64,000 bases of DNA from Methylobacterium sp. WL119 (GTDB lineage Bacteria; Pseudomonadota; Alphaproteobacteria; Rhizobiales; Beijerinckiaceae), in assembly GCF_008039875.1 (NCBI RefSeq), contig NZ_VRUU01000014.1, positions 1 to 64,000 of the forward strand, read 5' to 3'. Position numbers and translations under genes: made by a program. The number at the start of each line of letters is the position of its first letter. Position 1 is the first letter of the stretch. Below, in pieces: positions 1 through 64,000 of this stretch. Under the pieces are notes generated by a model. It saw nothing but the letters and a program-made list of their open reading frames with translations, was not told the origin of the DNA and made no database searches.

Positions 1-730
1 GCGCGCGTCGGCCCATTCCGCGGCGGCCGAAGCGCCGGCCGAGGAGGCCGAAGCCGCGCCCGAACCCGTCCTGCCCGTCGCCGCGACGCCCGAGCCGGCG
101 CCGCCCCGCGCCGCGGCGTTCGATCTCGCGCCGCTGATCGCCCGCCTCGAAGCCGGTCCGCGTGCCGGCAGCGGGCGCACCCTCCTCGTCGTCGAGACCG
201 CGGGCCCCGGCCGGCCTGCAGCAGGCCCGAGCCTCGTCGAAGCGATCGAGGCGGCGCTCTCGGGCCGGGCCTCCGCGCTCTCGGTCGACCTGAACGGACC
301 GGCCTCCGACGCCGACGCGCCGGGCCTGACGGATCTCGTCGCCGGGGAGGCCGCCTTCCTCGACGTGATCCAGGCCGAACGCGGCTCCGGGCTGCACCGG
401 ATCGCCGCCGGCTCGCTGGAGACCGAGGTGCTGCTCGAGGAGCCGGACGCGGTGGCGATCACCGTCGAGGCGATGGCCGAGGCCTACGACTGGGTGGTCT
501 GCCGCCTGCGGGCGGAGCCGGGCGCGCACGCCCTGCTCCCCGCCCTCGGCGGCCTGATGGACAGCGTGATCATCGCCTCGAACGCGGCCCTCGACGATCC
601 CGATCTCGGCGACCTGTTCGCCAGCGCCGAGGATTCCGGCGCGGGCCAGGTCCTCGTCGCCCAGGACCGGCCGGCTCAGGCCCGCGCCGTCCGCACCGAA
701 CCGATGGCGCTGCGCCTGTCGGCGGCGTGA
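1..730 (+). CDS. Wzc-like polysaccharide chain-length/kinase-like protein, C-terminal part (5' end outside window)
   Basis: The open frame enters from the left edge (frame of base 2) and stops with TGA at 728-730, so only about 242 C-terminal residues are visible. The first 40 are an Ala/Pro/Glu-rich linker. What follows resembles the cytoplasmic nucleotide-binding domain of Wzc/CpsD-type exopolysaccharide proteins: a strand LLVVET, a later strand LSVDLNGP where Walker A' would be, then YDWVVCRL and a late VIIASN strand. The P-loop is not intact: the expected GxGKS/T position reads AGPGRPAAGPS. It is therefore probably a non-catalytic, regulatory version. The next genes (acyltransferase, deacetylase) fit a polysaccharide cluster that continues to the left. 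The family call is inferred from fold order and context and is moderate. Confidence 0.55.
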   Translation, partial: RASAHSAAAEAPAEEAEAAPEPVLPVAATPEPAPPRAAAFDLAPLIARLEAGPRAGSGRTLLVVETAGPGRPAAGPSLVEAIEAALSGRASALSVDLNGPASDADAPGLTDLVAGEAAFLDVIQAERGSGLHRIAAGSLETEVLLEEPDAVAITVEAMAEAYDWVVCRLRAEPGAHALLPALGGLMDSVIIASNAALDDPDLGDLFASAEDSGAGQVLVAQDRPAQARAVRTEPMALRLSAA

Positions 731-735
731 CCGGA

Positions 736-767
736 GCCCCGCCGTCTCCGTGCGGAGACGGCGGGGC
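736..767. terminator. Bidirectional hairpin between convergent genes
   Basis: A perfect 15-bp inverted repeat (arms 736-750 and 753-767, loop TG) fills the gap between two converging genes, 6 bases after the first stop and 11 bases before the other. It has no long T tract, which is common in high-GC genomes. It most likely ends transcription from both sides. Confidence 0.75.
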
Positions 768-778
768 CTCGAGCCGCT

Positions 779-1981
779 TCAACCGCCCTTCATCCGCCGC
801 AGGCGCCGGACGAGGGCGAACAGGCGCGGGTCGCGCTTGATCCGGCGCTTGAGCCGGGTAAGCCGCGTCGCCACGAACCCGTAGGCGTGGCCGCGCAGCG
901 TCACCGGCAGCGTCGCCTCCACCAGCGGGATGGTCTCGTCGCAGACGCTCGCCTTGTAGCGGGCCTCGCCGACGCCGAGGTCGAATGCGCGGCGCCCCTG
1001 CGCGGCCTGGTCGCGCACGAGGTGATGGAGCAGCAGGTCGCCGGGGCTGAAGCGGGCGATCTCGGGGTCGGCGTCGAACGCCGTCATCATGCCGCTGTAG
1101 CGCGCCCCGTCGACCGCCCCGCCGAAGGTCGCGAGCACGCGGCCGGTCGCCTCCAGCACCAGCGCGTGGATCTCGACCGCCGGGTTCTCGCCCGCGGTGG
1201 CGGCCGTGAGGAAGGCGCGGATCGCGGGGTCGGCATAAGGGTCGGCGATGCCCATCGCGGCGAAGCGTGCCGCCTTCTGGGCGTAAAAGGCCGACAGGAA
1301 CCGCGCGGCCTCGGCGCCGTCGGCGGCCTTGCGGTAGGCGAGGGCGCCGTGCGCCTCGACGAGGCGCTTCTCCTTGGAGCGCAGCTTCTTGCGCGCGTCG
1401 GCGCTGAAGGCGCGCTTGAGCGTCGATTCGGGATCGGGCCCGAGCATCATTCCGTAGCCGTCGCTCGGCGCCGCCTCGCCGCGGATCGCCAGCGGGTTGA
1501 CCGCCCCGTCCCAGGTGCGGGGCTGGTGCCCGAGCGCGTAGACGTCGATGCCGGCGGCGCGCCCGACCAGGCCGAGCGCCGCGATCACGTCCTCGGCCGG
1601 CACCGCGGCGGCGTCGCGGGCGGCGAAGAGCGGCAGGTGGTAGTTGGCGTGGTCGCCGCCGAGCGTCCGGGCGATCGCGATCCCGCGGCGGCGCTCGACC
1701 GCCAGCGGCAGCAGGATGCGCGGCCGGCCGGCGGCATCGCGCAGGACGACGATCCGCAGCGCGCCGGGGGCGACGGCCGCGCCGGCATAGGCGCGGACCC
1801 AGGCGAAGCGCTGGTAGGGCGTGGCGAGGCAGGCGGGGTCGGCCTCGAGCCCGCGCCACAGCGCCTCGACGGCATCGAGATCGGTGAAGACCTCGGCGGT
1901 CAGGCCGGATTGGGCGCCCGCGCGGGCCATGATCGCTCCTGCGAGATCCCGGTTCATCGGACCGCGTGCCAGAACCGTCAT
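779..1981 (-). CDS. BcsL/CelD-type GNAT acyltransferase (polysaccharide-associated)
   Basis: 400 residues. The central and C-terminal part matches the BioF2-like/FemAB-type acetyltransferase domain (Acetyltransf_6): a basic stretch SADARKKLRSKEK, a helix ending in FYAQKAARF, the strand pair ATFGGAVDG and YSGMMTAF, and the late FSPGDLLLHHL and FDLGVGEARYK segments. Relatives sit in cellulose and exopolysaccharide clusters and are thought to acylate the polymer or its precursors; the substrate here is unknown. No signal peptide or membrane segment is seen. ATG 1981 is chosen because GAGGG lies just upstream; ATG 1960 and an upstream extension to 2107 are open but lack a better ribosome site. 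It converges with the Wzc-like gene and diverges from the deacetylase. Confidence 0.72.
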   Translation of the reverse strand: MTVLARGPMNRDLAGAIMARAGAQSGLTAEVFTDLDAVEALWRGLEADPACLATPYQRFAWVRAYAGAAVAPGALRIVVLRDAAGRPRILLPLAVERRRGIAIARTLGGDHANYHLPLFAARDAAAVPAEDVIAALGLVGRAAGIDVYALGHQPRTWDGAVNPLAIRGEAAPSDGYGMMLGPDPESTLKRAFSADARKKLRSKEKRLVEAHGALAYRKAADGAEAARFLSAFYAQKAARFAAMGIADPYADPAIRAFLTAATAGENPAVEIHALVLEATGRVLATFGGAVDGARYSGMMTAFDADPEIARFSPGDLLLHHLVRDQAAQGRRAFDLGVGEARYKASVCDETIPLVEATLPVTLRGHAYGFVATRLTRLKRRIKRDPRLFALVRRLRRMKGG

Positions 1982-2279
1982 CGCCCATCCCTCGCGCCGG
2001 CCTCTCGCGGAGGCAGCAAACCATCGGTCTCGGGCGCCAGTTCTCGTGCGCACGCTCCTAAGCCGGGGTGTACGGCGCGGTGCGATCGAAGCATCGGCGC
2101 CGCCCAAGCGACGACGTGGCTAACGCATGGTTGCGACGCGCCTCGGGTCCCGGGATCGCCGGTGAAACCTCAGCCTTTGTTTACATCGAAGCGGGACAAG
2201 GAACGGGCGACGCGGCGCGCGGCATCGCCTGCGACGTCCCGCTTCTGCTTCATCGATCTTGCCCCATCGAGGCGGTGCC

Positions 2280-3341
2280 ATGCTGTCGTCCCGAAACCGC
2301 CACCGGCTGTTCGAGGCCGGGTTCCGGGCCGTCTCGGCGACGGGGGCCGACCGCTGGCTCGCGCCGGCCGCCTGCGGCCTCGGGGTGATCCTCACCTTCC
2401 ACCATGTCAGCCCGGAGGCGCCGGGTCCCTACGCGCCGAACCGCCTGCTCTCGATCACGCCGGACTTCCTCGACGCGACGCTGCGCGAGCTCGACGCCCG
2501 CGGCTTCGAGGTCGTCGGCCTCGACGAGGTGCCCGAGCGCCTCGCCGCCGCGCGCTACCGGCCGCCCTTCGCGGTGCTGACCTTCGACGACGGCTACCGC
2601 GACAACGTCGAGCACGCCCTGCCGGTGCTGCGCCGCCACGGCGTGCCGTGGACGCTGTTCGTCACCAGCGACTTCGCCGACCAGACCGGGCGGCTGTGGT
2701 GGATCGAGCTGGAGCGGGCGATCGGCCGGCTGGAGCGGGTCCGCGTCGCGATCGGCACGCGGACGGTCGACCTGCCGGCGCGCAGCCCGCAGGAGAAGGC
2801 GCTCGCCTTCGAGGCGGTCTACCGCGACCTGCGCAGCGGCTCGGAAGCGCGGCTGCTCGACGGGATCGCGGCTTTGTGCCGGGAGGCGGGCATCGCCCCC
2901 GGCGCGGTCGCCGCCGAGCTCTGCCTGTCGTGGGACGACCTCAGGGCGCTGGGCCGGGACCCGGCGGTGACCTTCGGCGCGCACACGCGCAGCCATCCGA
3001 TGCTGGCCAAGCACGCGGCCGAGGCGGCGCTCCGCGAGATCGGCGAGGGTCGCGACCGGCTGGCGGCGGAGCTGGCGCGGCCGGTGCGGCACCTGTCCTA
3101 TCCGGTCGGTGATCCGACGTCGGCCGGCGCGCGGGAATTCGCGCTCGCCCGCGACCTCGGCTTCGAGACCGCGGTGACGACGCGGCCGGGCCACCTCTTC
3201 CCCGACCATGCCGGCCACCTGCACGCCCTGCCGCGGGTCTCGGTCAACGGCTGCCACCAGTCGCGGGCGGCGCTGGCCGGCCTGCTCTCGGGCGTGCCCT
3301 TCCTCGCCTGGAACCGCGGCCGACGCCTCAACGTGGCGTGA
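2280..3341 (+). CDS. Polysaccharide deacetylase (NodB homology domain)
   Basis: 353 residues of the carbohydrate esterase 4 fold. Metal-binding motif 1 is TFDDGYRD near residue 102 (the first Asp is the presumed catalytic base, the second a metal ligand). Motif 2 is HTRSHP near 234, which supplies the two metal His. The front part carries LTFHHVS, typical of this subfamily. There is no clear signal peptide, so a cytoplasmic or envelope-associated role in trimming acetyl groups from polysaccharide intermediates is inferred. ATG 2280 follows GAGGCGG; an in-frame TTG at 2259 is less likely. The gene is divergent from the acyltransferase, across about 300 bases with no other gene. Confidence 0.85.
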   Translation: MLSSRNRHRLFEAGFRAVSATGADRWLAPAACGLGVILTFHHVSPEAPGPYAPNRLLSITPDFLDATLRELDARGFEVVGLDEVPERLAAARYRPPFAVLTFDDGYRDNVEHALPVLRRHGVPWTLFVTSDFADQTGRLWWIELERAIGRLERVRVAIGTRTVDLPARSPQEKALAFEAVYRDLRSGSEARLLDGIAALCREAGIAPGAVAAELCLSWDDLRALGRDPAVTFGAHTRSHPMLAKHAAEAALREIGEGRDRLAAELARPVRHLSYPVGDPTSAGAREFALARDLGFETAVTTRPGHLFPDHAGHLHALPRVSVNGCHQSRAALAGLLSGVPFLAWNRGRRLNVA

Positions 3342-3356
3342 GCCCGGCGGACGCAG

Positions 3357-3743
3357 TCACCGCCGCCGGCGGCGGTGCCGGTAGGACCGGCCCTCGCTGC
3401 TGCCCGCGGTGAACACCGCGCTCTGGCGGCCGCGGCGGACGCGGTAGCGCCCGCGCCGGCTGCCGCGGGCCTCCTCGGCCGGCTCGTCGGCCTGGGTCGC
3501 GACCGCCGCCGTCGCGGGCAGGGCGGGCGCGGGCGGGGTCTCGCCCGCCGCGTAGCCGCCGGCGACGTTCTTGGCCGCCGGCCCGAACATCGCCAGGCAC
3601 TGGTTGTAGGCGAGGTCGTTCTTCAGGCGCTCGCACTCGCCGACCGAACGCGGCGTCCCCTGGGCCAGGGCGGTGCCGCCGAGCCACAGGAGGAGCAACC
3701 CGGCGAGGGCAGGGGACGGTTTCGGGAGGGGCATGAAGGACAT
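3357..3743 (-). CDS. Small secreted protein with Cys-x9-Cys motif, function unknown
   Basis: 128 residues. The N-terminus (MSFMPLPKPS, then a Leu/Ala run ending ALAQG) looks like a Sec signal peptide cleaved after ALA. The mature part begins with a short conserved-looking block, VGECERLKNDLAYNQCLA, with two Cys that could form a disulfide. A long Ala/Pro/Glu linker and a very basic Arg/His-rich tail follow. This layout recurs in small periplasmic proteins of Hyphomicrobiales with no known function. The start could be ATG 3743 or ATG 3734; the signal peptide is kept either way. Confidence 0.6.
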   Translation of the reverse strand: MSFMPLPKPSPALAGLLLLWLGGTALAQGTPRSVGECERLKNDLAYNQCLAMFGPAAKNVAGGYAAGETPPAPALPATAAVATQADEPAEEARGSRRGRYRVRRGRQSAVFTAGSSEGRSYRHRRRRR

Positions 3744-3808
3744 CTGCGAGCGAAGCGGCGCGGTTCGGCCGCTTCTCGCCCCCGAGTGCGGCGAAAACGC
3801 GGGCGCCG

Positions 3809-4015
3809 TCAGCGGTCCGGTCGTTCCATCCACTTGATCAGCGGCATCAGCGGGAAGATCCAGGCGATGCCGAGGATGCTGTAGAGCACGGTCTGAAGCA
3901 GGGCCGGCGCCTCGGCGATGCGGCTGTCGGCCAGCGCCATCGCCAGCGGCGCGTAGACGATGACGAAGGCCAGGATCCCGATCGTCCCGATCAGGGTGCG
4001 GGTGCGGCGGCGCAT
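3809..4015 (-). CDS. DUF2842 small inner-membrane protein
   Basis: 68 residues: a basic start (MRRRTRTLIG), a first membrane helix (GTIGILAFVIVYAPLAMAL), a short loop, and a second helix (LLQTVLYSILGIAWIFPLMP) ending LIKWMERPDR. Length, topology and the closing W-x-x-P-L-x-x-x-I-x-W-M pattern fit DUF2842, a family largely confined to Alphaproteobacteria and of unknown role. ATG 4015 has AAGGGAA at a good distance; the longer open frame to 4069 has no ribosome site. It shares its strand with the secreted protein 65 bases downstream and may be cotranscribed with it. Confidence 0.8.
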   Translation of the reverse strand: MRRRTRTLIGTIGILAFVIVYAPLAMALADSRIAEAPALLQTVLYSILGIAWIFPLMPLIKWMERPDR

Positions 4016-4386
4016 GCGATTCCCTTGATGCTCGCCCCGGGGGGTAGCGCCGGCGGCCGGCGATGGCAACGCGTCGGATCGGCGCCGTCAGGGCGATTGC
4101 TGAAAGCGATCGCCCTTGTTTTCAGCTGGCCTCAATCGCCGGCGCCCGCCTCCGCGGGCTTGGGCTTTCGCTTCGCTCGACGGTCTCCAGGACATTCGTC
4201 CTGAAGACCCCGCTCCGCGCGGCGCTCTTCGCGCCGTGAAGCCGCCCCGGGCGGCTTCACGCGATCGCCCTGTCGACGCCGTCCCGCCGCGGTCCGCGCG
4301 CGTGCGGCAACGCCGGACGTTGCCGCGGGCGCCGGCTTTGCCTAACCCGGTGGCGCCCTGTCACCGATCCGAGCGACGACGCCCCG
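4016..4386. other. Intergenic region upstream of ctaA, no gene seen
   Basis: 371 bases between the divergent DUF2842 and ctaA genes. The left quarter probably holds both promoters, though no convincing -35/-10 pair could be picked. The middle is a run of four hairpins (4144-4260, listed separately). No coding potential beyond short shadow frames. Confidence 0.6.
4144..4260. repeat. Four consecutive hairpins, REP/BIME-like intergenic element
   Basis: Four perfect inverted repeats follow one another: 4144-4159 (GCCCGC/GCGGGC), 4188-4203 (CAGGAC/GTCCTG around ATTC), 4221-4235 (GGCGC/GCGCC) and 4236-4260 (GTGAAGCCGCC/GGCGGCTTCAC). The last is an 11-bp stem with a 3-base loop and could act as a terminator or RNA-stabilising stem. 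The arrangement resembles repeated extragenic palindromes, but copy number elsewhere cannot be judged from this window. Confidence 0.55.
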
Positions 4387-5496
4387 ATGAGGCCTGCCGA
4401 ATCCCCGCGCCGCGAAGGCGCCGTCCGCACGTGGCTCTACCTGCTCGCCGCCCTCGTCGTCGCGATGGTGGCGGTCGGCGGCGCGACGCGCCTGACCGGG
4501 TCCGGCCTGTCGATCACCGAGTGGCGCCCCGTGACCGGCGTGGTGCCGCCGCTCTCGGCCGCCGACTGGGCGACCGAGTTCGAGAAGTACCGCGACACGC
4601 CGCAATACCGCATCCTCAACCAGGGCCTGGGCCTGTCCGACTTCAAGGTGCTGTATTTCTGGGAATGGGGGCACCGCCTGCTCGGTCGGATCGTCGGCCT
4701 GGTGTTCTTCCTGCCGCTGATCGCGTTCTGGTGGCGCGGCATGCTGAGCCGGCGCCTCGGCCTCGGCCTGCTGACGCTCGGCATCCTCGGGGGCGCGCAG
4801 GGCGGGATCGGCTGGATCATGGTAGCCTCGGGTCTCCAGCCTGGCATGACCGCCGTGGCGCCGATCAAGCTCGCCCTGCACCTCACCATGGCCAGCCTGA
4901 TCCTGGCGGGCCTCGTCTGGCTCGCCGCCGGCGAGCGCAGCGAAAGCGTCGCCCCGGCCCGACTCCGCCTGCGCGCGGTCGCGCTCGCCCTGCCGGTGCT
5001 GGTGCTGGCGCAGATCTTCCTCGGCGGCCTGGTCGCCGGCTCCCATGCCGGTCTCGTCCACAACACTTGGCCGACCATGGACGGCGCCCTGATCCCGCCG
5101 GCCGAGACGCTGTTCTCGGTCAGGCCCTGGATCGAGAACTTCGTCGACAACGTCACCCTGGTCCAGCTCAACCACCGGCTGACCGCCTACCTGCTGCTCG
5201 CCGTCGCCCTCGCGCACGCGGCCGACGCGCGGGTCGCCGCCCCGGGCAGCGCGGTCGCGCGGCGCGCCACCGGCGTCGCCGGGCTCGCCTTGGCCCAGGC
5301 CGCGCTCGGCATCGCGACGTTGCTGATGGCCGTGCCGCTCTGGGCGGCCCTGGCGCACCAGGTGCTGGCGATGGCCGTCCTGGTGATGGCGACCGTCCAT
5401 GCGCGCCTGAGCCGCGGCCTCGTGCGCGCGACGCGCACGACCGGCCCGGCGATCGCCCCGTTCGGCTTCGAGGCGCTGGCCGGACGCGGCGCCTGA
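4387..5496 (+). CDS. ctaA: Heme A synthase (COX15/CtaA)
   Basis: 369 residues, with about eight membrane helices. It oxidises the C8 methyl of heme O to a formyl group, giving heme A for aa3-type cytochrome oxidases. Four conserved His that ligate heme are visible: EWGHRLLGR (H96), ALHLTMA (H165), NHRLTAY (H263) and LAHQVLA (H324). HNTWPTMDG after the fifth helix and GSGLSITEW after the first are COX15 signatures of the alphaproteobacterial/mitochondrial type. The two Cys of the Bacillus-type enzyme are absent, as expected for this group. ATG 4387 has only a weak ribosome site. It is not next to oxidase genes here. Confidence 0.92.
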   Translation: MRPAESPRREGAVRTWLYLLAALVVAMVAVGGATRLTGSGLSITEWRPVTGVVPPLSAADWATEFEKYRDTPQYRILNQGLGLSDFKVLYFWEWGHRLLGRIVGLVFFLPLIAFWWRGMLSRRLGLGLLTLGILGGAQGGIGWIMVASGLQPGMTAVAPIKLALHLTMASLILAGLVWLAAGERSESVAPARLRLRAVALALPVLVLAQIFLGGLVAGSHAGLVHNTWPTMDGALIPPAETLFSVRPWIENFVDNVTLVQLNHRLTAYLLLAVALAHAADARVAAPGSAVARRATGVAGLALAQAALGIATLLMAVPLWAALAHQVLAMAVLVMATVHARLSRGLVRATRTTGPAIAPFGFEALAGRGA

Positions 5497-5643
5497 TGGC
5501 GGCTTGGAGGCCCGCTTCCTCGATTCAGGATGAATGTTGAGCCTGATCGGTGGAAAAGGCGGGACGGCTCGGCGCTGCGTGGTCTGCCGGTGGAACGAGT
5601 GTCATCGAAACGGCTTAGCCTCGATGCGTTGCAGGAGGCTGTG

Positions 5644-6327
5644 ATGTTCCTGGCCGAAGACGGACGACCGGTTGGTCTCACCTGGCACTATACGCCGCGC
5701 GAGATCGTCGCCGACGGGGTGGTCCACGGCCTCGGCGTGCTCCTCGGCCTCGCCGGGGCGGTCGCCCTGGTGTCGATGGCGCTGACGGAGCATCTCGGCA
5801 CGTCCGAGCGGGTCGCGGTGGCGGTCTACGCCACCGCCCTGGTCTCGATGCTGGCGGTCTCGGCCACCTACAACCTCTACCCGGTCGGCCCGCGCAAATG
5901 GCTGCTGCGCCGCGCCGACCACGCGCTGATCTACCTGATGATCGCCGGCACCTACACGCCGCTCGTCGCCCTGGTCGGGACCGGGCCGACGGCGTGGGCG
6001 CTCCTCGCCTTCGTGTGGATCGTGGCCGGGATCGGCATCGCGGTGAAGCTGCTGCTGCCCGGCCGCTTCGACCGGCTGTCGATCGGCCTCTACCTGCTCC
6101 TCGGCTGGTGCGGCCTGTTCGCCTACGAATCGGTGATCGCGGCGCTGCAGCCGACCGCTTTGTGGATGCTCGCGATCGGCGGCCTGCTCTACTCGGTCGG
6201 GGTCATCTTCCACGTCTGGCGCAAGCTTCCGTTCCAGAACGCGATCTGGCACGCATTCGTGCTCGCGGCCGCCGCCTGCCATTACGGCACGGTCTGGGCG
6301 AGCCTGACCGGCGCCGCGATCAGCTGA
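5644..6327 (+). CDS. Hemolysin III family membrane protein (PAQR/YqfA-like)
   Basis: 227 residues with about seven membrane helices. HlyIII signatures are TPREIVADGVVHGLG near the start, then RRADHALIYLMIAGTYTP, and a last helix HAFVLAAAACHY with the paired His. In many HlyIII/PAQR proteins a first His lies in an S-x3-H motif; here that site reads SATYNLYP, so this ligand is missing or shifted, which I believe is seen in other alphaproteobacterial members. The biochemical role is not settled; the hemolysin name is historical. ATG 5644 follows a strong AGGAGG; the open frame upstream to 5530 is ignored for that reason. Confidence 0.8.
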   Translation: MFLAEDGRPVGLTWHYTPREIVADGVVHGLGVLLGLAGAVALVSMALTEHLGTSERVAVAVYATALVSMLAVSATYNLYPVGPRKWLLRRADHALIYLMIAGTYTPLVALVGTGPTAWALLAFVWIVAGIGIAVKLLLPGRFDRLSIGLYLLLGWCGLFAYESVIAALQPTALWMLAIGGLLYSVGVIFHVWRKLPFQNAIWHAFVLAAAACHYGTVWASLTGAAIS

Positions 6328-6358
6328 TCCTCCGCGAATGACAGGATCGGTCGGCGCC

Positions 6359-7003
6359 TCAGGGCGCCACCGTCCACGGACTGATGACGCGCATCGAGGC
6401 CTGCTGCGGCATCAGGGTCGCGGGCGTGCGCGGCGTGGATTTCAGCCGCTCGACGAACTTGCGCGCCTGGTCGGCCGGCAGCGCCGAAGCGGGCGCCATC
6501 AGCGCCGCCAGCTGCTTGCGGGTGCCGCGATCGACGTAGGCCGAACGCTCGACCGGGGCGAAGTCGCGCATCGTGTGGGCCGCATCGGGATCGCCGGTGA
6601 ACACGCGGGCTCCGCTGCTCAGCACCACGATGTCGCCGGGCCGCAGCGTCTCGTCCTTCATCAGGGCGGCGGCGGCGCCGCCCGTCATGTCGATCGGCTT
6701 CTGGCGATCGGTGATCCGCACCTTCAGCGGCTCCGCGGCGGGCAGGGCGGCGTAGCGGGTCCGCGGCCGCAGCCGCGGCGACACCGCCCGGCGGATACGC
6801 GGACGGTACGCGCCGCCGGAATAGGCCGGCTGGCTCGGCTCGGGCGCCTGCGCCTGCGCCTGCGCCTGCGCCGCCGGGCGGGCCCCACCGAACAGCGCCT
6901 CGAAGAAGCCGAGCTCGGCCGCCTGCGCCTGGGCGACGCCGCCGGCGACGAGGCCACCAGCGAGCACGGTGGCGAGGACGCGACGGTTCAAGGACGACGT
7001 CAT
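6359..7003 (-). CDS. Secreted protein of unknown function
   Basis: 214 residues. A signal peptide (MTSSLNRRVLATVLAGG to AQAQAAE) is followed by GFFEALFGG, an Ala-Gln repeat and a basic linker. A compact C-terminal domain contains LKVRITDRQKPIDMTGG, LRPGDIVVLSSGARVFTG and VDRGTRKQLAALM. The domain looks beta-rich and is probably periplasmic, but I do not recognise a family. ATG 7003 is preceded by GGAGG at 5 bases, which decides the start. It is a single gene, convergent with the hemolysin-III gene. Confidence 0.6.
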   Translation of the reverse strand: MTSSLNRRVLATVLAGGLVAGGVAQAQAAELGFFEALFGGARPAAQAQAQAQAPEPSQPAYSGGAYRPRIRRAVSPRLRPRTRYAALPAAEPLKVRITDRQKPIDMTGGAAAALMKDETLRPGDIVVLSSGARVFTGDPDAAHTMRDFAPVERSAYVDRGTRKQLAALMAPASALPADQARKFVERLKSTPRTPATLMPQQASMRVISPWTVAP

Positions 7004-7224
7004 CGATCCCTCCAAGGATGCGCGGGCAGAGACATGAGGTGAACCGCACGGCGCGTGCGATGCGACACCCCGTTAACGGCAACTTAAACGCGACAGTTCC
7101 GCGAAGTTTGCACGCGAATTCGCGGGCGGGCGCACCGGTCGAACGCATGGCGGAAGGCGCGGGCCCGATCGCATCGGGTCGCGCGAAACGTCCGGACGGA
7201 TGTCGGTGGTTGCTGCGTCGGGCG

Positions 7225-7473
7225 TCAGGCCGGCGTGGCCTGCTCGCCCTCGCCGATGCAGTCGAGCGCGCGCTCGACGGCGCTGACCGCGTCGAGCAGG
7301 TGCTGGACCGTGCGCTCGACCTCGAGCGCCGGGCGGCCCATGGCGGCGGCGCGGGCGCTGACGTCCTCGAGCTGCTCGAGCAGCGTGAGAAGGTCTCCGG
7401 CGACGGCGACGACCTCGCAACGGGCGAGCTGCTGCACGGGGGTGCGCGGGCGGAAGGGCAGGACGTTGCTCAT
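7225..7473 (-). CDS. Small helical protein of unknown function
   Basis: 82 residues starting MSNVLPFRPRTPV, an N-terminus common to small cytosolic proteins in Methylobacterium-like genomes. The rest is predicted helical with a heptad-like Leu pattern (LLTLLEQLEDVSARAA, VERTVQHLLDAVSAVERAL), which suggests a short coiled coil. One Cys near each end. No enzymatic motif is seen. ATG 7473 has only a weak upstream purine stretch; the frame is open to 7581, but the MSNVLPF start is the natural one. Confidence 0.5.
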   Translation of the reverse strand: MSNVLPFRPRTPVQQLARCEVVAVAGDLLTLLEQLEDVSARAAAMGRPALEVERTVQHLLDAVSAVERALDCIGEGEQATPA

Positions 7474-7729
7474 GAAGGCTTTCGGCTCATCACGGTCGTT
7501 GTCGCCGGAACGCACCCGCTTGGCCAGGGTCGCACCAGCGCTCCTCCACACGAATGCCCGGTTTCGCGGCCGCAAAGCCACGCCGTGGTGACTTTTCCGT
7601 GGCCGGGCGACATCACATCCCCGGCAACCGATTCACGCGATCGGCACCGCCTTGACGCGGACACACTGGCCCGACACCTCGGCCCGTCATTCCCGCGCCT
7701 TCCCTCCCGATCACGCCCCAGGACCCGCG

Positions 7730-7969
7730 ATGCGCCTCGTCCCGACCGTTCAGACACTCGCTCCCTTCGCCCTCGCGGCCGCCCTGGTCGGCGGCCTCGG
7801 CGCCTGCAACAGCGTCGACGGCCCCGACAGCCGCAGCGGCCTGGCGGAGACCTTCAACACCGACAACTACCGGCGCTCGAACGACACCAACGGCACGCAG
7901 ACCCGGCCCGACGTGAACCGCCTGTACACCCAGCCCTCGATCCCCTCGATCGCCAACCGCGGCTACTGA
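7730..7969 (+). CDS. Small lipoprotein
   Basis: 79 residues. An N-terminal hydrophobic segment ends in the lipobox LGAC (Cys26), so the mature product of about 54 residues should be lipid-anchored. The mature part is hydrophilic (DSRSGLAETFNTDNYRR, then TQTRPDVNRLYTQPSIPS) with no known domain. Residue +2 after the Cys is Asn, not Asp, so transport to the outer membrane is plausible. No convincing ribosome site precedes ATG 7730. Confidence 0.55.
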   Translation: MRLVPTVQTLAPFALAAALVGGLGACNSVDGPDSRSGLAETFNTDNYRRSNDTNGTQTRPDVNRLYTQPSIPSIANRGY

Positions 7970-8005
7970 TCCCCGGTTCGCTCCGCATCCGCGGCCCGGG
8001 GCGCC

Positions 8006-9100
8006 CTAGCGCTTGGCCAGGGCGTCGGCGAAGGCCGCGATGCGGTTGCGGGCGTAGGTCGGCAGGCCGGCGCTGATCGAGGTGCCGGTGTTGAAGCTCG
8101 AATTGCCCATCAGCACCTGCGCCGGCAGCAGGTTCCTGAGCACGGGGACGCGGGCGTATTCCGCCTTGCGGTCGAGGACGTCGCCCTTGATCGCCAGCGC
8201 CATGTAGGTGGTCACGACGGTCTTGGTCGGGTCGCCCGGCATCGGCTGGAACACCGCCAGGAACTTGCCGAAGCGCAGGATCTGGTTGACCCAGAAGATC
8301 GTCTGCTCCAGCCCGCCCGTGACGGTGGTGTCGACCTTCGTCAGCGCCCCGAGGCCGGCCGCCCGATCGGGGGCGAGGGTGCGCAGCTCGCTCTGGAACG
8401 TCACGAACTCGGCGATCTTCTTCGCGCCGCCCTCCTCCAGCTTGTTGGCGAGCTTCACCCCGAGCGGCAGCTTGCCCTCGAGGTCGTAGCGCGACTCGAT
8501 GCAGACCGTGCCCGGCTCGCACCACGGGCGGTCGGGACGGCGGGCGAAGGCCGCGGCGGGGTCCTTGGTCGGCGTCACGTCGGCGGGGTCGAGGGCCTTG
8601 TGCTTGATCGCCGGGTCCATCGCCTGCACGAAGCCGAGACGGGCCAGCGCCGCGAGGTCGATCGCCTCGGGGGGCCGCGCCACCACGAAGCGCCCCTCGG
8701 CGACGTAGACCTTCAGCGTCTCGTGCCGGGGCTTGGCCACGCCGTTCACGGTGGTGGTGTAGTCCGGCTCCTTGTAGCCGGGGAAGGGCGAGAGCGCGGC
8801 CGCCTCCGCAGGCTTGGTCCGGACCCAGTCGAGGTAGGGCGTCAAGCCGTTCTCCGGCGTCGACGGGTTGTCGCGGTGGTCGCTCACCAGGATCGCGCCG
8901 GGCTTGAGCGTCGTCGGATCGACGGCGGTGATCGAGGCGACCTCGCGGATCCGCCCGGCGGCGGCCGGCGTCGCCGCCATGCCCGGCTGCGCGGGCGACG
9001 GTGCCGGCGCCTGGGCCATCGCGCATGGGGCGCCCGAGAGCACGAGCCCCGGGAGCACGAGCAAGGGCAGGGCAAGGCGAGCCGGAAGCTGCATCCGCAC
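8006..9100 (-). CDS. Secreted protein of unknown function, about 36 kDa mature
   Basis: 364 residues. A signal peptide (LPLLVLPGLVLSG to AMAQAPAP) precedes a short Pro/Ala linker and one long domain. Visible features are ILVSDHRDNPST, a Cys pair in WCEPGTVCIESRYD, and a C-terminal stretch rich in aromatic and aliphatic residues (TIFWVNQILRFGKFLAVFQPM). I do not recognise the family. GTG 9100 has GAGG 8 bases upstream; ATG 9094 is the alternative. It lies 39 bases downstream of the penicillin-binding protein gene on the same strand, so a shared transcript and an envelope role are possible. Confidence 0.6.
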   Translation of the reverse strand: MRMQLPARLALPLLVLPGLVLSGAPCAMAQAPAPSPAQPGMAATPAAAGRIREVASITAVDPTTLKPGAILVSDHRDNPSTPENGLTPYLDWVRTKPAEAAALSPFPGYKEPDYTTTVNGVAKPRHETLKVYVAEGRFVVARPPEAIDLAALARLGFVQAMDPAIKHKALDPADVTPTKDPAAAFARRPDRPWCEPGTVCIESRYDLEGKLPLGVKLANKLEEGGAKKIAEFVTFQSELRTLAPDRAAGLGALTKVDTTVTGGLEQTIFWVNQILRFGKFLAVFQPMPGDPTKTVVTTYMALAIKGDVLDRKAEYARVPVLRNLLPAQVLMGNSSFNTGTSISAGLPTYARNRIAAFADALAKR

Positions 9101-9139
9101 GAAAGAAACCTCGATGGGAAAGGGGGAGGGGCGGCGGCG

Positions 9140-12100
9140 TCAGTAGCGCGGGTCGTCGCCGAACAGGTAATCGGGGTCGCGCCGCCGCGGCCGGGCATCG
9201 TCGTCGCCGAAGGGCGAGCGCGCCGTCTGGCCGGGCCAGAGCCGGGAGCCGCCGTCGAGGTCGCCCTGGGCCCGGTGGCTGCGCATCGCCGGGCGCCGGT
9301 CGCCGAACGGGTCGAGCAGGTCGGCATCGGGCGCGCGGTTGCCGTAGGCGTCGCCGGCGACGTCGGCGCCGTCCTCGAGGCCCGAGAGGTCGCCGTCCTC
9401 CGCGTCCGGCCGCATCGCGTAGGCGTTCTCGCGCGGCAGCAGCTTGTACTGCGTGTCGGCCATGCGGCCGTCGGCGGCCTTGCGGAAGTGCTCGGTGAAC
9501 CCGCCGCCCGAGACGCGCTGCCCGCTGCGCGGGTCGATCGAGAGGTCGACGAGCATCTGCCGCGCCTCCGGAGAGGGCGGGGCCAGCGGGGTCTTGGCCA
9601 CGCCGTTGGCCCAGGCGGCCTGGAAGATCGCGGACGCGATCGGCACGGAGACGTGGCCGCCGGTCTGGCCGCGGCCCAGCGTCTTGCGGGTGCCGTCGGC
9701 GTTGTCGTAGCCGACCCAGACCACCACCGTGACCTCGTTGGTGAAGCCGGCGAACCACGCGTCGTTCTCGTTCTCCGAGGTGCCGGTCTTGCCGGCCACG
9801 AACTGCGAGACCCGCGCCAGGGCCGCCGCGGTCCCGTGGTTGGTCACGCCCTGGAGCATGGTCTTGAGCTGGTAGAACGCGACCCGGTCGGCCGAGCCGA
9901 TCCGCACCGGCTCGCGGGCCGCGTGGGCGTAGACGGTCCTGCCGTCGCGCTCGATCCCTTCGAGGGCGTAGGGCGCGGTGCGGGCGCCCTCGTTGGCCAC
10001 CGCGGCGTAGAACCCGGCGAGGTCGATCATCCGCACCGGCTGGGCGCCCAGCACGAACGGGTAGTACGGCTCGCAGGCGGCGTAGATCTGCGCCTCCAGG
10101 GCGATGTCGCAGACCCGCTTGAGGCTGGCCGGCGCCTTGTCCGCGATCCCGCCCTGGAGGAGGCGGGCGGTGACGAGGTTCTTGGAGAATTCCAGGCCGC
10201 GCCGCAGGGTCGTCGGGCCGGAGCCGCCGCCCTCGTAGTTCTTCGGCGACCATGCGTCGCCGACCCCGCCGATCGGCGGCAGGGTCACGGGCGCGTCCAT
10301 CACCAGGGTGTTGGGCTGCAGGCCGGCATTCAGCGCGGCGAGGTAGGTCAGCGGCTTCAGGGTCGAGCCGGGCTGGCGCACCGCCTGCGTCACGCGGTTG
10401 AGCTGGCTCGCCGGGTAGGAGAACCCGCCGGCCATCGCCAGGATGCGGCCGGTGCGGTTCTCCAGCACCAGGGCCGCGCCCTGCACCGACGGCTTCACGC
10501 GGATCTCGGCGCGCAGACCTTTGCCGTCCCGCAGCTTCACCCGGACGACGTCGTACGGCTGCAGCCTGCCGCGGGCGATGCCGGGGTCGAGCAGCGCGAC
10601 GCGGCCGTCGCCGAGCCCGACCTTCACGCCGTTGCGGCCGGTCTCCAGCACCACGGCGAGCGGCCAGCGCACGTCGTAGAGCACCGGCCGGGCGCTCTCG
10701 AGCGCCCGCAGCCACACCGGCTTCTCGGCGGGCGCCGCCGCGGCGACCGGCTTTCCGCGCGCCGGCCTGCCGACGGCCGCCTTCGCCGCCTCGGGTTTCG
10801 CCGCGGGTTTCGCCTCCGCCCCGGTCACGCCCGGCAGCGATTGCGGCGCCGCCTCGGGGGCGGGCGTCGCCGCCCCGAGCTTGCGCACGCTGTCGGCGAG
10901 GTTGAACTCCGGCCCGGAGAAGGTCTGGCGCCCGGTGCCGCGCTCGTAATTCGCCAGCCCGTCCTGCAGCGCGCCCTCGACCGCCCGCTGCAGCCCGGCA
11001 TTGATGGTCGAGCGCACGGTGAAGGACGAAGCGGTGAGCGAGTCGAGGCCGGCGAAGGTGCGGGCCTCGCGGGTGAGATGATCGACCACGTAGAACCCGG
11101 AATCCCGCCGCGCGGTCTCGATCGGCTTCAGCCCGAGGTCGGAGGCGACGGCCGCCGCCATCTCGGCCTCGGTGATCGCCCCCTCCTCCTTGAGGCGGGC
11201 GAGCACGTAGGCGCGGCGCTCGCGGGCGCGCTCGGGGTACTTGTCGGGGCTGTAGAAGTTGGGGCCCTTCGGCATGCCGGCGAGAAGCGCCGCCTCGGGC
11301 AGGGTGAGCTCGCCCACCGACTTCCCGAAATAGCTCCTGGCGGCCATCTCGATGCCGTAGGCGCCGCGGCCGAGATAGATCCCGTTGAGGTAGAGCCCGA
11401 GGATCTGCGGCTTGCCGAGGATGCGCTCCAGGCGGGAGGCGACGATCATCTCGCGGATCTTGCGCTCGTAGGTGACGTCGTCGCCCACCGAGAGGTTCTT
11501 CACCACCTGCTGCGTGATGGTCGAGCCGCCGGCCGGGCGGCCCGGGGCGGCGAGGTTTCCGATGAAGGCGCGGATCACCCCGCGCTCGTCGATGCCGTGG
11601 TGGCTCTCGAAGCGCTTGTCCTCGGCGGCGATGAAAGCTTGTCGGACCAGTTGCGGCACGTCGCCGATCGGCACGACGAGGCGGCGGCCGTTCGGCTCGA
11701 AGGTCTCGGCGAAGGGCTTTCCCGAGGCGTCGAGGATGCGGGTCATGCCCGGCAGCGCCTTGTCGCGCAGGGCCTCGGCGGTCGGCAGATCGGTGGTCGC
11801 CTTGTTGTAGAATTCGATCACCTCGCGGGCGTCGAACGGCGAGGTCTTGGGGTTCTCGCCCTTGCAGAACTGCTTGTAGCTCGTGTTCAGCTCGCCGATG
11901 TCGAGCCCGTGCAGGATCTTCGGCGCCGCCGGCCCCGCCACCGCGCTCGGGTCCTCCATCGCGGTGGAGATCAGCTCGTCGAGGTTGATGTCCTCGATGT
12001 CGAAGGCTTTTCGCATGTGCGCGCAGCCGTCGCGCAGGATCTGCACGACCTGCGGACCGTCGACGGCAGGGTCGAACCGGGTCCTCACCGCATCGGGCTT

Positions 12101-12160
12101 GGTCGTGACCTGGCTCAGCGTCAGGGCGGTCGCGAACAGCTTGATCAGGATGGTGTTCAT
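9140..12160 (-). CDS. Class A penicillin-binding protein (GT51 transglycosylase/transpeptidase)
   Basis: 1006 residues. It polymerises lipid II and cross-links peptidoglycan in the periplasm. The GT51 domain carries the EDKRFESHHG motif (catalytic Glu near 180) and GSTITQQVVKN, then RKIREM and EILLxxYLN-like segments. The transpeptidase domain has the serine motif STLK (Ser near 599), SKN about 60 residues on, and KTGTSE (Lys near 791). An Ala/Pro/Lys-rich insert of about 80 residues separates the domains, and the tail is a long Asp/Arg-rich extension. The N-terminus is unusual: a hydrophobic MNTILIKLFATALTL start is followed by about 130 residues before the transglycosylase. ATG 12160 is chosen; a GTG at 12187 is open too. 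Confidence 0.88.
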   Translation of the reverse strand: MNTILIKLFATALTLSQVTTKPDAVRTRFDPAVDGPQVVQILRDGCAHMRKAFDIEDINLDELISTAMEDPSAVAGPAAPKILHGLDIGELNTSYKQFCKGENPKTSPFDAREVIEFYNKATTDLPTAEALRDKALPGMTRILDASGKPFAETFEPNGRRLVVPIGDVPQLVRQAFIAAEDKRFESHHGIDERGVIRAFIGNLAAPGRPAGGSTITQQVVKNLSVGDDVTYERKIREMIVASRLERILGKPQILGLYLNGIYLGRGAYGIEMAARSYFGKSVGELTLPEAALLAGMPKGPNFYSPDKYPERARERRAYVLARLKEEGAITEAEMAAAVASDLGLKPIETARRDSGFYVVDHLTREARTFAGLDSLTASSFTVRSTINAGLQRAVEGALQDGLANYERGTGRQTFSGPEFNLADSVRKLGAATPAPEAAPQSLPGVTGAEAKPAAKPEAAKAAVGRPARGKPVAAAAPAEKPVWLRALESARPVLYDVRWPLAVVLETGRNGVKVGLGDGRVALLDPGIARGRLQPYDVVRVKLRDGKGLRAEIRVKPSVQGAALVLENRTGRILAMAGGFSYPASQLNRVTQAVRQPGSTLKPLTYLAALNAGLQPNTLVMDAPVTLPPIGGVGDAWSPKNYEGGGSGPTTLRRGLEFSKNLVTARLLQGGIADKAPASLKRVCDIALEAQIYAACEPYYPFVLGAQPVRMIDLAGFYAAVANEGARTAPYALEGIERDGRTVYAHAAREPVRIGSADRVAFYQLKTMLQGVTNHGTAAALARVSQFVAGKTGTSENENDAWFAGFTNEVTVVVWVGYDNADGTRKTLGRGQTGGHVSVPIASAIFQAAWANGVAKTPLAPPSPEARQMLVDLSIDPRSGQRVSGGGFTEHFRKAADGRMADTQYKLLPRENAYAMRPDAEDGDLSGLEDGADVAGDAYGNRAPDADLLDPFGDRRPAMRSHRAQGDLDGGSRLWPGQTARSPFGDDDARPRRRDPDYLFGDDPRY

Positions 12161-12321
12161 GAAATCCGGGGCACCGGGCTCTTCCACGCGCGCCCCGAAC
12201 CTGCGGGCGTCGCCCTGAACAGGGCGTGCACAACGCGGCTGTTTTAAGGAGCGTGCCTCGCCCCGGGCTTGTGCGCGGCTGCGTATTGACGCTTCGTATG
12301 GACACGTTACGGTGCGCTGCG

Positions 12322-12588
12322 ATGTTCGAGTGGGACGAGGCCAAGCGGCTCGGCAACCTTGCCAAGCACCGGCTCGATTTCGTCAGGGCGGACCTCCTGT
12401 TCGACGGTCGCGCCCGGCTCGACCTGCCGTCGACGCATGCGCCCGAGCCGCGCATGATCACCGTCGCCGAACTCGACGGGGTGTTCGTCGCCCTGGTCTG
12501 GACATGGCGCGGCGATCGGCGTCGCGCGATCTCACTCCGGAGGGCACGTCATGAGGAACGAGCCGCATATCGTCAGCTATACGGCTGA
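12322..12588 (+). CDS. brnT: BrnT-type ribonuclease toxin
   Basis: 88 residues beginning FEWDEAKRLGNLAKHRLDF, the characteristic start of BrnT, a RelE-fold ribonuclease toxin of type II toxin-antitoxin pairs. The middle has HAPEPRMITVAELDGVFVALVWTWRGD and the end RAISLRRARHEERAAYRQ, matching the conserved R-x-I-S-x-R-x-A-x-x-x-E tail. The toxin precedes its antitoxin, the usual BrnTA order, with a 38-base overlap. TTGACG at 12286 is a plausible -35 just upstream, so the leader would be very short. An in-frame ATG at 12298 is possible. Confidence 0.85.
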   Translation: MFEWDEAKRLGNLAKHRLDFVRADLLFDGRARLDLPSTHAPEPRMITVAELDGVFVALVWTWRGDRRRAISLRRARHEERAAYRQLYG

Positions 12589-12871
12589 GGAACTGACCGC
12601 GATGCGGAGGGACGGCGAGGACCGGACAGACTGGGAGGCCGTGAAGGCCATGACCGATGCCGAGGTCGAGGCCGCGGTCGCCTCCGACCCCGACGAGGCG
12701 GGGCTGGAGATCGACTGGAGCAAGGCGGTGTTCCACCCTGAGTCGCGCAAGAAGCCGATGACCATCCGGCTCGACGCCGACGTCCTGGCCTTCTTCCAGG
12801 GCCAGGGACGCGGATATCAGACCCGGATCAACGCCGTGCTGCGCGCCTACATGGAGCATGCGCGGAAGTAG
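12551..12871 (+). CDS. brnA: BrnA-type antitoxin
   Basis: 106 residues. The acidic N-terminal half (SYTAEELTAMRRDGEDRTDWEAV) should wrap the toxin. The C-terminal KKPMTIRLDADVLAFFQGQG and YQTRINAVLRAYMEHARK form a BrnA-type ribbon-helix-helix DNA-binding domain. In this family the antitoxin dimer represses the shared promoter and binds the toxin. ATG 12551 lies inside the 3' end of the toxin gene behind GGAGGG, so the two are translationally linked. Confidence 0.87.
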   Translation: MRNEPHIVSYTAEELTAMRRDGEDRTDWEAVKAMTDAEVEAAVASDPDEAGLEIDWSKAVFHPESRKKPMTIRLDADVLAFFQGQGRGYQTRINAVLRAYMEHARK

Positions 12872-12935
12872 CGGACCGGCCGGCTTCCTCCGTCCCGCCG
12901 CGCGCGTCGGGCCCCCTTCGACCTCGCGAGGCCCG

Positions 12936-14603
12936 ATGATCACCGACCTCTGGTACAAGAACGCCGTCATCTACTGCCTGTCGGTCGCCACCTTCATGGA
13001 TGCCGACGGCGACGGGATCGGCGATTTCGCCGGGCTGGAGCGGCGGCTCGACTACCTCCAGGGGCTCGGCGTCACGGCGGTGTGGCTGATGCCGTTCCAG
13101 CCCTCGCCGAAGCGCGACGGCGGCTACGACATCGCCGACCATTACGGGGTCGACCCGGATTACGGGTCGCTCGGGGACTTCGTGGCCTTCACCCACGCCG
13201 CCAAGCAGCGCGGCCTGCGGGTGCTGATCGACCTCGTGGTCAACCACACCTCGGACCAGCACCGCTGGTTCCAATCCGCCCGCTCCGACCCGGATTCGCC
13301 CTATCGCGACTGGTACGTCTGGTCGAAGGAGAAGCCGGCCAACGCCGACGAAGGCATGGTGTTTCCCGGCGTCCAGACGACGACCTGGACCTGGGACGAG
13401 GCGGCGGGCGCCTACTACTTCCACCGCTTCTTCGACTTCCAGCCCGACCTGAACACGGCCAACCCCGCCGTGCTGGCCGAGATCCTGAAGATCATGGGCT
13501 TCTGGATCGAGCTCGGGGTCTCGGGCTTCCGCATGGACGCGGTGCCCTTCGTCATCGCCGAGAAGGGCGCCGACGTGACGGGCGCGCCGCGCGAGCAGTT
13601 CGACATGCTGCGCGACTTCCGCGAGTTCCTGCAATGGCGCAAGGGCGACGCGATCATCCTGGCCGAGGCCAACATCCTGCCCCGCCAGGACCTCGACTAT
13701 TTCGGCGACGACGCCGACCGCGCGCACATGATGTTCAACTTCCAGGTCAACCAGGCGACCTTCTACGCGCTGGCGGCCCACGACGCGCGGCCGCTCGTCA
13801 AGGCGATCGAGCGGACCAAGCCCCGGCCGCTCTCCTGCCAGTGGGGCATCTTCCTGAGGAACCACGACGAGCTCGACCTCGGTCGCCTGACCGAGAAGCA
13901 GCGCCAGACCGTCTTCGAGAGGTTCGGCCCCGACAAGGGCATGCAGCTCTACGACCGCGGCATCCGGCGCCGCTTCGCGCCGATGCTCGACGGCGACCCG
14001 CGCCGCATCCGGCTGGCCTACTCGCTGATGTTCACGCTGCCCGGCACCCCGGTGCTGCGCTACGGCGACGAGATCGGCATGGGCGACGACCTGACCCTGA
14101 AGGAGCGCGACTGCGCCCGCACGCCGATGCAGTGGACGCCCGAGGCGCAGGGCGGCTTCACCCGGTCGGCGACGCCGACCATGCCGCCGATCGACCACGG
14201 CGCCTACGGCTACGCGCACGTCAACGTCGCGGACCAGCGCCACGAGACCGGCTCGCTCCTCAACTGGATGCAGAGCATCATCCGCCTGCGCAAGGAGGCG
14301 CCGGAGATCGGCTGGGGCGATGTCACCGCGCTCGAGACCGGCCAGCCGGCCGTGCTGGCGCTCCGCTACGACTGGCGCGGCAACGCGGTGCTGTGCCTCC
14401 ACAACCTCGGGCCCGGCCCGACCGAGGTCGCGCTCGACACCGGCGTCCCCGCGCCGGACGGCCTGCTGCTGATCGACCTGCTCACGGGCGAGCGCAGCGA
14501 GGCGGACGATGCCGGGCGCCACGGCCTCTACCTGGAGGGCTACGGCTATCACTGGTTTCGGGTCGGCGGGCTCGACGCGCTACTGAAGCGCAAGCCGACC
14601 TGA
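12936..14603 (+). CDS. GH13 glycosidase, trehalose-synthase-like
   Basis: 555 residues of the alpha-amylase fold. Conserved regions are LIDLVVNHTSDQH (region I), GFRMDAVPF with the nucleophile Asp201, ILAEANILP with acid/base Glu244, and LRNHDELD with Asp311. SVATFMDADGDGIGDFAGL, the FQPDLNTANPAV segment and the short AEAN region are closest, by eye, to trehalose synthase (maltose to trehalose isomerase). The maltokinase domain fused in many TreS proteins is absent. An alpha-glucosidase of subfamily 16/33 is the main alternative. ATG 12936 follows GCGAGG. No trehalose genes adjoin it, so the specificity is inference. Confidence 0.8.
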   Translation: MITDLWYKNAVIYCLSVATFMDADGDGIGDFAGLERRLDYLQGLGVTAVWLMPFQPSPKRDGGYDIADHYGVDPDYGSLGDFVAFTHAAKQRGLRVLIDLVVNHTSDQHRWFQSARSDPDSPYRDWYVWSKEKPANADEGMVFPGVQTTTWTWDEAAGAYYFHRFFDFQPDLNTANPAVLAEILKIMGFWIELGVSGFRMDAVPFVIAEKGADVTGAPREQFDMLRDFREFLQWRKGDAIILAEANILPRQDLDYFGDDADRAHMMFNFQVNQATFYALAAHDARPLVKAIERTKPRPLSCQWGIFLRNHDELDLGRLTEKQRQTVFERFGPDKGMQLYDRGIRRRFAPMLDGDPRRIRLAYSLMFTLPGTPVLRYGDEIGMGDDLTLKERDCARTPMQWTPEAQGGFTRSATPTMPPIDHGAYGYAHVNVADQRHETGSLLNWMQSIIRLRKEAPEIGWGDVTALETGQPAVLALRYDWRGNAVLCLHNLGPGPTEVALDTGVPAPDGLLLIDLLTGERSEADDAGRHGLYLEGYGYHWFRVGGLDALLKRKPT

Positions 14604-14661
14604 CCGGCGCCTCGCGCTTGCCGCCGCGGCAGGGTAGGGGAGACCGGGAAGCGAGAACCCG

Positions 14662-15030
14662 ATGCCCCGACGCCCCCCACTTTCGCCCGACGCGACCATC
14701 GCCGACGTGCTGCCCGACCTCGAGGACGGCGAGGCCTATCTCCGCGCGGTGCTCGCCACCATGCGGATGTGCCAGAAGCATTTCGGCGACGCCGTGGTGC
14801 GGATCGGGGTGACCGCGAAGGGCGGCCCGCCCTCCTACCGGATCGACCGCCCGGCGCCCGACGGCGCGGAGGCGCTGGTGCTGTTCGGCGCCTATGGCGG
14901 CCGCTCGCACGACCGCTTCACCCAGGTGAACACCGCCGAGACCCGCTGGAGCAGCCGGGCGCTGGGCATGGCGGAGATGCTGGCGCTCCACGACGGCTTC
15001 CGCCGGCCGAAGGGCGGGGCGGCCGACTGA
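14662..15030 (+). CDS. Conserved-looking small cytosolic protein, function unknown
   Basis: 122 residues, 58 bases downstream of the GH13 gene on the same strand and possibly cotranscribed. No signal or membrane segment. The sequence reads as one alpha/beta domain: a helical start (ATIADVLPDLEDGEAYLRAVLATMRMCQKHF), a strand pair (VVRIGVTAKGGPPSYRI, ALVLFGAYGG), then a helix ALGMAEMLALHDGF. I know no matching family. Confidence 0.5.
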   Translation: MPRRPPLSPDATIADVLPDLEDGEAYLRAVLATMRMCQKHFGDAVVRIGVTAKGGPPSYRIDRPAPDGAEALVLFGAYGGRSHDRFTQVNTAETRWSSRALGMAEMLALHDGFRRPKGGAAD

Positions 15031-15087
15031 GCGAGACCCCGAGAGCATCGTCCTCCCGCGCGCTCCATCGACCGCGCGCGACGAGGC

Positions 15088-17439
15088 TCAGAATCGCAGC
15101 CGCATCCCGGTCATGAAGATCCGCGGCGGGCCGGCGAAGATCGTGCCGCTCGTGTTCGCGAGCACGGCGCGGCCGTTCTGCAAGCCGGTGACGGGGCTCA
15201 GCGTGTTCGCCAGCGGGTTGGCGGCGCCGACATAGGCGGTGTCGAGGACGTTGCGGACCTCGCCGTAGAGGTCGAGGCGCCGGACGTCGCCGACGAGCGC
15301 CGTCGCGTAGTGGACGTTGAGGTTCAGGACCGCGAAGCCCGGCACCCGCAGCAGGTTGGCGTTGTCGAGGAAGGATCCGTCCTGCGCCACCGCCTCGGCG
15401 TAGGCGCCGAGGCCGGCGAGCGGCCCGGCCGGCACGTCGTATCCGATCCGGGCGAGGAGCTGGTGCTCCGGCACGCCGACGATGCGGTTGCCGGCCCGGT
15501 CGAACGCGGCGGTGAGCGGGCCGGCCGCGAGGCGCTCGACGAACCGCGTGTAGACCTGGGCGTCGAAGGTGTAGGCCAGCGTGCCGCGCCAGCCCGAGCC
15601 GAGCGCCGCCTCCGCCCCGAGCTCGATGCCGCGGTGCTCCGAGGCCGGCACGTTGAAGGTGTAGGACAGGAGCCCCGCCCCCGGCGACTGGCCGACCAGC
15701 TCGTTGCGGAAGAGCTCGTAGAAGCCGGTGAGGCTGACGCGCACGCCCGCCGTCGGGGACCAGTCCGCGCCGAGGTCGAATCCGAGGTTCTCCTGCGACC
15801 GGAGCCCGGTGTTGTCGCCGGGGATGCCGGCCGGCGTGACAAACAGGTTGCCGACCGACGGCGTCGCGTAGCCGGCGGCGACCCGGCCGCGCAGGGCCCA
15901 GTCCGCATCCGGCCGGTAGACGAGGATCAGCTCGGGCGCGACGTTGACGTAGGTCGGGTCGACCCCGGTGACGGCGGAGGCGGCGCCGGCGGCCGTGTAG
16001 GCGAAGGTGGTGTTGCGCCCGGCGATCGCGGTCCGCGTCGCGCCGATCCCGAGCACGGCGGTCCAGCGGTCGGACACGGCGATCTCGGCCCGTGCTCGGC
16101 CGCCAAGGTTGTCCTGCATCGCCTCCTGCAGGCCGATCAGCGCGCCGATCCGCGGTCCCCCGTAGGCCGCCCGGTTGAAGGTGGGCGCGCGGATGTCGAT
16201 GGTGTCGTAGCTCAGCGCGAGGTAGCCGGTGGCGGCCAGCCCGAACAGCTCGCCGCGCCGGGTCAGGTCGGCGGCGAGGTTGACCGAGGGCAGGCTGGCG
16301 CGGCCCGCCAGGGTGTAGAACGGCTGGTCGTAGCGGCGCTCGTCGTAGCCGGCCTGGACGCGCCAGGTCGTCTGCGCGTCGACGTCGTGCTCCCAGCGGC
16401 CGGCGACGACGGTGCGGCGGTCGTCGCGCCCGAAGCCGCCCTCGTCGGCGGTCACCGCCACGGTCCGTCCGAAGATGCCATTGCGCAGGATCGCGACCGT
16501 CGCGCAGCCGGGCGCCGCCGTCGCGGCGGTCTCGCAGCCGCGCTGGTACGGGTTGAGGGTGAACTGGTTCAGCGACGCGCGCGCCGGCAGCCCGGTGGAG
16601 ACCACGTTGTCGATCACCTTGAGGGTGAAGCGGTCGTCCGGGCTCGGGGTGTAGCTCGCCAGCAGGTTGACGGTCTGGGTGTCGAAGCTCGCATGGCCCT
16701 GGTAGCCGTTGCCGCGCGCGTCGCTGGAAAACAGGCTGATCTCGAACGGGCCGCTCGCCTGGCCGACGGCGAAGGACGTGTTGAGGACGCCGAAGCTGCC
16801 GGCGTCGACCGCGACCTCGGCGCCGTCGATCTCGCGGCCGGTGCGGGTGCGGAAGGCCAGCGCGCCGCCGCTGGCATAGTTGCCGAACAGGGCCGATTGC
16901 GGCCCGCGGAACACGTCGATCCGCGAATAGGCGCGGGGATCCGACAGGTCGAAGCGCGAGGCGCCGTCGGCCTGCGTCACCAGGAACCCGTCCTCCAGCA
17001 CCACCATGTTGCGGGTGATGCCGGTGGAGCGGGCGTTGTTGCCGCGGATCGAGATCACCACGTCGCGGCCGCCGAGCCCCTGGCGGACGGTGACGCCGGG
17101 GCTGTTGGCGAGCACGGCGCCGATCCCCGTCGGCGGCCGGTCGTCGATCGCGCCCGCGCGCCCGATCGACGTCACCACCTGGCCGACGGGGTTCTCGATC
17201 GGGCTCGGGGCCGATCCGGGCGGAGCGGACACGCCGAAGCCGCGGGGCTCGTCGGGGCGGGCCTCGCCGACGACGGAGAGCGTGTCGAGGGTGACGCCGT
17301 CGTCCGATCCGGATCGGACCTCCGCCTCCGGCCTTGCCGCGGCCTCCGCCCCAGCCGCCGCGGATACGAGCTGGGCCAGCATCAGGGCGGGCACGATCCG
17401 GCGGAGGCGGACGCGCCCCCGCAAGCGCCGGAACGCCAT
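15088..17439 (-). CDS. TonB-dependent outer-membrane receptor
   Basis: 783 residues. A basic signal region (MAFRRLRGRVRLRRIV, then a hydrophobic stretch to SAAAGAEA) precedes a TonB-box-like VTLDTLSVVGEA and a plug domain: IGAVLANSPGVTVRQG, VVISIRGNNARSTGITRNMVVLEDG, IDVFRGPQSALFGNYASGGALAF. The remainder is a beta-barrel with alternating aromatic strands that ends in MRLRF with a terminal Phe. The plug fits siderophore/vitamin-type receptors, but no substrate can be assigned and no transport or biosynthesis genes are adjacent. One Cys pair (GCETAATAAPGCA) sits in an extracellular loop. ATG 17439 is chosen for the signal peptide; the open frame further upstream is probably non-coding. Confidence 0.9.
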   Translation of the reverse strand: MAFRRLRGRVRLRRIVPALMLAQLVSAAAGAEAAARPEAEVRSGSDDGVTLDTLSVVGEARPDEPRGFGVSAPPGSAPSPIENPVGQVVTSIGRAGAIDDRPPTGIGAVLANSPGVTVRQGLGGRDVVISIRGNNARSTGITRNMVVLEDGFLVTQADGASRFDLSDPRAYSRIDVFRGPQSALFGNYASGGALAFRTRTGREIDGAEVAVDAGSFGVLNTSFAVGQASGPFEISLFSSDARGNGYQGHASFDTQTVNLLASYTPSPDDRFTLKVIDNVVSTGLPARASLNQFTLNPYQRGCETAATAAPGCATVAILRNGIFGRTVAVTADEGGFGRDDRRTVVAGRWEHDVDAQTTWRVQAGYDERRYDQPFYTLAGRASLPSVNLAADLTRRGELFGLAATGYLALSYDTIDIRAPTFNRAAYGGPRIGALIGLQEAMQDNLGGRARAEIAVSDRWTAVLGIGATRTAIAGRNTTFAYTAAGAASAVTGVDPTYVNVAPELILVYRPDADWALRGRVAAGYATPSVGNLFVTPAGIPGDNTGLRSQENLGFDLGADWSPTAGVRVSLTGFYELFRNELVGQSPGAGLLSYTFNVPASEHRGIELGAEAALGSGWRGTLAYTFDAQVYTRFVERLAAGPLTAAFDRAGNRIVGVPEHQLLARIGYDVPAGPLAGLGAYAEAVAQDGSFLDNANLLRVPGFAVLNLNVHYATALVGDVRRLDLYGEVRNVLDTAYVGAANPLANTLSPVTGLQNGRAVLANTSGTIFAGPPRIFMTGMRLRF

Positions 17440-17530
17440 CGCGGTCACCCGATGCGGTCGACGCGCGGCGCGACCGGCAACCGCGCGGCGATGTCGACGA
17501 AGGCGGGCGGCACGGGCACGGCGCAGATCC

Positions 17531-17573
17531 GCGAGACGGACGAAGGCGAGTTGGAGGAAGGCGAGACGGACGA
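17531..17573. repeat. 13-bp direct repeat, 30-bp period
   Basis: GCGAGACGGACGA occurs at 17531-17543 and again at 17561-17573, with a purine-rich spacer. The period is close to three helical turns, so two bound proteins would sit on the same face of the DNA. Its function is unknown. Confidence 0.45.
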
Positions 17574-17577
17574 CGGA

Positions 17578-17587
17578 TTGTGCACAA
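17578..17587. promoter_or_regulatory. Palindrome TTGTGCACAA upstream of the TonB receptor gene
   Basis: A perfect 10-bp palindrome lies 139 bases upstream of the receptor start and directly after the direct repeats. Its size and symmetry fit a dimeric repressor half-operator, but no regulator gene is adjacent. Confidence 0.35.
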
Positions 17588-17768
17588 AGTTGTATCGGTT
17601 GCACCGTCAACCAACCAGCCGGCGGCGGCGCACGCGCGATGAATCGGCCGAGCCGTCGCATTTCGGATACAAGCGCTCCTGCGGTGCGGCCGCCCCCGGG
17701 GTGCGGCTCGACCCGATCGGGGTTAGAACGGGCAGCGCTTCCACCCTCCACTCGGTGAACGGACCACC

Positions 17769-18413
17769 ATGCCAGGCACGCCCCGCGTCGGGATCATCCC
17801 GGTCACGCCCTTCCAGCAGAACTGCACCCTGATCTGGGATGCCGCGACCAAGGTCGGCGCCGTGGTCGATCCCGGCGGCGACCTCGACCGGATCGAGGCG
17901 GCGATCGCCGAGCAGGGCGTGAGCGTGGAGAAGATCCTGCTGACGCACGGGCATATCGACCATGCCGGCGGCGCGGCCGAGCTGCGCGAGCGCCTCGGCG
18001 TGCCGATCGAGGGCCCGCACGAGGCCGACCGCTACCTCCTCGACTCGCTGCCCGAGACCGGCGCCAACTACGGCATCGACGGCGCCCGCGCGGTCGTGCC
18101 CGACCGCTGGCTCGACGAGGGCGACGCCGTGACCGTCGGGCCGCTGGCCTTCGACATCCTGCATGCCCCCGGCCATTCGCCCGGCAGCGTGGTGTTCGTC
18201 AGCCGCGACGCGCGCTTCGCCCTGGTCGGCGACGTGGTGTTCAAGGGCTCGGTCGGGCGCACCGACCTGCCGGGCGGCAACCACGACCAGCTCATCCGCG
18301 CGATCCGTGAGAAGGTGCTGCCGCTCGGCGACGACCTCGCCTTCATCCCCGGCCACGGCCCCACCGGGACGCTCGGCGAGGAGCGGGTCTCGAACCCGTT
18401 CCTGCAGGGTTGA
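17769..18413 (+). CDS. gloC: Metallo-beta-lactamase-fold hydrolase, GloC (glyoxalase II)-like
   Basis: 214 residues. The metal-binding motif THGHIDHAGG lies near residue 58. Further ligands are in LHAPGHSPGSV (His), LVGDVVFKGSVGR (Asp) and FIPGHGPTGTLGEE (His). The start (IIPVTPFQQNCTLIWD), the GRTDLPGGNHDQL block, the ending SNPFLQ and the length agree closely with E. coli GloC (YcbL). GloC hydrolyses S-lactoylglutathione and related thioesters. The gene is followed after 5 bases by an aldo/keto reductase, so a two-gene unit for detoxifying reactive carbonyls is plausible. Confidence 0.82.
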   Translation: MPGTPRVGIIPVTPFQQNCTLIWDAATKVGAVVDPGGDLDRIEAAIAEQGVSVEKILLTHGHIDHAGGAAELRERLGVPIEGPHEADRYLLDSLPETGANYGIDGARAVVPDRWLDEGDAVTVGPLAFDILHAPGHSPGSVVFVSRDARFALVGDVVFKGSVGRTDLPGGNHDQLIRAIREKVLPLGDDLAFIPGHGPTGTLGEERVSNPFLQG

Positions 18414-18418
18414 GCGCC

Positions 18419-19378
18419 ATGGAAACGCGCCCCGTCGGCCGCTCCGGCCTGTCCGTCGCCCCGTTGTGCCTCGGCGCCAACGTCTTCGGCTGGACGGCCG
18501 ACGAGACCACGTCCTTCGCGATCCTCGACCGCTTCGTCGACGCGGGCTTGAACTTCGTCGACACGGCCGACGTCTACTCGCGCTGGGCCCCCGGGCATGC
18601 GGGCGGCGAGTCGGAGGCGGTGATCGGCCGCTGGCTCGCCGCGCGCGGCACGCGGGACAAGGTCGTGCTGGCGACCAAGGTCGGCATGGACATGGGCGGG
18701 GGCAGGACCGGCCTCGCGCCCGCGCGCATCGCCGAGGCCTGCGAGGCCTCGCTCCGCCGGCTCCGGACCGACCGGATCGACCTGTACCAGTCGCATGCCG
18801 ACGACGCGGCGACCCCGCAGGAGGAGACGCTGCGCGCCTACGAGCGCCTGATCCAGGCGGGCAAGGTGCGGGCGATCGGCGCCTCGAATTTTTCCGCCGC
18901 GCGCTTGCGCGAGGCGCTGGCCGTCGCGGAACGCGCGGGCCTGCCGCGCTACGAATGCCTGCAGCCCGACTACAGCCTGGCCGAGCGCGGCTACGAGGCC
19001 GAGCTCGAGCCGGTCTGCCGCGAGGCCGGGCTCGGCGTGATCGGCTACTTCTCGCTCGCGGCCGGCTTCCTCACCGGCAAGTACCGCTCGGCGGAGTCCG
19101 CCGCCGGCCGCGCCCGCGAGAACCGGGTGTCGAAGTACCTGACGCCGAAGGGCTTCGCGCTGCTCGCCGTGCTCGATGCGGTCGCCGCCGAGCACGGCGC
19201 CAGCCCGGCGCAGGTGGCGCTCGCCTGGATCATGGCGCGCCCCGGCATCACCGCGCCGATCGCCAGCGCGACCTCGGTGGCGCAGCTCGACGAGCTGATC
19301 GGGGCCGCCACGCTGCGCCTCCCGCCCGATGCGATCGCACGCCTCGACGCGGCGACGGCCGGCGGGATTCAGGCCTAA
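18419..19378 (+). CDS. Aldo/keto reductase
   Basis: 319 residues of the NADPH-dependent (alpha/beta)8 family. The catalytic tetrad is visible: Asp and Tyr in FVDTADVYSRW, Lys in VLATKVGM, and His in DLYQSHADD. Cofactor-side motifs are IGASNFSAARL and IASATSVAQLDEL. The pattern resembles the YajO/Tas-like group that reduces aldehydes and ketones; the substrate is unknown. ATG 18419 is 5 bases after the stop of the gloC-like gene, and a TTG at 18410 overlaps that stop, so coupling is likely. Confidence 0.87.
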   Translation: METRPVGRSGLSVAPLCLGANVFGWTADETTSFAILDRFVDAGLNFVDTADVYSRWAPGHAGGESEAVIGRWLAARGTRDKVVLATKVGMDMGGGRTGLAPARIAEACEASLRRLRTDRIDLYQSHADDAATPQEETLRAYERLIQAGKVRAIGASNFSAARLREALAVAERAGLPRYECLQPDYSLAERGYEAELEPVCREAGLGVIGYFSLAAGFLTGKYRSAESAAGRARENRVSKYLTPKGFALLAVLDAVAAEHGASPAQVALAWIMARPGITAPIASATSVAQLDELIGAATLRLPPDAIARLDAATAGGIQA

Positions 19379-19471
19379 CCCGACGTTAAGGCGGCCGCGT
19401 CAGAACACGGGACCGAGCCAGGCCGTGCAAGCCTGGAAACGATGCAATTTCAAGGCGGAACGCCTATATGA

Positions 19472-22033
<2,562 letters not shown>

Positions 22034-22050
22034 TCCGTCGGTGCGAGACG

Positions 22051-22071
22051 CGTCCGGCCGACGGCCGGACG
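22051..22071. terminator. Hairpin after gyrB
   Basis: A perfect palindromic stem (CGTCCGGCCG, one-base centre, CGGCCGGACG) begins 17 bases after the gyrB stop and lies before the end of the converging operon. Sterically it folds as about 8-9 bp with a small loop. There is no T tract. It is the probable bidirectional terminator. Confidence 0.6.
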
Positions 22072-22108
22072 ACGCTCCCACAGACCTCGGTGTCCGCCGT
22101 ATCGGATG

Positions 22109-22234
22109 TCAGGACAGCCCGTTCGCGCCGAGAGCCCGGCGCATGTCCAGCTTGTCGCGGATCCCGTACTCCGCGAGGGCGGCGAGCCGGTCGCGCTCGG
22201 ACAGCGCGGCGGGCGCCGTCGGATCCTGCGTCAT
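22109..22234 (-). CDS. 41-codon ORF coupled to the histidine kinase; possible GAF-protein remnant
   Basis: Its ATG (22234) overlaps the stop of the histidine kinase as TGATGA, so it can be translated by reinitiation. The 41 residues run MTQDPTAPAALSERDRLAALAEYGIRD, then KLDMRRALGANGLS. The block LSERDRLAALAEYGI closely resembles the first helix of many GAF-domain sensor proteins (ERRRLAALRRYGILDT), after which about 140 more residues would be expected. Here the frame ends after 14 unrelated residues, close to the gyrB terminator. It is either a truncated sixth gene of the stressosome operon or a real micro-protein. Confidence 0.45.
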   Translation of the reverse strand: MTQDPTAPAALSERDRLAALAEYGIRDKLDMRRALGANGLS

Positions 22235-24147
22235 CAGCCGTGCTCCGGGGGTTCGGGGGCCGAAGGCGCGGTGCCGATGATCCGGCGCAGGACCCGGCCG
22301 ACCTGCGCGGCCGAGTAGGGCTTGTGCAGCAGCTCGAAGCCGTGGCTGTCCTCGCGGGCGAGCACGTGGCTGTAGCCCGAGGCTAGCACCACCGGCAGGG
22401 CCGGGATGCGGAGGCGCAACGCCTTGGCGAGCTCGATGCCGCCCATGCCGGGCATGACGACGTCGGAGAAGACGGCCCGGAAGCCGGCCCCGTCCGTCCC
22501 GAGGCGCGCGAGCGCCTCCTCCGCGTTGACCACCCATTCGGGCGCGTAACCGAGGTCCTCGAGGATCTGCGAGCAGAAGGCGCCGACCTCGAGGTTGTCC
22601 TCCACGAGCAGGATGCGCTGGCCCAGCCCCGCCGGCGACAGGGCGGCGTCGGGGTCGGCGACGGCGACCTCGACCGCTTCCGACGAGACCTCGGGCAGGT
22701 AGAGGGTGAAGGTCGTGCCCCGGCCGATCTCGCTCGTCACGTCGACGTCGCCGCCGGACTGCTTGGCGAAGCCGAACACCTGGGAGAGCCCGAGCCCCGT
22801 GCCGCGCCCGATGTCCTTGGTGGTGAAGAACGGCTCGAAGATGCGCCCGAGCACGTCGAGGGGAATGCCCGAGCCGGTGTCGGCGAGCGAGACCGCTGCG
22901 AACGGCCCGCGCGAGCCGGCATGGCCCCGGATCGTCGGCATGGCCTGCCCGGCCGCCACCCGCATCGTCAGCGTCCCGCTGCCGTCCATCGCGTCGCGGG
23001 CGTTGACGGCGATGTTCACCAGGGCCGTCTCGAACTGGTTGAGGTCGGCGCGCACCAGGGCCGGCCTGTCCGACGCCTCGACCCGGACGCGGATGCGCGC
23101 GCCGGTGATGGTGTCGAGCATCTCGGCCACGCCGTTCAGGCACGCCCCAACCTCGAACACCTCCGGCTTGAGGGATTGCCGGCGCGCGAAGGCCAGGAGC
23201 TGCCCGGTGAGCTTGGCGGCGCGGTCGACCGTGTCGGAGACGGCGTCCATGTAGCGCTTGCGCCGGTCCTCCGGCAGGTCCGGCCGGCGCAGGAAGTCGA
23301 CGGACGAGCGGATGATGGTCAGCAGGTTGTTGAAGTCGTGCGCCACGCCGCCGGTCAGCTGGCCGACCGCCTCGAGCTTCTGCGATTGCCGGAGGTCCTG
23401 CTCCATCCGCTCGCGCTCGGCCGCCTCGGCGAGGAGCCGGGCGTTCGCCGCAGCTAGCTCGGCGGTGCGGGCCGCCACCTGGCTTTCGAGGAGGGCCCCC
23501 GCCTCGCGGAGGAGGGCGGCCTGCGCCTCCAGCTCCGCGTGGAGCGCCACCACGCCCCGGTTGGTGTCGGACAGCTCCCGGTTCAGGCGCTGGGCTTCCT
23601 CCTCGCGTTCGGCGAGCTCGGCGAGGCTGCGCAGGAGCTCGCGGTTCTGCTCGCGCATGGCGGTCGCCGGCTCGTCCGTCCGGGCCCGGGCGACGTCGTC
23701 GGCCAGAATGGTCAGCCGGCGCCCCGTGAAGGTCTCGGAGCCGAACGGCAGCCGCATCCCGAACGTCACCATCGTGCCGTGGTCGACGACGGATTCGATC
23801 TCGAAGCGGTTCATCAGCCGGCGCGATCCGGTGATGCCGATGCCGAGCCCGGTGGTCGAGCGGTAGCGCCCCTCCAGGATGGCATCGAGATGCAGGATGC
23901 CGGGCCCCGCGTCGCGGACGCGGATCAGCAGGATCTGGCCGCCCTCCACCGCGTCGAGGCCGTACTCGACCCGCCCGCCGCCGGCGTAGCCGTAGGCGTT
24001 GCGCGCGATCTCGGACAGGGCCGTGGCGATCCGGGTCTGGTCCTGGACGCCGAAGCCGAGGCGCTCGGCCAGCCCGCGCACCCGCTGGCGCACCGCGATG
24101 ATGTCGTCCTCGTGCTCGACCAGGCTCGAGAGCAGCGGCCACCTCAT
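22234..24147 (-). CDS. Hybrid sensor histidine kinase with N-terminal RsbT-like ATPase domain and C-terminal receiver
   Basis: 637 residues. Residues 1-140 form an anti-sigma/RsbT-like HATPase fold (DQTRIATALSEIARNAYGYAGGG as N box, DAGPGI, TGLGIGITGSRRLMNRF). A coiled coil of about 100 residues follows, rich in Glu/Ala/Arg. The kinase core has the phospho-His box GVAHDFNNLLTII, the N box ETALVNIAVNARDAM, and ADTGSGIP and GTGLGLSQVFGF. The receiver domain has ILLVEDN, the phospho-acceptor Asp in VFSDVVMPGMGG and the Lys in ELLHKPYS. There is no membrane segment, so it is cytosolic and probably takes its signal from the stressosome proteins encoded just upstream. Its ATG overlaps the preceding stop (ATGA). 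Confidence 0.88.
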   Translation of the reverse strand: MRWPLLSSLVEHEDDIIAVRQRVRGLAERLGFGVQDQTRIATALSEIARNAYGYAGGGRVEYGLDAVEGGQILLIRVRDAGPGILHLDAILEGRYRSTTGLGIGITGSRRLMNRFEIESVVDHGTMVTFGMRLPFGSETFTGRRLTILADDVARARTDEPATAMREQNRELLRSLAELAEREEEAQRLNRELSDTNRGVVALHAELEAQAALLREAGALLESQVAARTAELAAANARLLAEAAERERMEQDLRQSQKLEAVGQLTGGVAHDFNNLLTIIRSSVDFLRRPDLPEDRRKRYMDAVSDTVDRAAKLTGQLLAFARRQSLKPEVFEVGACLNGVAEMLDTITGARIRVRVEASDRPALVRADLNQFETALVNIAVNARDAMDGSGTLTMRVAAGQAMPTIRGHAGSRGPFAAVSLADTGSGIPLDVLGRIFEPFFTTKDIGRGTGLGLSQVFGFAKQSGGDVDVTSEIGRGTTFTLYLPEVSSEAVEVAVADPDAALSPAGLGQRILLVEDNLEVGAFCSQILEDLGYAPEWVVNAEEALARLGTDGAGFRAVFSDVVMPGMGGIELAKALRLRIPALPVVLASGYSHVLAREDSHGFELLHKPYSAAQVGRVLRRIIGTAPSAPEPPEHG

Positions 24148-25139
24148 GCCGGGTCCCCCCGCACGACCAGCACGGTGGCGTCGTCGCGGGCGCGGGCGAA
24201 GTCGCGCAGGATGACCCCGGCCACGAGGGTCGGGTGGGCGCCGGCGAGGCCCGGATGGGCGTCGAGGGACCAGCCCGTCGCGATGCCGTCGGAGCAGAGC
24301 ACGAACAGGTCCCGCGCATGCATCGGGTACTCGAACTCCTGGATCCGCCGGGCCGCGTGGCCGGCCGTCCCGGCCAGGCTGACCGTCCGCTTCATCGCCG
24401 CGCCGGAGACCACCGCCCCGGCGACGTTGCCGATGCCGGCCAGCGCGAGGGTGGCGCGATCCCGGGCGTAGCGCGCGACGGAGATCGCGCCGCCGCGGGT
24501 GTGGGAGAGGCCCGCGTGGATGGCGGCGAGGATCGCCGCGGGCGGCTCGTCGCGATGGCGCCGGAACAGCTTGAGGGCCTCCTCGGACGCCTTGGCGGCC
24601 TCCGGCCCGTGGCCGAGGCCGTCCGACACGATGGCGGTCCAGCCGTCGTCGCGCTCGCGCACGGCGTAGGCGTCGCCGTTGGCGGTCTCGCCCTTCAGCG
24701 GCACCGTCACCGCGCCGAAGCCGGGCACGCCGTCCGGGGTGCGCGTCTTGTCGATCGACAGGCGCGCCAGCACCGAGGTGCCGAGGCCGGGCCGGGAGAC
24801 GATGTCGAAGGCGTCGGAGAGGCGACGCACCGCGCCGAGCCCCTCGCCGGCGCTGCCGCCGGTGGAATGGCCGTCGCGCAGGGCGAGGCCGAGATCCTGG
24901 AAACCGTTGCCCTTGTCGAGGGCGAGGATCTCGACCCCCGAGCCGGTCCCGTCCTCGTAGGTGCCCACCAGGACCTCGCCCGGCACGCCGTACTTGACGA
25001 CGTTGGTGGCGAGCTCGGTGACGACCAGGGCCACGCGTCCGGCCGCGGTCTCGTCAAAGCCGATGCCCTGCGCCACGGCGACGGCGCGCCGCCGCGCCTC
25101 GGCCACCTGGCTCGCTTCCGTCACGGTGATCCGGTGCAT
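24144..25139 (-). CDS. RsbT-like ATPase fused to SpoIIE/RsbX-type phosphatase
   Basis: 331 residues. The N-terminal 135 are an RsbW/RsbT-type kinase fold (VALVVTELATNVVKYG as N box, LDKGNGFQDL, GEGLGAVRRLSDAF). The C-terminal 190 are a PPM/SpoIIE-like phosphatase with acidic metal-site segments NGDAYAV, IVSDGLGHGPEA, LCSDGIATGW and ARDDATVLVVR. RsbX resets stressosomes by removing phosphates from RsbS and RsbR; a fused RsbT-like domain is known in such modules. ATG 25139 lies 2 bases after the rsbT stop. Whether the kinase half is active cannot be told. Confidence 0.85.
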   Translation of the reverse strand: MHRITVTEASQVAEARRRAVAVAQGIGFDETAAGRVALVVTELATNVVKYGVPGEVLVGTYEDGTGSGVEILALDKGNGFQDLGLALRDGHSTGGSAGEGLGAVRRLSDAFDIVSRPGLGTSVLARLSIDKTRTPDGVPGFGAVTVPLKGETANGDAYAVRERDDGWTAIVSDGLGHGPEAAKASEEALKLFRRHRDEPPAAILAAIHAGLSHTRGGAISVARYARDRATLALAGIGNVAGAVVSGAAMKRTVSLAGTAGHAARRIQEFEYPMHARDLFVLCSDGIATGWSLDAHPGLAGAHPTLVAGVILRDFARARDDATVLVVRGDPA

Positions 25140-25141
25140 GC

Positions 25142-25561
25142 TCACTTCCACCGCGCGATCGTCACGCGGGTGCCGGCTCCGGGGGTCGACGCGATGTGGA
25201 ACTCGTTCGAGAGCCGCTTGGCGCCGCCGAGACCGAGGCCGAGCCCGCCGCCGGAAGTGTAGTGGTCGGTCATCGCCTGATCGATGTCGGCAATGCCGGG
25301 GCCCTGATCCTCGAAGGTCAGGCGCAGGCCCCGGCGCGTCCCGGCCTGGACAATCTCCGCGTGGACGTGGCCGCCCCCGCCGTAGTCGAGGGTGTTGCGC
25401 GCGAGCTCGCTCGCGGCGGTGACGATCTTGGTCTGGTCGACGAGCCCGAGGCCGATCTCGACGGCGAGCGCGCGGACCCGCTGGCGCACCCGCACGACGT
25501 CGTCGCCCGAGCGGATCGCGAGGGTCTCGGCCTTCGGGGGCTCAGCCTTCGTGGCCTTCAC
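25142..25561 (-). CDS. rsbT: RsbT-type serine/threonine kinase of the stressosome
   Basis: 139 residues, a single HATPase fold: DQTKIVTAASELARNTLDYGGGG (N box with its Asn), FEDQGPGIADIDQAM (G1), then GGGLGLGLGGAKRLSNEF (G2 and ATP lid), and GTRVTI at the end. In B. subtilis RsbT binds the RsbR/RsbS complex, phosphorylates both on stress, and is released to activate a partner. It starts inside the rsbS gene (20-base overlap). The likely downstream target here is the fused phosphatase or the hybrid kinase; no RsbU is seen. Confidence 0.9.
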   Translation of the reverse strand: MKATKAEPPKAETLAIRSGDDVVRVRQRVRALAVEIGLGLVDQTKIVTAASELARNTLDYGGGGHVHAEIVQAGTRRGLRLTFEDQGPGIADIDQAMTDHYTSGGGLGLGLGGAKRLSNEFHIASTPGAGTRVTIARWK

Positions 25562-25943
25562 GGTCGCCCCCGCAGCCGTCCTCCTCCTCGGCGAGCCGCG
25601 CCTGGATCAGCGCCATGCCGCGCTCGACGTTGAGGGCGGTCTTGATGCCGGTCAGCTCCAGCCCGAGTTCGACCAGGGTGATGGCGACAGCCGGCCGCAT
25701 GCCGGCCACGACCGTCTCCGCGTCGAGGACGCGCGAGACGGCGGCGATGCTCACCAGCATGCGCCCGATGAAGGAATCGACGATCTCCAGCGCCGAGATC
25801 TCGAGCAGGACGCCGCGTGCGCCGGTGCGCGCGATCATCGCGGTGAGGTCCTCCTCCAGCGCGAGAGCGAGGCGGTCGTGCATGTCGACCTGGATGGTGA
25901 CGATGAGGGCGCCACCCAGCTTGAGGATCGGAATGCGGTCCAT
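25542..25943 (-). CDS. rsbS: RsbS-type STAS scaffold protein of the stressosome
   Basis: 133 residues with one STAS domain. The phosphorylatable Ser is at residue 57 in EIVDSFIGR (equivalent to Ser59 of B. subtilis RsbS). MRPAVAITLVELGLELTGIKTAL is the conserved second half of RsbS. The last 15 residues are an acidic tail. RsbS forms the core of the stressosome with RsbR and holds RsbT until it is phosphorylated. ATG 25943 follows the rsbR stop by 4 bases. Confidence 0.92.
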   Translation of the reverse strand: MDRIPILKLGGALIVTIQVDMHDRLALALEEDLTAMIARTGARGVLLEISALEIVDSFIGRMLVSIAAVSRVLDAETVVAGMRPAVAITLVELGLELTGIKTALNVERGMALIQARLAEEEDGCGGDREGHEG

Positions 25944-25947
25944 GGCG

Positions 25948-26826
25948 TCAGCCGCGTCCCTCGATGGAGGCCTGCTGGCGCACCACCTTGCGGCCGGTCC
26001 GCCTCAGGGCGACGGCGAAGGCGTCGGCCAGGGTCGCCTTCGAGACGACGTTCAGCTCGACGCCGAGATGGACCATGGTCTGGGCGATCTGGGGCCGGAT
26101 GCCGGAGACGATGCAGTCGGCGCCCATCAGCCGCGCCGCCGCGACGGTCTTCAGCAGGTGCTGCGCCACCAGGGTGTCGACGGTCGGCACGCCGGTGATG
26201 TCGATGATGGCGATCTCGGCCTCCTCGTCGACGATCGCCTGGAGCAGGTTCTCCATCACGACGCCGGTCCGGGCGCTGTCGAGGGTGCCGATGAGCGGCA
26301 GCGCGAGGATGCCGTCCCAGAGCCGGACCACCGGGGTCGAGAGCTCGGCGATCTCCTGCCCCTGGCGCCCGATCACCTCCTCGCGGCTGGCCAGGAACAC
26401 CTCCATGGTGTGCAGGCCGAGCCGATCGAGCACCCTGCTCGCGGCCCGGGTCCCCGCCGCCAGCGTCGCCGCGTCCGTCGCGTGGGCCTTCTCGAGGGCC
26501 TCGAAGACCGGCGGCTTGAGGGAATACACGAAGTTGGCCGTGTCGGTCGGCGTGAAGCCCTGGATCGCCCGCGAGCGCGAGATGTCGGCGAGGGTGTCGC
26601 GGAGCTGGGCGAAGCCCTCCGCGTCGGCGTCGAGCCCGCCCGCGGCGAAAGCGTCCCGAAGCTGGCGATAGACCGCCCTGGCCTGGGTCTGGAGCTCGGC
26701 CTCGCGGATGCGGCCGCTCTGCAGGGATGTCCCCTCCCGGAGGGACAGGGTCCAGGCATCGAGGATGGCGGCCTCGTCGTCCGCGAGCGTCCGCTTCAGG
26801 ACCTCGGCGCCATCGATACGCGTCAT
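25948..26826 (-). CDS. rsbR: RsbR-type stressosome sensor
   Basis: 292 residues. Residues 1-155 are an all-helical N-terminal sensory domain (RsbRD/globin-like type by appearance, without an obvious heme-binding pattern). A linker helix (RQGQEIAELSTPVVRLWDG) leads to the STAS domain. The two phospho-acceptor positions known from B. subtilis RsbR appear kept: Thr218 in PTVDTLVAQHL and Thr250 in IRPQIAQTMVHLG. The ATG has a strong site (GGGGAAGAC), which decides the start over an open in-frame extension to 27141. It is the first gene of an operon of five or six overlapping genes. Confidence 0.9.
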   Translation of the reverse strand: MTRIDGAEVLKRTLADDEAAILDAWTLSLREGTSLQSGRIREAELQTQARAVYRQLRDAFAAGGLDADAEGFAQLRDTLADISRSRAIQGFTPTDTANFVYSLKPPVFEALEKAHATDAATLAAGTRAASRVLDRLGLHTMEVFLASREEVIGRQGQEIAELSTPVVRLWDGILALPLIGTLDSARTGVVMENLLQAIVDEEAEIAIIDITGVPTVDTLVAQHLLKTVAAARLMGADCIVSGIRPQIAQTMVHLGVELNVVSKATLADAFAVALRRTGRKVVRQQASIEGRG

Positions 26827-27261
26827 GTCTTCCCCCTGTCGTGATCCAGCATCTACCTGGGTCGTGACCGTTTCGATAGGCTGCATCGCCGCCAAGTCCG
26901 GTCTCTCTCGCGACAATGCTTGCATTCGGATCAGTGAAAAGAAAGATTTCCCACGCCCGGAACCATCATCGGCCCGGACCGTCCTCGCGCGCCGCGAGAC
27001 GGATGCGGCGAGGCGCCGCCCGGATTTGAGGTGCTGCGTGACTTTGAAGAACTTGGCCAAGCTCTTGGCCAAGCGCTTGGCAGAGCCGGAGAAATCGCGT
27101 CGGCGACGACGTCCGGCCGGCGTGGAGGAGACGGCTCTCATGGTCGGGCGCCAGCGTCCGGGCGGACGGCGGCTTGCCCGTGGAACCCGGTGACGCCTCG
27201 GACGAAGCGGAGACCGACGGCGCGCTGCGCGGCCCGCCGGTCGAGGGCGGCCTCCGACCCG
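26827..27261. other. Region upstream of rsbR, no confident gene
   Basis: 435 bases between the rsbR start and the stop of the NepR-like ORF. It should hold the rsbR promoter, but no clear -35/-10 was found. The centre is relatively AT-rich (26920-26950). At 27052-27085 there are three 12-bp repeats built on the palindrome CTTGGCCAAG. The rsbR frame stays open through here as a basic amphipathic extension, judged non-coding because of the strong internal ribosome site. Confidence 0.45.
27052..27085. repeat. Three 12-bp direct repeats of a palindrome
   Basis: CTTGGCCAAG appears at 27052-27061 and 27064-27073 and in degenerate form (CTTGGCAGAG) at 27076-27085. Each perfect unit is itself a 10-bp palindrome. 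The array lies about 230 bases upstream of rsbR and could be an operator array; its spacing of a little over one helical turn is compatible with this. Confidence 0.45.
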
Positions 27262-27546
27262 TCAGGGCGTCGGATCGGCCGCCGCGACGGCGTCGTCGAG
27301 CTTCCGCAACAGCGTGCAGAGCTGCTCGGAGGGCGGCGGCGTCGGCAAGGCCTCGTACATCGCGCGCAACGTGCGGCCGAGATGCCGCTCGGTCGCGTTC
27401 ACGGGCGAGGCGTAGAGCCAACGACTCTCGAAGAAGGGCACGGTCGTCTCGCTTTCGGCGTCGGGCAGGGCTGCGTCCCGGCGACCCTGCCCGATCGACG
27501 GATTCGATCCGGCGTCGCGGCAGCCCCCGACATCAGACTTAGCCAA
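27262..27546 (-). CDS. NepR-like small protein (putative anti-sigma factor)
   Basis: Up to 94 residues. The C-terminal 40 read ATERHLGRTLRAMYEALP, a Pro-rich turn, then SEQLCTLLRKLDDAV. This matches the shape of the NepR core: helix 1 with (I/L)G-x-x-LRA-x-Y, a P-x-P linker and helix 2 with LL-x-x-LD. NepR is the anti-sigma factor that holds EcfG in the alphaproteobacterial general stress response and is titrated by PhyR. The match is by eye; divergence in the linker suggests a paralog. The start is uncertain: TTG 27546, GTG 27441 or GTG 27402, none with a clear ribosome site. GGAAC at 27569-27565 with GCTT 16 bases on resembles an EcfG promoter, which would favour a shorter product. Confidence 0.45.
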   Translation of the reverse strand: MAKSDVGGCRDAGSNPSIGQGRRDAALPDAESETTVPFFESRWLYASPVNATERHLGRTLRAMYEALPTPPPSEQLCTLLRKLDDAVAAADPTP

Positions 27547-27714
27547 GCGTGCTCGTCGCCCGGAGTTCCCGTCACGGGTTCGATGACAGGCATGCGTCCG
27601 ATCGATGCTTGCGCCATCTTGATGAGCCGAGCCTTCAGGCTAGACCCGACTTGGCCGAGACGCGCAGGATCCGGGCGCCGACGCTCGCGTCCCGGCGTCC
27701 GGCCGGACCTCCGA

Positions 27715-29700
27715 TCACTCGGCCGCGCGGAGCGGGCGCTCGCCGACCTCGGCCTGCGCGGCCTCGCGCTCGGCGGCTTCGAGGAAGGCGTGCGCCTCCG
27801 AGCGGCGCTCGAAGACGTGCGGGGCGAGGCCGCGGCGGCTCAGGGCCTCCTGCATCTTCAGGCGCAGGAAGGCGCTCGTCGCGTAGCGCGTCGTCGTGAG
27901 GTAGTGGTACTTCGACAGGTACTCGATCATCTCGGCGTAGTCGTCGTAGAGGTTCTCGCCGATGCGGAACCCGTCGTGGTTGACCACCGAGTTCACCCGC
28001 TGCCCGGCCTTCAGGCAGGCGGTCTCGAGCACCTGACGCAGCGCGTCGATGTCGCCCTTCGAGCGGACTTGCCAGCCTTCGAGGTTGACGAACAGCAGGT
28101 TGCGCGCCGGGTCGTAGCTCACCCGGTCGGGCAGGTTGAGGTTCAGGAGGTCGGCGAGCAACTCCATTGGCTCGTCGCGGAAGATGCGCGGGTCCATCGG
28201 GATCGGGTTCTCGATCACCGGCGTGAAGTCCATGTGGGCGAGGATGTCGCGGCCGATGTCGATGCCCGGCGCCACCTCGATCAGCTCCAGCCCGGCCTGG
28301 GTCAGGTTGAAGACGCAGCGTTCCGTCACGTAGAGCACCGGCTGCCGCCGCTCCTGCGCGAACGGCCCGCTGAAGGTGTTCTGCTCGACGGATCCGACGA
28401 ACTTGCGCGAGCGGCCCTCCTGCACGATCCGCAGGCGTCCCTCGTCGATCTCGGTGACGAGGCCGCCGGAGGTGAAGGTGCCGGCGAACACCACCTTGCG
28501 CGCGTTCTGCGAAATGTTGATGAAGCCGCCGCAGCCGTTGAGCCGCCCGCCGAAGCGGCTGGTGTTGACGTTGCCGGCGCCGTCGCACTCGGCCATGCCG
28601 AGGCAGGTCATGTCGAGGCCGCCGCCGTCGTAGAAGTCGAACATCTGGTTCTGGTCGATGATCGAGTCGGCGTTGGTGGCCGCGCCGAAGCTCGAGCCGG
28701 AGGCGAGCACGCCGCCCACGGCGCCGGCTTCTGTCGTCAGGGTGATGTAGGGGGTGACCTTCTCCTCGTTGGCGATCGAGGAGATGCCTTCGGGCGCGCC
28801 GACGCCGAGGTTGACCACGCCGTTCGGCGGCAGCTCGAATGCGGCGCGGCGGGCGATGATCTTGCGCGCGTCGAGCGTCATCCGCTTCAGGCCGGTGACC
28901 GGCACGCGGATCTCGCCGGCGAGCGCCGCGTCGTGCTGCACGCCGTAGTTCATGCGGTGCTGCTCGGGCGGCGCCACCACGACGCAATCGACCAGGATGC
29001 CCGGCACGCGCACGTCCTTGGGCTTGATCGAGCCCTGCTCGACGATGCGCTCGACCTGCGCGATGACGATGCCGCCGTTGTTGCGGGCGGCCATCGCCTG
29101 GGCGAGGTTGTCCAGCGTCAGCGCCTCCTTGGAGACGCAGAGGTTGCCCGACGGGTCGGCGCTGGTGGCGCGGATGAAGGCGACGTCGATCTTGGTGGCC
29201 CGGTAGAACAGCCACTCCTCGCCCTCGACCTCCACGACCTTGACGATCTCGTCGGTCGTCAGGGTGTTCACGCGGCCGCCGCCGTGGCGCGGGTCGACGT
29301 AGGTGTGGAGGCCGACCTTCGAGAACAGGCCGGGCTGGCCGGCGGCGCAGGCCCGGTAGAGCTGCGAGATCACCCCTTGCGGCAGGTTGTAGCCGCGGAT
29401 GCGGTTGTCCTGCGCGGCCTGCGCCACCTTGGGCATCCGCCCGAAGTTCGCCGCGATCACCCGCCCGAGCAGGCCCTCGTGGTGGAGGCGCCCGGTGCCG
29501 AGGCCTTTGCTGTCGCCGGCGCCGGCGGTCATGATCAGGGTGAGGTTGCCGGGCGCGCCGGTCTCGACGAAGCGCTTCTCCAGGGCCGCGTGCAGCGCCT
29601 CGGGGATGCAGCTCTGCACGAAGCCCGTCGTCGTGACGACGTCGTCGGTGCGGATGAGGGCGATCGCCTCGTCGGCGCTGACGATCTTGTTCTTCTTCAC
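27715..29700 (-). CDS. Propionate/acetate-type CoA-transferase (YdiF/PCT family) with C-terminal extension
   Basis: 661 residues. The fused alpha and beta halves of family I CoA-transferases are visible. The N-terminal half has DDVVTTTGFVQSCIPEALH and MTAGAGDSKGLGTGRLHHEG. The catalytic Glu (near 324) is in TLTTEAGAVGG, followed by AECDGAGNVNTSRFGG and GGFINISQNARKVVFAGTFT. The enzyme moves CoA between short-chain acyl groups and acetate. E. coli YdiF is about 530 residues; here about 130 more follow (from LLNLNLPDRVSYDP), containing LLFVNLEGWQVRSKGDIDAL. GTG 29700 has GGGAGAG directly upstream. No obvious pathway partners adjoin. Confidence 0.85.
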   Translation of the reverse strand: MKKNKIVSADEAIALIRTDDVVTTTGFVQSCIPEALHAALEKRFVETGAPGNLTLIMTAGAGDSKGLGTGRLHHEGLLGRVIAANFGRMPKVAQAAQDNRIRGYNLPQGVISQLYRACAAGQPGLFSKVGLHTYVDPRHGGGRVNTLTTDEIVKVVEVEGEEWLFYRATKIDVAFIRATSADPSGNLCVSKEALTLDNLAQAMAARNNGGIVIAQVERIVEQGSIKPKDVRVPGILVDCVVVAPPEQHRMNYGVQHDAALAGEIRVPVTGLKRMTLDARKIIARRAAFELPPNGVVNLGVGAPEGISSIANEEKVTPYITLTTEAGAVGGVLASGSSFGAATNADSIIDQNQMFDFYDGGGLDMTCLGMAECDGAGNVNTSRFGGRLNGCGGFINISQNARKVVFAGTFTSGGLVTEIDEGRLRIVQEGRSRKFVGSVEQNTFSGPFAQERRQPVLYVTERCVFNLTQAGLELIEVAPGIDIGRDILAHMDFTPVIENPIPMDPRIFRDEPMELLADLLNLNLPDRVSYDPARNLLFVNLEGWQVRSKGDIDALRQVLETACLKAGQRVNSVVNHDGFRIGENLYDDYAEMIEYLSKYHYLTTTRYATSAFLRLKMQEALSRRGLAPHVFERRSEAHAFLEAAEREAAQAEVGERPLRAAE

Positions 29701-30000
29701 GCGACTCTCCCTGCCGACGACCGTTCCGGTCTTGCGGCCACTGCCTTGCGGCACCTGTTGGCTCAGGCTCTATTCTTGACGGACCGCGACGGCATGGCTG
29801 CGCGGGACCGCTCGGGGGGAGGTTAGGGCAAGCCAAGGCTGCCCTGCAAACGAACATTATTTGTCGCGACGTTGAAATTAACTCGTTCTTCCACGCGCAG
29901 AATATTGAATTCAGATCCTGCGCCTTCGGCATCCCGCGGCGCTTCCGCACGCGCGCGGCTCACTGGTCAGCCGGCCGGCGCCGTGTCATGGGCTGAAGCC
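29701..30000. other. Divergent intergenic region between the CoA-transferase and rsgA genes
   Basis: 300 bases without a confident gene. The centre (29845-29925) is the most AT-rich stretch nearby and probably carries the two promoters. The rsgA frame is open back to 29872, but that part lacks RsgA homology and looks non-coding. Confidence 0.45.
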
Positions 30001-31014
30001 GTGACCGATGATCCCCACGCCCTCCGCGCCGCAGAAGCAGCCAGCCTCGGCTGGTCCGGCTTCTTCGAGGACCAGTGCGAGGCCGCCGATGCCGGCTTCG
30101 CGCCGATGCGGATCGCCCTGGTCCACCGCTCCCGGCTGACGGCGCTGTCGGCGGCCGGCCCCGTCGAGCTGATCCTGCCGGTCCACGCCAGCACCGGCGA
30201 CGTCACCGTCGGCGACTGGGTCCTGGCCGATCCGCGGACGCTGACCCTGCACCGCCGATTGTCGCGGAGGACCGTGCTGCAGAGGCGCACCGAGGGCGGC
30301 AAGGTCCCGCAGGCCGCGGCCGCCAACGTCGACACCCTGTTCGTCGTCACCTCGTGCAACGCCGACTTCAACCCGGCCCGCCTGGAGCGCTACCTCGCCC
30401 TGGCCAACCAGGGCGGCACCGACCCGGTGATCCTGCTGACCAAGGCCGACCTGACCGACGACGTCGAGGCCTACCGCCGGCAGGCCGCCGCCCTCCAGCG
30501 CGGGCTGTCGGTGGTCGGCGTCAACCCGCGCCGCCCGGACGCCGCGGCGGCGCTGGCGCCCTGGTGCGGGCCCGGGCAGACCGTCGCGCTGGTCGGCTCG
30601 TCCGGCGTCGGCAAGTCGACGCTCGTCAACACCCTGGCCGGGCCCGGCCAGGACGCGCCGCAGGAGACCGGCGCGATCCGGGAGCACGACGCCAAGGGGC
30701 GCCACACCACGACGGGCCGCTCGCTGCACGCGATGGCCGGGGGCGGCTGGGTGATCGACACGCCGGGGATGCGCACGCTCCACGTCAGCGACGCCGCGGA
30801 GGGGATCGACACGCTGTTCGCCGAGATCACCGAGCGCGCGCCCGACTGCCGGTTCCGCGACTGCACCCACGCGCACGAGCCGGGCTGCGCGGTGCAGGCC
30901 GCCATCGCCGACGGAACCCTCGACCCCGACCGCCTGGACCGCTGGCGCAAGCTCGTCGCGGAGAATCGCGACAAGACCCCGGCCACGGCGCCGCGGCGCC
31001 CGCGCAGGCACTGA
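30001..31014 (+). CDS. rsgA: Ribosome small-subunit-dependent GTPase A
   Basis: 337 residues, the circularly permuted GTPase that checks late 30S maturation. An OB-fold N-terminus is followed by G4 (LLTKADL), then G1 (GSSGVGKSTLVN) and G3 (IDTPGMRTL). A C-terminal zinc knuckle (CRFRDCTHAHEPGC, with Cys-x4-Cys-x-His-x5-Cys ligands) comes next. The tail is Arg-rich. The start is hard to fix: GTG 30001 keeps the typical LGWSGFFEDQ opening, while GTG 29983 and an ATG at 29872 are in frame. The ribosome site is weak. Confidence 0.92.
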   Translation: MTDDPHALRAAEAASLGWSGFFEDQCEAADAGFAPMRIALVHRSRLTALSAAGPVELILPVHASTGDVTVGDWVLADPRTLTLHRRLSRRTVLQRRTEGGKVPQAAAANVDTLFVVTSCNADFNPARLERYLALANQGGTDPVILLTKADLTDDVEAYRRQAAALQRGLSVVGVNPRRPDAAAALAPWCGPGQTVALVGSSGVGKSTLVNTLAGPGQDAPQETGAIREHDAKGRHTTTGRSLHAMAGGGWVIDTPGMRTLHVSDAAEGIDTLFAEITERAPDCRFRDCTHAHEPGCAVQAAIADGTLDPDRLDRWRKLVAENRDKTPATAPRRPRRH

Positions 31015-31151
31015 GCGCTCGACCGGTATTCGCCGGCTCTTGACCGGGTCGTCCGGCGCGGATCGACTGTCCTTTCGCGCGCCGTCACCGGACCGTCACG
31101 CACGCGACCTATCCGAAGGCGTTCGAAGTCCGATCGCCGTCGAGATCCGTC

Positions 31152-32789
31152 ATGTCCGATTCTGCCCGCCTGACACCGCACCTGTCGGGCGCCGAACCGA
31201 GGCGGCGCCCGGGTCCGACGCTCGATCGCGGCCTGCATCCGGGCGGGATCGTCGCGTTCCTGCTGATCCTGGTGGCGGGCCTGGTCTACGCCGGCGTCAG
31301 CCTGATCACCGACATGAACGCGGTCGGCCAGACGCCGCTGGCGATCGGCGCCTTCGTGCTCCTCGGCCTCGCCCTGCTGATCGCGCTGGCCTTCGAGTTC
31401 GTGAACGGCTTCCACGACACCGCCAACGCGGTGGCGACCGTGATCTACACCCACTCGATGCCGCCGCTCGTGGCGGTGATCTGGTCCGGCGCCTTCAATT
31501 TCCTCGGCGTGATGCTGTCCTCGGGCGCGGTGGCCTACGCCATCGTCACGCTGCTGCCGGTGGAGCTGATCCTGCAGGTCGGGTCGGGCGCCGGCTACGC
31601 GATGATCTTCGCGCTGCTCATCGCCGCGATCGTCTGGAACCTCGGCACCTGGGCCTTCGGCCTGCCGAACTCCTCGTCGCACGCGCTGATCGGCTCGGTG
31701 ATCGGCGTCGGGCTGGCCAACCAGCTGATGGCGCCGGAAGGCTCCGCGACCTCGGGCGTCGACTGGGCCCAGGCGCTCGGCGTGTTCAAGGCGCTGCTGT
31801 TCAGCCCGCTCATTGGCTTCGTCGCGGCGGCCCTCCTGCTGCTGGCGCTCAAGCTCACCGTGCGGCGCAAGGACCTCTACGAGGCGCCCGAGGGCGACAC
31901 GCCGCCCCCGCTCTGGATCCGTTCGCTGCTGATCCTGACCTGCACGCTGGTCTCGTTCTTCCACGGCGGCAACGACGGCCAGAAGGGCATGGGCCTCATC
32001 ATGCTGATCCTGATCGGCGCGGCGCCCACCGCCTACGCCCTGAACCGCACCATGGCCGACGACACGACGCCGGCCTTCATCCAGACCTCGCAGAGCGCCA
32101 GCGCGGTGTTCGCGAGCCACGCCGGGACGACGGCCCAGCCCGACGCGGCGGCCGCCCGCAAGCAGGTCTCGGACGCGCTCAAGACCAAGGACCTGAACCA
32201 GCCGGCGGTCTACGGCGCGCTCGCGGCCCTCTCCACCGACATCGCCGCCAACGTGCGGAACTACGGTGCGATCAAGCAGGTGCCGGCGGCGCAGACCTCG
32301 AACCTGCGCAACGACATGTACCTCGCCGCCGACGCGATCCGGCTGCTGCCGAAGAACGGCGCCAGCTTCTCGGAGGCCGAGGCCGGCACGCTGAAGGCCT
32401 ATACCGGCCTGCTCAACGACGGCACGCGCTACATCCCGACCTGGGTGAAGGTCTGCGTCGCGCTGGCGCTGGGCCTGGGCACCATGGTCGGCTGGAAGCG
32501 GATCGTGGTCACGGTCGGCGAGAGGATCGGCAAGACCCACCTGACCTACGCGCAGGGCGCCTCGGCCGAGCTCGTCGCCGCCGGCACGATCGGGCTGGCC
32601 GAGGTCTACGGCCTGCCCGTCTCGACCACCCACATCCTGTCCTCGGGCGTCGCCGGCACCATGGCGGCCAACGGCTCCGGGCTGCAGATGTCGACGGTGC
32701 GCAACATGGCGCTGGCTTGGGTGTTGACCCTGCCGGCGGCGATCACCCTGGCGGGCGTCCTGTTCTTCATCCTCCGCCACGTCTTCTGA
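31152..32789 (+). CDS. pitA: Low-affinity inorganic phosphate transporter (PiT family)
   Basis: 545 residues, about 10-12 membrane helices in two related halves. The inverted-repeat signatures are FVNGFHDTANAVAT in the first half and VYGLPVSTTHILSSGVAGT in the second, with GLPNSSSHALIGSVIG and FHGGNDGQKGMG between. A hydrophilic loop of about 130 residues (roughly 300-420) separates the halves, as in E. coli PitA. The protein cotransports metal-phosphate with protons across the inner membrane. The N-terminus has a cytosolic extension of about 30 residues. Confidence 0.9.
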   Translation: MSDSARLTPHLSGAEPRRRPGPTLDRGLHPGGIVAFLLILVAGLVYAGVSLITDMNAVGQTPLAIGAFVLLGLALLIALAFEFVNGFHDTANAVATVIYTHSMPPLVAVIWSGAFNFLGVMLSSGAVAYAIVTLLPVELILQVGSGAGYAMIFALLIAAIVWNLGTWAFGLPNSSSHALIGSVIGVGLANQLMAPEGSATSGVDWAQALGVFKALLFSPLIGFVAAALLLLALKLTVRRKDLYEAPEGDTPPPLWIRSLLILTCTLVSFFHGGNDGQKGMGLIMLILIGAAPTAYALNRTMADDTTPAFIQTSQSASAVFASHAGTTAQPDAAAARKQVSDALKTKDLNQPAVYGALAALSTDIAANVRNYGAIKQVPAAQTSNLRNDMYLAADAIRLLPKNGASFSEAEAGTLKAYTGLLNDGTRYIPTWVKVCVALALGLGTMVGWKRIVVTVGERIGKTHLTYAQGASAELVAAGTIGLAEVYGLPVSTTHILSSGVAGTMAANGSGLQMSTVRNMALAWVLTLPAAITLAGVLFFILRHVF

Positions 32790-33041
32790 GGCCAACGCCT
32801 TTCAAAGCCTGCGCATGTCCCGCTCGTCGCCCCGGGATCGCCCGCGGCGATCACCCGGACGCGTCTGACCGGATCGTGCGCCCGGCCGGGCGAGGGCGCG
32901 CGCGGTCGGGTTTCAGGGGCGGCGCCTTGCATGCCGACGGCCGGCTCCACGGCCTCGGCGGGGCTGCAAACCCGGTCGATGTCGGCTAGGCCGGGACCGA
33001 TCCGGCCTCCTCGGCCGGGCGTTCGCGAGCCGCGGCCCAGC

Positions 33042-34229
33042 ATGCCTTCCACCTCCTCGATCGCTCGCCTGATCCTGGTGCTCGCGGCCGCGGGCTTCTC
33101 CAGCACCTTCGCGTGGCGCTCGGTCGAGCCGCTGGTCGGCGTGCTGGCGCGCGACCTGCGCAGCGACGCCCACACCGTGGCGCTGCTCTCGACCGCCTTC
33201 GCGCTGCCCTACGCGCTGATCCAGCCGATCCTCGGGCCGGTGGGCGACGCGGTCGGCAAGGAGCGGGTCATCACCGCGTGCCTCGCGGTGCTGGTGGCGG
33301 CGCTGGTCGGCTGCGCCTTCGCCGAAGACCTGCGCCTGCTCTTCGGCCTGCGGATGGTGGCGGGCGCCGCGGCCGGCGGGGTGATCCCGCTGGCGCTCGC
33401 CCTGATGGGCGACCGGGTGCCGATGGAGCGCCGCCAGGTGGCGATCGGCCGCTTCCTCGTCGCGGTGATCCTCGGGCAGCTCTCGGGCTCGACCTTCGCC
33501 GGGCTGATCGAGGGGCAGGTCGGCTGGCACGGCGTGTTCGCGATCAACGCCGCGGTCGCCGTGCTCGGCTGCGCCGCGACCCTGCTCGGGTTCGACCGGA
33601 GCAGCCGCCTCCCGGCGCGACGGCCGGAATTCGGGCTGGCGCTGACGCGCTATCGCGCGATCGTGGCCAACCCGCGCGCGCGGGTGCTGTTCGCGGCGGT
33701 GTTCGTCGAGGCGATCGCGGTGTTCGGCATCTTCCCGCACCTCGCGCCGCTGATCGAGGCGCGCGGCGAGGGCGGCCCGCGCGAGGCCGGGCTGGCGCTC
33801 GCCGGCTTCGCCGTCGGCGGGCTGATCTACTCCGCCCTCGTCGGCCTGCTGGTCCGGTTCCTCGGGATGCAGCGGATGCTGGTCGGCGGCGGCCTCGTCT
33901 GCGCCGGTGCCCTGACCATGATCGGCCTCGCGGGGCGCTGGCAGCTCGACGCGGCCGCCCTCGTCGCGATGGGGCTCGGCTTCTACATGCTGCACAACAC
34001 GTTTCAGGTGCAGGTGACCGAGGTCGCCCCGACCGCCCGCGCCTCGGCGGTGGCGCTCCACGCCTTCTCGTTCTTCTGCGGGCAGGCGCTCGGCGTCGCC
34101 GTGCTCGGCGTCGCGCTCCAGGGCATCGGCCAGCTCGCGGCGCTCGCCGCCTGCGCCGTCACGATCCTCGCCGTCGGGATCGCGACCGCCGTGCTGCTGG
34201 CAAGGCCGGCGGGGCAGGGCGCAGAGTAG
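33042..34229 (+). CDS. MFS transporter, drug/sugar-efflux type
   Basis: 395 residues, 12 predicted helices. MFS markers are the motif A-like GPVGDAVGKERVI after helix 2 and GQLSGSTFAGLIEG in helix 5. The overall pattern (SVEPLVGVLARDL in helix 1, PYALIQPILGP in helix 2) is that of the AraJ/NepI-like branch that exports sugars or drugs. The substrate is unknown. The frame is open from 32931, but ATG 33042 (MPSTSSIARLILVL) starts the first helix. It converges with the helicase gene across a strong hairpin. Confidence 0.8.
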   Translation: MPSTSSIARLILVLAAAGFSSTFAWRSVEPLVGVLARDLRSDAHTVALLSTAFALPYALIQPILGPVGDAVGKERVITACLAVLVAALVGCAFAEDLRLLFGLRMVAGAAAGGVIPLALALMGDRVPMERRQVAIGRFLVAVILGQLSGSTFAGLIEGQVGWHGVFAINAAVAVLGCAATLLGFDRSSRLPARRPEFGLALTRYRAIVANPRARVLFAAVFVEAIAVFGIFPHLAPLIEARGEGGPREAGLALAGFAVGGLIYSALVGLLVRFLGMQRMLVGGGLVCAGALTMIGLAGRWQLDAAALVAMGLGFYMLHNTFQVQVTEVAPTARASAVALHAFSFFCGQALGVAVLGVALQGIGQLAALAACAVTILAVGIATAVLLARPAGQGAE

Positions 34230-34271
34230 GTCTCTTCGCGAATCCGCTCGGTTTCGACGCCCACGCGCGCC

Positions 34272-34298
34272 TTCCCTCCCCCTCTGCGGGGGAGGGAA
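34272..34298. terminator. Hairpin between converging MFS and helicase genes
   Basis: 11-bp arms (TTCCCTCCCCC and GGGGGAGGGAA) around the loop TCTGC, placed 42 bases after one stop and 11 bases before the other. It is the same core as the hairpins at 43298-43320 and 44266-44288, so it is both a repeat-family copy and a likely bidirectional terminator. Confidence 0.7.
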
Positions 34299-34309
34299 AG
34301 AGCGCCACG

Positions 34310-36451
34310 TCACGCCGGCACGCGCGGCCGCGCCCGTGCCGCCACGGTGCGCGAGGCCGTCTCGCGCAGGGCCTGCTCGATGGCGGCGTTGGCGCGGCCG
34401 CGCAGCAGCTTGGTCGCCTCCGCCTCGTCGAACGTGTCGGGGAAGCGCCGGGCCAGCCAGAGGTAGGCGGCGGCGAGCTTGACCGTGCGTTCGAGGTACT
34501 CGAGCTCGCCGCCGACGTTGGCCCTCAGAGCCGGGACGGCGGCGCCGGCCGCGCGGGCCTGGACCCAGCGGTCGAGCACCGCGGTCGAGGCCGGGTCGCG
34601 CCGGTCGATCGGGCAGACCGCGAAGGCGAAGGCCTCGCGGATCGGCAGGTGCGCCGTGTCGACCGCGCGCGCCGCCTCCAGCGCCTCCTCCATCGCGGAG
34701 GGCTGGAACGGGGACCCCTCGTAGAACGTCGCGCGGGAAAAATGCGTCAGCACCTCGGCGAGCGAGTCGGTGCCGAGTTCGGCCGCCGCCGCCTCGATCG
34801 CGATCAGGTCCGGCCGGACGTAGAACCGGGTGTCGGCGGCGGGCGCCGTCGGCGCGCCGGCCAGCGCATCGCGGATCGGGCCGAGGCTCACGTCGTCGGT
34901 GGCCGAGACGTGGCCCTCGTCCTGATAGCCGAAGCGCCCGGCCCGGCCGGCGATCTGGCGGATCTCGGGGTTGGTGAGCGGGCGGGTCGCCGTGCCGTCC
35001 CACTTGGTGACCGCCGAGAAGATCACCCGCTTGAGCGGTCCGAGGTTCAGGCCCATGCCGATCGCGTCGGTGGTGACCAGCACCTCGGCCTCGGCGTCGC
35101 GGAACCGTGCCGCTTCCGCCCGGCGCACCTCCGGCGAGAGCGCGCCGTAGATGGTGGCGACGCTGCGCCCGGCCGCCACCAGCGCCTCGCGGTTCTCGTG
35201 CACGGCCCGCCGCGAGAAGGCGACGACGGCATCCCCCGGCTGCACGGATTCGAGGGGCACGGGCTCGTCGAGCGCCACCAGCGGGGTCTTGCGCACGAAG
35301 GTCACGACGTCGAGCGATTCGCCCGCGGCCTCCGCCGCGCGGCGGACATGCGAGAGCGCGTCGTCCGAGCCGCAGACGATCACGGTCTTCGCCGGGATCC
35401 CGAACAGCGCGTTAGTCCAGGCCCAGCCGCGATCGGGGTCGGACAGCATCTGGATCTCGTCGATCACCGCGACCTCGACCGGGCGGCGCAGGTCCGCGGT
35501 CTCGATGGTGCGCGCGGTGTGGCTCGGGTCCGGCTCCCCCAGAATCTCCTCGCCGGTGACCATGCCGGCGCGCAGGCCCCGCTCGAGCAGGGCCTCGTAG
35601 TTCTCCAGCGCGAGCAGGCGCAAGGGCGCGAGGTAGGTCCCGGTCGGCGCCTTTGCCAGCACTTCCAGCGCCGTGTAGGTCTTGCCGGAATTGGTCGGGC
35701 CCATGTGGAAGACGATGCGCCGGTTCAGCCGGCGGGCGGGCACGAACTTGTCGATGTAGGAGCCGAACCCGACCCGGTCGCGCAGGCGGCGACGGCCGGA
35801 TTCCTCGCGCGCCACCACCTTCGCCCGCGTCCGCACCGTCTTCAGGGTGTCGAGGATCGCGTGAGCGAGGTTCGGCGCGGGCGTGAAGACGCGAGCGCGC
35901 AGCGACCGGTCGAGATGGGCGATGTAGGTCGGCGCGTCCGCCCCGATCTCGTGGAGGTCGTCCCGGATCTGGTCGCGCAGGCGCGCGACCGTGCGGTGGA
36001 GCGTGCGCGCCGAGGCCGCCGACGTCTCGGCCAGCGCCCGGCGCAGGTCGTCGAGGCGCCAGGCCGGATCGTTGCCGAGCGCCATCTCCTCCAGGATCTC
36101 GGCCGCCGCCTCGCCCGGCGGCGCGTCGAGGCGCAGGTCGAGGCGGCCGTCGTCGAGGAGCGGCAGGCCGACCCGGAGCCGCCAGGCGAGGGCGCCGTCC
36201 CGCCCCGGCTCGGCCCGGAGCGCCGGCAGGGCGAGCCGCAAGGCCGCGACGCCGGTCTGCGAGAAGGCCTGGCGCGCCGTCCCGTCGCGGAGCGCCGCGG
36301 CGACGGCGGAATCCTCCACGAAGCCGTCCTGCTCGGGCAGGCCCATCCGGACGCGCAGGGCCTCGCGGTCGATCGCGGCCGCCGCGATCCCGAGCCGGTG
36401 CAGGGCGTCGGCCAGGATGTCGGTCGTCGGGTGGATGCGCTTGCGAGTCAT
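34310..36451 (-). CDS. SUV3-like superfamily 2 RNA helicase
   Basis: 713 residues. The first 250 are helical with no known motif. The helicase core follows: Walker A HMGPTNSGKTYTAL, TGTYLAPLRLLALENYE (motif Ia), VAVIDEIQMLSD (motif II, DEIQ rather than DEAD/DEAH), VVAFSRRAVHENREAL, LVTTDAIGMGLNL (motif V), and IRQIAGRAGRFGY (motif VI). This set is that of mitochondrial SUV3 and its alphaproteobacterial homologs, which partner with exoribonuclease in RNA decay. A C-terminal helical domain ends in an Arg-rich tail. Function in bacteria is little studied. Confidence 0.88.
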   Translation of the reverse strand: MTRKRIHPTTDILADALHRLGIAAAAIDREALRVRMGLPEQDGFVEDSAVAAALRDGTARQAFSQTGVAALRLALPALRAEPGRDGALAWRLRVGLPLLDDGRLDLRLDAPPGEAAAEILEEMALGNDPAWRLDDLRRALAETSAASARTLHRTVARLRDQIRDDLHEIGADAPTYIAHLDRSLRARVFTPAPNLAHAILDTLKTVRTRAKVVAREESGRRRLRDRVGFGSYIDKFVPARRLNRRIVFHMGPTNSGKTYTALEVLAKAPTGTYLAPLRLLALENYEALLERGLRAGMVTGEEILGEPDPSHTARTIETADLRRPVEVAVIDEIQMLSDPDRGWAWTNALFGIPAKTVIVCGSDDALSHVRRAAEAAGESLDVVTFVRKTPLVALDEPVPLESVQPGDAVVAFSRRAVHENREALVAAGRSVATIYGALSPEVRRAEAARFRDAEAEVLVTTDAIGMGLNLGPLKRVIFSAVTKWDGTATRPLTNPEIRQIAGRAGRFGYQDEGHVSATDDVSLGPIRDALAGAPTAPAADTRFYVRPDLIAIEAAAAELGTDSLAEVLTHFSRATFYEGSPFQPSAMEEALEAARAVDTAHLPIREAFAFAVCPIDRRDPASTAVLDRWVQARAAGAAVPALRANVGGELEYLERTVKLAAAYLWLARRFPDTFDEAEATKLLRGRANAAIEQALRETASRTVAARARPRVPA

Positions 36452-36501
36452 GCCCTACCTTCTCGGCCGCGACGCGCCGGATCAAGCACGCCGGCAGGTT
36501 C

Positions 36502-36870
36502 TCAACGGTTGCGGACGAGCCAGCGGGCGATGCGGGGGCGGAGCGGCAGGAACCCGCGATAGGCGATCTCGGCGAGCGGCAGCACGACCGGGAGCCGCGC
36601 GATCCGCGCGAGCCAGCGCCAGCGCGGCAGCGCGCTCCACAGCCGGGCGAAGCCCGCCGCCCCCGACCGGAGCCGGCCGTCGGCGTCGCGGACATGGAAG
36701 CGGGCGCGGGCCGCCGCACGGTCGAGGTCCGGCCCGAGGGGAGCGCCGTCCGGCGCCACGTCGACGAAGGCGATGCGCTCGGCCCCGCGGCAGCGGCGAT
36801 AATGCCCGATCTCCGCCCGGCAGAGCGGGCAGGCTCCGTCGTAGTAGACGGTCAGCGTCTCGTCGGGCAC
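36502..36870 (-). CDS. DCC family thiol-disulfide oxidoreductase-like protein (DUF393)
   Basis: 122 residues beginning VPDETLTVYYDGACPLCRAEIGHY. The D-G-x-C-P-x-C motif near the N-terminus defines the DCC family, a thioredoxin-like fold of uncertain function. The rest has RIAFVDVAPDG and a Trp/Arg-rich C-terminus (WSALPRWRWLARIARLP, YRGFLPLRPRIARWL). GTG 36870 is preceded by AGAGGA. It lies about 50 bases downstream of nothing on its own strand and just past the helicase start, so it is probably a single gene. Confidence 0.8.
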   Translation of the reverse strand: MPDETLTVYYDGACPLCRAEIGHYRRCRGAERIAFVDVAPDGAPLGPDLDRAAARARFHVRDADGRLRSGAAGFARLWSALPRWRWLARIARLPVVLPLAEIAYRGFLPLRPRIARWLVRNR

Positions 36871-37140
36871 GGGATGGTCCTCTTGGCGACCCCCGGGAGA
36901 TAGGGGGGCAGGGCCCACGCGGCAGCGCGGCCGGACGCCGCTGGGCCGGTCGCACGCCCGGGCCGCAAAGCCCTCGCGCCTCATTAGCGACCGGCGTCGC
37001 AGATCCCTCCAAGGGGCCGGGTCGAAGCGGGAGTCCCTTCCCCCAGAGGGAGCCGCGCGGCGCTGGCCACGACCCATTCGAAGACGTTCGACGCCGTGCG
37101 ATCCGAACCCCCATCGGCAAGCTCAGCCGCAGCCGCAGCC

Positions 37141-37692
37141 CTATCGGCGGTCGTAGGGATCGTAGGGCGCGAGCGCATCCCCGAGCGCCTTGGCGGCCGG
37201 ATCGCGCCGGAGATCGAGCTCCCGGTCGAGGGCGCGCACGAAGCGCTCGCGGCCGGCTTCCAGCTCGCGGCCGAGGCCGCCGAAGGCCTCGGCGACCTCG
37301 ACATGGGGCGGCCCGTCGGTGACGAGGTAGTCGATCCCGCAATCCGGCTCGGCCGGGCGCCCGGCAGGGCGGAGCCAGTAGCAGATGCGGACGCGGGTGA
37401 ACGGCTCGCCCGCGCGTCGCTCGACCCGGGCGGGCGCCAGCCGAAAGCTGTCTGGCCGGGCCCGCTCGGCATAGGCGAGGCTCTGGCCGACGGTGACGAA
37501 GCCCTGCGTGCGGTGCCCGCGCACCAGCGCCATCGCCCGCGCGTCGGAGAGGTCCGCCGGCTGCGCCTGGGCGCCCGCGAGCGAGGCGAGGCCGAGGGCC
37601 GCTGTCAGAAAAGCCCGCCGCGCCGCCCGCAGCGACGGCCTCGCGGGCCGGCCGGCCTCGTCCGGCGTTGCAGCGCGGCTGGGCTTCACCAT
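37141..37692 (-). CDS. Secreted protein of unknown function
   Basis: 183 residues. The N-terminus has a basic stretch with paired Arg (SLRAARRAFLTAALGLASLAGAQAQ), consistent with a Sec or possibly Tat signal ending AQA. The mature domain of about 140 residues contains FVTVGQSLAYAERARP, FTRVRICYWLRPAG, DCGIDYLVTDGPPHVEVAEAFGGL and an acidic-basic end. Two Cys (CYW and DCG) might pair. The family is not recognised. ATG 37692 is preceded by GGAG at 6 bases. Confidence 0.55.
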   Translation of the reverse strand: MVKPSRAATPDEAGRPARPSLRAARRAFLTAALGLASLAGAQAQPADLSDARAMALVRGHRTQGFVTVGQSLAYAERARPDSFRLAPARVERRAGEPFTRVRICYWLRPAGRPAEPDCGIDYLVTDGPPHVEVAEAFGGLGRELEAGRERFVRALDRELDLRRDPAAKALGDALAPYDPYDRR

Positions 37693-37749
37693 GTCTTGCT
37701 CCGATCCCGCTTCGCGTGCGTGAAGCCCGATGCTGCAGGAGCCTGTACC

Positions 37750-38022
37750 GTGCCGCGCTACTTCTTCAACACACGGATCGGCGACGACTGGGTGACGGAC
37801 CCGGACGGCGCCGACCTGCCCGATGCCGACGCCGCCTGGGAGGCCGCCCGCGACACCATCCTGGCGGCGCTGCGCGCCGGCCAAGCGCGTGAGGCGCGGG
37901 ACCAGGCCCGGCTGATGACGGCCCACCTCGTCGTCACCGATGCCGCGGGCGAGATCGTGCTGGAATTCCCCTTCGCCGAGGCGGTCGAGATCGACCCGGA
38001 CCCCGGCGCGACGTTGCACTGA
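37750..38022 (+). CDS. DUF6894-like small protein
   Basis: 90 residues starting VPRYFFNTRIGDDWVTDPDGADLPDAD. The PRYFF opening, the D-x-x-G-x-x-L-x-D turn and the end LVVTDAAGEIVLEFPFAEAV match a small soluble family that is very common in Methylobacterium and Bradyrhizobium, often in many copies. Its function is unknown. GTG 37750 follows AGGAG at 8 bases. It is divergent from the secreted protein gene, with starts only 57 bases apart. Confidence 0.7.
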   Translation: MPRYFFNTRIGDDWVTDPDGADLPDADAAWEAARDTILAALRAGQAREARDQARLMTAHLVVTDAAGEIVLEFPFAEAVEIDPDPGATLH

Positions 38023-38043
38023 CCGCGACACGCGGCATCGACC

Positions 38044-38499
38044 TCAGCGCTCGGCGCTTCGCTTGCGCAGGGGCCGCGTCAGGCGGGTGCCGGCCGCGAC
38101 GAAGCCGGTGGCGGCGCAGAAGGCTTCGAGGTCCGGCCGGTCCGGCGGCAGCACCATCTCCAGCCCGTCGCATCCGGCGGTGCGCGCGGCCTGCGCCGCC
38201 GCCTTGAGCAGCAGGCGCCCGAGCCCGCGCCGGCGGTCGTCGGGCGCGACGAGGAGCGTCGTGATCTGCGCGGTCGGCTCGGCGACGAGGGTGCGGTACC
38301 AGTGCAGCACGACGAGGCCGCCCGGCGGCCCCCACTCGACCGCGACGAGGGCCGCGCCGTCGCGGCCGCGCAGGGCCTCGATCCGCTCGGCGAGGTCGCG
38401 GACCGCGATCGCCGGGCCGCCCGAGCCGATCAGCGCGGCGAGCCCCGGCGCGTCGGCGGCGCTGGCCGCCCGAATCTCCAGCCCGTACCGAGCGCTCAA
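38044..38499 (-). CDS. GNAT family N-acetyltransferase
   Basis: 151 residues. The acetyl-CoA motif is complete: ITTLLVAPDDRRRGLGRLLLKAA (the R-x-x-G-x-G/A loop is RRGLGR), preceded by the strand LVVLHWYRTLVAEP and followed by LEMVLPPDRPDLEAFCAATGFV. The substrate is unknown. The start is uncertain: TTG 38499 leaves LSARYGLEIRAAS, the natural first strand; ATG 38571 would run through the LysR-type operator of the neighbouring permease gene and is less likely. It is divergent from that permease gene. Confidence 0.72.
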   Translation of the reverse strand: MSARYGLEIRAASAADAPGLAALIGSGGPAIAVRDLAERIEALRGRDGAALVAVEWGPPGGLVVLHWYRTLVAEPTAQITTLLVAPDDRRRGLGRLLLKAAAQAARTAGCDGLEMVLPPDRPDLEAFCAATGFVAAGTRLTRPLRKRSAER

Positions 38500-38551
38500 G
38501 CCCCACCCCCGCTCATCCCGACCATCGTCATCCCGTCGCTTTCCCGCCGCC

Positions 38552-38621
38552 GATCGATGCGCGCGCCGCATCGATCCATCCAGCCTTTGAGTTGGACGCC
38601 GCGCCGGGGACGCTCCTAACC
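38552..38621 (+). promoter_or_regulatory. LysR-type operator plus promoter of the first aldarate permease gene (site 1)
   Basis: A perfect inverted repeat GATCGATGC-N7-GCATCGATC (38552-38576) contains the T-N11-A core of LysR-type operators. Exactly 15 bases later comes TTGGAC (38592-38597), then an 18-base gap and CTAACC (38616-38621). With transcription starting near 38628 the palindrome centre is at about -64, the usual LysR position. The same unit recurs at 41792 and 45215. Confidence 0.8.
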
Positions 38622-38725
38622 TGAGATCGCAAGCGGCCGCCGGGGCCCCGTCGAGGGGCCTTCAGAGAACGGCCGCTGTCCGCTGCGGCACCGGCCGGGC
38701 GGTCCGCCTTCAGGGAGAAGGTCGT

Positions 38726-40051
38726 ATGAGCGCGGGTCTCGCCATGACCGCGGTGAAGCGCAGCCGCGTGCGGCTCCTCATCGTGACGATGCTCTTCATC
38801 GCCACCACCATCAACTACGCCGACCGCGCGACGCTCTCCATCGCCGGCCCGTCGCTGGCCAAGGACCTGGGCCTCGATGCGGTGGCGATGGGCTACGTCT
38901 TCTCCGCCTTCGCCTGGTCCTACGTCCTGGCGCAGCTGCCCGGCGGCTGGCTGCTCGACCGCTACGGCGCGAAGTGGGTCTATGCCGGCGCGATCTTCCT
39001 GTGGTCGGCCTTCACGCTGATGCAGGGGGCGGTCGGCTTCTTCACCGGCTTCACCGCGGTGGCGGTGCTGTTCGGCCTGCGCCTGCTCGTCGGCCTCGCC
39101 GAGGCGCCGGTGTTTCCGGCCAACGCCCGGATCACCGCGGCGTGGTTCCCCACCGCCGAGCGCGGCACCGCCTCGGCCTTCTTCAATGCCTCGCAGTACT
39201 TCGCCACCGTGCTGTTCACGCCGCTGATGGGCTTCGTCGTCCACCATTACGGCTGGCACCACGTTTTCACCCTGATGGGCGCGCTCGGCATCGCCTTCGC
39301 GCTGCTGTGGACCCAGGTGATCTACGGGCCGAAGGAGCACCCCGCGATCAACCAGGGGGAGCGCGACTACATCGAGGCGGGCGGCGCCCTCCTCGACATG
39401 GACGGCCGCGACGCGGGCGTGGCCCAGGTCGACGCCGGCCGCACGATCCGGCAGCTGCTCGCCAACCGCATGCTGCTCGGGATCTACGTCGGGCAGTACT
39501 GCATCACCACGCTGACGTACTTCTTCCTGACCTGGTTCCCGGTCTACCTCGTGAAGGAGCGCGGCCTGTCGATCCTGCAGGCGGGCTTCGCCGCGGTGCT
39601 GCCGGCGCTCTGCGGCTTCGTCGGCGGCATCCTGGGCGGCTGGATCTCGGACCGGCTGCTCAAGCGCGGCTGGTCGCTGACCGCATCGCGGAAGATCCCG
39701 ATCGTCGGCGGGATGCTGCTGTCGATGGTCATCGTCGGCTGCAACTACGTCCAGACCGACGCGCTCGTGGTCGGGCTGATGGCGCTCGCCTTCTTCGGCA
39801 AGGGCGTCGGGGCGCTCGGCTGGGCGGTCGTCTCCGACACCTCGCCGCGCCAGGGCGGCGGCCTCTCGGGGGGGCTGTTCAACACCTTCGGCAACACCGC
39901 CGGCATCACCACCCCGATCGCGATCGGCTACATCGTGCAGCAGACGGGGTCGTTCAACGGCGCGCTGGTGTTCGTCGGGCTGAACGCGCTCGTCGCCGTG
40001 TTCTGCTACCTCGTCGTCGTCGGCGAGATCCGGCGGGTGGAGCTGCGCTGA
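38726..40051 (+). CDS. gudP: MFS D-glucarate/galactarate permease (GudP/GarP-like), copy 1
   Basis: 441 residues, 12 helices, of the anion:cation symporter family. Typical marks are INYADRATLSIAGP in helix 1, [18 protein letters not shown] (motif A-like) and EAPVFPANARITAAWFP. The second half has [45 protein letters not shown], as in E. coli GudP. It should bring aldaric acids in with protons. ATG 38726 follows AGGGAGAAGG. Its promoter carries the shared LysR-type operator. A paralog lies at 45349. Confidence 0.88.
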   Translation: MSAGLAMTAVKRSRVRLLIVTMLFIATTINYADRATLSIAGPSLAKDLGLDAVAMGYVFSAFAWSYVLAQLPGGWLLDRYGAKWVYAGAIFLWSAFTLMQGAVGFFTGFTAVAVLFGLRLLVGLAEAPVFPANARITAAWFPTAERGTASAFFNASQYFATVLFTPLMGFVVHHYGWHHVFTLMGALGIAFALLWTQVIYGPKEHPAINQGERDYIEAGGALLDMDGRDAGVAQVDAGRTIRQLLANRMLLGIYVGQYCITTLTYFFLTWFPVYLVKERGLSILQAGFAAVLPALCGFVGGILGGWISDRLLKRGWSLTASRKIPIVGGMLLSMVIVGCNYVQTDALVVGLMALAFFGKGVGALGWAVVSDTSPRQGGGLSGGLFNTFGNTAGITTPIAIGYIVQQTGSFNGALVFVGLNALVAVFCYLVVVGEIRRVELR

Positions 40052-40159
40052 GCGGGCTCGCGCCGGCAAGGCAACGCTTCAAAGGCGACACGTCTCCGGC
40101 CCGGCTTCCAGACCGGTCGCAGGTTGCGCGGACCCGCAGAACACGTCCGCGCAACCGGC

Positions 40160-40372
40160 TCAAGCGGACCGCCGCCGCCACCCCTCGGGCACGGGATGGC
40201 GGGCATGCGCCTCGGCCAGCGCTTCGAGCCAGCCTGCGACGTCGGGTGGGATCGCGGCGTCGCCGGAGGCCCAACGGCGCACCAGGCGGTCATCGCAGGC
40301 CAGGGCCTGAGCGAAGCCCCGTTGCGACCAGCGCAGCCGGGCGAGCACGTCGCGGAGGCGGCTGGCAGTCAC
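40160..40372 (-). CDS. Small Cro/CI-like helix-turn-helix protein
   Basis: 70 residues. RLRDVLARLRWSQRGFAQAL, then RLVRRWASGDAAIPPDVAGWLEAL fits a Cro/CI HTH (S-Q-R-x-x-A-x-x-L and the R-x-W-x-x-G-x-x-x-x-P turn). No other domain. GTG 40372 overlaps the stop of the upstream small membrane protein (GTGA), so the two form a coupled pair. The insertion of this minus-strand pair between the permease and the regulator of the aldarate island suggests an acquired unit. Confidence 0.65.
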   Translation of the reverse strand: MTASRLRDVLARLRWSQRGFAQALACDDRLVRRWASGDAAIPPDVAGWLEALAEAHARHPVPEGWRRRSA

Positions 40373-40605
40373 CCGCCCAACACCTTGATGAAGGCGGCGC
40401 CCGCGCCGAACAGCGCAGCACCCGCGGCCATGCCGGACAGGGCGATCTGCCAGGGTGCCAAGGCTCGCTCGCGCGTCAGCTTGTCGGCCTCGGCGCGCAG
40501 CTTAGCCTGTTCCTCAATGAATTTCTGGGTCTCGGCGTTCGACCGGAGGACGCGAGCGACCTGCTCGGCGATGTCGAGGCTGTTCGGAGCGGATGTGCCG
40601 GCCAT
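40369..40605 (-). CDS. Small coiled-coil membrane protein
   Basis: 78 residues. A Glu/Lys/Arg-rich helix (VARVLRSNAETQKFIEEQAKLRAEADK) runs into one membrane helix (IALSGMAAGAALFGAGAAFI) close to the C-terminus, so it is tail-anchored-like. The function is unknown; comparable small proteins occur beside HTH genes in prophage-like or mobile segments. ATG 40605 has AGGA 8 bases upstream. Confidence 0.55.
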   Translation of the reverse strand: MAGTSAPNSLDIAEQVARVLRSNAETQKFIEEQAKLRAEADKLTRERALAPWQIALSGMAAGAALFGAGAAFIKVLGG

Positions 40606-40721
40606 CGGGGTCGTCCTGCAATTTAGCCGGGGAACTCCCGCGAACATGTCCGCAATATGAGGGACGATCGGACGAACGTCAACGACGGCGAAGTCGAACG
40701 TGCCCGTGACGACCCACCTCG

Positions 40722-40859
40722 CCGAAGCGACGCCACCCGATCGAGACCGTCTTCCGCAAGCCGAAGGCGTTCAAGCGCATCGCGAGGCAGGCCGACGAGA
40801 CCGATCGAAGCTTTGCTGCCATCATCCGTCTCGCCGCGACCGGCATCGGGATGCGATCA
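40722..40859 (+). pseudogene. IS5-family transposase remnant (C-terminal end)
   Basis: In the frame of base 40722 the DNA reads [21 protein letters not shown], then [15 protein letters not shown]. This closely follows the C-terminal signature of IS5/IS427 transposases (N-R-x-I-E-x-x-F, K-x-F-R-R-I-A-T-R-Y-D-K, F-x-A-x-x-x-L-A-A). Upstream the frame is broken by a stop and no N-terminal part exists, so only about 46 codons remain. It lies between the small HTH/membrane pair and the LysR gene and marks an old insertion. Confidence 0.65.
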
Positions 40860-40865
40860 ATCCAG
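40855..40865 (+). promoter_or_regulatory. Possible operator half-site before the LysR gene
   Basis: GATCAATCCAG, 37 bases upstream of the LysR start, matches the right half of the aldarate operators (GATCCATCCAG at site 1, GATCGATCCAG at site 2) with one change each. GCATCGGGATGC just before it is a short palindrome. It may be a weak autoregulatory site; it overlaps the IS remnant end. Confidence 0.3.
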
Positions 40866-40902
40866 GCACGTCGCAACCCGGGTCGCCTTTCCAGGATCGC
40901 GC

Positions 40903-41793
40903 ATGTTCGACTTCAGCCAGCTCCGGTGCTTCGCGGCCGTCGCCGAGGAGCTGCATTTCGGCCGGGCCGCCGCCCGGCTGAACATGACCCAGCCGCCGCT
41001 CTCGCGGCAGATCCAGGTCCTGGAGCGCATCCTCGACGTGCAGCTCCTCGACCGCACCAGCCGCTCGGTGCGCCTGACCGCGGCCGGGCGCAGCTTCCTG
41101 CCCGAGGCGCAGCGCATCCTGCGGCTCGCCGAGACCGCGACCCACGTCACCCGCCAGGTCGCGGCCGGAAGGGCCGGGGTGCTCAAGCTCGGGTTCACGG
41201 CGGCTTCGGCCTACGACTTCCTGCCCCGCCTCGTCATCGCCGCCCGGGCCGCGCTGCCGGACGTGACGCTCGCGCTGCGCGAGATGGTGACCAAGGATCA
41301 GGTCGAGGAACTGCTGGCCGGGCGCATCGACGCGGCGCTGGTGCGCCCGCCGGTCACCCATCCCGACCTCGCCTCCGTGCGGGCGCTGGCCGAGCCGATG
41401 GTGGTCGCCGTGCCCGCCGGCAATCGCCTGGCGGCGCACGCGGGCCTGACGCTGGCGGACCTCGACGGCGAACCGTTCATCGCCTACGCGCCGAACGAGG
41501 CGCACTACTTCCACGACCTCGTCCGCGGCCTGTTCGCCGAGGCCGGCATCCAGCCGCGCATCCTGCAGCAGCTGACGCAGATCCACTCGATCCTGGCACT
41601 GGTGCGTGCCGGCCTCGGGGTCGCCCTGGTGCCGGCGGCGGCCGAGCGTCTGCGCTTCGAGGGCGTCGCGTTCCGCCCCCTCGACCTGCCCGCGCCGCGC
41701 CCGGCCGAGCTGCACCTCGCCTGGCGCCGCGACGGCGACGACCCGCTGATCGCGCGCCTGATCGCGATCCTGGCAGCGCTGCCGCCGGGATGA
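40903..41793 (+). CDS. LysR-type regulator, probable activator of the aldarate genes
   Basis: 296 residues. The N-terminal winged HTH reads [35 protein letters not shown], followed by the linker helix and a two-lobed LysR substrate-binding domain ([35 protein letters not shown]). The ligand is unknown, but position suggests glucarate, galactarate or a breakdown product. It is transcribed towards gudD, 122 bases upstream of it, and three T-N11-A operators of one sequence flank the island's transcription units. ATG 40903 follows AGGA. Confidence 0.88.
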
Positions 41794-41860
41794 TCGATGC
41801 CTGTCGCGCATCGATCGATCCAGCCTTTGGCTTGGACCCGCATCGGCATCCTTGCGAGAA
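41792..41860 (+). promoter_or_regulatory. LysR-type operator plus promoter of the gudD operon (site 2)
   Basis: GATCGATGC-N7-GCATCGATC at 41792-41816, perfect in both arms. TTGGAC follows at 41832-41837, again 15 bases after the palindrome, and the -10 region falls near 41855-41860 (CGAGAA, weak). It overlaps the last two bases of the LysR gene. It shares the trailing ATCCAGCCTTTG block with site 1. Confidence 0.8.
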
Positions 41861-41915
41861 CGTGCGGCAGACGGCGCGCCAGACGCCGGTCCCGTCAACG
41901 CCCCGGGAGGCACGC

Positions 41916-43277
41916 ATGCAGGCCGACGCCGTCGATGCCCCGTCGCGCGGATTTTCGCGCTCCCCCACCGTCACCGCAATGCGGGTCGTGCCGGTCGCCG
42001 GCCGCGACAGCATGCTGCTCAACCTCAGCGGCGCGCACGGCCCGTTCTTCACCCGCAACCTGGTGATCCTCGAAGATTCCACCGGCGCGACGGGCCTCGG
42101 CGAGGTGCCCGGCGGCGAGCGCATCCGCGGCGTGCTGGAGGAGGCCCGCGACCTGATCGTCGGGCGCCCGCTCGGCGCCTGGCAGGCGGTGCTCAACGCG
42201 ATGCGCGCGCGCTTCGCCGACCGCGATTCCGGCGGGCGCGGCCTCCAGACCTTCGACCTGCGCGTCACGATCCACGCGGTGACGGCGGTGGAATCCGCCT
42301 TCCTCGACCTGCTCGGCCAGTTCCTCGACGTGCCGGTGGCGGCCCTGCTGGGCGAGGGCCAGCAGCGCGACGCCGTCGAGATGCTGGGCTACCTGTTCTA
42401 CGTCGGCGACCGCCGCCGCACCGATCTGCCCTATCGCGAGCCGACCGCCCGCGACGGCTGGATGCGGCTGCGCGACGAGGAGGCCCTGACGCCCGACGCC
42501 GTCGCACGCCTGGCCGAGGCCGCGCATGCGGCCTACGGCTTCAACGACTTCAAGCTGAAGGGCGGCGTGCTCGCCGGCGAGGACGAGATCGCCGCCGTCA
42601 CCGCGATCCACGAGCGCTTCCCGGAAGCCCGCGTCACCCTCGACCCGAACGGCGCGTGGTCGCTCGCCGAGGCGATCCGCCTGTGCAAGGGCCGCGGCGA
42701 CGTGCTCGCCTACGCCGAGGATCCGTGCGGGGCCGAGGACGGGTTCTCGGGCCGCGAGATCATGGCCGAGTTCCGCCGCGCCACGGGCCTGCCCACCGCC
42801 ACCAACATGATCGCCACCGACTGGCGCCAGATGAACCACGCGATCCAGCTCGGCAGCGTCGACATCCCGCTGGCCGACCCGCATTTCTGGACGCTGGCCG
42901 GCTCGGTGCGGGTGGCGCAGCTCTGCCGCGACCACGGGCTGACCTGGGGCTCGCACTCGAACAACCACTTCGACGTGTCGCTGGCGATGTTCACCCACGT
43001 CGCGGCCGCCGCCCCGGGCAAGGTGACGGCGATCGACACGCACTGGATCTGGCAGGACGGCCAGCGCCTGACCAAGGAGCCGCTGGCGATCCGCGGCGGG
43101 CTCGTGCGGGTGCCGGATCGTCCGGGGCTGGGCATCGAGATCGACATGGCCGAGGTCGAGGCGGCGCACGCGCTCTATCTGGACCACGGCCTCGGCGCCC
43201 GCGACGACGCGGCGGCGATGCAGTTCCTCGTCCCGAACTGGACCTTCGACAACAAGCGCCCGTGCCTCGTGCGCTGA
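41916..43277 (+). CDS. gudD: D-glucarate dehydratase
   Basis: 453 residues of the enolase superfamily. It removes water from D-glucarate to give 5-keto-4-deoxy-D-glucarate. Visible parts are [26 protein letters not shown] (capping domain), the Lys motif [10 protein letters not shown], metal ligands in [19 protein letters not shown] and TNMIATDW, and the His of [27 protein letters not shown] is a GlucD hallmark. Length matches E. coli GudD. ATG 41916 follows GGGAGG. It is the first gene of gudD-garL-garR. L-idarate may also be a substrate in this family. Confidence 0.94.
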
Positions 43278-43296
43278 GGGCGACGGACGCTTCAGA

Positions 43297-43431
43297 TCCC
43301 TCCCCCTCTGCGGGGGAGGGTGGCCCCTGCGTCGGCAGGGGTCGGGAGAGGGGAGCGCCGTATCCGGCACCGGCGCTCCCCTCTCCCGACCCGCTTCGCG
43401 GGCCACCCTCTCCCGCAGAGGGGAGAGGGAG
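43297..43431. repeat. Long imperfect inverted repeat between gudD and garL
   Basis: Two arms of about 60 bases (43297-43360 and 43371-43431) pair imperfectly around a short centre. Inside the left arm is a complete small hairpin, CCCTCCCCC-N5-GGGGGAGGG (43298-43320). It looks like a paired REP/BIME element. Sitting inside an operon, it could lower or stabilise downstream expression. Confidence 0.65.
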
Positions 43432-43489
43432 GCGCGTGATCCGGACGACGCTCGACCTCTCAGATCGATTCCACGAAGGAGCACATCCG

Positions 43490-44254
43490 ATGGACATCCT
43501 CTCCAACCGCTTCAAGGCGGCGCTCGGCCAGGGCCGGCAGCAGATCGGCCTGTGGTGCAGCCTCGCCAGCCCGATCTCCACCGAGGTCGTGGCCGGCTCC
43601 GGCTTCGACTGGCTGCTCCTCGACATGGAGCATTCGGCCAACGACCTGCGGGACGTCTACAGTCAGGTCCAGGCGATGATGGAGAGCCCGGCCCACGCCA
43701 TGGTGCGGGTGCCGAGCGACGAGGCGATCACCATCAAGCGCATCCTCGACACCGGGGTGCAGTCGCTGATGATCCCCAACATCGACGACGCCGACCAGGC
43801 CCGCCGCGCGGTGGCCGCGACCCGCTACGCCCCGCGCGGCGTGCGCGGCTTCTCGCAGGCGCCGCGCGCCGCCCGCTTCGGCCGCATCCTCGACTACCAC
43901 GCCCGCTGCGAGGCCGAGATCTTCGTGGCCGTGCAGATCGAGTCGCGGCGGGCGCTCGACAACCTCGACGAGATCGCCGGCGTGGAGGGCGTCGACGGCG
44001 TCTTCGTCGGCCCCGGCGACCTCTCGACCAGCCTCGGCTACCTCGGGCAGCAGAACCATCCGGACGTGGTGGCGATCATCGAGGAGACCGTGGCCCGCAT
44101 CGGGAAGGCCGGGAAGCACGCCGGCATCCTCACCGCCAACGAGGAACTGGCCCACCGCTACATCGCCGCCGGCACCCGCTTCACCGCGGTCGGCTCCGAC
44201 ATGGGCCTGCTCGCGCGGCAGTCCGAGGCGCTCGCCGCCCGCTTCAGGGGCTGA
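43490..44254 (+). CDS. garL: 2-dehydro-3-deoxyglucarate aldolase (HpcH/HpaI family)
   Basis: 254 residues. It splits 5-keto-4-deoxy-D-glucarate into pyruvate and tartronate semialdehyde, a class II retro-aldol reaction needing a divalent metal. Signatures are GLWCSLASPISTEVVAGSGFDWLLLDMEHS (metal-side Asp/Glu and the His base), MVRVPSDEAITIKRILDTG, VQIESRRALDNLDEI and GVFVGPGDLS (second metal ligand). Close homologs such as HpcH act on other keto-acids; the operon context fixes the likely substrate. ATG 43490 has AAGGAG at 9 bases. Confidence 0.9.
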   Translation: MDILSNRFKAALGQGRQQIGLWCSLASPISTEVVAGSGFDWLLLDMEHSANDLRDVYSQVQAMMESPAHAMVRVPSDEAITIKRILDTGVQSLMIPNIDDADQARRAVAATRYAPRGVRGFSQAPRAARFGRILDYHARCEAEIFVAVQIESRRALDNLDEIAGVEGVDGVFVGPGDLSTSLGYLGQQNHPDVVAIIEETVARIGKAGKHAGILTANEELAHRYIAAGTRFTAVGSDMGLLARQSEALAARFRG

Positions 44255-44265
44255 GCCAGGATCGA

Positions 44266-44288
44266 CCCTCCCCCTCCGCGGGGGAGGG
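44266..44288. repeat. Small REP-like hairpin between garL and garR
   Basis: CCCTCCCCC-TCCGC-GGGGGAGGG, 9-bp perfect arms, 11 bases after the garL stop. It is the same family as 34272-34298 and 43298-43320. Being inside the operon it may mark an RNA-processing or partial termination point. Confidence 0.65.
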
Positions 44289-44316
44289 CGGATGCGCCAT
44301 TCCGGGAGACACCACC

Positions 44317-45201
44317 ATGAACATCGGATTCATCGGCCTCGGCATCATGGGCGCGCCCATGGCCGGGCACCTGATCGCCGCCGGGCACAGCCTGTTCCTG
44401 AAGAGCCGCCGGGCGGTGCCCGAGGCCCTGGTCGCCGCCGGCGGCACGCCCTGCGCCACCGCCGCCGAGGTCGCCGAGCGCGCCGACGTCGTCATCCTGA
44501 TGCTGCCGGACACCCCCGACGTCGAGACGGTGCTGTTCGGCGCGGACGGCGTCGCGGCGGGCCTGAGGTCCGGCACGACCGTGATCGACATGAGCTCGAT
44601 CTCGCCGATCGCGACGAAGGACTTCGCCGCCCGCATCAGGGAGCGCGGCGGCGCCTATCTCGACGCGCCGGTCTCCGGCGGCGAGGTCGGGGCGAAGAAC
44701 GCCGCCCTCTCGATCATGGTCGGCGGCGACGAGGCCGATTTCGGGCGCGCACAACCGCTGTTCGCGGCCATGGGGAAGACCGTGACCCATGTCGGCCCGG
44801 TCGGATCGGGCCAGGTGGCGAAGGTCGCCAACCAGATCATCGTCGCGCTCACCATCGAGGCGGTGGCCGAGGGTCTGCTGTTCGCCTCGAAGGCCGGCGC
44901 CGACCCGGCCAAGGTCCGCGAGGCGATCACCGGGGGCCTGGCCACCTCGCGCATCCTCGAGCTGCACGGCAAGCGCATGATCGACCGCACCTTCGATCCG
45001 GGCTTCCGCATCGGGCTGCACCAGAAGGACCTGAACCTGGCGCTGGAGGGCGCCCGGGCGCTCGGGCTCAGCCTGCCGGCCACGGCGCTGGCGCAGCAGC
45101 TGTTCTCGGCCTGCGTCGCCAACGGCGGGGCGGCCTGGGACCATTCGGCGATGGTCCGCGCGCTGGAGATCATGGCGAACCACGAGGTCGGCGCCGCTTG
45201 A
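44317..45201 (+). CDS. garR: 2-hydroxy-3-oxopropionate (tartronate semialdehyde) reductase
   Basis: 294 residues of the beta-hydroxyacid dehydrogenase family. The N-terminal Rossmann motif is IGFIGLGIMGAPMAGHL. The substrate motif is YLDAPVSGGEVGAKNA, the catalytic Lys lies in VGSGQVAKVANQI, and the C-terminal helix has GFRIGLHQKDLNLAL. It reduces tartronate semialdehyde to D-glycerate with NAD(P)H, the step after GarL. GlxR has the same activity; symbol choice rests on the operon. It is the last gene before the second permease promoter. Confidence 0.9.
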   Translation: MNIGFIGLGIMGAPMAGHLIAAGHSLFLKSRRAVPEALVAAGGTPCATAAEVAERADVVILMLPDTPDVETVLFGADGVAAGLRSGTTVIDMSSISPIATKDFAARIRERGGAYLDAPVSGGEVGAKNAALSIMVGGDEADFGRAQPLFAAMGKTVTHVGPVGSGQVAKVANQIIVALTIEAVAEGLLFASKAGADPAKVREAITGGLATSRILELHGKRMIDRTFDPGFRIGLHQKDLNLALEGARALGLSLPATALAQQLFSACVANGGAAWDHSAMVRALEIMANHEVGAA

Positions 45202-45214
45202 CCCACGCTCGATC

Positions 45215-45283
45215 GATCGATGCCGCGATGGTATCGATCGATCCATCGTTTGGATTGGAAGGTATCGACCGGGCGGACTAATC
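45215..45283 (+). promoter_or_regulatory. LysR-type operator plus promoter of the second permease-garD operon (site 3)
   Basis: GATCGATGC-N7-GTATCGATC at 45215-45239, one arm mismatch compared with sites 1 and 2; an extra GATC precedes it. TTGGAA follows at 45255-45260, 15 bases after the palindrome as in the other two. A 17-base gap leads to CTAATC (45278-45283). The mismatch keeps symmetry at all but one pair, so binding may be weaker. Confidence 0.78.
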
Positions 45284-45348
45284 TGGAAACCTCAAGGAAA
45301 CCGACCGCGACGGGCACGCATCCGTCGGGCGATCCCGAGGAGGAAACC

Positions 45349-46728
45349 ATGTCGCTGGCGATTCCGGTGCAGAGCGCGACGCGCATGCGCGTGCGCTACC
45401 TGATCCTCCTCGTGCTGTTCGCGGTCACGGTGCTGAACTACGCCGACCGCGCGATCATCTCGATCGCGGGCGTGCCGATCGCGCAGGAATTCGGCATCAC
45501 GCCCGTGCAGATGGGCTACATCCTCTCCGCCTTCAGCTGGTCCTACGTCGCGGCCCAGCTGCCCGGCGGCTGGCTGCTCGACCGCTACGGCACCAAGTGG
45601 ATCTATGCCGGCGGCGTGTTCTTCTGGTCGTTCTTCACCTTCGTCCAGGGCTGGGCCGGCTTCCTCGGCGCGGGCTCCGCGGTGGCGGTGTTCTTCCTGA
45701 TGCGGATGCTGGTGGGCATCGCCGAGGCGCCGTCCTTCCCCGGCAACGCCCGCCTCGTCACCGCCTGGTTCCCGGCGGCCGAGCGCGGCAAGGCCTCGGC
45801 CGTGTTCAACGCGGCCCAATACTTCGCGCCGGTGCTGTTCGCGCCGCTCACCGCCTGGGTGACCCAGAGCTTCGGCTGGCGCTACGCGTTCTTCAGCATG
45901 GGCCTGATCGGCCTGGCGATGGTGCTGCTCTGGGTCTGGCTGATCCACGACCCCAAGGACCATCCGAGCGTCACCTCGGGCGAGCTCGACGAGATCGCCC
46001 GGGGCGGCGCGCTGGTGCAGGTCGGCGCCGCGCCGTCGGGCGCGACCACGTCGACAGCGCGCGACGCGAAGCCGGTGCGGGCGGGCGCCGCCCCCGCCGC
46101 CGGCACCTGGGGAACGATCAAGCAGCTCCTCGGCAACCGGATGCTGCTCGGCATCTACGTGGCGCAGCACTGCATCAACGTGATGACCTACTTCTTCCTG
46201 ACGTGGTTTCCGATCTACCTCGTCAAGCAGCGCGGCATGTCCGTGCTCCAGGCCGGCTTCACCGCCTCGCTCCCGGCCTTGTGCGGCTTCGTCGGCGGCA
46301 TCCTCGGCGGCGTGATCTCCGACGCGCTCCTGCGCCGGACCGGCTCGCTCAACATCGCCCGCAAGCTGCCGATCATCGCCGGCATGCTGCTGTCGATGGT
46401 GATCATCGCCTGCAACTACGTCGACTCGCATGCCCTGGTGATCGGCCTGATGGCGGCGGCCTTCTTCGGCAAGGGCCTCGGGGCGCTCGGCTGGGCGGTG
46501 GTGTCCGACACCTCGCCCAAGGAGGCGGCGGGCCTGAGCGGCGCGCTGTTCAACATGTTCGGCAACACCGCCGGCATCACCACGCCGATCATCATCGGCT
46601 ATCTCGTCCAGTCCTCGGGCTCGTTCGACACGGCGTTGGTCTTCGTCGGGATCAACGCGCTCGTGGCGATGAGCGCCTATCTCCTCCTCGTCGGCGACAT
46701 CCGGCGGGTGGAGCTGCGCCGCGCCTGA
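45349..46728 (+). CDS. MFS D-glucarate/galactarate permease (GudP/GarP-like), copy 2
   Basis: 459 residues, 12 helices. It is plainly paralogous to the permease at 38726: [48 protein letters not shown], and [28 protein letters not shown]. It differs by a longer central loop (Ala/Thr-rich, about residues 225-255). It is followed after 28 bases by garD, so it may be the galactarate-preferring carrier, though that is inference. ATG 45349 has GAGGAGG at a good distance. Confidence 0.88.
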
Positions 46729-46756
46729 CCGACCGCCGACCGCCAGGGAGCATGCG

Positions 46757-48340
46757 ATGCCAGACGCCGTGATCGAAGCCCCGCCGGTGCCGCCGGCCGG
46801 GCCCGCCCTGGGCGACGCCCCCCGCACCATCCGCCTGCACGCGAGCGACAACGTCGCCATCGTCGTCAACGCCTTCGGGCTGCCGGCCGGCACGGTGTTC
46901 TCGGACGGGCTGACCCTCGTCGAGTTCGTGCCGCAGGGCCACAAGGTGGCGCTCGCCGCGATCCCCGAGGGCGGCGAGGTCCGGCGCTACGGCGAGGTCG
47001 TCGGCATCGCGACGCAGGATATCCCGTGCGGCGCCTGGGTCGAGGAATCGCGCGTGGCCACCCCGACCGCCCCCGCCCTCGACGCGCTGGAGATGGCGAC
47101 CCGCGTGCCGGCGCCCCTGCCGCCGCTGACCGGCTGCACCTTCGAGGGGTTCCGCAACCCGGACGGCTCGGTCGGCACCAAGAACATCCTCGCCATCTCG
47201 ATCAGCGTGCAATGCGTCGCCGGCACCCTCGACGTGGCGATCCGGCGGATCAAGGCGGAGCTGCTGCCGCGCTTCCCCAACGTCGACGACGTGGTCGGGC
47301 TGACCCACGCCTACGGCTGCGGCGTCGCGATCAACGCGCCGCAGGCGGTGATCCCGATCCGCACCCTCCAGAGCCTCGCCCGCAACCCGAATTTCGGCGG
47401 CGAGGTGATGGTGGTGGGCCTCGGCTGCGAGAAGCTCGTCTCCGAGCGCCTGCTGCCGGACGGCGACGACGCGCAGGACGGCGGCGTCGTGCGGATGCAG
47501 GACGAGCGCCACCAGGGCTTTTCCATGATGCTCGACAGCATCATGGCGATGGCCGAGGCCCGGCTCGCGATCCTGAACCGGCGCCGGCGCGAGACCTGCC
47601 CGGCCTCCGACCTCGTGGTCGGCCTGCAATGCGGCGGCAGCGACGCGTTCTCCGGCGTCACCGCCAACCCGGCGCTCGGGTACTGCGCCGACCTGATCGT
47701 CGCCGCCGGCGGCACGGTCCTGTTCTCGGAGGTCACCGAGGTCCGCGACGCGATCCACCTGCTGACGCCGCGCGCCAAGACGCCAGCGGTGGCCGAGGCT
47801 TTGGTGCGCGAGATGGCGTGGTACGACGACTACCTCGCCAAGGGCGAGGCCGACCGGCGCGCCAACCCGTCCCCCGGCAACAAGAAGGGCGGGCTGAACA
47901 ACATCGTCGAGAAGGCGCTCGGGTCGGTCGCCAAATCCGGCACCTCGGCGATCTCCGGCGTGCTCGCCCCGGGCGAGCGGGTCCGCGAGAAGGGCCTGAT
48001 CTTCGCGGCGACGCCGGCGAGCGACTTCGTCTGCGGCACGCTGCAGCTCGCCTCCGGGATCACCCTCCAGGTGTTCTCGACGGGCCGCGGCACGCCCTAC
48101 GGCCTCGCGCAATGCCCCGTGATCAAGGTCGCGACCCGCACCGAGCTCAGCCAGCGCTGGTCCGACCTGATCGACCTCGACGCCGGCCGCATCGCCACCG
48201 GCCACGCGACGATCGAGGAGGTCGGCCGCGAGCTGTTCCAGCTCATCCTCGACGTGGCGAGCGGGCGCAAGACGCCGTGGTCCGACCGCTGGGGCCTGTT
48301 CAACGACCTGACGCTGTTCAACCCGGCGCCGATCACCTGA
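46757..48340 (+). CDS. garD: Galactarate dehydratase
   Basis: 527 residues, UxaA family. An N-terminal SAF domain ([15 protein letters not shown] to [17 protein letters not shown]) is followed by the catalytic domain with [62 protein letters not shown] and [26 protein letters not shown]. Several Cys and His in these segments are the presumed iron ligands. It converts galactarate to 5-keto-4-deoxy-D-glucarate, joining the GudD route. It forms an operon with the permease upstream. Confidence 0.94.
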
Positions 48341-48445
48341 GGGTTCCGACGCCACGGAAGGAGCGGACACGCCGCACGCCATGCGCCGTGCCCGCCGGGG
48401 ACCGAGCGACGGACAGGCCGGGACGACACCGGCCGGGAGGACACG

Positions 48446-48657
48446 ATGGGCGCACTCGATCGCCGGACCCTGCTGGCGCTGGCGGGCGCCGCCGCCACGA
48501 CGGCGTGGGCCGGGCCTGCGCAGGCCGCCTTCGAGCCGTCCGAGCGCCTGCCCGACCCGGCGATCGAGATCCTCGACCCGTCGTTCGCCCGGTACCGGAT
48601 CTTCTCGGCGACGGTGGAGCGGATCGCCACGGGCTTTCGCTGGGCGGTAGGGCCGCC
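48446..48657 (+). pseudogene. Truncated SMP-30/gluconolactonase-type gene (5' end only)
   Basis: ATG 48446 has a strong GGGAGG. The product starts with a twin-Arg-like signal (MGALDRRTLLALAGAAATTAWAG to AQA), then FEPSERLPDPAIEILDPSF, RYRIFSATVERIATGFRWAVGP. This is the opening of secreted SMP-30/gluconolactonase-like lactonases, in which WAEGP is followed by about 270 more residues. Here homology stops at codon 70, exactly where the minus-strand glycosidase gene ends; the frame continues only as its antisense. A lactonase would fit the aldarate pathway by opening glucaro-lactones. The rest of the gene has been lost. Confidence 0.75.
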
Positions 48658-49959
48658 CTACACCAGCTCGAGGATCGCGAGCCGGTCCGTCACGCCGAGG
48701 GTCAGCGTCCGGGCCGGGCCGAGCGTTTCCACGCCGACCGAGCCGTCGTCGGCGAAGCGGTGCAGCCGCGCCGCCTTCGGGACGCCCGAGAGGGTGAGGG
48801 TCACGCCCTGCGCCGGCGCGTCGGGCCGTGCCCGGCGTTGCACCCGGTCCCAGCCGTCGATCCCGAGCCAGAGCGGCACGAGGACGGCGCCGTCGCCGCG
48901 CAGGAAGCGGATCGCCTGGAGGTCGCGCGGGGCCGCGTCGAGGGCCGCGTCGAGGGCCACGTCGAGGGCGGGGCCGGCCACGGCCGGGCCGGCCCGGAAC
49001 AGGCGCATCAGGTTGGCGACCGCGGAAAAGGTCGGCGTGGCTGAGCCGTCGAAGCGCAGGAGGCCGAACCGGCCTTCCGGGTCGCCCTCGCCCCGGTCGA
49101 CCGAGGCGGCCAGCTCGTAGAGGTAGGTGCGGCGGATGCCCTGGAGGAAGCTCCACAGCAGCAGGCGGGGCGTGTAGCGCGCCCGCACGGCCTCCGAGAC
49201 CGGGAAGTGGAAGCTCCGGGTGGCGAGCGCGGTGTGGTAGCCGTTCTCGGTGGCGAGCAGCGGCGCGCGGCCGAAGATGGGCTGAGCGGCGGCGACGAAG
49301 CGGCGCAGGTCGCCGTTACCGGCGTTCTCCGGGTGCTCCATGCCGGGGTAGGGGTGGATGTTGCCGTAGTCGACGGCGTTGGCCAGGGACTCCGCCGCCG
49401 CGACGTTGGCCTGGACGTAGCTCGGCCCGGCGACCTTCACCGCGCCGCCGGCGTTGCGTGCCGCCCGGTAGAGCGCGCGCTGGTGCTCGGCCGAGGCCTG
49501 CGGGCGGCCGGCGCCGGCGGCGATGTTGGGCTCGTTGCTGCCCTCGGCGATCGCGAGCCCGCCCGCGCTCCAGGCGGCGATGTCGGGCAGGCGCCGGGGC
49601 GGCACCAGCGGCCCGACGTCGAGCCCGTCGTAGAAGACGAGGCTGAACCGGTAGCCGGCCCGCGCCAGCTCGGCGATCCGCCGGAACTGCGGCGGCGGCC
49701 CCGATGGCGGCTCGCCCGCCGGCAGGACGATGTCGTCGCGCAGGTGCCGGATCCCGAGGGCGTCGAGCGCCGCCGCGCAGCGCGCGAACCGGTCGACGTA
49801 CGGGGTCCCGTCGTGCCCGAAATGGGTGTTGATGCCGACGGACTGCGCGAAGTCCTCGCTGGGATACGACGGCAGCGGGCCGGCCAGGGCCGGGCGTGCC
49901 GCCAGCGCCGACGCGCCCGCCGCCAGCACGAGGCGGCGGGTCGGTCCATGGGGCCTCAT
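48658..49959 (-). CDS. Secreted clan GH-A-like glycoside hydrolase of the exopolysaccharide cluster
   Basis: 433 residues. A signal peptide (RRLVLAAGASALAARPALAG) precedes a TIM-barrel-like domain: SVGINTHFGHDGTPY, IRHLRDDIVLP, FSLVFYDGLD. The acid/base candidate is the Glu of GSNEPNIA and the nucleophile candidate the Glu of LLATENGYH; these NEP and TENG strand ends are clan GH-A marks (GH5/GH39-like). A beta-rich C-terminal 100 residues follows. It may trim or release the cluster's polymer. It lies 14 bases downstream of the flippase gene. Its 3' end coincides with the break in the gluconolactonase gene. Confidence 0.7.
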   Translation of the reverse strand: MRPHGPTRRLVLAAGASALAARPALAGPLPSYPSEDFAQSVGINTHFGHDGTPYVDRFARCAAALDALGIRHLRDDIVLPAGEPPSGPPPQFRRIAELARAGYRFSLVFYDGLDVGPLVPPRRLPDIAAWSAGGLAIAEGSNEPNIAAGAGRPQASAEHQRALYRAARNAGGAVKVAGPSYVQANVAAAESLANAVDYGNIHPYPGMEHPENAGNGDLRRFVAAAQPIFGRAPLLATENGYHTALATRSFHFPVSEAVRARYTPRLLLWSFLQGIRRTYLYELAASVDRGEGDPEGRFGLLRFDGSATPTFSAVANLMRLFRAGPAVAGPALDVALDAALDAAPRDLQAIRFLRGDGAVLVPLWLGIDGWDRVQRRARPDAPAQGVTLTLSGVPKAARLHRFADDGSVGVETLGPARTLTLGVTDRLAILELV

Positions 49960-49973
49960 CGATCGCACCTCGT

Positions 49974-51530
49974 CTAAGGCGTCGCGGCCGCGGGCACCGC
50001 CTCGGCGCGCGGCGCGGCGGCGGCGACCAGGGCGGCCTTGCGGTTCAGGATCAGCGCGACGCTCCGGCGCAGCGGCGCGCGCAGGAACAGCAGCGCCAGG
50101 ATCCCGTAGATCAGGATGCCGAGGCCGATCGCCGCCGCGAGGCCGGCGTGGTCGCCGAGCCGCGCGTAGAGGCGATCCTGCGCCAGGAACACGGTGGCGC
50201 CCATCGCGAGCGAGCAGGCGAGGATCGGCGCCAGCGAGGCGGCGACCGCCACGGTGCCGACCGGCACGAACCGGCCGGCGGCCCGCACCACCACGGGCGA
50301 GAACAGGTAGGCGCGCAGCACGTGCCCGACGACGAGGGCCGACAGGCCGAACGGCGCCGTCACCAACGAGGCCAGGATCGTGATCGTGAACTGCGCGGCC
50401 GACAGGACCAGCGCGGTGCCGGTCCGGTCGGAGGCGGTGAAGATCATCCACAGCATCGAGGTCGCGACGAATTCCGGGCCGAGCAGCGCCAGGATGCGCA
50501 GCACCGGCACCGCGTCGCGCCACTGCTCGCCGAAGAGCAGCGGCACGAGGTGCGGCGCCACCACGGCCATGCCGACGAAGGCCGGCAGCGCCAGCACCGC
50601 CGACATCGCGACGAAGCCGTCGAAGGCCGCGGCCAGGTCGCGCGGCCGGTCCTGCAGCCGGGCGTAGGTCGGCAGCGCGACCGCCGCGAGCGGGATCACC
50701 GCGACCTGGCTGATCAGGTCGATGCAGCGCCAGGCCATGCGCAGCAGGCCGATATCGGCGGTGGAGAGGAAGTAGGCGGCGACCACCTCCTGGCTGCGGA
50801 TGCTGAGCGTCAGGAGGAGCTGGGTCGAGAACACCCGGGAGCCGAAGGCGAGCTGGCGGCGGGCATGGGCGCGCACGAAGCGCCATCCGGGAAGCCACGG
50901 AAACGCCGCCCAGGTCAGCAGCGTCGTCATGCCGGTGGCGAGCAGCCGCTGGATCACCAGGCTCCAGACCCCGAACCCGTTCAGCGCGAGCGCGATCGCC
51001 ACCGACCCGCCGATCAGGTTGGCGACGAGGGCCCGGATCGCGAGGCTGCGGAAGCCGAAGAGGCGCTGCAGCCGCGCCTCGTGGATCACGCCCGCGGCCG
51101 CGATCACGAAGGTGGCGGCGAGCGCCGCCAGCACCGGCTGCAGCTCGGGGATCCGCAGCATCCACGCGATCGGCCAGGACAGCGCGACCAGCGCCAGCCC
51201 GTAGAGGCAGCCGGAGGCCAAAGCCACCCAGAAGGCGGTGTCGACGAAGCCGTCGTCGAGCCGGTCGGTCTGCACGACGAGGTCGGGCAGGCCGCCCCGC
51301 GTGACGATGAGCAGGATGTCGATGAACACGACCGCCACGGCGACGAGGCCGAACTCGCTCGGGTCGAGCAGGCGCGCCAGCACCAGGAACACCACGAAGC
51401 TCAGGACGACGTTGCCGATTGCGCTGACGGCGACCCACCCGGCCGCCCGGACGGAGCGGCCGGCCATATCGTCCCGGGTCGCAGCCGCGTCCGGCGCCGC
51501 GGCGGACGGGCCGGGCGGGCTAGGCGCCAT
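49974..51530 (-). CDS. Wzx-type polysaccharide flippase
   Basis: 518 residues, about 13-14 membrane helices, of the polysaccharide transporter (WzxC/RfbX, MOP) superfamily: AGWVAVSAIGNVVLSFVVFLVLARLLDPSEFG at the start, then RGGLPDLVVQ, and FGSRVFSTQLLLTLS about midway. It should flip undecaprenyl-linked repeat units to the periplasm. Both ends are Ala-rich and cytosolic. It overlaps the preceding glycosyltransferase stop by 11 bases, so it is in the same operon. No wzy-type polymerase was found in the window. Confidence 0.85.
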   Translation of the reverse strand: MAPSPPGPSAAAPDAAATRDDMAGRSVRAAGWVAVSAIGNVVLSFVVFLVLARLLDPSEFGLVAVAVVFIDILLIVTRGGLPDLVVQTDRLDDGFVDTAFWVALASGCLYGLALVALSWPIAWMLRIPELQPVLAALAATFVIAAAGVIHEARLQRLFGFRSLAIRALVANLIGGSVAIALALNGFGVWSLVIQRLLATGMTTLLTWAAFPWLPGWRFVRAHARRQLAFGSRVFSTQLLLTLSIRSQEVVAAYFLSTADIGLLRMAWRCIDLISQVAVIPLAAVALPTYARLQDRPRDLAAAFDGFVAMSAVLALPAFVGMAVVAPHLVPLLFGEQWRDAVPVLRILALLGPEFVATSMLWMIFTASDRTGTALVLSAAQFTITILASLVTAPFGLSALVVGHVLRAYLFSPVVVRAAGRFVPVGTVAVAASLAPILACSLAMGATVFLAQDRLYARLGDHAGLAAAIGLGILIYGILALLFLRAPLRRSVALILNRKAALVAAAAPRAEAVPAAATP

Positions 51531-52812
51531 GATGGATGCCGTGCGCTGGCGACGGTTCCGGCGCGATGCCGCGGCGCTCGGCGAGAAGCTCGGCGTAGAG
51601 GTCGAGATACTTCTCGGCGACGCGCTCGGAGGTCGATTCGCGCAGGACGTGCTGGAACGCGCGCTCGTCCGGCAGGCTGGCGCGGCCGCGGGCCAGCACC
51701 GTGCGGATGCGGTCCGCGAGGTCGGGCGCGTCGCCGGCGCGAAACAGCCAGTCGGCGTTGTCCTCGCCGATCAGCTCGGGGATGCCGCCGGAATCGGCGC
51801 CGATCACCGGCACGCCCATGGCGTAGGCCTCGTAGACCGTGCGCGGCGAGGGCTCGGCCCAGAACGAGGGCACGACGAGGACGTCGACCTCGGTGAGGAA
51901 GTCCTTCGGGTCGACCCAGCCGACGAACTCGATCGGCAGCCCTTCGGCCTTCGCCTTGAACCGCTCGATCGAGTCGTCCATCGCCTGGCCCGCGATCAGG
52001 CAGCGCCAGCCGCCGGAGGCGGGATTCCCTTCGGTGGCGTGCGCGCGTGAGCCGATCTCGGCCAGCGCGTCGATCAGCGTGCCGACGCCCTTCTCGACGT
52101 TGATCCGCCCGAGATAGCCGAAGGTCATCGGCTTGGCGCTCCGGTCGACCCGGCGGCGCGCCTCGGGATCGCCGTCCGGCACCGTGCAGGAATAGTAGAT
52201 CACCCGTCGCCGCTCGGGAGCGAGGTGGCGGAACAGGCCATGGTCGACATGGGTCTGCAGGATCCGGGTGCCGACGCTCGCCACCGCGTCGACCCAGCGG
52301 TTGGTCAGCTGCTTGGAGGCGTTCACGACCTTGCAGCCGAGGTGCCAGTGCGTGCACGGCGCGCCGTGCTTGAACATCGCCGCGTTGCCGCAGATCAGGT
52401 CGTACTCGCAGACCGTGTGCACGATCGGGATGTCGCGCCGGGCCGCCTCGCGCCAGACCAGCGTCGAGATGTCGAGCAGCGAGTGGGTGTTGACGACGTC
52501 CGGCCGGAAGTCGTCGAGCACCCGGCCGAAATCGGCGGCGATCGCGAAGTTCCACTGCTGCTTGAGCTTGGCGGCGTTGCGCGCGAAGCGGCCGTGCTGC
52601 GCCCAGTCCTCGAGCCAGAAGTCGTTGTGATGCGCCATGCGGTAGACCGTGACGCCGTTGCGCACGGTCTTGGGCTCGGCCTGCCGCTCGATGCAGGCGG
52701 CGGCGACCGTGTGCCCGAGGCCGGCGAGCTCCTCGGCCAGATGCTCGACGGACCGCTCGGCGCCGCCGACGATGTGGGGCGGATAGAGCGAGCTAAGGTG
52801 CAGGATGCGCAT
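51520..52812 (-). CDS. Glycosyltransferase, GT4 family
   Basis: 430 residues, GT-B fold. The N-terminal motif MRILHLSSLYPPHIVGGAE is followed by VVNTHSLLDIS. The C-terminal nucleotide-sugar domain has MTFGYLGRINVEKGVGTLIDAL, VLVVPSFWAEPSPRTVYEAYAMGVPVIG with the E-x7-E motif. It is paralogous to the next gene upstream (both start MRILHLSSLY). ATG 52812 lies inside the upstream gene's end (20-base overlap). The frame is open through the tandem repeat to 52920, so a longer N-terminus of Arg/Lys/Gln repeats is possible but unlikely. Confidence 0.88.
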   Translation of the reverse strand: MRILHLSSLYPPHIVGGAERSVEHLAEELAGLGHTVAAACIERQAEPKTVRNGVTVYRMAHHNDFWLEDWAQHGRFARNAAKLKQQWNFAIAADFGRVLDDFRPDVVNTHSLLDISTLVWREAARRDIPIVHTVCEYDLICGNAAMFKHGAPCTHWHLGCKVVNASKQLTNRWVDAVASVGTRILQTHVDHGLFRHLAPERRRVIYYSCTVPDGDPEARRRVDRSAKPMTFGYLGRINVEKGVGTLIDALAEIGSRAHATEGNPASGGWRCLIAGQAMDDSIERFKAKAEGLPIEFVGWVDPKDFLTEVDVLVVPSFWAEPSPRTVYEAYAMGVPVIGADSGGIPELIGEDNADWLFRAGDAPDLADRIRTVLARGRASLPDERAFQHVLRESTSERVAEKYLDLYAELLAERRGIAPEPSPAHGIHHGA

Positions 52813-54106
52813 GGCGCCTTGATCCTTGAGGCGTTGATTCTCGAGGCGTTGACCCCTGGGACGTTGACCCTTGGGACGTCGATCCTTGGGACGCCGATCC
52901 GTGGGCGACGGCGGGCTCACGGGCGAGGAGGCTGCGGTAGAGGTCGAGGTAGCGGGCGGCGACCGCCTGCGGCCGAGTTCCTTCGGCGACCGCGGCGGCG
53001 TTGCCGAGGCCGGTCGCGAGGCGGGCGGGGTCGGCGACGATCCGCGCCATCGCGGCGGCCAGCGCCGCCGCGTCGCCGGGCGGCACGAGCCAGGCGGGAT
53101 CGTCGGTGCCGACCTGCTCGGCGATGCCGCCGACGGCGGTGCCGATCACCGGGACGCCGCGGGCGTAGGCCTCGGCCACCGTGCGCCCGAAGGCCTCGGG
53201 CCAGACCGGCGGGACGACGAGGCAGTCGATGCCGTCGAGGAAGGCGTCGGCCGCGACGAACCCGTCGAAGGCGACGGGCAGCCCGGCGGCGAGGCCTTCG
53301 TAGCGGTCGAGCCCGTCGACGGCGCGCCCGGCGACGCGCAGCCGCCAGCCGGTGCCGGGCAGGCGGCGGCAGGCCTCGATCAGGGTGTCGACGCCCTTCG
53401 ACGGCTCGATCCGGCCGATGTAGCCGAACGTGACCCCGCCCGAGGGGAGGGCGCGCGGCGCCGGCGGCGGCCCCGCCTCGATCGGGTTCCAGATCACCTG
53501 CCGCAACGCGGCCGGCACGTCGCGGAAGAACCCGGCCGCGAGGTGGCGGGCGAGGATGTCGCTGCCGACGCCGACCACGGCGTCGACCGGCCGCTGGCAG
53601 AGCCGGTGCAGGAGCGCGTAGGCGCGGCACTTGGCGTGCTGCCGCTCGCAGGCGCGGCCGTGCCGCACCATCGCGCCGTTGCTGCACAGGCTCGTGAAGT
53701 CGTGCAGCGTGTGGACGACCGGCACCCCGAGCAGGCGCAGCATCGGCCAGATCCGCGGCGTCAGCTCCGACATCGAGTGCGTGTTCACCACGTCGGGCGA
53801 AAAATCCCGCACCGCGGCCTCCATCGCGGCGAGCGTGCGCCCGTCCCACTGCGCGGCGAGCTTGTAGCGCAGGCGGTCGAGCCGCCCGTGCTCGGCCCAG
53901 TCGAGGACGTAGAACGGGGTGCCGTGGCCGAGGCGGTAGATCGTCGCCGCGCCCGACCGGTCGGGCGGCTCCGCCCGGCGCGACAGGCAGGCGACGCCGA
54001 CCTGCGCCCCGAGACCCGCCTGCATCCGCACGAGGGTCTCCACCATCAGCTCCGCCCCCCCGACCTGTTCGGGCTGATACAGCGATGAGAGGTGGAGAAT
54101 ACGCAT
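52793..54106 (-). CDS. Glycosyltransferase, GT4 family, with pentapeptide-repeat tail
   Basis: 437 residues. MRILHLSSLYQPEQVGGAEL opens the acceptor domain; DVVNTHSMSELTPRIW follows. VTFGYIGRIEPSKGVDTLIEACR and LVVPPVWPEAFGRTVAEAYARGVPVIG form the donor domain with the E-x7-E motif. The last 35 residues are not part of the fold: they are Ser/Thr/Gly/Gln pentapeptides (GSTSQ type) encoded by the 15-bp tandem repeat. It is the first gene of the minus-strand arm. The sugar specificity is unknown. Confidence 0.87.
   Translation of the reverse strand: MRILHLSSLYQPEQVGGAELMVETLVRMQAGLGAQVGVACLSRRAEPPDRSGAATIYRLGHGTPFYVLDWAEHGRLDRLRYKLAAQWDGRTLAAMEAAVRDFSPDVVNTHSMSELTPRIWPMLRLLGVPVVHTLHDFTSLCSNGAMVRHGRACERQHAKCRAYALLHRLCQRPVDAVVGVGSDILARHLAAGFFRDVPAALRQVIWNPIEAGPPPAPRALPSGGVTFGYIGRIEPSKGVDTLIEACRRLPGTGWRLRVAGRAVDGLDRYEGLAAGLPVAFDGFVAADAFLDGIDCLVVPPVWPEAFGRTVAEAYARGVPVIGTAVGGIAEQVGTDDPAWLVPPGDAAALAAAMARIVADPARLATGLGNAAAVAEGTRPQAVAARYLDLYRSLLAREPAVAHGSASQGSTSQGSTSQGSTPRESTPQGSRRHAHPAP
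52816..52905. repeat. Six 15-bp tandem repeats at the junction of two glycosyltransferase genes
   Basis: Units begin at 52816, 52831, 52846, 52861, 52876 and 52891, with examples GCGTTGACCCCTGGG, ACGTTGACCCTTGGG and ACGTCGATCCTTGGG on the plus strand. They encode the Ser-rich tail of the upstream glycosyltransferase. Because the unit is 15 bases, gain or loss keeps the frame, and the frame of the downstream gene is also open through it. Confidence 0.85.
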
Positions 54107-54159
54107 CTGATCAATCTGACGGTGCTAGATCGACCCTAGTCCGGGGTTATTGCCAGTCG

Positions 54160-55284
54160 ATGAAGCGTATCCTGCTCAACATGCCGAGCCAGTTCGGCGG
54201 CAAGCCGTCCGGCGTCGCCCGCGTCGCCTTCGCGCTGATCGGCGAGCTCGTCCGGCGGCCCGACGTCGCCGTGGTGCTGCGCTCGCCCTGGACCCGGGCC
54301 GAGCTCCCCGCGGCGTGGCGCGACGCCGTCGCGGTCGTGACGGTGCGCCGCCCACGCATCGTGGTCCTCGACGTGCTGGCCCAGCTCGTCACCGTTCCGG
54401 CCTGCTGCCGGCGGCACGCCATCGACGTGGTGCTGAACATCGACCCCTACGGCGCGGGCGCCGGCGGACGGGCGCGCATCGTCGTCGTCCACGACCTGTA
54501 CTTCCGCACGATCCCTCAGAGCACCGGCCCGCGCGAGGCGCTCATCACCGACTGGGTCTTCCGGCTGATGCTGGCGCGCAACCACGCCGTCGTCGCCGTC
54601 TCGGACGCGACGCGGCGCGACCTGGAGCAGCATTACCCTGCCGTCCGCGGGCGCGTCCGCGTGATCCCCTCGGCTTCCGTGCTCGACCCTGCGGCCCTCG
54701 CCGTCGGGGCGCCCGCGGAGGTCGCCGGCCCCTACGTGCTCGCCGTCGGGAACGCCACGCACAACAAGAACTTCGGCCTGCTCGCCGAAGCGGTGGCCTC
54801 GATCGCGCACGCCCATCCCGATCTCGCCGTCGTCCATGTCGGCGAGGACCCCGCCGACGCCGTCGCCGGGACGCTCCGGCGGCTCGGGGCGGCTTCCCGC
54901 GTGGTCCGCCTGTCGCGCATCGACGACCAGAGGCTCGCCGCGCTCTACCGCGGCGCGCTGTGCCTCTGCGTTCCGTCCTTCGCGGAAGGCTTCTGCCTGC
55001 CGGTGCTGGAGGCGCAGGCGCTCGGCTGCCCGGTGGTGTGCTCGGACCGCTCCGCGACGCCGGAGGTCGCAGGGGAGGGCGCCCTGACCTTCGATCCCAC
55101 CGATGCCGGCGCCCTGGCCGCCTGCCTGCGCCGGCTGATCGAAGAGCCGGCCCTGCGCGAGAGCCTGGTCGCGAAGGGCCGGAGCAACCAGGCCCACTAC
55201 ACCTGGGACGCCACCGCCCGCGGCTACGCCGACCTCCTCGACGCCGTGCTCGCAGGCGGCGACCCGCCGCCGCGCCCGCTCTGA
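54160..55284 (+). CDS. Glycosyltransferase, GT4 family
   Basis: 374 residues. The N-terminal half starts MKRILLNMPSQFGGKPSGVARVAF and contains IVVVHDLYFRTIPQS and VVAVSDATRRDLEQHYP. The donor half has YVLAVGNATHNKNFGLLAEAV and LCVPSFAEGFCLPVLEAQALGCPVVCSD with the E-x7-E motif, resembling mannosyl- or rhamnosyltransferases of the MtfB/WbaZ kind. It starts the plus-strand arm of the cluster, only 53 bases from the divergent minus-strand arm. The ribosome site at ATG 54160 is weak. Confidence 0.86.
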   Translation: MKRILLNMPSQFGGKPSGVARVAFALIGELVRRPDVAVVLRSPWTRAELPAAWRDAVAVVTVRRPRIVVLDVLAQLVTVPACCRRHAIDVVLNIDPYGAGAGGRARIVVVHDLYFRTIPQSTGPREALITDWVFRLMLARNHAVVAVSDATRRDLEQHYPAVRGRVRVIPSASVLDPAALAVGAPAEVAGPYVLAVGNATHNKNFGLLAEAVASIAHAHPDLAVVHVGEDPADAVAGTLRRLGAASRVVRLSRIDDQRLAALYRGALCLCVPSFAEGFCLPVLEAQALGCPVVCSDRSATPEVAGEGALTFDPTDAGALAACLRRLIEEPALRESLVAKGRSNQAHYTWDATARGYADLLDAVLAGGDPPPRPL

Positions 55285-55457
55285 GGCCGGCGCGGCCGGC
55301 GGCGGGCCGGAACCGCGCGCCGAGCCGCTTCAGCATAGTTAAGATTTACCAAGCGGGCGAATTCAGCAGTCTTTGCGCTGTCGGCAGGCCTTTGAGCCGT
55401 CGATATTTCTAAAAGTGCAAGCATCTCCGCCTATCACCAGCATTGGCCGCGACCATT

Positions 55458-55473
55458 CAGGTGATTACACCTG
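55458..55473. promoter_or_regulatory. 16-bp palindrome CAGGTG-ATTA-CACCTG upstream of a glycosyltransferase gene
   Basis: Perfect 6-bp arms around ATTA, centred about 64 bases before ATG 55530, in a 245-base gap that is markedly more AT-rich than the cluster. This is the likely promoter region of the second half of the plus-strand arm; the palindrome could be a dimeric regulator site. Confidence 0.45.
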
Positions 55474-55529
55474 TAAGTTGCATCCACATCGGGCTTCGCC
55501 TCGGTGCCCCTTCCTTCGAGGTCTCGAAG

Positions 55530-56699
55530 ATGCGCGTCGCGATCGTCCATGATTGGCTCTACGTCGTCGGCGGTGCCGAGCGCGTCCTGCACGAGATCCT
55601 GGCGATCTATCCCGAGGCGGACGTCTTCACGCTGTTCGACTTCCTGAGCCCGGCCGACCGCGCCAAGATCGGCGTCGGCGCCACGCGGACGAGCTTCCTG
55701 CAGCGGATGCCGCTGGTGCGCACCCGGCACCGCGCCTACCTGCCGCTGATGCCGATCGCCGTCGAGCAGTTCGACCTCTCGGCCTACGACCTCGTGATCT
55801 CGAGCAGCTACGCCGTCGCCAAGGGCATCCTGACCGGGCCGAGCCAGGTCCACGTGTCCTACATCCATTCGCCGATGCGCTACGCCTGGGACATGCAGCA
55901 CAGCTACCTGCGCGAGAGCGGGTACGAGCACGGCGTCAAGAGCATGGTCGCCCGCATGATCCTGCACCGGATGCGCCTGTGGGACACCCGCACCGCCAGC
56001 GGGCCGGACGCGGTGGTCGCCAACTCCGCCTTCGTCGCCCGGCGCATCCGCAAGGTCTACGGCCGCGCCGCCGAGGTGATCCATCCGCCGGTCACGCAAT
56101 CGGCGATCCGGGCGGATCTGCCGCGCGGCGACCACTTCCTCGTGGCGAGCCGCCTCGTGCCGTACAAGAACGTGCGCGCGGTGATCGAGGCCTTCGCCCT
56201 GTTGCCGGACCTCCGGCTCGTCGTCGCCGGGACCGGCTCCGAGGAGGCGCGCCTGCGCGAGGCGGCCGGGCCGAACGTGACGTTCGCCGGCTTCGTCGGG
56301 GATTCCGAGCTCCGCCGGCTGATGGGGACGGCGCGCGCCTTCGTGTTCGCGGCGGAGGAGGATTTCGGGATCATCCCGGTGGAGGCGCAGGCCGAGGGCA
56401 CCCCCGTGCTGGCGCTCGGCCGCGGCGGCGCGCGCGAGACCGTGGCGACGCTCCCGCCCAACCGCTCGGGCATGTTCTTCGCCGAGCCGGACCCCGCCGC
56501 GATCGCGGCCTGCGTCCGCGACTTCACGGAGCAGGAGGGCATGTTCTCGCGCGCCGCCTGCCGCGCCCAGGCGGCGCTGTTCGCCCCGGAGGTGTTCCGC
56601 ACCCGGTTCGCCGGCTTCGTCGACGAGCAGATGGCCCTCCACCGCGACCTCGGCGCCGGCCAGGAGCGCTCGGGCCACCGCCTCAAGGCCCTGGCCTGA
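55530..56699 (+). CDS. Glycosyltransferase, GT4 family (WbaZ/PimB-like)
   Basis: 389 residues. MRVAIVHDWLYVVGGAERVLHEI is a well-known opening of exopolysaccharide glycosyltransferases. It is followed by YDLVISSSYAVAKGI, VSYIHSPMRYAWDM, and a donor domain with FLVASRLVPYKNVRAVIEAF, FVFAAEEDFGIIPVEAQAEGTPVLALGRGG. Close relatives transfer mannose or similar sugars from GDP. ATG 55530 follows GAGG and GAAG. It has its own upstream AT-rich gap and precedes the Wzc gene by 107 bases. Confidence 0.88.
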   Translation: MRVAIVHDWLYVVGGAERVLHEILAIYPEADVFTLFDFLSPADRAKIGVGATRTSFLQRMPLVRTRHRAYLPLMPIAVEQFDLSAYDLVISSSYAVAKGILTGPSQVHVSYIHSPMRYAWDMQHSYLRESGYEHGVKSMVARMILHRMRLWDTRTASGPDAVVANSAFVARRIRKVYGRAAEVIHPPVTQSAIRADLPRGDHFLVASRLVPYKNVRAVIEAFALLPDLRLVVAGTGSEEARLREAAGPNVTFAGFVGDSELRRLMGTARAFVFAAEEDFGIIPVEAQAEGTPVLALGRGGARETVATLPPNRSGMFFAEPDPAAIAACVRDFTEQEGMFSRAACRAQAALFAPEVFRTRFAGFVDEQMALHRDLGAGQERSGHRLKALA

Positions 56700-56806
56700 C
56701 CGAATCCGCCACGCTCGGCCCGCGCGCGGCGGCCCGAACCTCACAATCCCTTCCGCACGGTCGCGCGACCCCGTTCGCGAACCGGCGCCAGACCCGGTGG
56801 TCGACG

Positions 56807-59017
56807 ATGACGACGTCCTACCTCAACCCTGCCCGCACCGCCGTGCCGGCCGCGCCGCGTTCGGGCCCGGCCACCGACCAAGCCGGCCCGTTCGCGACGA
56901 TCTGGCGGCGGCGGCGCCTGTTCGCGGCGGTCTTCATCGGCGTCATGTCGGTGGCGATCGGGCTGCTGATGGTCGCGCCGGTGCAGTACCTGGCGGTCGG
57001 CTCGGTGATCGTGGCCGAGCCGGAGCCCGGCAGCAACAACGCCAACGCGTCGGTCGCCTGGATCCAGAAGCTCGGCGACCCGGCCGACATCGAGAGCCAG
57101 ATGCTGGTGATCCGCGCGCCGCGGATCATGCGCCTCGTCGCCTCGGGCGACGTCGTCGAGAAGGTTGTGGCCGAGTGCCGGCAAATCGCGCGCGGCGGGC
57201 TCCTCGCGAGCCTGCTGCCGCCCAAGGAGGACGGCTGCGACAAGCTGCGCGGCAACACCGACCTGGTGGTCGACTACCTGCAGCGCCGCTACGTCGTCAC
57301 CGGCGCCGGCCGCTCGCGCGTCATCAACATCGCCTACCGCTCGCCGAACGCGGAGACCTCCCAGGCGCTGACCAACGCGCTGATCACCGCCTTCCTCGAC
57401 GACCAGCGCGGCGTGCTCGCCAACAGCCGCGAGGCGGCGACCGAGTGGCTGTGGAAGGAGATCCGCCAGCTCGACGCGTCCCTGCGCGACGACGAGGCCA
57501 AGATCCAGGCCTTCCGCCGGCGCAAGGGCCTGATGTCGGGCGCCAACGCGCCGATCACCTCCGAGCGGCTCAGCACCATCACCCAGCAGCTCTCGGCGGC
57601 CGAGACCGCCAAGGCCGACGCCGCGGCGCGCCTCTCCGAGATCAACGCCGACCAGGCCCGGGGCTCGATCAACGCCCCGGCGGTGCTGGCGAGCCGGACG
57701 ATCGGCGACCTCAAGCAGCAGATGAACGTGGTGGCCGCGCAGATCGCCAACACCGGCACGGTGCTGGGGCCGAACCATCCGACGCTGCAGGCGATGCGCA
57801 CGGAGCTCGCCGGCCTGAAGCTGCGCGTCGACCGGGAGGTCGCGAGCATCAGCGCCGGCCTGAAGAAGACCTTCGACGCGTCGAGCGCGCTCGCCGAGTC
57901 GCTGCGCCAGCAGATGGAGACCGCGAAGGCCGAGGCGGCGTCCGCGATGGACGACGAATCGGTCGTCGCCGGCATGGTGCGCAACGCCGAGATCAAGCGC
58001 GGCCAGTACACCGACCTGTACAAGCGCGCCAACGAGCTCGAGACCGAGCGCCGCATCCTCGTCGGCAGCACCCGGCTCGTCAGCCTCGCCGACGTGCCGG
58101 CCGCGCCGGTCACCCCGAAGCCGCTGCTGTTCCTCGGCGCCGGCTTCGTCCTGGCCGCCGCGCTGGCCGCGGCCGCCGCGCTGCTGCGCGAACGCGCCGA
58201 CCGCAGCGTTCGGACCTCGACGCAGCTCGCCGCGGTGGCCCACGCCCCCGTCTTCGCCCAGCTGCCGCACCTGCGCGCCGCCGGCGGACCGGCGCTGCTC
58301 GGACGGATGGGGGCCGCCGCCGGCGAGCTGCCGCTCGCCGCGGCGCTGCGCGACGCGCGCAGCGATCCGCTGATGCAGCAGGTCCTGCGCAACCTCGGCG
58401 CCCGGCTGATGCTGGCCGGCGTCGACGGCACGAGCCGCGCGATCCTGCTCACCTCGGCCGCGCCCGGCGAGGGCAAGTCCTTCACCACCCTCGCGCTCGC
58501 CCAGCTCAACGCGGCGAGCGGGCGCCGCGTGCTCGTCCTCGAATGCGATCTGCGCCGCCCGGTCTTCGAGACGGCTCTGGACCTGCCCGCCGGCCCCGGC
58601 CTCGCCGGCGTGCTGCGCGGCGAGGCCCTGCCGCGGGAGGCGGTGATCGCGACGGCGACGCCCAACCTCGACGCCATCCCCGCCGGCGCGGCGACCACGG
58701 AATCGACCGAGCTGCTGATGGGCAAGCGCATGACCGAGCTGCTGCTCTGGGCCCGCAAGTACGACCTTGTGCTGATCGACAGCCCGCCCGCGGCGATGCT
58801 GATGGACGCCCAGATCCTGGCGCGGCAGGTCGACGGCGTGCTGTGCTGCACCCGCTGGGGCCGCTCGCAGGTGTCGGCGATCAGCGCCACCGTCAACGGC
58901 CTGCGCGAGGCCGGCGGCGACGTGTTCGGGCTCGCGATCACCATGGTGCGGGCCGACGACCACCCGTTCTACGACACCGGGCACGAGCCGGCGCGCCGCT
59001 ATCTCGGAGCCGCGTGA
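56807..59017 (+). CDS. Wzc/ExoP-type polysaccharide co-polymerase with tyrosine kinase domain
   Basis: 736 residues. A Wzz-type chain-length domain lies between two membrane helices (about 38-58 and 438-462), with a periplasmic coiled coil. The cytosolic BY-kinase has Walker A SAAPGEGKSFTTLA (near 553), Walker A' VLECDLRRP and Walker B DLVLIDSPPAAM. The tail ends with two Tyr (722 and 732), fewer than the Tyr cluster of E. coli Wzc. The protein sets polymer length and export. The N-terminal frame is open far upstream, but ATG 56807 (MTTSYLNPART) begins the homology. Its stop overlaps the next start (TGATG). Confidence 0.92.
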   Translation: MTTSYLNPARTAVPAAPRSGPATDQAGPFATIWRRRRLFAAVFIGVMSVAIGLLMVAPVQYLAVGSVIVAEPEPGSNNANASVAWIQKLGDPADIESQMLVIRAPRIMRLVASGDVVEKVVAECRQIARGGLLASLLPPKEDGCDKLRGNTDLVVDYLQRRYVVTGAGRSRVINIAYRSPNAETSQALTNALITAFLDDQRGVLANSREAATEWLWKEIRQLDASLRDDEAKIQAFRRRKGLMSGANAPITSERLSTITQQLSAAETAKADAAARLSEINADQARGSINAPAVLASRTIGDLKQQMNVVAAQIANTGTVLGPNHPTLQAMRTELAGLKLRVDREVASISAGLKKTFDASSALAESLRQQMETAKAEAASAMDDESVVAGMVRNAEIKRGQYTDLYKRANELETERRILVGSTRLVSLADVPAAPVTPKPLLFLGAGFVLAAALAAAAALLRERADRSVRTSTQLAAVAHAPVFAQLPHLRAAGGPALLGRMGAAAGELPLAAALRDARSDPLMQQVLRNLGARLMLAGVDGTSRAILLTSAAPGEGKSFTTLALAQLNAASGRRVLVLECDLRRPVFETALDLPAGPGLAGVLRGEALPREAVIATATPNLDAIPAGAATTESTELLMGKRMTELLLWARKYDLVLIDSPPAAMLMDAQILARQVDGVLCCTRWGRSQVSAISATVNGLREAGGDVFGLAITMVRADDHPFYDTGHEPARRYLGAA

Positions 59018-60210
59018 TGGACCGTCCGCGGGTCGTGTTCGTCAACCACACCAGCACGATGTCGGGCGCCGAGATGGTGCTGTGCGATGCCGTCGGACCC
59101 TGGCGCGGCGCCACCGCCTTCCTGTTCGAGGACGGGCCGCTCGCGACCGCGCTGCGGGAGCGGGGGCTGGCGGTCGTCCGTGCGCGGCACGGATCCGGGC
59201 TGTCGTCCCTGCGCCGCGACGGCTCGCCCTGGCGCGCGATTCCACTGGCCGGACGGCTCGCCGCGACGATCCTGGCGCTGGCGCGGACCGCGAAGGCCCA
59301 CGACGTGGTCTACGCCAACTCGCAGAAGGCCTTCGTCCTCTCGGCCCTCGCCGCGGCTCTCGTGCGCCGCCCGCTGATCTGGCACCTGCACGACATCCTC
59401 GATCCCGCGCATTTCGGGGCGGCGCAGCGTGGGCTTCAGGTCCGCCTCGCCAACGCGTTCGCCGCCCGGGTCGTGGTTCCGTCGCAGGCCGCCGCCGACG
59501 CCTTCGTCGCGGCGGGCGGGCGCCGGGATCTCATAGAGATTGTGCCCAACGGCCTCGACCTCGACGGCGAGCCCGGCGACCCGGCCGCCCTGCGCACGAG
59601 CCTCGGGTTGCCGCACGGCCCGCTGGTCGGCGTCTTCAGCCGGCTCGCCCCGTGGAAGGGGCAGCACGTGGTGCTGGAGGCCCTGGCCCGCTCGCCCGGC
59701 ACGGCGTGCATCGTCGCCGGCACCGCCCTGTTCGGCGAGGACGCCTACGCGAACGGTCTGCATGCGCGCGCGGCCGAGCGCGGGCTCGCCGACCGCGTCC
59801 ACTTCCTCGGCCAGCGCGGGGACGTGACGCGCCTGATGCGCGCGGTGGACGCGGTGATCCATCCCTCGATCGCACCCGAGCCGTTCGGGCGCACCCTGGT
59901 CGAGGCGATGCTGGTCGGGACGCCGGTGATCGCCACCGATACGGGCGCGGCGGCCGAGATCCTCGACCGGGGCGCGGCGGGGACCCTGGTGCCGCCCGGC
60001 GACGCGGGGGCGCTCGCCGACGCCATCGCCCGCGTCCTGTCCGCGCCGCCGGGGCTCTCGGCCCAGGTCGCCCGGGCGCAGGCGACGGCCCGCGCGCGCT
60101 ACGGCGCCGCGCGGATGCAGGCGAGCCTGGCCGAGATCGTCCGCCGCGTGGCGGCCGGTAAGCGACGGGCCGCCGCGATCGCGGGCGCTTCGCTGGACCG
60201 GCCGGCATGA
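59017..60210 (+). CDS. Glycosyltransferase, GT4 family
   Basis: 397 residues. It starts MDRPRVVFVNHTSTMSGAEMVL; VVYANSQKAFVLSALAA and PLIWHLHDILDP lie in the acceptor domain. The donor domain has LVGVFSRLAPWKGQHVVLEAL and VIHPSIAPEPFGRTLVEAMLVGTPVIATD, with the E-x7-E motif. It is translationally coupled to the Wzc-type gene in front and to the acyltransferase behind (ATGA overlap), so these three act together. Confidence 0.88.
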   Translation: MDRPRVVFVNHTSTMSGAEMVLCDAVGPWRGATAFLFEDGPLATALRERGLAVVRARHGSGLSSLRRDGSPWRAIPLAGRLAATILALARTAKAHDVVYANSQKAFVLSALAAALVRRPLIWHLHDILDPAHFGAAQRGLQVRLANAFAARVVVPSQAAADAFVAAGGRRDLIEIVPNGLDLDGEPGDPAALRTSLGLPHGPLVGVFSRLAPWKGQHVVLEALARSPGTACIVAGTALFGEDAYANGLHARAAERGLADRVHFLGQRGDVTRLMRAVDAVIHPSIAPEPFGRTLVEAMLVGTPVIATDTGAAAEILDRGAAGTLVPPGDAGALADAIARVLSAPPGLSAQVARAQATARARYGAARMQASLAEIVRRVAAGKRRAAAIAGASLDRPA

Positions 60211-61403
60211 CCGCCGCGACGACGACGGGCGCCCTCGATCGGCCGGCGCCGGGGCGCCTTCACCGCCTCGACGGCGTGCAGATCCTGCGGGCGGTGGCGG
60301 CGGTGATGGTCGTCCTGCTCCATGCCGAGCTCCTGCTCGCGCTCCAGGCGGAGGCGCGCGGCCTCGCCATGCCGCGCTTCGCCGCCCTGCCGCTCGGGGC
60401 CGGCGTCGACCTGTTCTTCGTCATCTCCGGCTTCATCATCGTCTACGCGTCCGAGCCGCTGTTCGGCGCGCCCGGGGGCGCCGCGCGCTTCCTCAAGCGC
60501 CGCCTGCTGCGGATCGTGCCGCTGTACTGGTTCGCGCTCACGCTGCGCCTCGTCGTCCTGCTGGCCGCGGCCGCCGCCGGCCAGGCCGCCGCGCCGAGCC
60601 TGGCGGACGTGGCGACCTCGTACCTGTTCATCCCGTTCGACACCCGCGGCTTCGGGCCGGACTACCCGTTCCCGATCCTCGATCTCGGCTGGACGCTGAA
60701 CTACGAGATGGCGTTCTACCTCGTCTTCGCCGGGGCGATGATGCTCGCGGCGCGGGCGATGAAGGCCTCCGCGCCCGCCGCGGCCCTGCGCGAGCGGGCG
60801 GCGCTGGCGGCCGTTTCGATCCTCGCCGTCGGCGTGCTCCTGGCCTGGCTGCGGCCGCCGGCCTTCGACCCGCTCCGGTTCTGGCTGCGGCCGATCGTGC
60901 TCGAATTCGCCGCCGGCATCGGCCTCGCGCTGCTGTTCCGCCGCGGCGTCCGGCTCGGCGTCGCCGGCGGCGTCCTGCTCTGCGGCCTCGGGGTCGGCGT
61001 CTGGGCGTCGATCGACCTGTCCGGGTTCGACGCCTCGTCTGCGCCCGGGAATTACGGCTGGGCCCGCACCCTGATCTGGGGCGGCGGCGCGGTGCTGATC
61101 GTCGCCGGCCTCGTCCTCGGCGGGCACCGGTTCGACCAGGCGATCGCCCGGCGGATCGCGCGGATCGGCGACGCGTCCTACGCGCTCTACCTGCTGCACC
61201 CCTTCGTCTTCCTTGCCGCCAAGGCGGTCCTGCCGCGGCTGCCGCTGAGCGCCGGCCTGCTCTGGCCGCTGACGCTGCTCCTCGTCGCCGTGTCGATCGC
61301 CGCGACCGAGGCCTTCCATCGCAGCGTCGAGCGGCCGGTGCTGCGCTGGCTGCAGGGCCGGCCGCGCGACGCCGGCGCGGCGGGCGTGCGGGCGGGGGCA
61401 TGA
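60207..61403 (+). CDS. Membrane O-acyltransferase (acyltransferase 3/OafA family)
   Basis: 398 residues, 10-11 membrane helices. RLHRLDGVQILRAVAAVMVVLLHAEL carries the family's conserved R-x-x-A and the catalytic-type His in helix 1-2. LGAGVDLFFVISGFIIVY and RRLLRIVPLYWFAL follow, and IGDASYALYLLHPFVFL closes the core. It probably adds acetyl or another acyl group to the exopolysaccharide in the periplasmic leaflet, using cytosolic acyl-CoA. It is the last gene of the plus-strand arm. Confidence 0.88.
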   Translation: MTAATTTGALDRPAPGRLHRLDGVQILRAVAAVMVVLLHAELLLALQAEARGLAMPRFAALPLGAGVDLFFVISGFIIVYASEPLFGAPGGAARFLKRRLLRIVPLYWFALTLRLVVLLAAAAAGQAAAPSLADVATSYLFIPFDTRGFGPDYPFPILDLGWTLNYEMAFYLVFAGAMMLAARAMKASAPAAALRERAALAAVSILAVGVLLAWLRPPAFDPLRFWLRPIVLEFAAGIGLALLFRRGVRLGVAGGVLLCGLGVGVWASIDLSGFDASSAPGNYGWARTLIWGGGAVLIVAGLVLGGHRFDQAIARRIARIGDASYALYLLHPFVFLAAKAVLPRLPLSAGLLWPLTLLLVAVSIAATEAFHRSVERPVLRWLQGRPRDAGAAGVRAGA

Positions 61404-61533
61404 CGGGCCATCGCGCTCGTGGCACGCGTTCCGCGGGGTCACACCGTCGCGCGGCGGGGTTGGAACGGCGGCCTCGCTTTCCCCATCCGGCGGGGCGGCG
61501 TATGAGGACGTTCCCGAACCGTTGCGAGACCCC

Positions 61534-62637
61534 ATGTCCGCCTCCCCGATCGCTCTCCACGCGAGCGGTCCCGCACGCGACCCGGCCGCCGACGAGGCCC
61601 TCGACCCCGATGCGATGCGCCGGCCGCTGCCGGATGCGTGGTACTGCGTCGGCCAAGCCTCGGGCCTGACCGGCAAGGCGCTCCGCGCGGTCGAGCTAAA
61701 CGGCGAGCAGATCGTGATCGGGCGCGATGCGGACGGCGCCCCGTTCGCGCTGCGCGACCGCTGCCCGCACCGCGGCATGGCGCTGTCCAAGGGCGGCTTC
61801 GACGGCGCCGAGCTGGTCTGCCCGTTCCACGGCTGGCGCTTCTCCACCGAAGGCCGCTGCCGCGACGTGCCGACCCTCTCCGAGCACGACACGGCCGACT
61901 TCTCGAAGATCGTGGTGCAGCGCTTCCCCGTGATCGAGAGCGCCGGCTTCGTCTGGGTCAACCCGCATCTCGGGACGCCGGGCGAGACGCCCGCCCTGCC
62001 GGCGCTCGACTTCCACCCGGTCGGCTCGCTCGTGGTCGAACTCGTGGTCGAGGCCTCGTTCGACCTGACGACCTTGAGCCTCGTCGATCCCGGCCACGTC
62101 GCCTTCGTTCACGATTCGTGGTGGTTCCGGCCGTCCAAGGCGCTGCGCGAGAAGAAGAAGACGTTTCGGCCGGTGCCGCACGGCTTCGTCATGTCGAGCC
62201 ACGCGACGACGACGAGCTCGCCGGTCTACCGCCTGCTCGGCGGGGTGCCCGACGTCGAGATCGAGTTCCGCCTTCCCGGCGTGCGCCTGGAGCGGATCAC
62301 GGCGGGCGCCAAGCGCCTGGCGAACTACACCTTCGCGACGCCGCTGACCGCCAACCGCACGATGCTCACCAACGCCCTCTACTGGAGCGTCCCCGGCCTC
62401 AACCTGCTCAAGCCCGTCGCCCGCCCGCTGATGCGCCAGTTCCTGACCCAGGACCAGCAGGTGCTCCAGCACGCGCAACTGGGCCTCGACCGCAAGCCGA
62501 CCATGGTGCTGTTCGGCCAGGGCGACCTGCCCTCGCAATGGTACTTTCGCCTGAAGCGCGAGGCGCTGGAGGCCGCGCGCGCCGGGCGCCCGTTCGCGAA
62601 CCCGCTGGAGTCGCGGGAGCTGCGCTGGCGCTCGTGA
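61534..62637 (+). CDS. Rieske non-heme iron oxygenase, alpha subunit-like
   Basis: 367 residues. The Rieske [2Fe-2S] motif is CPHRG to CPFHGW (Cys-x-His, 17 residues, Cys-x2-His) near residues 73-95. The mononuclear iron site lies in SLVDPGHVAFVHD, with the Asp and His spaced as in ring-hydroxylating oxygenases. The C-terminal half resembles the vanillate demethylase/phthalate-oxygenase-type fold. No reductase gene adjoins. The substrate is unknown. ATG 61534 is preceded by GCGAG; a TTG at 61522 is possible. Confidence 0.87.
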   Translation: MSASPIALHASGPARDPAADEALDPDAMRRPLPDAWYCVGQASGLTGKALRAVELNGEQIVIGRDADGAPFALRDRCPHRGMALSKGGFDGAELVCPFHGWRFSTEGRCRDVPTLSEHDTADFSKIVVQRFPVIESAGFVWVNPHLGTPGETPALPALDFHPVGSLVVELVVEASFDLTTLSLVDPGHVAFVHDSWWFRPSKALREKKKTFRPVPHGFVMSSHATTTSSPVYRLLGGVPDVEIEFRLPGVRLERITAGAKRLANYTFATPLTANRTMLTNALYWSVPGLNLLKPVARPLMRQFLTQDQQVLQHAQLGLDRKPTMVLFGQGDLPSQWYFRLKREALEAARAGRPFANPLESRELRWRS

Positions 62638-62727
62638 GAGGCATCGGGGCGACCCGATGCGCGTCTCGGTCGCGATCCCGCGCGGGAACGTCGGTTCGGA
62701 CAGCGCGATCTTGCCGTTCAGCTCCGA

Positions 62728-63303
62728 TCAGTTCGGCAGCAGCCCCGCTTCCCGATAACTCTGGATCAGGGAATCGAACAGCGTTATGTCCGCGCGGCTT
62801 CGCGCGACGATCTGTGCGCCGGCGACCGCCGCGTAGACGGCACGCGCTCTCGCCTCGCCCTCGTTCGGCGCGACCAGCTCGGCGGCGACGAGCTGCCGAC
62901 GCAGCCACGCCGTGTTGACGTCGGCGAAAGCCTGAACCTCCTTCAGGACCGGCTCGGGCAACGCATCGTATTCCGTCGCCATGAAGCTGCTGAGGCACAT
63001 GCGGTTGTCGCGCGCCAGCGACAGGCGAAAGATGCCGGGGTACCGTCTCAGCGCCTCCGTCGGGCTCGAGGCATGCGCCGACACGTCCTCGAGGTCGCGG
63101 GCGATGTCCTCCCAATAGCGGCGCGCGACCGCCTCGCCGAGGAGGGCCTTGTTGGCGAAGTAGTAGTTGATGCTCGCGGCCTTGATGCCGACGGTCTCGG
63201 CGAGGTCGCGGAAATTGAGACCGCCGTAGCCGTAGGCCATCGCCGCCTCCCGGGCGGCCGCCAGGATCGCCTCCCGCACGTTCTCCTTCGACGTCGCTGC
63301 CAT
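62728..63303 (-). CDS. TetR family repressor
   Basis: 191 residues. The N-terminal HTH reads ENVREAILAAAREAAMAYGYGGLNFRDLAETVGIKAASINYYFANKALL, the standard TetR pattern. The C-terminal ligand domain is helical (LSLARDNRMCLSSFMATEY resembles the YcdC/TetR_C group). ATG 63303 follows GGAGG. It is divergent from the glutathione S-transferase gene; two 18-bp operators lie between, one 14 bases before its own start, so autorepression is expected. Confidence 0.88.
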   Translation of the reverse strand: MAATSKENVREAILAAAREAAMAYGYGGLNFRDLAETVGIKAASINYYFANKALLGEAVARRYWEDIARDLEDVSAHASSPTEALRRYPGIFRLSLARDNRMCLSSFMATEYDALPEPVLKEVQAFADVNTAWLRRQLVAAELVAPNEGEARARAVYAAVAGAQIVARSRADITLFDSLIQSYREAGLLPN

Positions 63304-63316
63304 GCCCAACCTCCAT

Positions 63317-63334
63317 CTGTCATATGGCAGACAG
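63317..63334. promoter_or_regulatory. TetR-type operator 1
   Basis: CTGTCATATGGCAGACAG, an imperfect palindrome with CTGTC and GACAG ends. It lies 14 bases upstream of the TetR start and should block its promoter when bound. It matches operator 2 at 15 of 18 positions. Confidence 0.75.
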
Positions 63335-63371
63335 GGGTTGACGAGACAAGCGCCGGAACGTAGCGTGCTGC

Positions 63372-63389
63372 CTGTCATCTGACAGACAG
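63372..63389. promoter_or_regulatory. TetR-type operator 2
   Basis: CTGTCATCTGACAGACAG, 55 bases from operator 1 (start to start) and just before the glutathione S-transferase start. The two copies frame the divergent promoter region; TTGACG at 63338 between them is a candidate -35 for the transferase gene. Confidence 0.75.
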
Positions 63390-63416
63390 GCGAACGTGAT
63401 GGAAAGCGAGACGACG

Positions 63417-64000
63417 ATGTCCGACAAGCTCAGGCTCTTCACCTCCCCCTCGGCCTTCCCGAACCCGCAGCGCCTGCGGATCTTCATGCACGAGAAGGGC
63501 ATCGCCGACCGCTTCGACGAGACGGTCTACGACATGTCGCCCGTCGGCGAGCAACGGGGATGGAAGCACCTGAAGATGAACGCCTGGGGCGAGACGCCGA
63601 CCCTCGCGCTCGCGGACGGGTCCTTTCTCAGCGAGACCTCCGCCATCGCCCGCTACCTCGACGAGGCGTTCGAAGGCCGCAAGATCATGGGCGAAACGGC
63701 GCTCGAGCGCGGCCTCGACCAGATGTGGGACAGCCGGGTGTGGGTGCACATCCTCTACCCCATCGTCACCGCGTTCCACGTCCTGCACCAGGGCCTGGGC
63801 CCGAAGCTCGAGCTGACCAGCAACCCGGCCTGGGGCGAGCATTCGCGCAAGGTGGCGCTGGCGCATGCCGGCCTGGTCGACCGGCATCTCGCCGACGGCC
63901 GCGCGTGGCTCCTGGGTGGCGATCAGCCGACCTTCTCGGACATCACGCTGGCGACGGCGATCGCGTTCTCCAAGTTTCCGGTCAACGCGACGCCCCTCGA
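63417..64000 (+). CDS. Glutathione S-transferase, N-terminal part (3' end outside window)
   Basis: About 194 residues are visible before the right edge. The thioredoxin-like domain has KLRLFTSPSAFPNPQRLRIFMHEKG (the N-terminal strand and catalytic Ser/Tyr region), NAWGETPTLALADGSFLSETSAIARYLDEAF (the cis-Pro and the Glu-Ser glutathione site). The helical domain follows, with LGGDQPTFSDITLATAI as the N-capping box. It should conjugate glutathione to an electrophile sensed by the divergent TetR. ATG 63417 starts the natural strand; ATG 63399 is in frame and also possible. Confidence 0.88.
   Translation, partial: MSDKLRLFTSPSAFPNPQRLRIFMHEKGIADRFDETVYDMSPVGEQRGWKHLKMNAWGETPTLALADGSFLSETSAIARYLDEAFEGRKIMGETALERGLDQMWDSRVWVHILYPIVTAFHVLHQGLGPKLELTSNPAWGEHSRKVALAHAGLVDRHLADGRAWLLGGDQPTFSDITLATAIAFSKFPVNATPL

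Follow-up and report, generated by a model that had tools for sequence, protein, structure and literature searches.

A predicted LysR-type aldarate regulon in Methylobacterium marked by a conserved promoter unit of about 46 bp

The stretch analysed here (the window) comprises 64,000 nucleotides of the genome of Methylobacterium sp. WL119 and contains an island of genes for the uptake and breakdown of aldarates (Table 1). The names gudD, garR and garD were given by curated NCBIfam cut-offs, both permeases were recognised by TIGR00893, and garL was assigned only from its HpcH/HpaI domain and its context; the four genes of the aldolase route for glucarate and galactarate (gudD, garD, garL and garR) are thereby found together. 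The assignments agree with those of a preliminary description of this DNA, as does the presence of a LysR gene among the putative targets: the product of 40903-41793 scored 80.5 bits against PF00126 (cut-off 26.6) and 150.2 bits against PF03466 (cut-off 28). None of the NCBIfam equivalog models shown for this protein (AlsR, HcaR, BenM, CatM and others) reached its cut-off; the best score was that of AlsR, 248.5 of the 430 bits required, and the BenM and CatM models matched at 1e-41, far under their cut-offs. The regulator and all the putative targets share one orientation in the window.

Table 1. Genes and promoter features of the aldarate island, with positions in the window
Feature	Position	Strand	Basis or details
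Unit 1, before permease 1	38552..38597	+	palindrome 38552-38576; proposed activation half-sites 38578-38592; -35-like TTGGAC 38592-38597
-10-like TAACCT of unit 1	38617..38622	+	sequence; CTAG at about the same offset in relatives
Permease 1, MFS	38726..40051	+	passes TIGR00893 (galactonate-transporter subfamily)
LysR-type regulator, proposed binder of the three units	40903..41793	+	PF00126 and PF03466; co-occurrence with the unit
Unit 2, which precedes gudD and overlaps the stop codon of LysR	41792..41837	+	palindrome 41792-41816; proposed activation half-sites 41818-41832; -35-like TTGGAC 41832-41837
Putative fifth half-site GCAT of unit 2, offset 48	41840..41843	+	sequence; GCAT, ACAT or GTAT here in 20/32 gudD-type units
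Degraded -10 position of unit 2	41855..41861	+	CGAGAAC here, CTAGAAC in relatives
gudD, glucarate dehydratase	41916..43277	+	TIGR03247 above cut-off
garL-type aldolase	43490..44254	+	HpcH_HpaI domain; below equivalog cut-offs
garR, 2-hydroxy-3-oxopropionate reductase	44317..45201	+	TIGR01505 above cut-off
Unit 3, before permease 2-garD	45215..45260	+	palindrome 45215-45239; perfect ATCC-N7-GGAT 45241-45255; -35-like TTGGAA 45255-45260
Possible fifth half-site GTAT of unit 3, offset 47	45262..45265	+	sequence
-10-like TAATCT of unit 3	45279..45284	+	sequence
Permease 2, MFS	45349..46728	+	passes TIGR00893 (galactonate-transporter subfamily)
garD, galactarate dehydratase	46757..48340	+	TIGR03248 above cut-off

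Three places in the window match GATCGATGC-N7-G(C/T)ATCGATC with zero mismatches, and they are those at which the preliminary description had placed a shared operator (38552, 41792 and 45215). When up to three mismatches were allowed, six strand matches were obtained, corresponding to the same three places on both strands; the mean of 100 shuffled controls was 0.37, and none of them reached six. As also claimed earlier, exactly 15 bases separate the operator from a downstream hexamer in all three cases (TTGGAC at sites 1 and 2, TTGGAA at site 3), and the inner part of the palindrome (ATGC-N7-GTAT at site 3, ATGC-N7-GCAT at the other two) has the T-N11-A core that is the known form for sites of LysR proteins. 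The -10-like sequences previously reported for two sites are present 18 bases past the hexamer at site 1 (CTAACC) and 17 bases past it at site 3 (CTAATC); site 2 is without a good -10 element, the CTAGAAC of relatives being replaced there by CGAGAAC. Provided that the -10 has been predicted correctly, the palindrome would be centred at about -65, close to the -64 first proposed. Exact copies of the arms, GATCGAT-N11-ATCGATC, are confined to these three places in the whole genome (5,705,445 bases); two further places were found with one mismatch, and a backwards control of the same pattern gave 0 matches in the genome. The three similar copies lie inside 6.7 kb, and two of them precede related permeases.

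The conserved element extends beyond the arms. In 32 related loci, the 15 bases formerly taken for a mere spacer carry, together with TTGGAC, 1.76 bits, compared to 1.74 for the operator arms and 0.43-0.49 for the flanks; across the sets of LysR-adjacent and permease 1 loci the values were 1.74-1.83 bits for the arms, 1.76-1.83 for the proximal 21 bases and 0.40-0.76 for the flanks. Since the proximal 15 bases and the hexamer are as conserved as the arms, the unit is about 46 bp long rather than a 25-bp operator plus spacer. Offsets 26-30 and 34-37, upstream of the -35 hexamer, are nearly fixed, and the 7-base centre of the palindrome varies freely (0.30 bits) between the fixed arms. This footprint is present in 32 of the 33 Methylobacterium-type loci behind the LysR gene, and none of the 13 permease 1 loci lacks it. 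The bare arms were rejected as a diagnostic motif because they occur in 25 of 298 genomes of the family, other genera included, mostly without the inner GC...GC; the full unit is diagnostic, and later unit searches used longer patterns than the bare arms.

In the genus, the unit was found in 61 of the 64 genomes with a LysR protein at least 57% identical to that of the window and in 1 of the 47 other genomes, and a mirrored-control pattern gave no match in this survey. Two genomes (G299 and G379) have the LysR protein (58-62%) and no recognisable unit, and in another (G336) a unit precedes gudD with no LysR gene within the 10 kb examined. In two other families, the LysR gene was present in all 16 unit-bearing genomes, while seven LysR-bearing genomes had no unit at the stringency used. 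The LysR proteins of unit-bearing relatives are 69-94% identical in the DNA-binding domain and 50-76% in the effector domain, and in two more distant relatives (L071 and L085) the unit lies between a divergent LysR gene and the target genes. A class-wide search found the unit in none of 380 genomes outside the order; a Phenylobacterium locus (L062), reached through its LysR protein, nevertheless has two units, before kdgD and a permease. No clear unit was seen in the stretches of Novosphingobium (L063) that were examined. In Curvibacter (L065), GCATCGGTCTAGCCAGTTTTTG, between a LysR gene (42%) and gudD, resembles by eye the proximal part of the unit, with a left arm that does not fit. The unit tracks one LysR gene, whose protein likely binds it.

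The neighbours of the unit in other genomes are mostly transporter or aldarate genes, and this holds also where gudD, garL and garD have been exchanged: the unit is kept while the gene that follows is gudD (11 cases), garL (19) or garD (2), and in three genomes it precedes a talarate/galactarate dehydratase gene. In relatives, the sequence of the unit alone also pointed to aldarate genes away from the island, namely talarate/galactarate dehydratase and permease 2-garD; of the 23 copies of talarate dehydratase in the genus, only 6 are preceded by a unit. No aldarate gene was recognised beside one of the off-island units (L129), and one unit outside the genus precedes a GntR gene. Together with the co-occurrence and the divergent layout in the distant relatives, the genes found through the unit support the earlier proposal of a LysR regulon with a defined operator.

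Half-site-like sequences lie at offsets 5, 16, 26 and 37 of the unit, and the proximal conserved element is centred 21 bp downstream of the palindrome, beside the -35 box, as a putative activation site. This layout fits LysR half-sites 10-11 bp apart: a recognition site predicted at about -65 would be followed, after two helical turns, by an activation site at about -44 and then by the -35 box. A further half-site at offset 48 was found in 20 of 32 gudD-type units and in 6 of 25 units in other families, but in none of the garL-type (0/24) or permease-type (0/25) units. Comparable systems are described in PMC5002191, where OccR, CynR, OxyR and IlvY have IR1/IR2/IR3 sites, MetR and GcvA have two sites, and the distance between sites is 22 bp for MetR and CynR; shared features are the T-N11-A palindrome, here predicted to lie near -65, and the second site about two helical turns downstream at the -35 box, and the gudD-type units may add a third site, some 32 bp from the first and overlapping. 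In those systems conservation is lowest at IR2, and regulator and target genes diverge, whereas in the present units conservation of the proximal site equals that of the palindrome and the genes of the window are co-directional, a divergent order being seen only in more distant relatives. The sliding-dimer model of BenM/CatM and DntR (PMC4730206) concerns the same protein family and involves an RBS near -65, together with movement from one activation site to another, but substrates and half-sites are different; according to that paper, no conserved ABS'' motif had been deduced, whereas a conserved proximal site is seen in the aldarate units.

From the observed unit, its conservation, its co-occurrence with LysR, its position before aldarate genes and its half-site-like sequences, we infer that the three 46-bp copies are very probably control sites of the 40903-41793 LysR protein, which would bind them and, on meeting an inducing ligand, activate aldarate uptake and breakdown from the predicted start sites. 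Aldarate genes elsewhere are under other kinds of regulator, CdaR being that of E. coli. GguR, of the GntR family, is predicted to control them in Halomonas (PMC5507952). CdaR and GguR act on the same kind of catabolic genes, but their protein families are unrelated to that of LysR, and the operator of the window is of LysR type. It is improbable that a GntR-type regulator, or the small helix-turn-helix protein of 40163-40372, binds the units with the LysR gene as a mere neighbour: G336 and the unit before a GntR gene would suit such a regulator, but from genome to genome the unit goes together with the LysR gene, and its inner ATGC-N7-GCAT follows the T-N11-A form known for LysR sites. On the minus strand, the small helix-turn-helix cassette (40163-40605) was rejected as the regulator: its domain match is below cut-off, and a search of 38 related loci gave no relative.

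Alternatively, the units might be copies of a repeat, or have arisen by recent local duplication, and have no regulatory role, as their close spacing and the related permeases after two of them could suggest; this was rejected and is given practically no weight, because the arms have no further exact copies in the 5.7 Mb and the centre is free between fixed arms, and the copies stand at corresponding places across species and families. Somewhat less easily dismissed, if still unlikely, is that LysR occupies the palindrome only and that the conserved proximal 21 bases reflect contacts of promoter and polymerase. A -35-like hexamer forms the end of the proximal part, which was partly included in the search patterns; its inverted repeat, imperfect in the majority of units, ranks low outside the genus, where symmetry at offset 33 comes only sixth. 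Against this stand the near-fixed offsets upstream of the hexamer, the perfect ATCC-N7-GGAT at site 3 and a 21-bp distance close to that of MetR and CynR (PMC5002191).

Under the proposed LysR control, one dimer would be kept on the upstream palindrome, at about -65. Binding of the ligand, which may be glucarate, galactarate or a derivative, would move a second dimer onto the half-site pair at about -44, beside the -35 box, and the genes for sugar-acid uptake and breakdown would be turned on. The extra half-site, at offset 48 before gudD or 47 before permease 2-garD, might hold ligand-free regulator over the -35 box and so repress those promoters; permease 1 would be subject to activation only, without repression. 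A two-class promoter code is offered tentatively, as a possibility to which we give rather less than even weight: all targets would have recognition and activation sites, gudD-type promoters and that of permease 2-garD would add the fifth half-site, which would clamp the -35 box without ligand, and the 46-bp module would be the constant input to exchanged pathway genes (the garL-garR aldolase or the kdgD dehydratase route) and transporters (MFS, TRAP, TTT). With such a clamp, uptake would therefore lead, and breakdown would be shut until sugar acid arrives.

Among the papers listed in searches of open literature, none described a LysR-aldarate regulon of Methylobacterium or the 46-bp unit; most subscription papers lay outside this scope, so an earlier description may exist. 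As read from sequence, this would be a well-defined new regulon with an architecture of a known kind. LysR-type regulators are among the largest families of bacterial regulators, and to our knowledge only a minority of them have known targets or a known weak activation site. Comparing corresponding promoters gave here a predicted regulator, its targets and a base-by-base recognition-plus-activation site. The natural promoter classes with and without the further half-site would make the sliding-dimer question testable inside one organism, and the units may yield aldarate-responsive promoters for Methylobacterium.

All three operator copies named in the preliminary description were found as claimed, on the forward strand and each heading a separate gene group, with their palindromes, the 15-base distance from palindrome to TTGGAC, TTGGAC and TTGGAA (sites 1, 2 and 3) and the elements CTAACC (site 1) and CTAATC (site 3). 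A search of the 5.7 Mb genome for further members returned exact arms at these three units only, and one-mismatch matches to the arms at two further places. At its -10 position unit 2 has CGAGAAC, compared with CTAGAAC in relatives, and the gudD promoter of the window may therefore be weak or strongly activator-dependent.

Features of the island referred to in the text (window numbering)
Feature	Position	Strand	Location
Unit 1	38552	+	before permease 1
Permease 1	38726..40051		
Two small reversed reading frames	40163-40605	minus	between permease 1 and LysR
LysR regulator gene	40903-41793		
Unit 2	41792	+	before gudD-garL-garR
-10 position of unit 2	41855-41861		
REP-like inverted repeats	43290-43440		gudD/garL gap
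REP-like inverted repeats	~44265-44290		garL/garR gap
Unit 3	45215	+	before permease 2-garD

The scores of gudD, garR, garD and both MFS permeases exceed the curated NCBIfam cut-offs; garL, an HpcH/HpaI aldolase, scores under the equivalog cut-offs. GudD and GarD both produce 5-keto-4-deoxyglucarate, from which GarL forms pyruvate and tartronate semialdehyde, the latter being converted to glycerate by GarR. The LysR protein contains both LysR domains and has no match at cut-off to any NCBIfam model among those listed; Methylobacterium genes are 77-86% identical to its gene. The 851 bp between permease 1 and LysR contain the two reversed frames, one with a weak helix-turn-helix match under the cut-off, the other encoding a 78-residue protein with no Pfam match; relatives of both are absent from the 38 related loci searched. 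The REP-like repeats, seen by eye, are GC-rich and of the CTCCCC...GGGGAG type.

The extent of the unit had been drawn too short. A scan with the LysR protein yielded 38 loci, 33 of them from Methylobacterium or Methylobacteriaceae, and the palindrome (up to 3 mismatches) was present behind LysR in 32 of the 33, L056 being the sole locus without it at this threshold. In a gapless LysR-side stack of 33 rows (the 32 loci and the window), in which the rows are related species and not independent draws, conservation was 1.74 bits in the arms, 0.30 in the 7-base centre, 1.76 in the 21 bases that follow the palindrome, and 0.43 and 0.49 in the flanks; on the permease-1 side (14 rows including the window) the arms and the 21 bases both reached 1.83, with 0.82 in the centre and 0.40 and 0.76 in the flanks. 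Rows had been picked by the palindrome alone, so that the 21 bases are conserved independently of this choice. The consensus from the stacks is GATCGATGC-N7-GCATCGATC-NATCCAGCCTTTGRNTTKGAC.

Half-site geometry was examined in 106 unique units with a score for 4-N7-4 inverted repeats centred on every position, the units being divided by their bases at offsets 37-45 (from the first base of the unit, 0) into four classes named after the gene mostly following. Offset 12 was the top symmetry centre in all four (3.5-3.8 of 4 pairs). Offset 33, 21 bp further on, came second in each of the three classes from the genus (2.3, 2.8 and 3.0; medians 1.0-1.1) and sixth in other families (1.64; median 1.16), where ATGC is its commonest left half; this symmetry is not fully independent, since the search patterns cover the proximal element in part. 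At site 3 the pair is perfect, ATCC-N7-GGAT. Of 82 genus units, 30 have a CTA at one of the offsets 63, 64 and 66; outside the genus, 19 of 29 units have it at 63 or 64. The remaining units have no CTA at 56-75. If CTA is the -10 element, transcription is predicted to start near offset 77, which would put offset 12 near -65 and offset 33 near -44. PMC5002191 places MetR sites at -63/-41, CynR sites at -66/-44/-34 and the outer OccR sites at -64 and -33.

A fifth half-site (GCAT, ACAT or GTAT) lies at offset 48 in 20 of the 32 units of the "gudD and rest" class, with 2 more at 47, in 6/25 units of other families, and in 0/24 garL-type and 0/25 permease-type units (five of the latter have it at 49), a class contrast possibly inflated by relatedness of the rows. 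The background is a mean of 0.03-0.25 rows per offset (offsets 61-96), and the positions lay in no search pattern. The window has this half-site at 48 in site 2 and at 47 in site 3, and lacks it in site 1. Together with offsets 37-40, the offset-48 half-site makes a third site ~32 bp from the palindrome, similarly to OccR and CynR, and we infer a regulatory role for it.

The proximal half of the unit (up to 3 mismatches) was detected in 62 of 111 genus genomes, and its mirrored control in 0/111. LysR (E <= 1e-60) was present in 70: 50 at 76-100% identity, 14 at 57-61% and six with a relative at 52-53% only, which were counted as lacking it. The unit was thus found in 61/64 genomes with LysR vs 1/47 without (Fisher p 2e-26, overstated since genomes are related). 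Among the exceptions, G375 does have a unit, which departs from the full consensus by 4 mismatches; no recognisable unit occurs in G299 and G379, where garD lies ~1.2 kb after LysR; in G336 the unit precedes gudD and no LysR occurs within the 10 kb fetched. In two genomes (L134 3558, +; L137 3338, -) the region behind a 61-62% LysR and before garD has GATCGATGCC in common and, after it, a diverged element that contains CCATGCCGACATGG; this may be a re-specified form of the unit.

The unit is retained while the downstream genes change. Behind the LysR-side unit the next gene was gudD in 11, garL in 19 and garD in 2 of 32 loci, and a unit preceded permease 1 in all 13 loci having this gene. The 30 genus-search loci gave permease 1 (10), gudD (10), garL (8) and no island protein (2). 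In these last two, L068 and L084, the units near 1530 (minus) are not followed by any intact island gene; L084 still has there, as judged by eye, a short sequence similar to the permease end, and on this ground the element may outlive its gene. In L071 and L085 (LysR 57-58%) LysR is divergent from gudD or permease, with the unit between the two genes, divergence of regulator and target being the usual LysR arrangement.

Across the order, a 43-base version of the unit (up to 3 mismatches) occurred in 19 of 397 genomes, namely 3 of our genus (9 sampled), 7 of one genus of family f35 and 9 of one genus of family f36; its mirror occurred in 0/397. Outside the genus, the next gene was counted at 26 of 30 places (25 loci): gudD (3), kdgD then gudD (4), talarate dehydratase (1), a P1-like MFS permease (3), a DctP-type TRAP receptor (6, one checked by family search), a TctC-type receptor (5, two checked), LysR itself (1), a GntR regulator (1) and not assigned (2). 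All 16 unit-bearing f35 and f36 genomes have LysR at 55-60% identity; the remaining 20 sampled, without unit, have it in 7 and lack it in 13. Phenylobacterium L062 (LysR 61%) carries two back-to-back units, one ahead of kdgD and the other, at 9 mismatches, ahead of P1. Outside the order the unit was found in 0/380 sampled genomes.

Five genus-search places had exactly 3 mismatches: three before an L-talarate/galactarate dehydratase (NF047820, 657-667 bits, cut-off 500), one before permease 2-garD and one (L129) before no recognised aldarate gene. This dehydratase has 23 copies in 21/111 genus genomes and was not found in the window's genome. A unit-like sequence lies upstream of six copies, at 3 to 7 mismatches to the full consensus except in G316 (12, yet with inner palindrome and TTGGAC intact), all six genomes having a LysR at least 76% identical; it is absent upstream of the other 17. 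G315 lacks a close LysR and carries, after the gene, a unit-like sequence with 6 mismatches. A second LysR, ~50% identical (matches 44-53%), occurs in many genomes of the genus. As one of these, in G318 (C1:467595), is near a talarate dehydratase-like gene (C1:464829), the second LysR may control the copies without unit.

Taken together, the preliminary description is correct in its essentials, with the extent understated. In the mechanism that we propose, the palindrome would anchor a LysR tetramer, and ligand would bring the second of its dimers next to the -35 box, at the site near -44, so that polymerase is recruited. At gudD and permease 2-garD the ligand-free protein could lie one half-site lower, blocking the -35 box. 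LysR trails permease 1 in the same direction after 45-90 bp in 10 of the 13 loci that have this permease, and unit 1 would consequently drive LysR there too. The predicted regulon is new, and its architecture belongs to a known kind; its proposed proximal site is unusually well conserved, and the difference between promoter classes within the regulon is testable.
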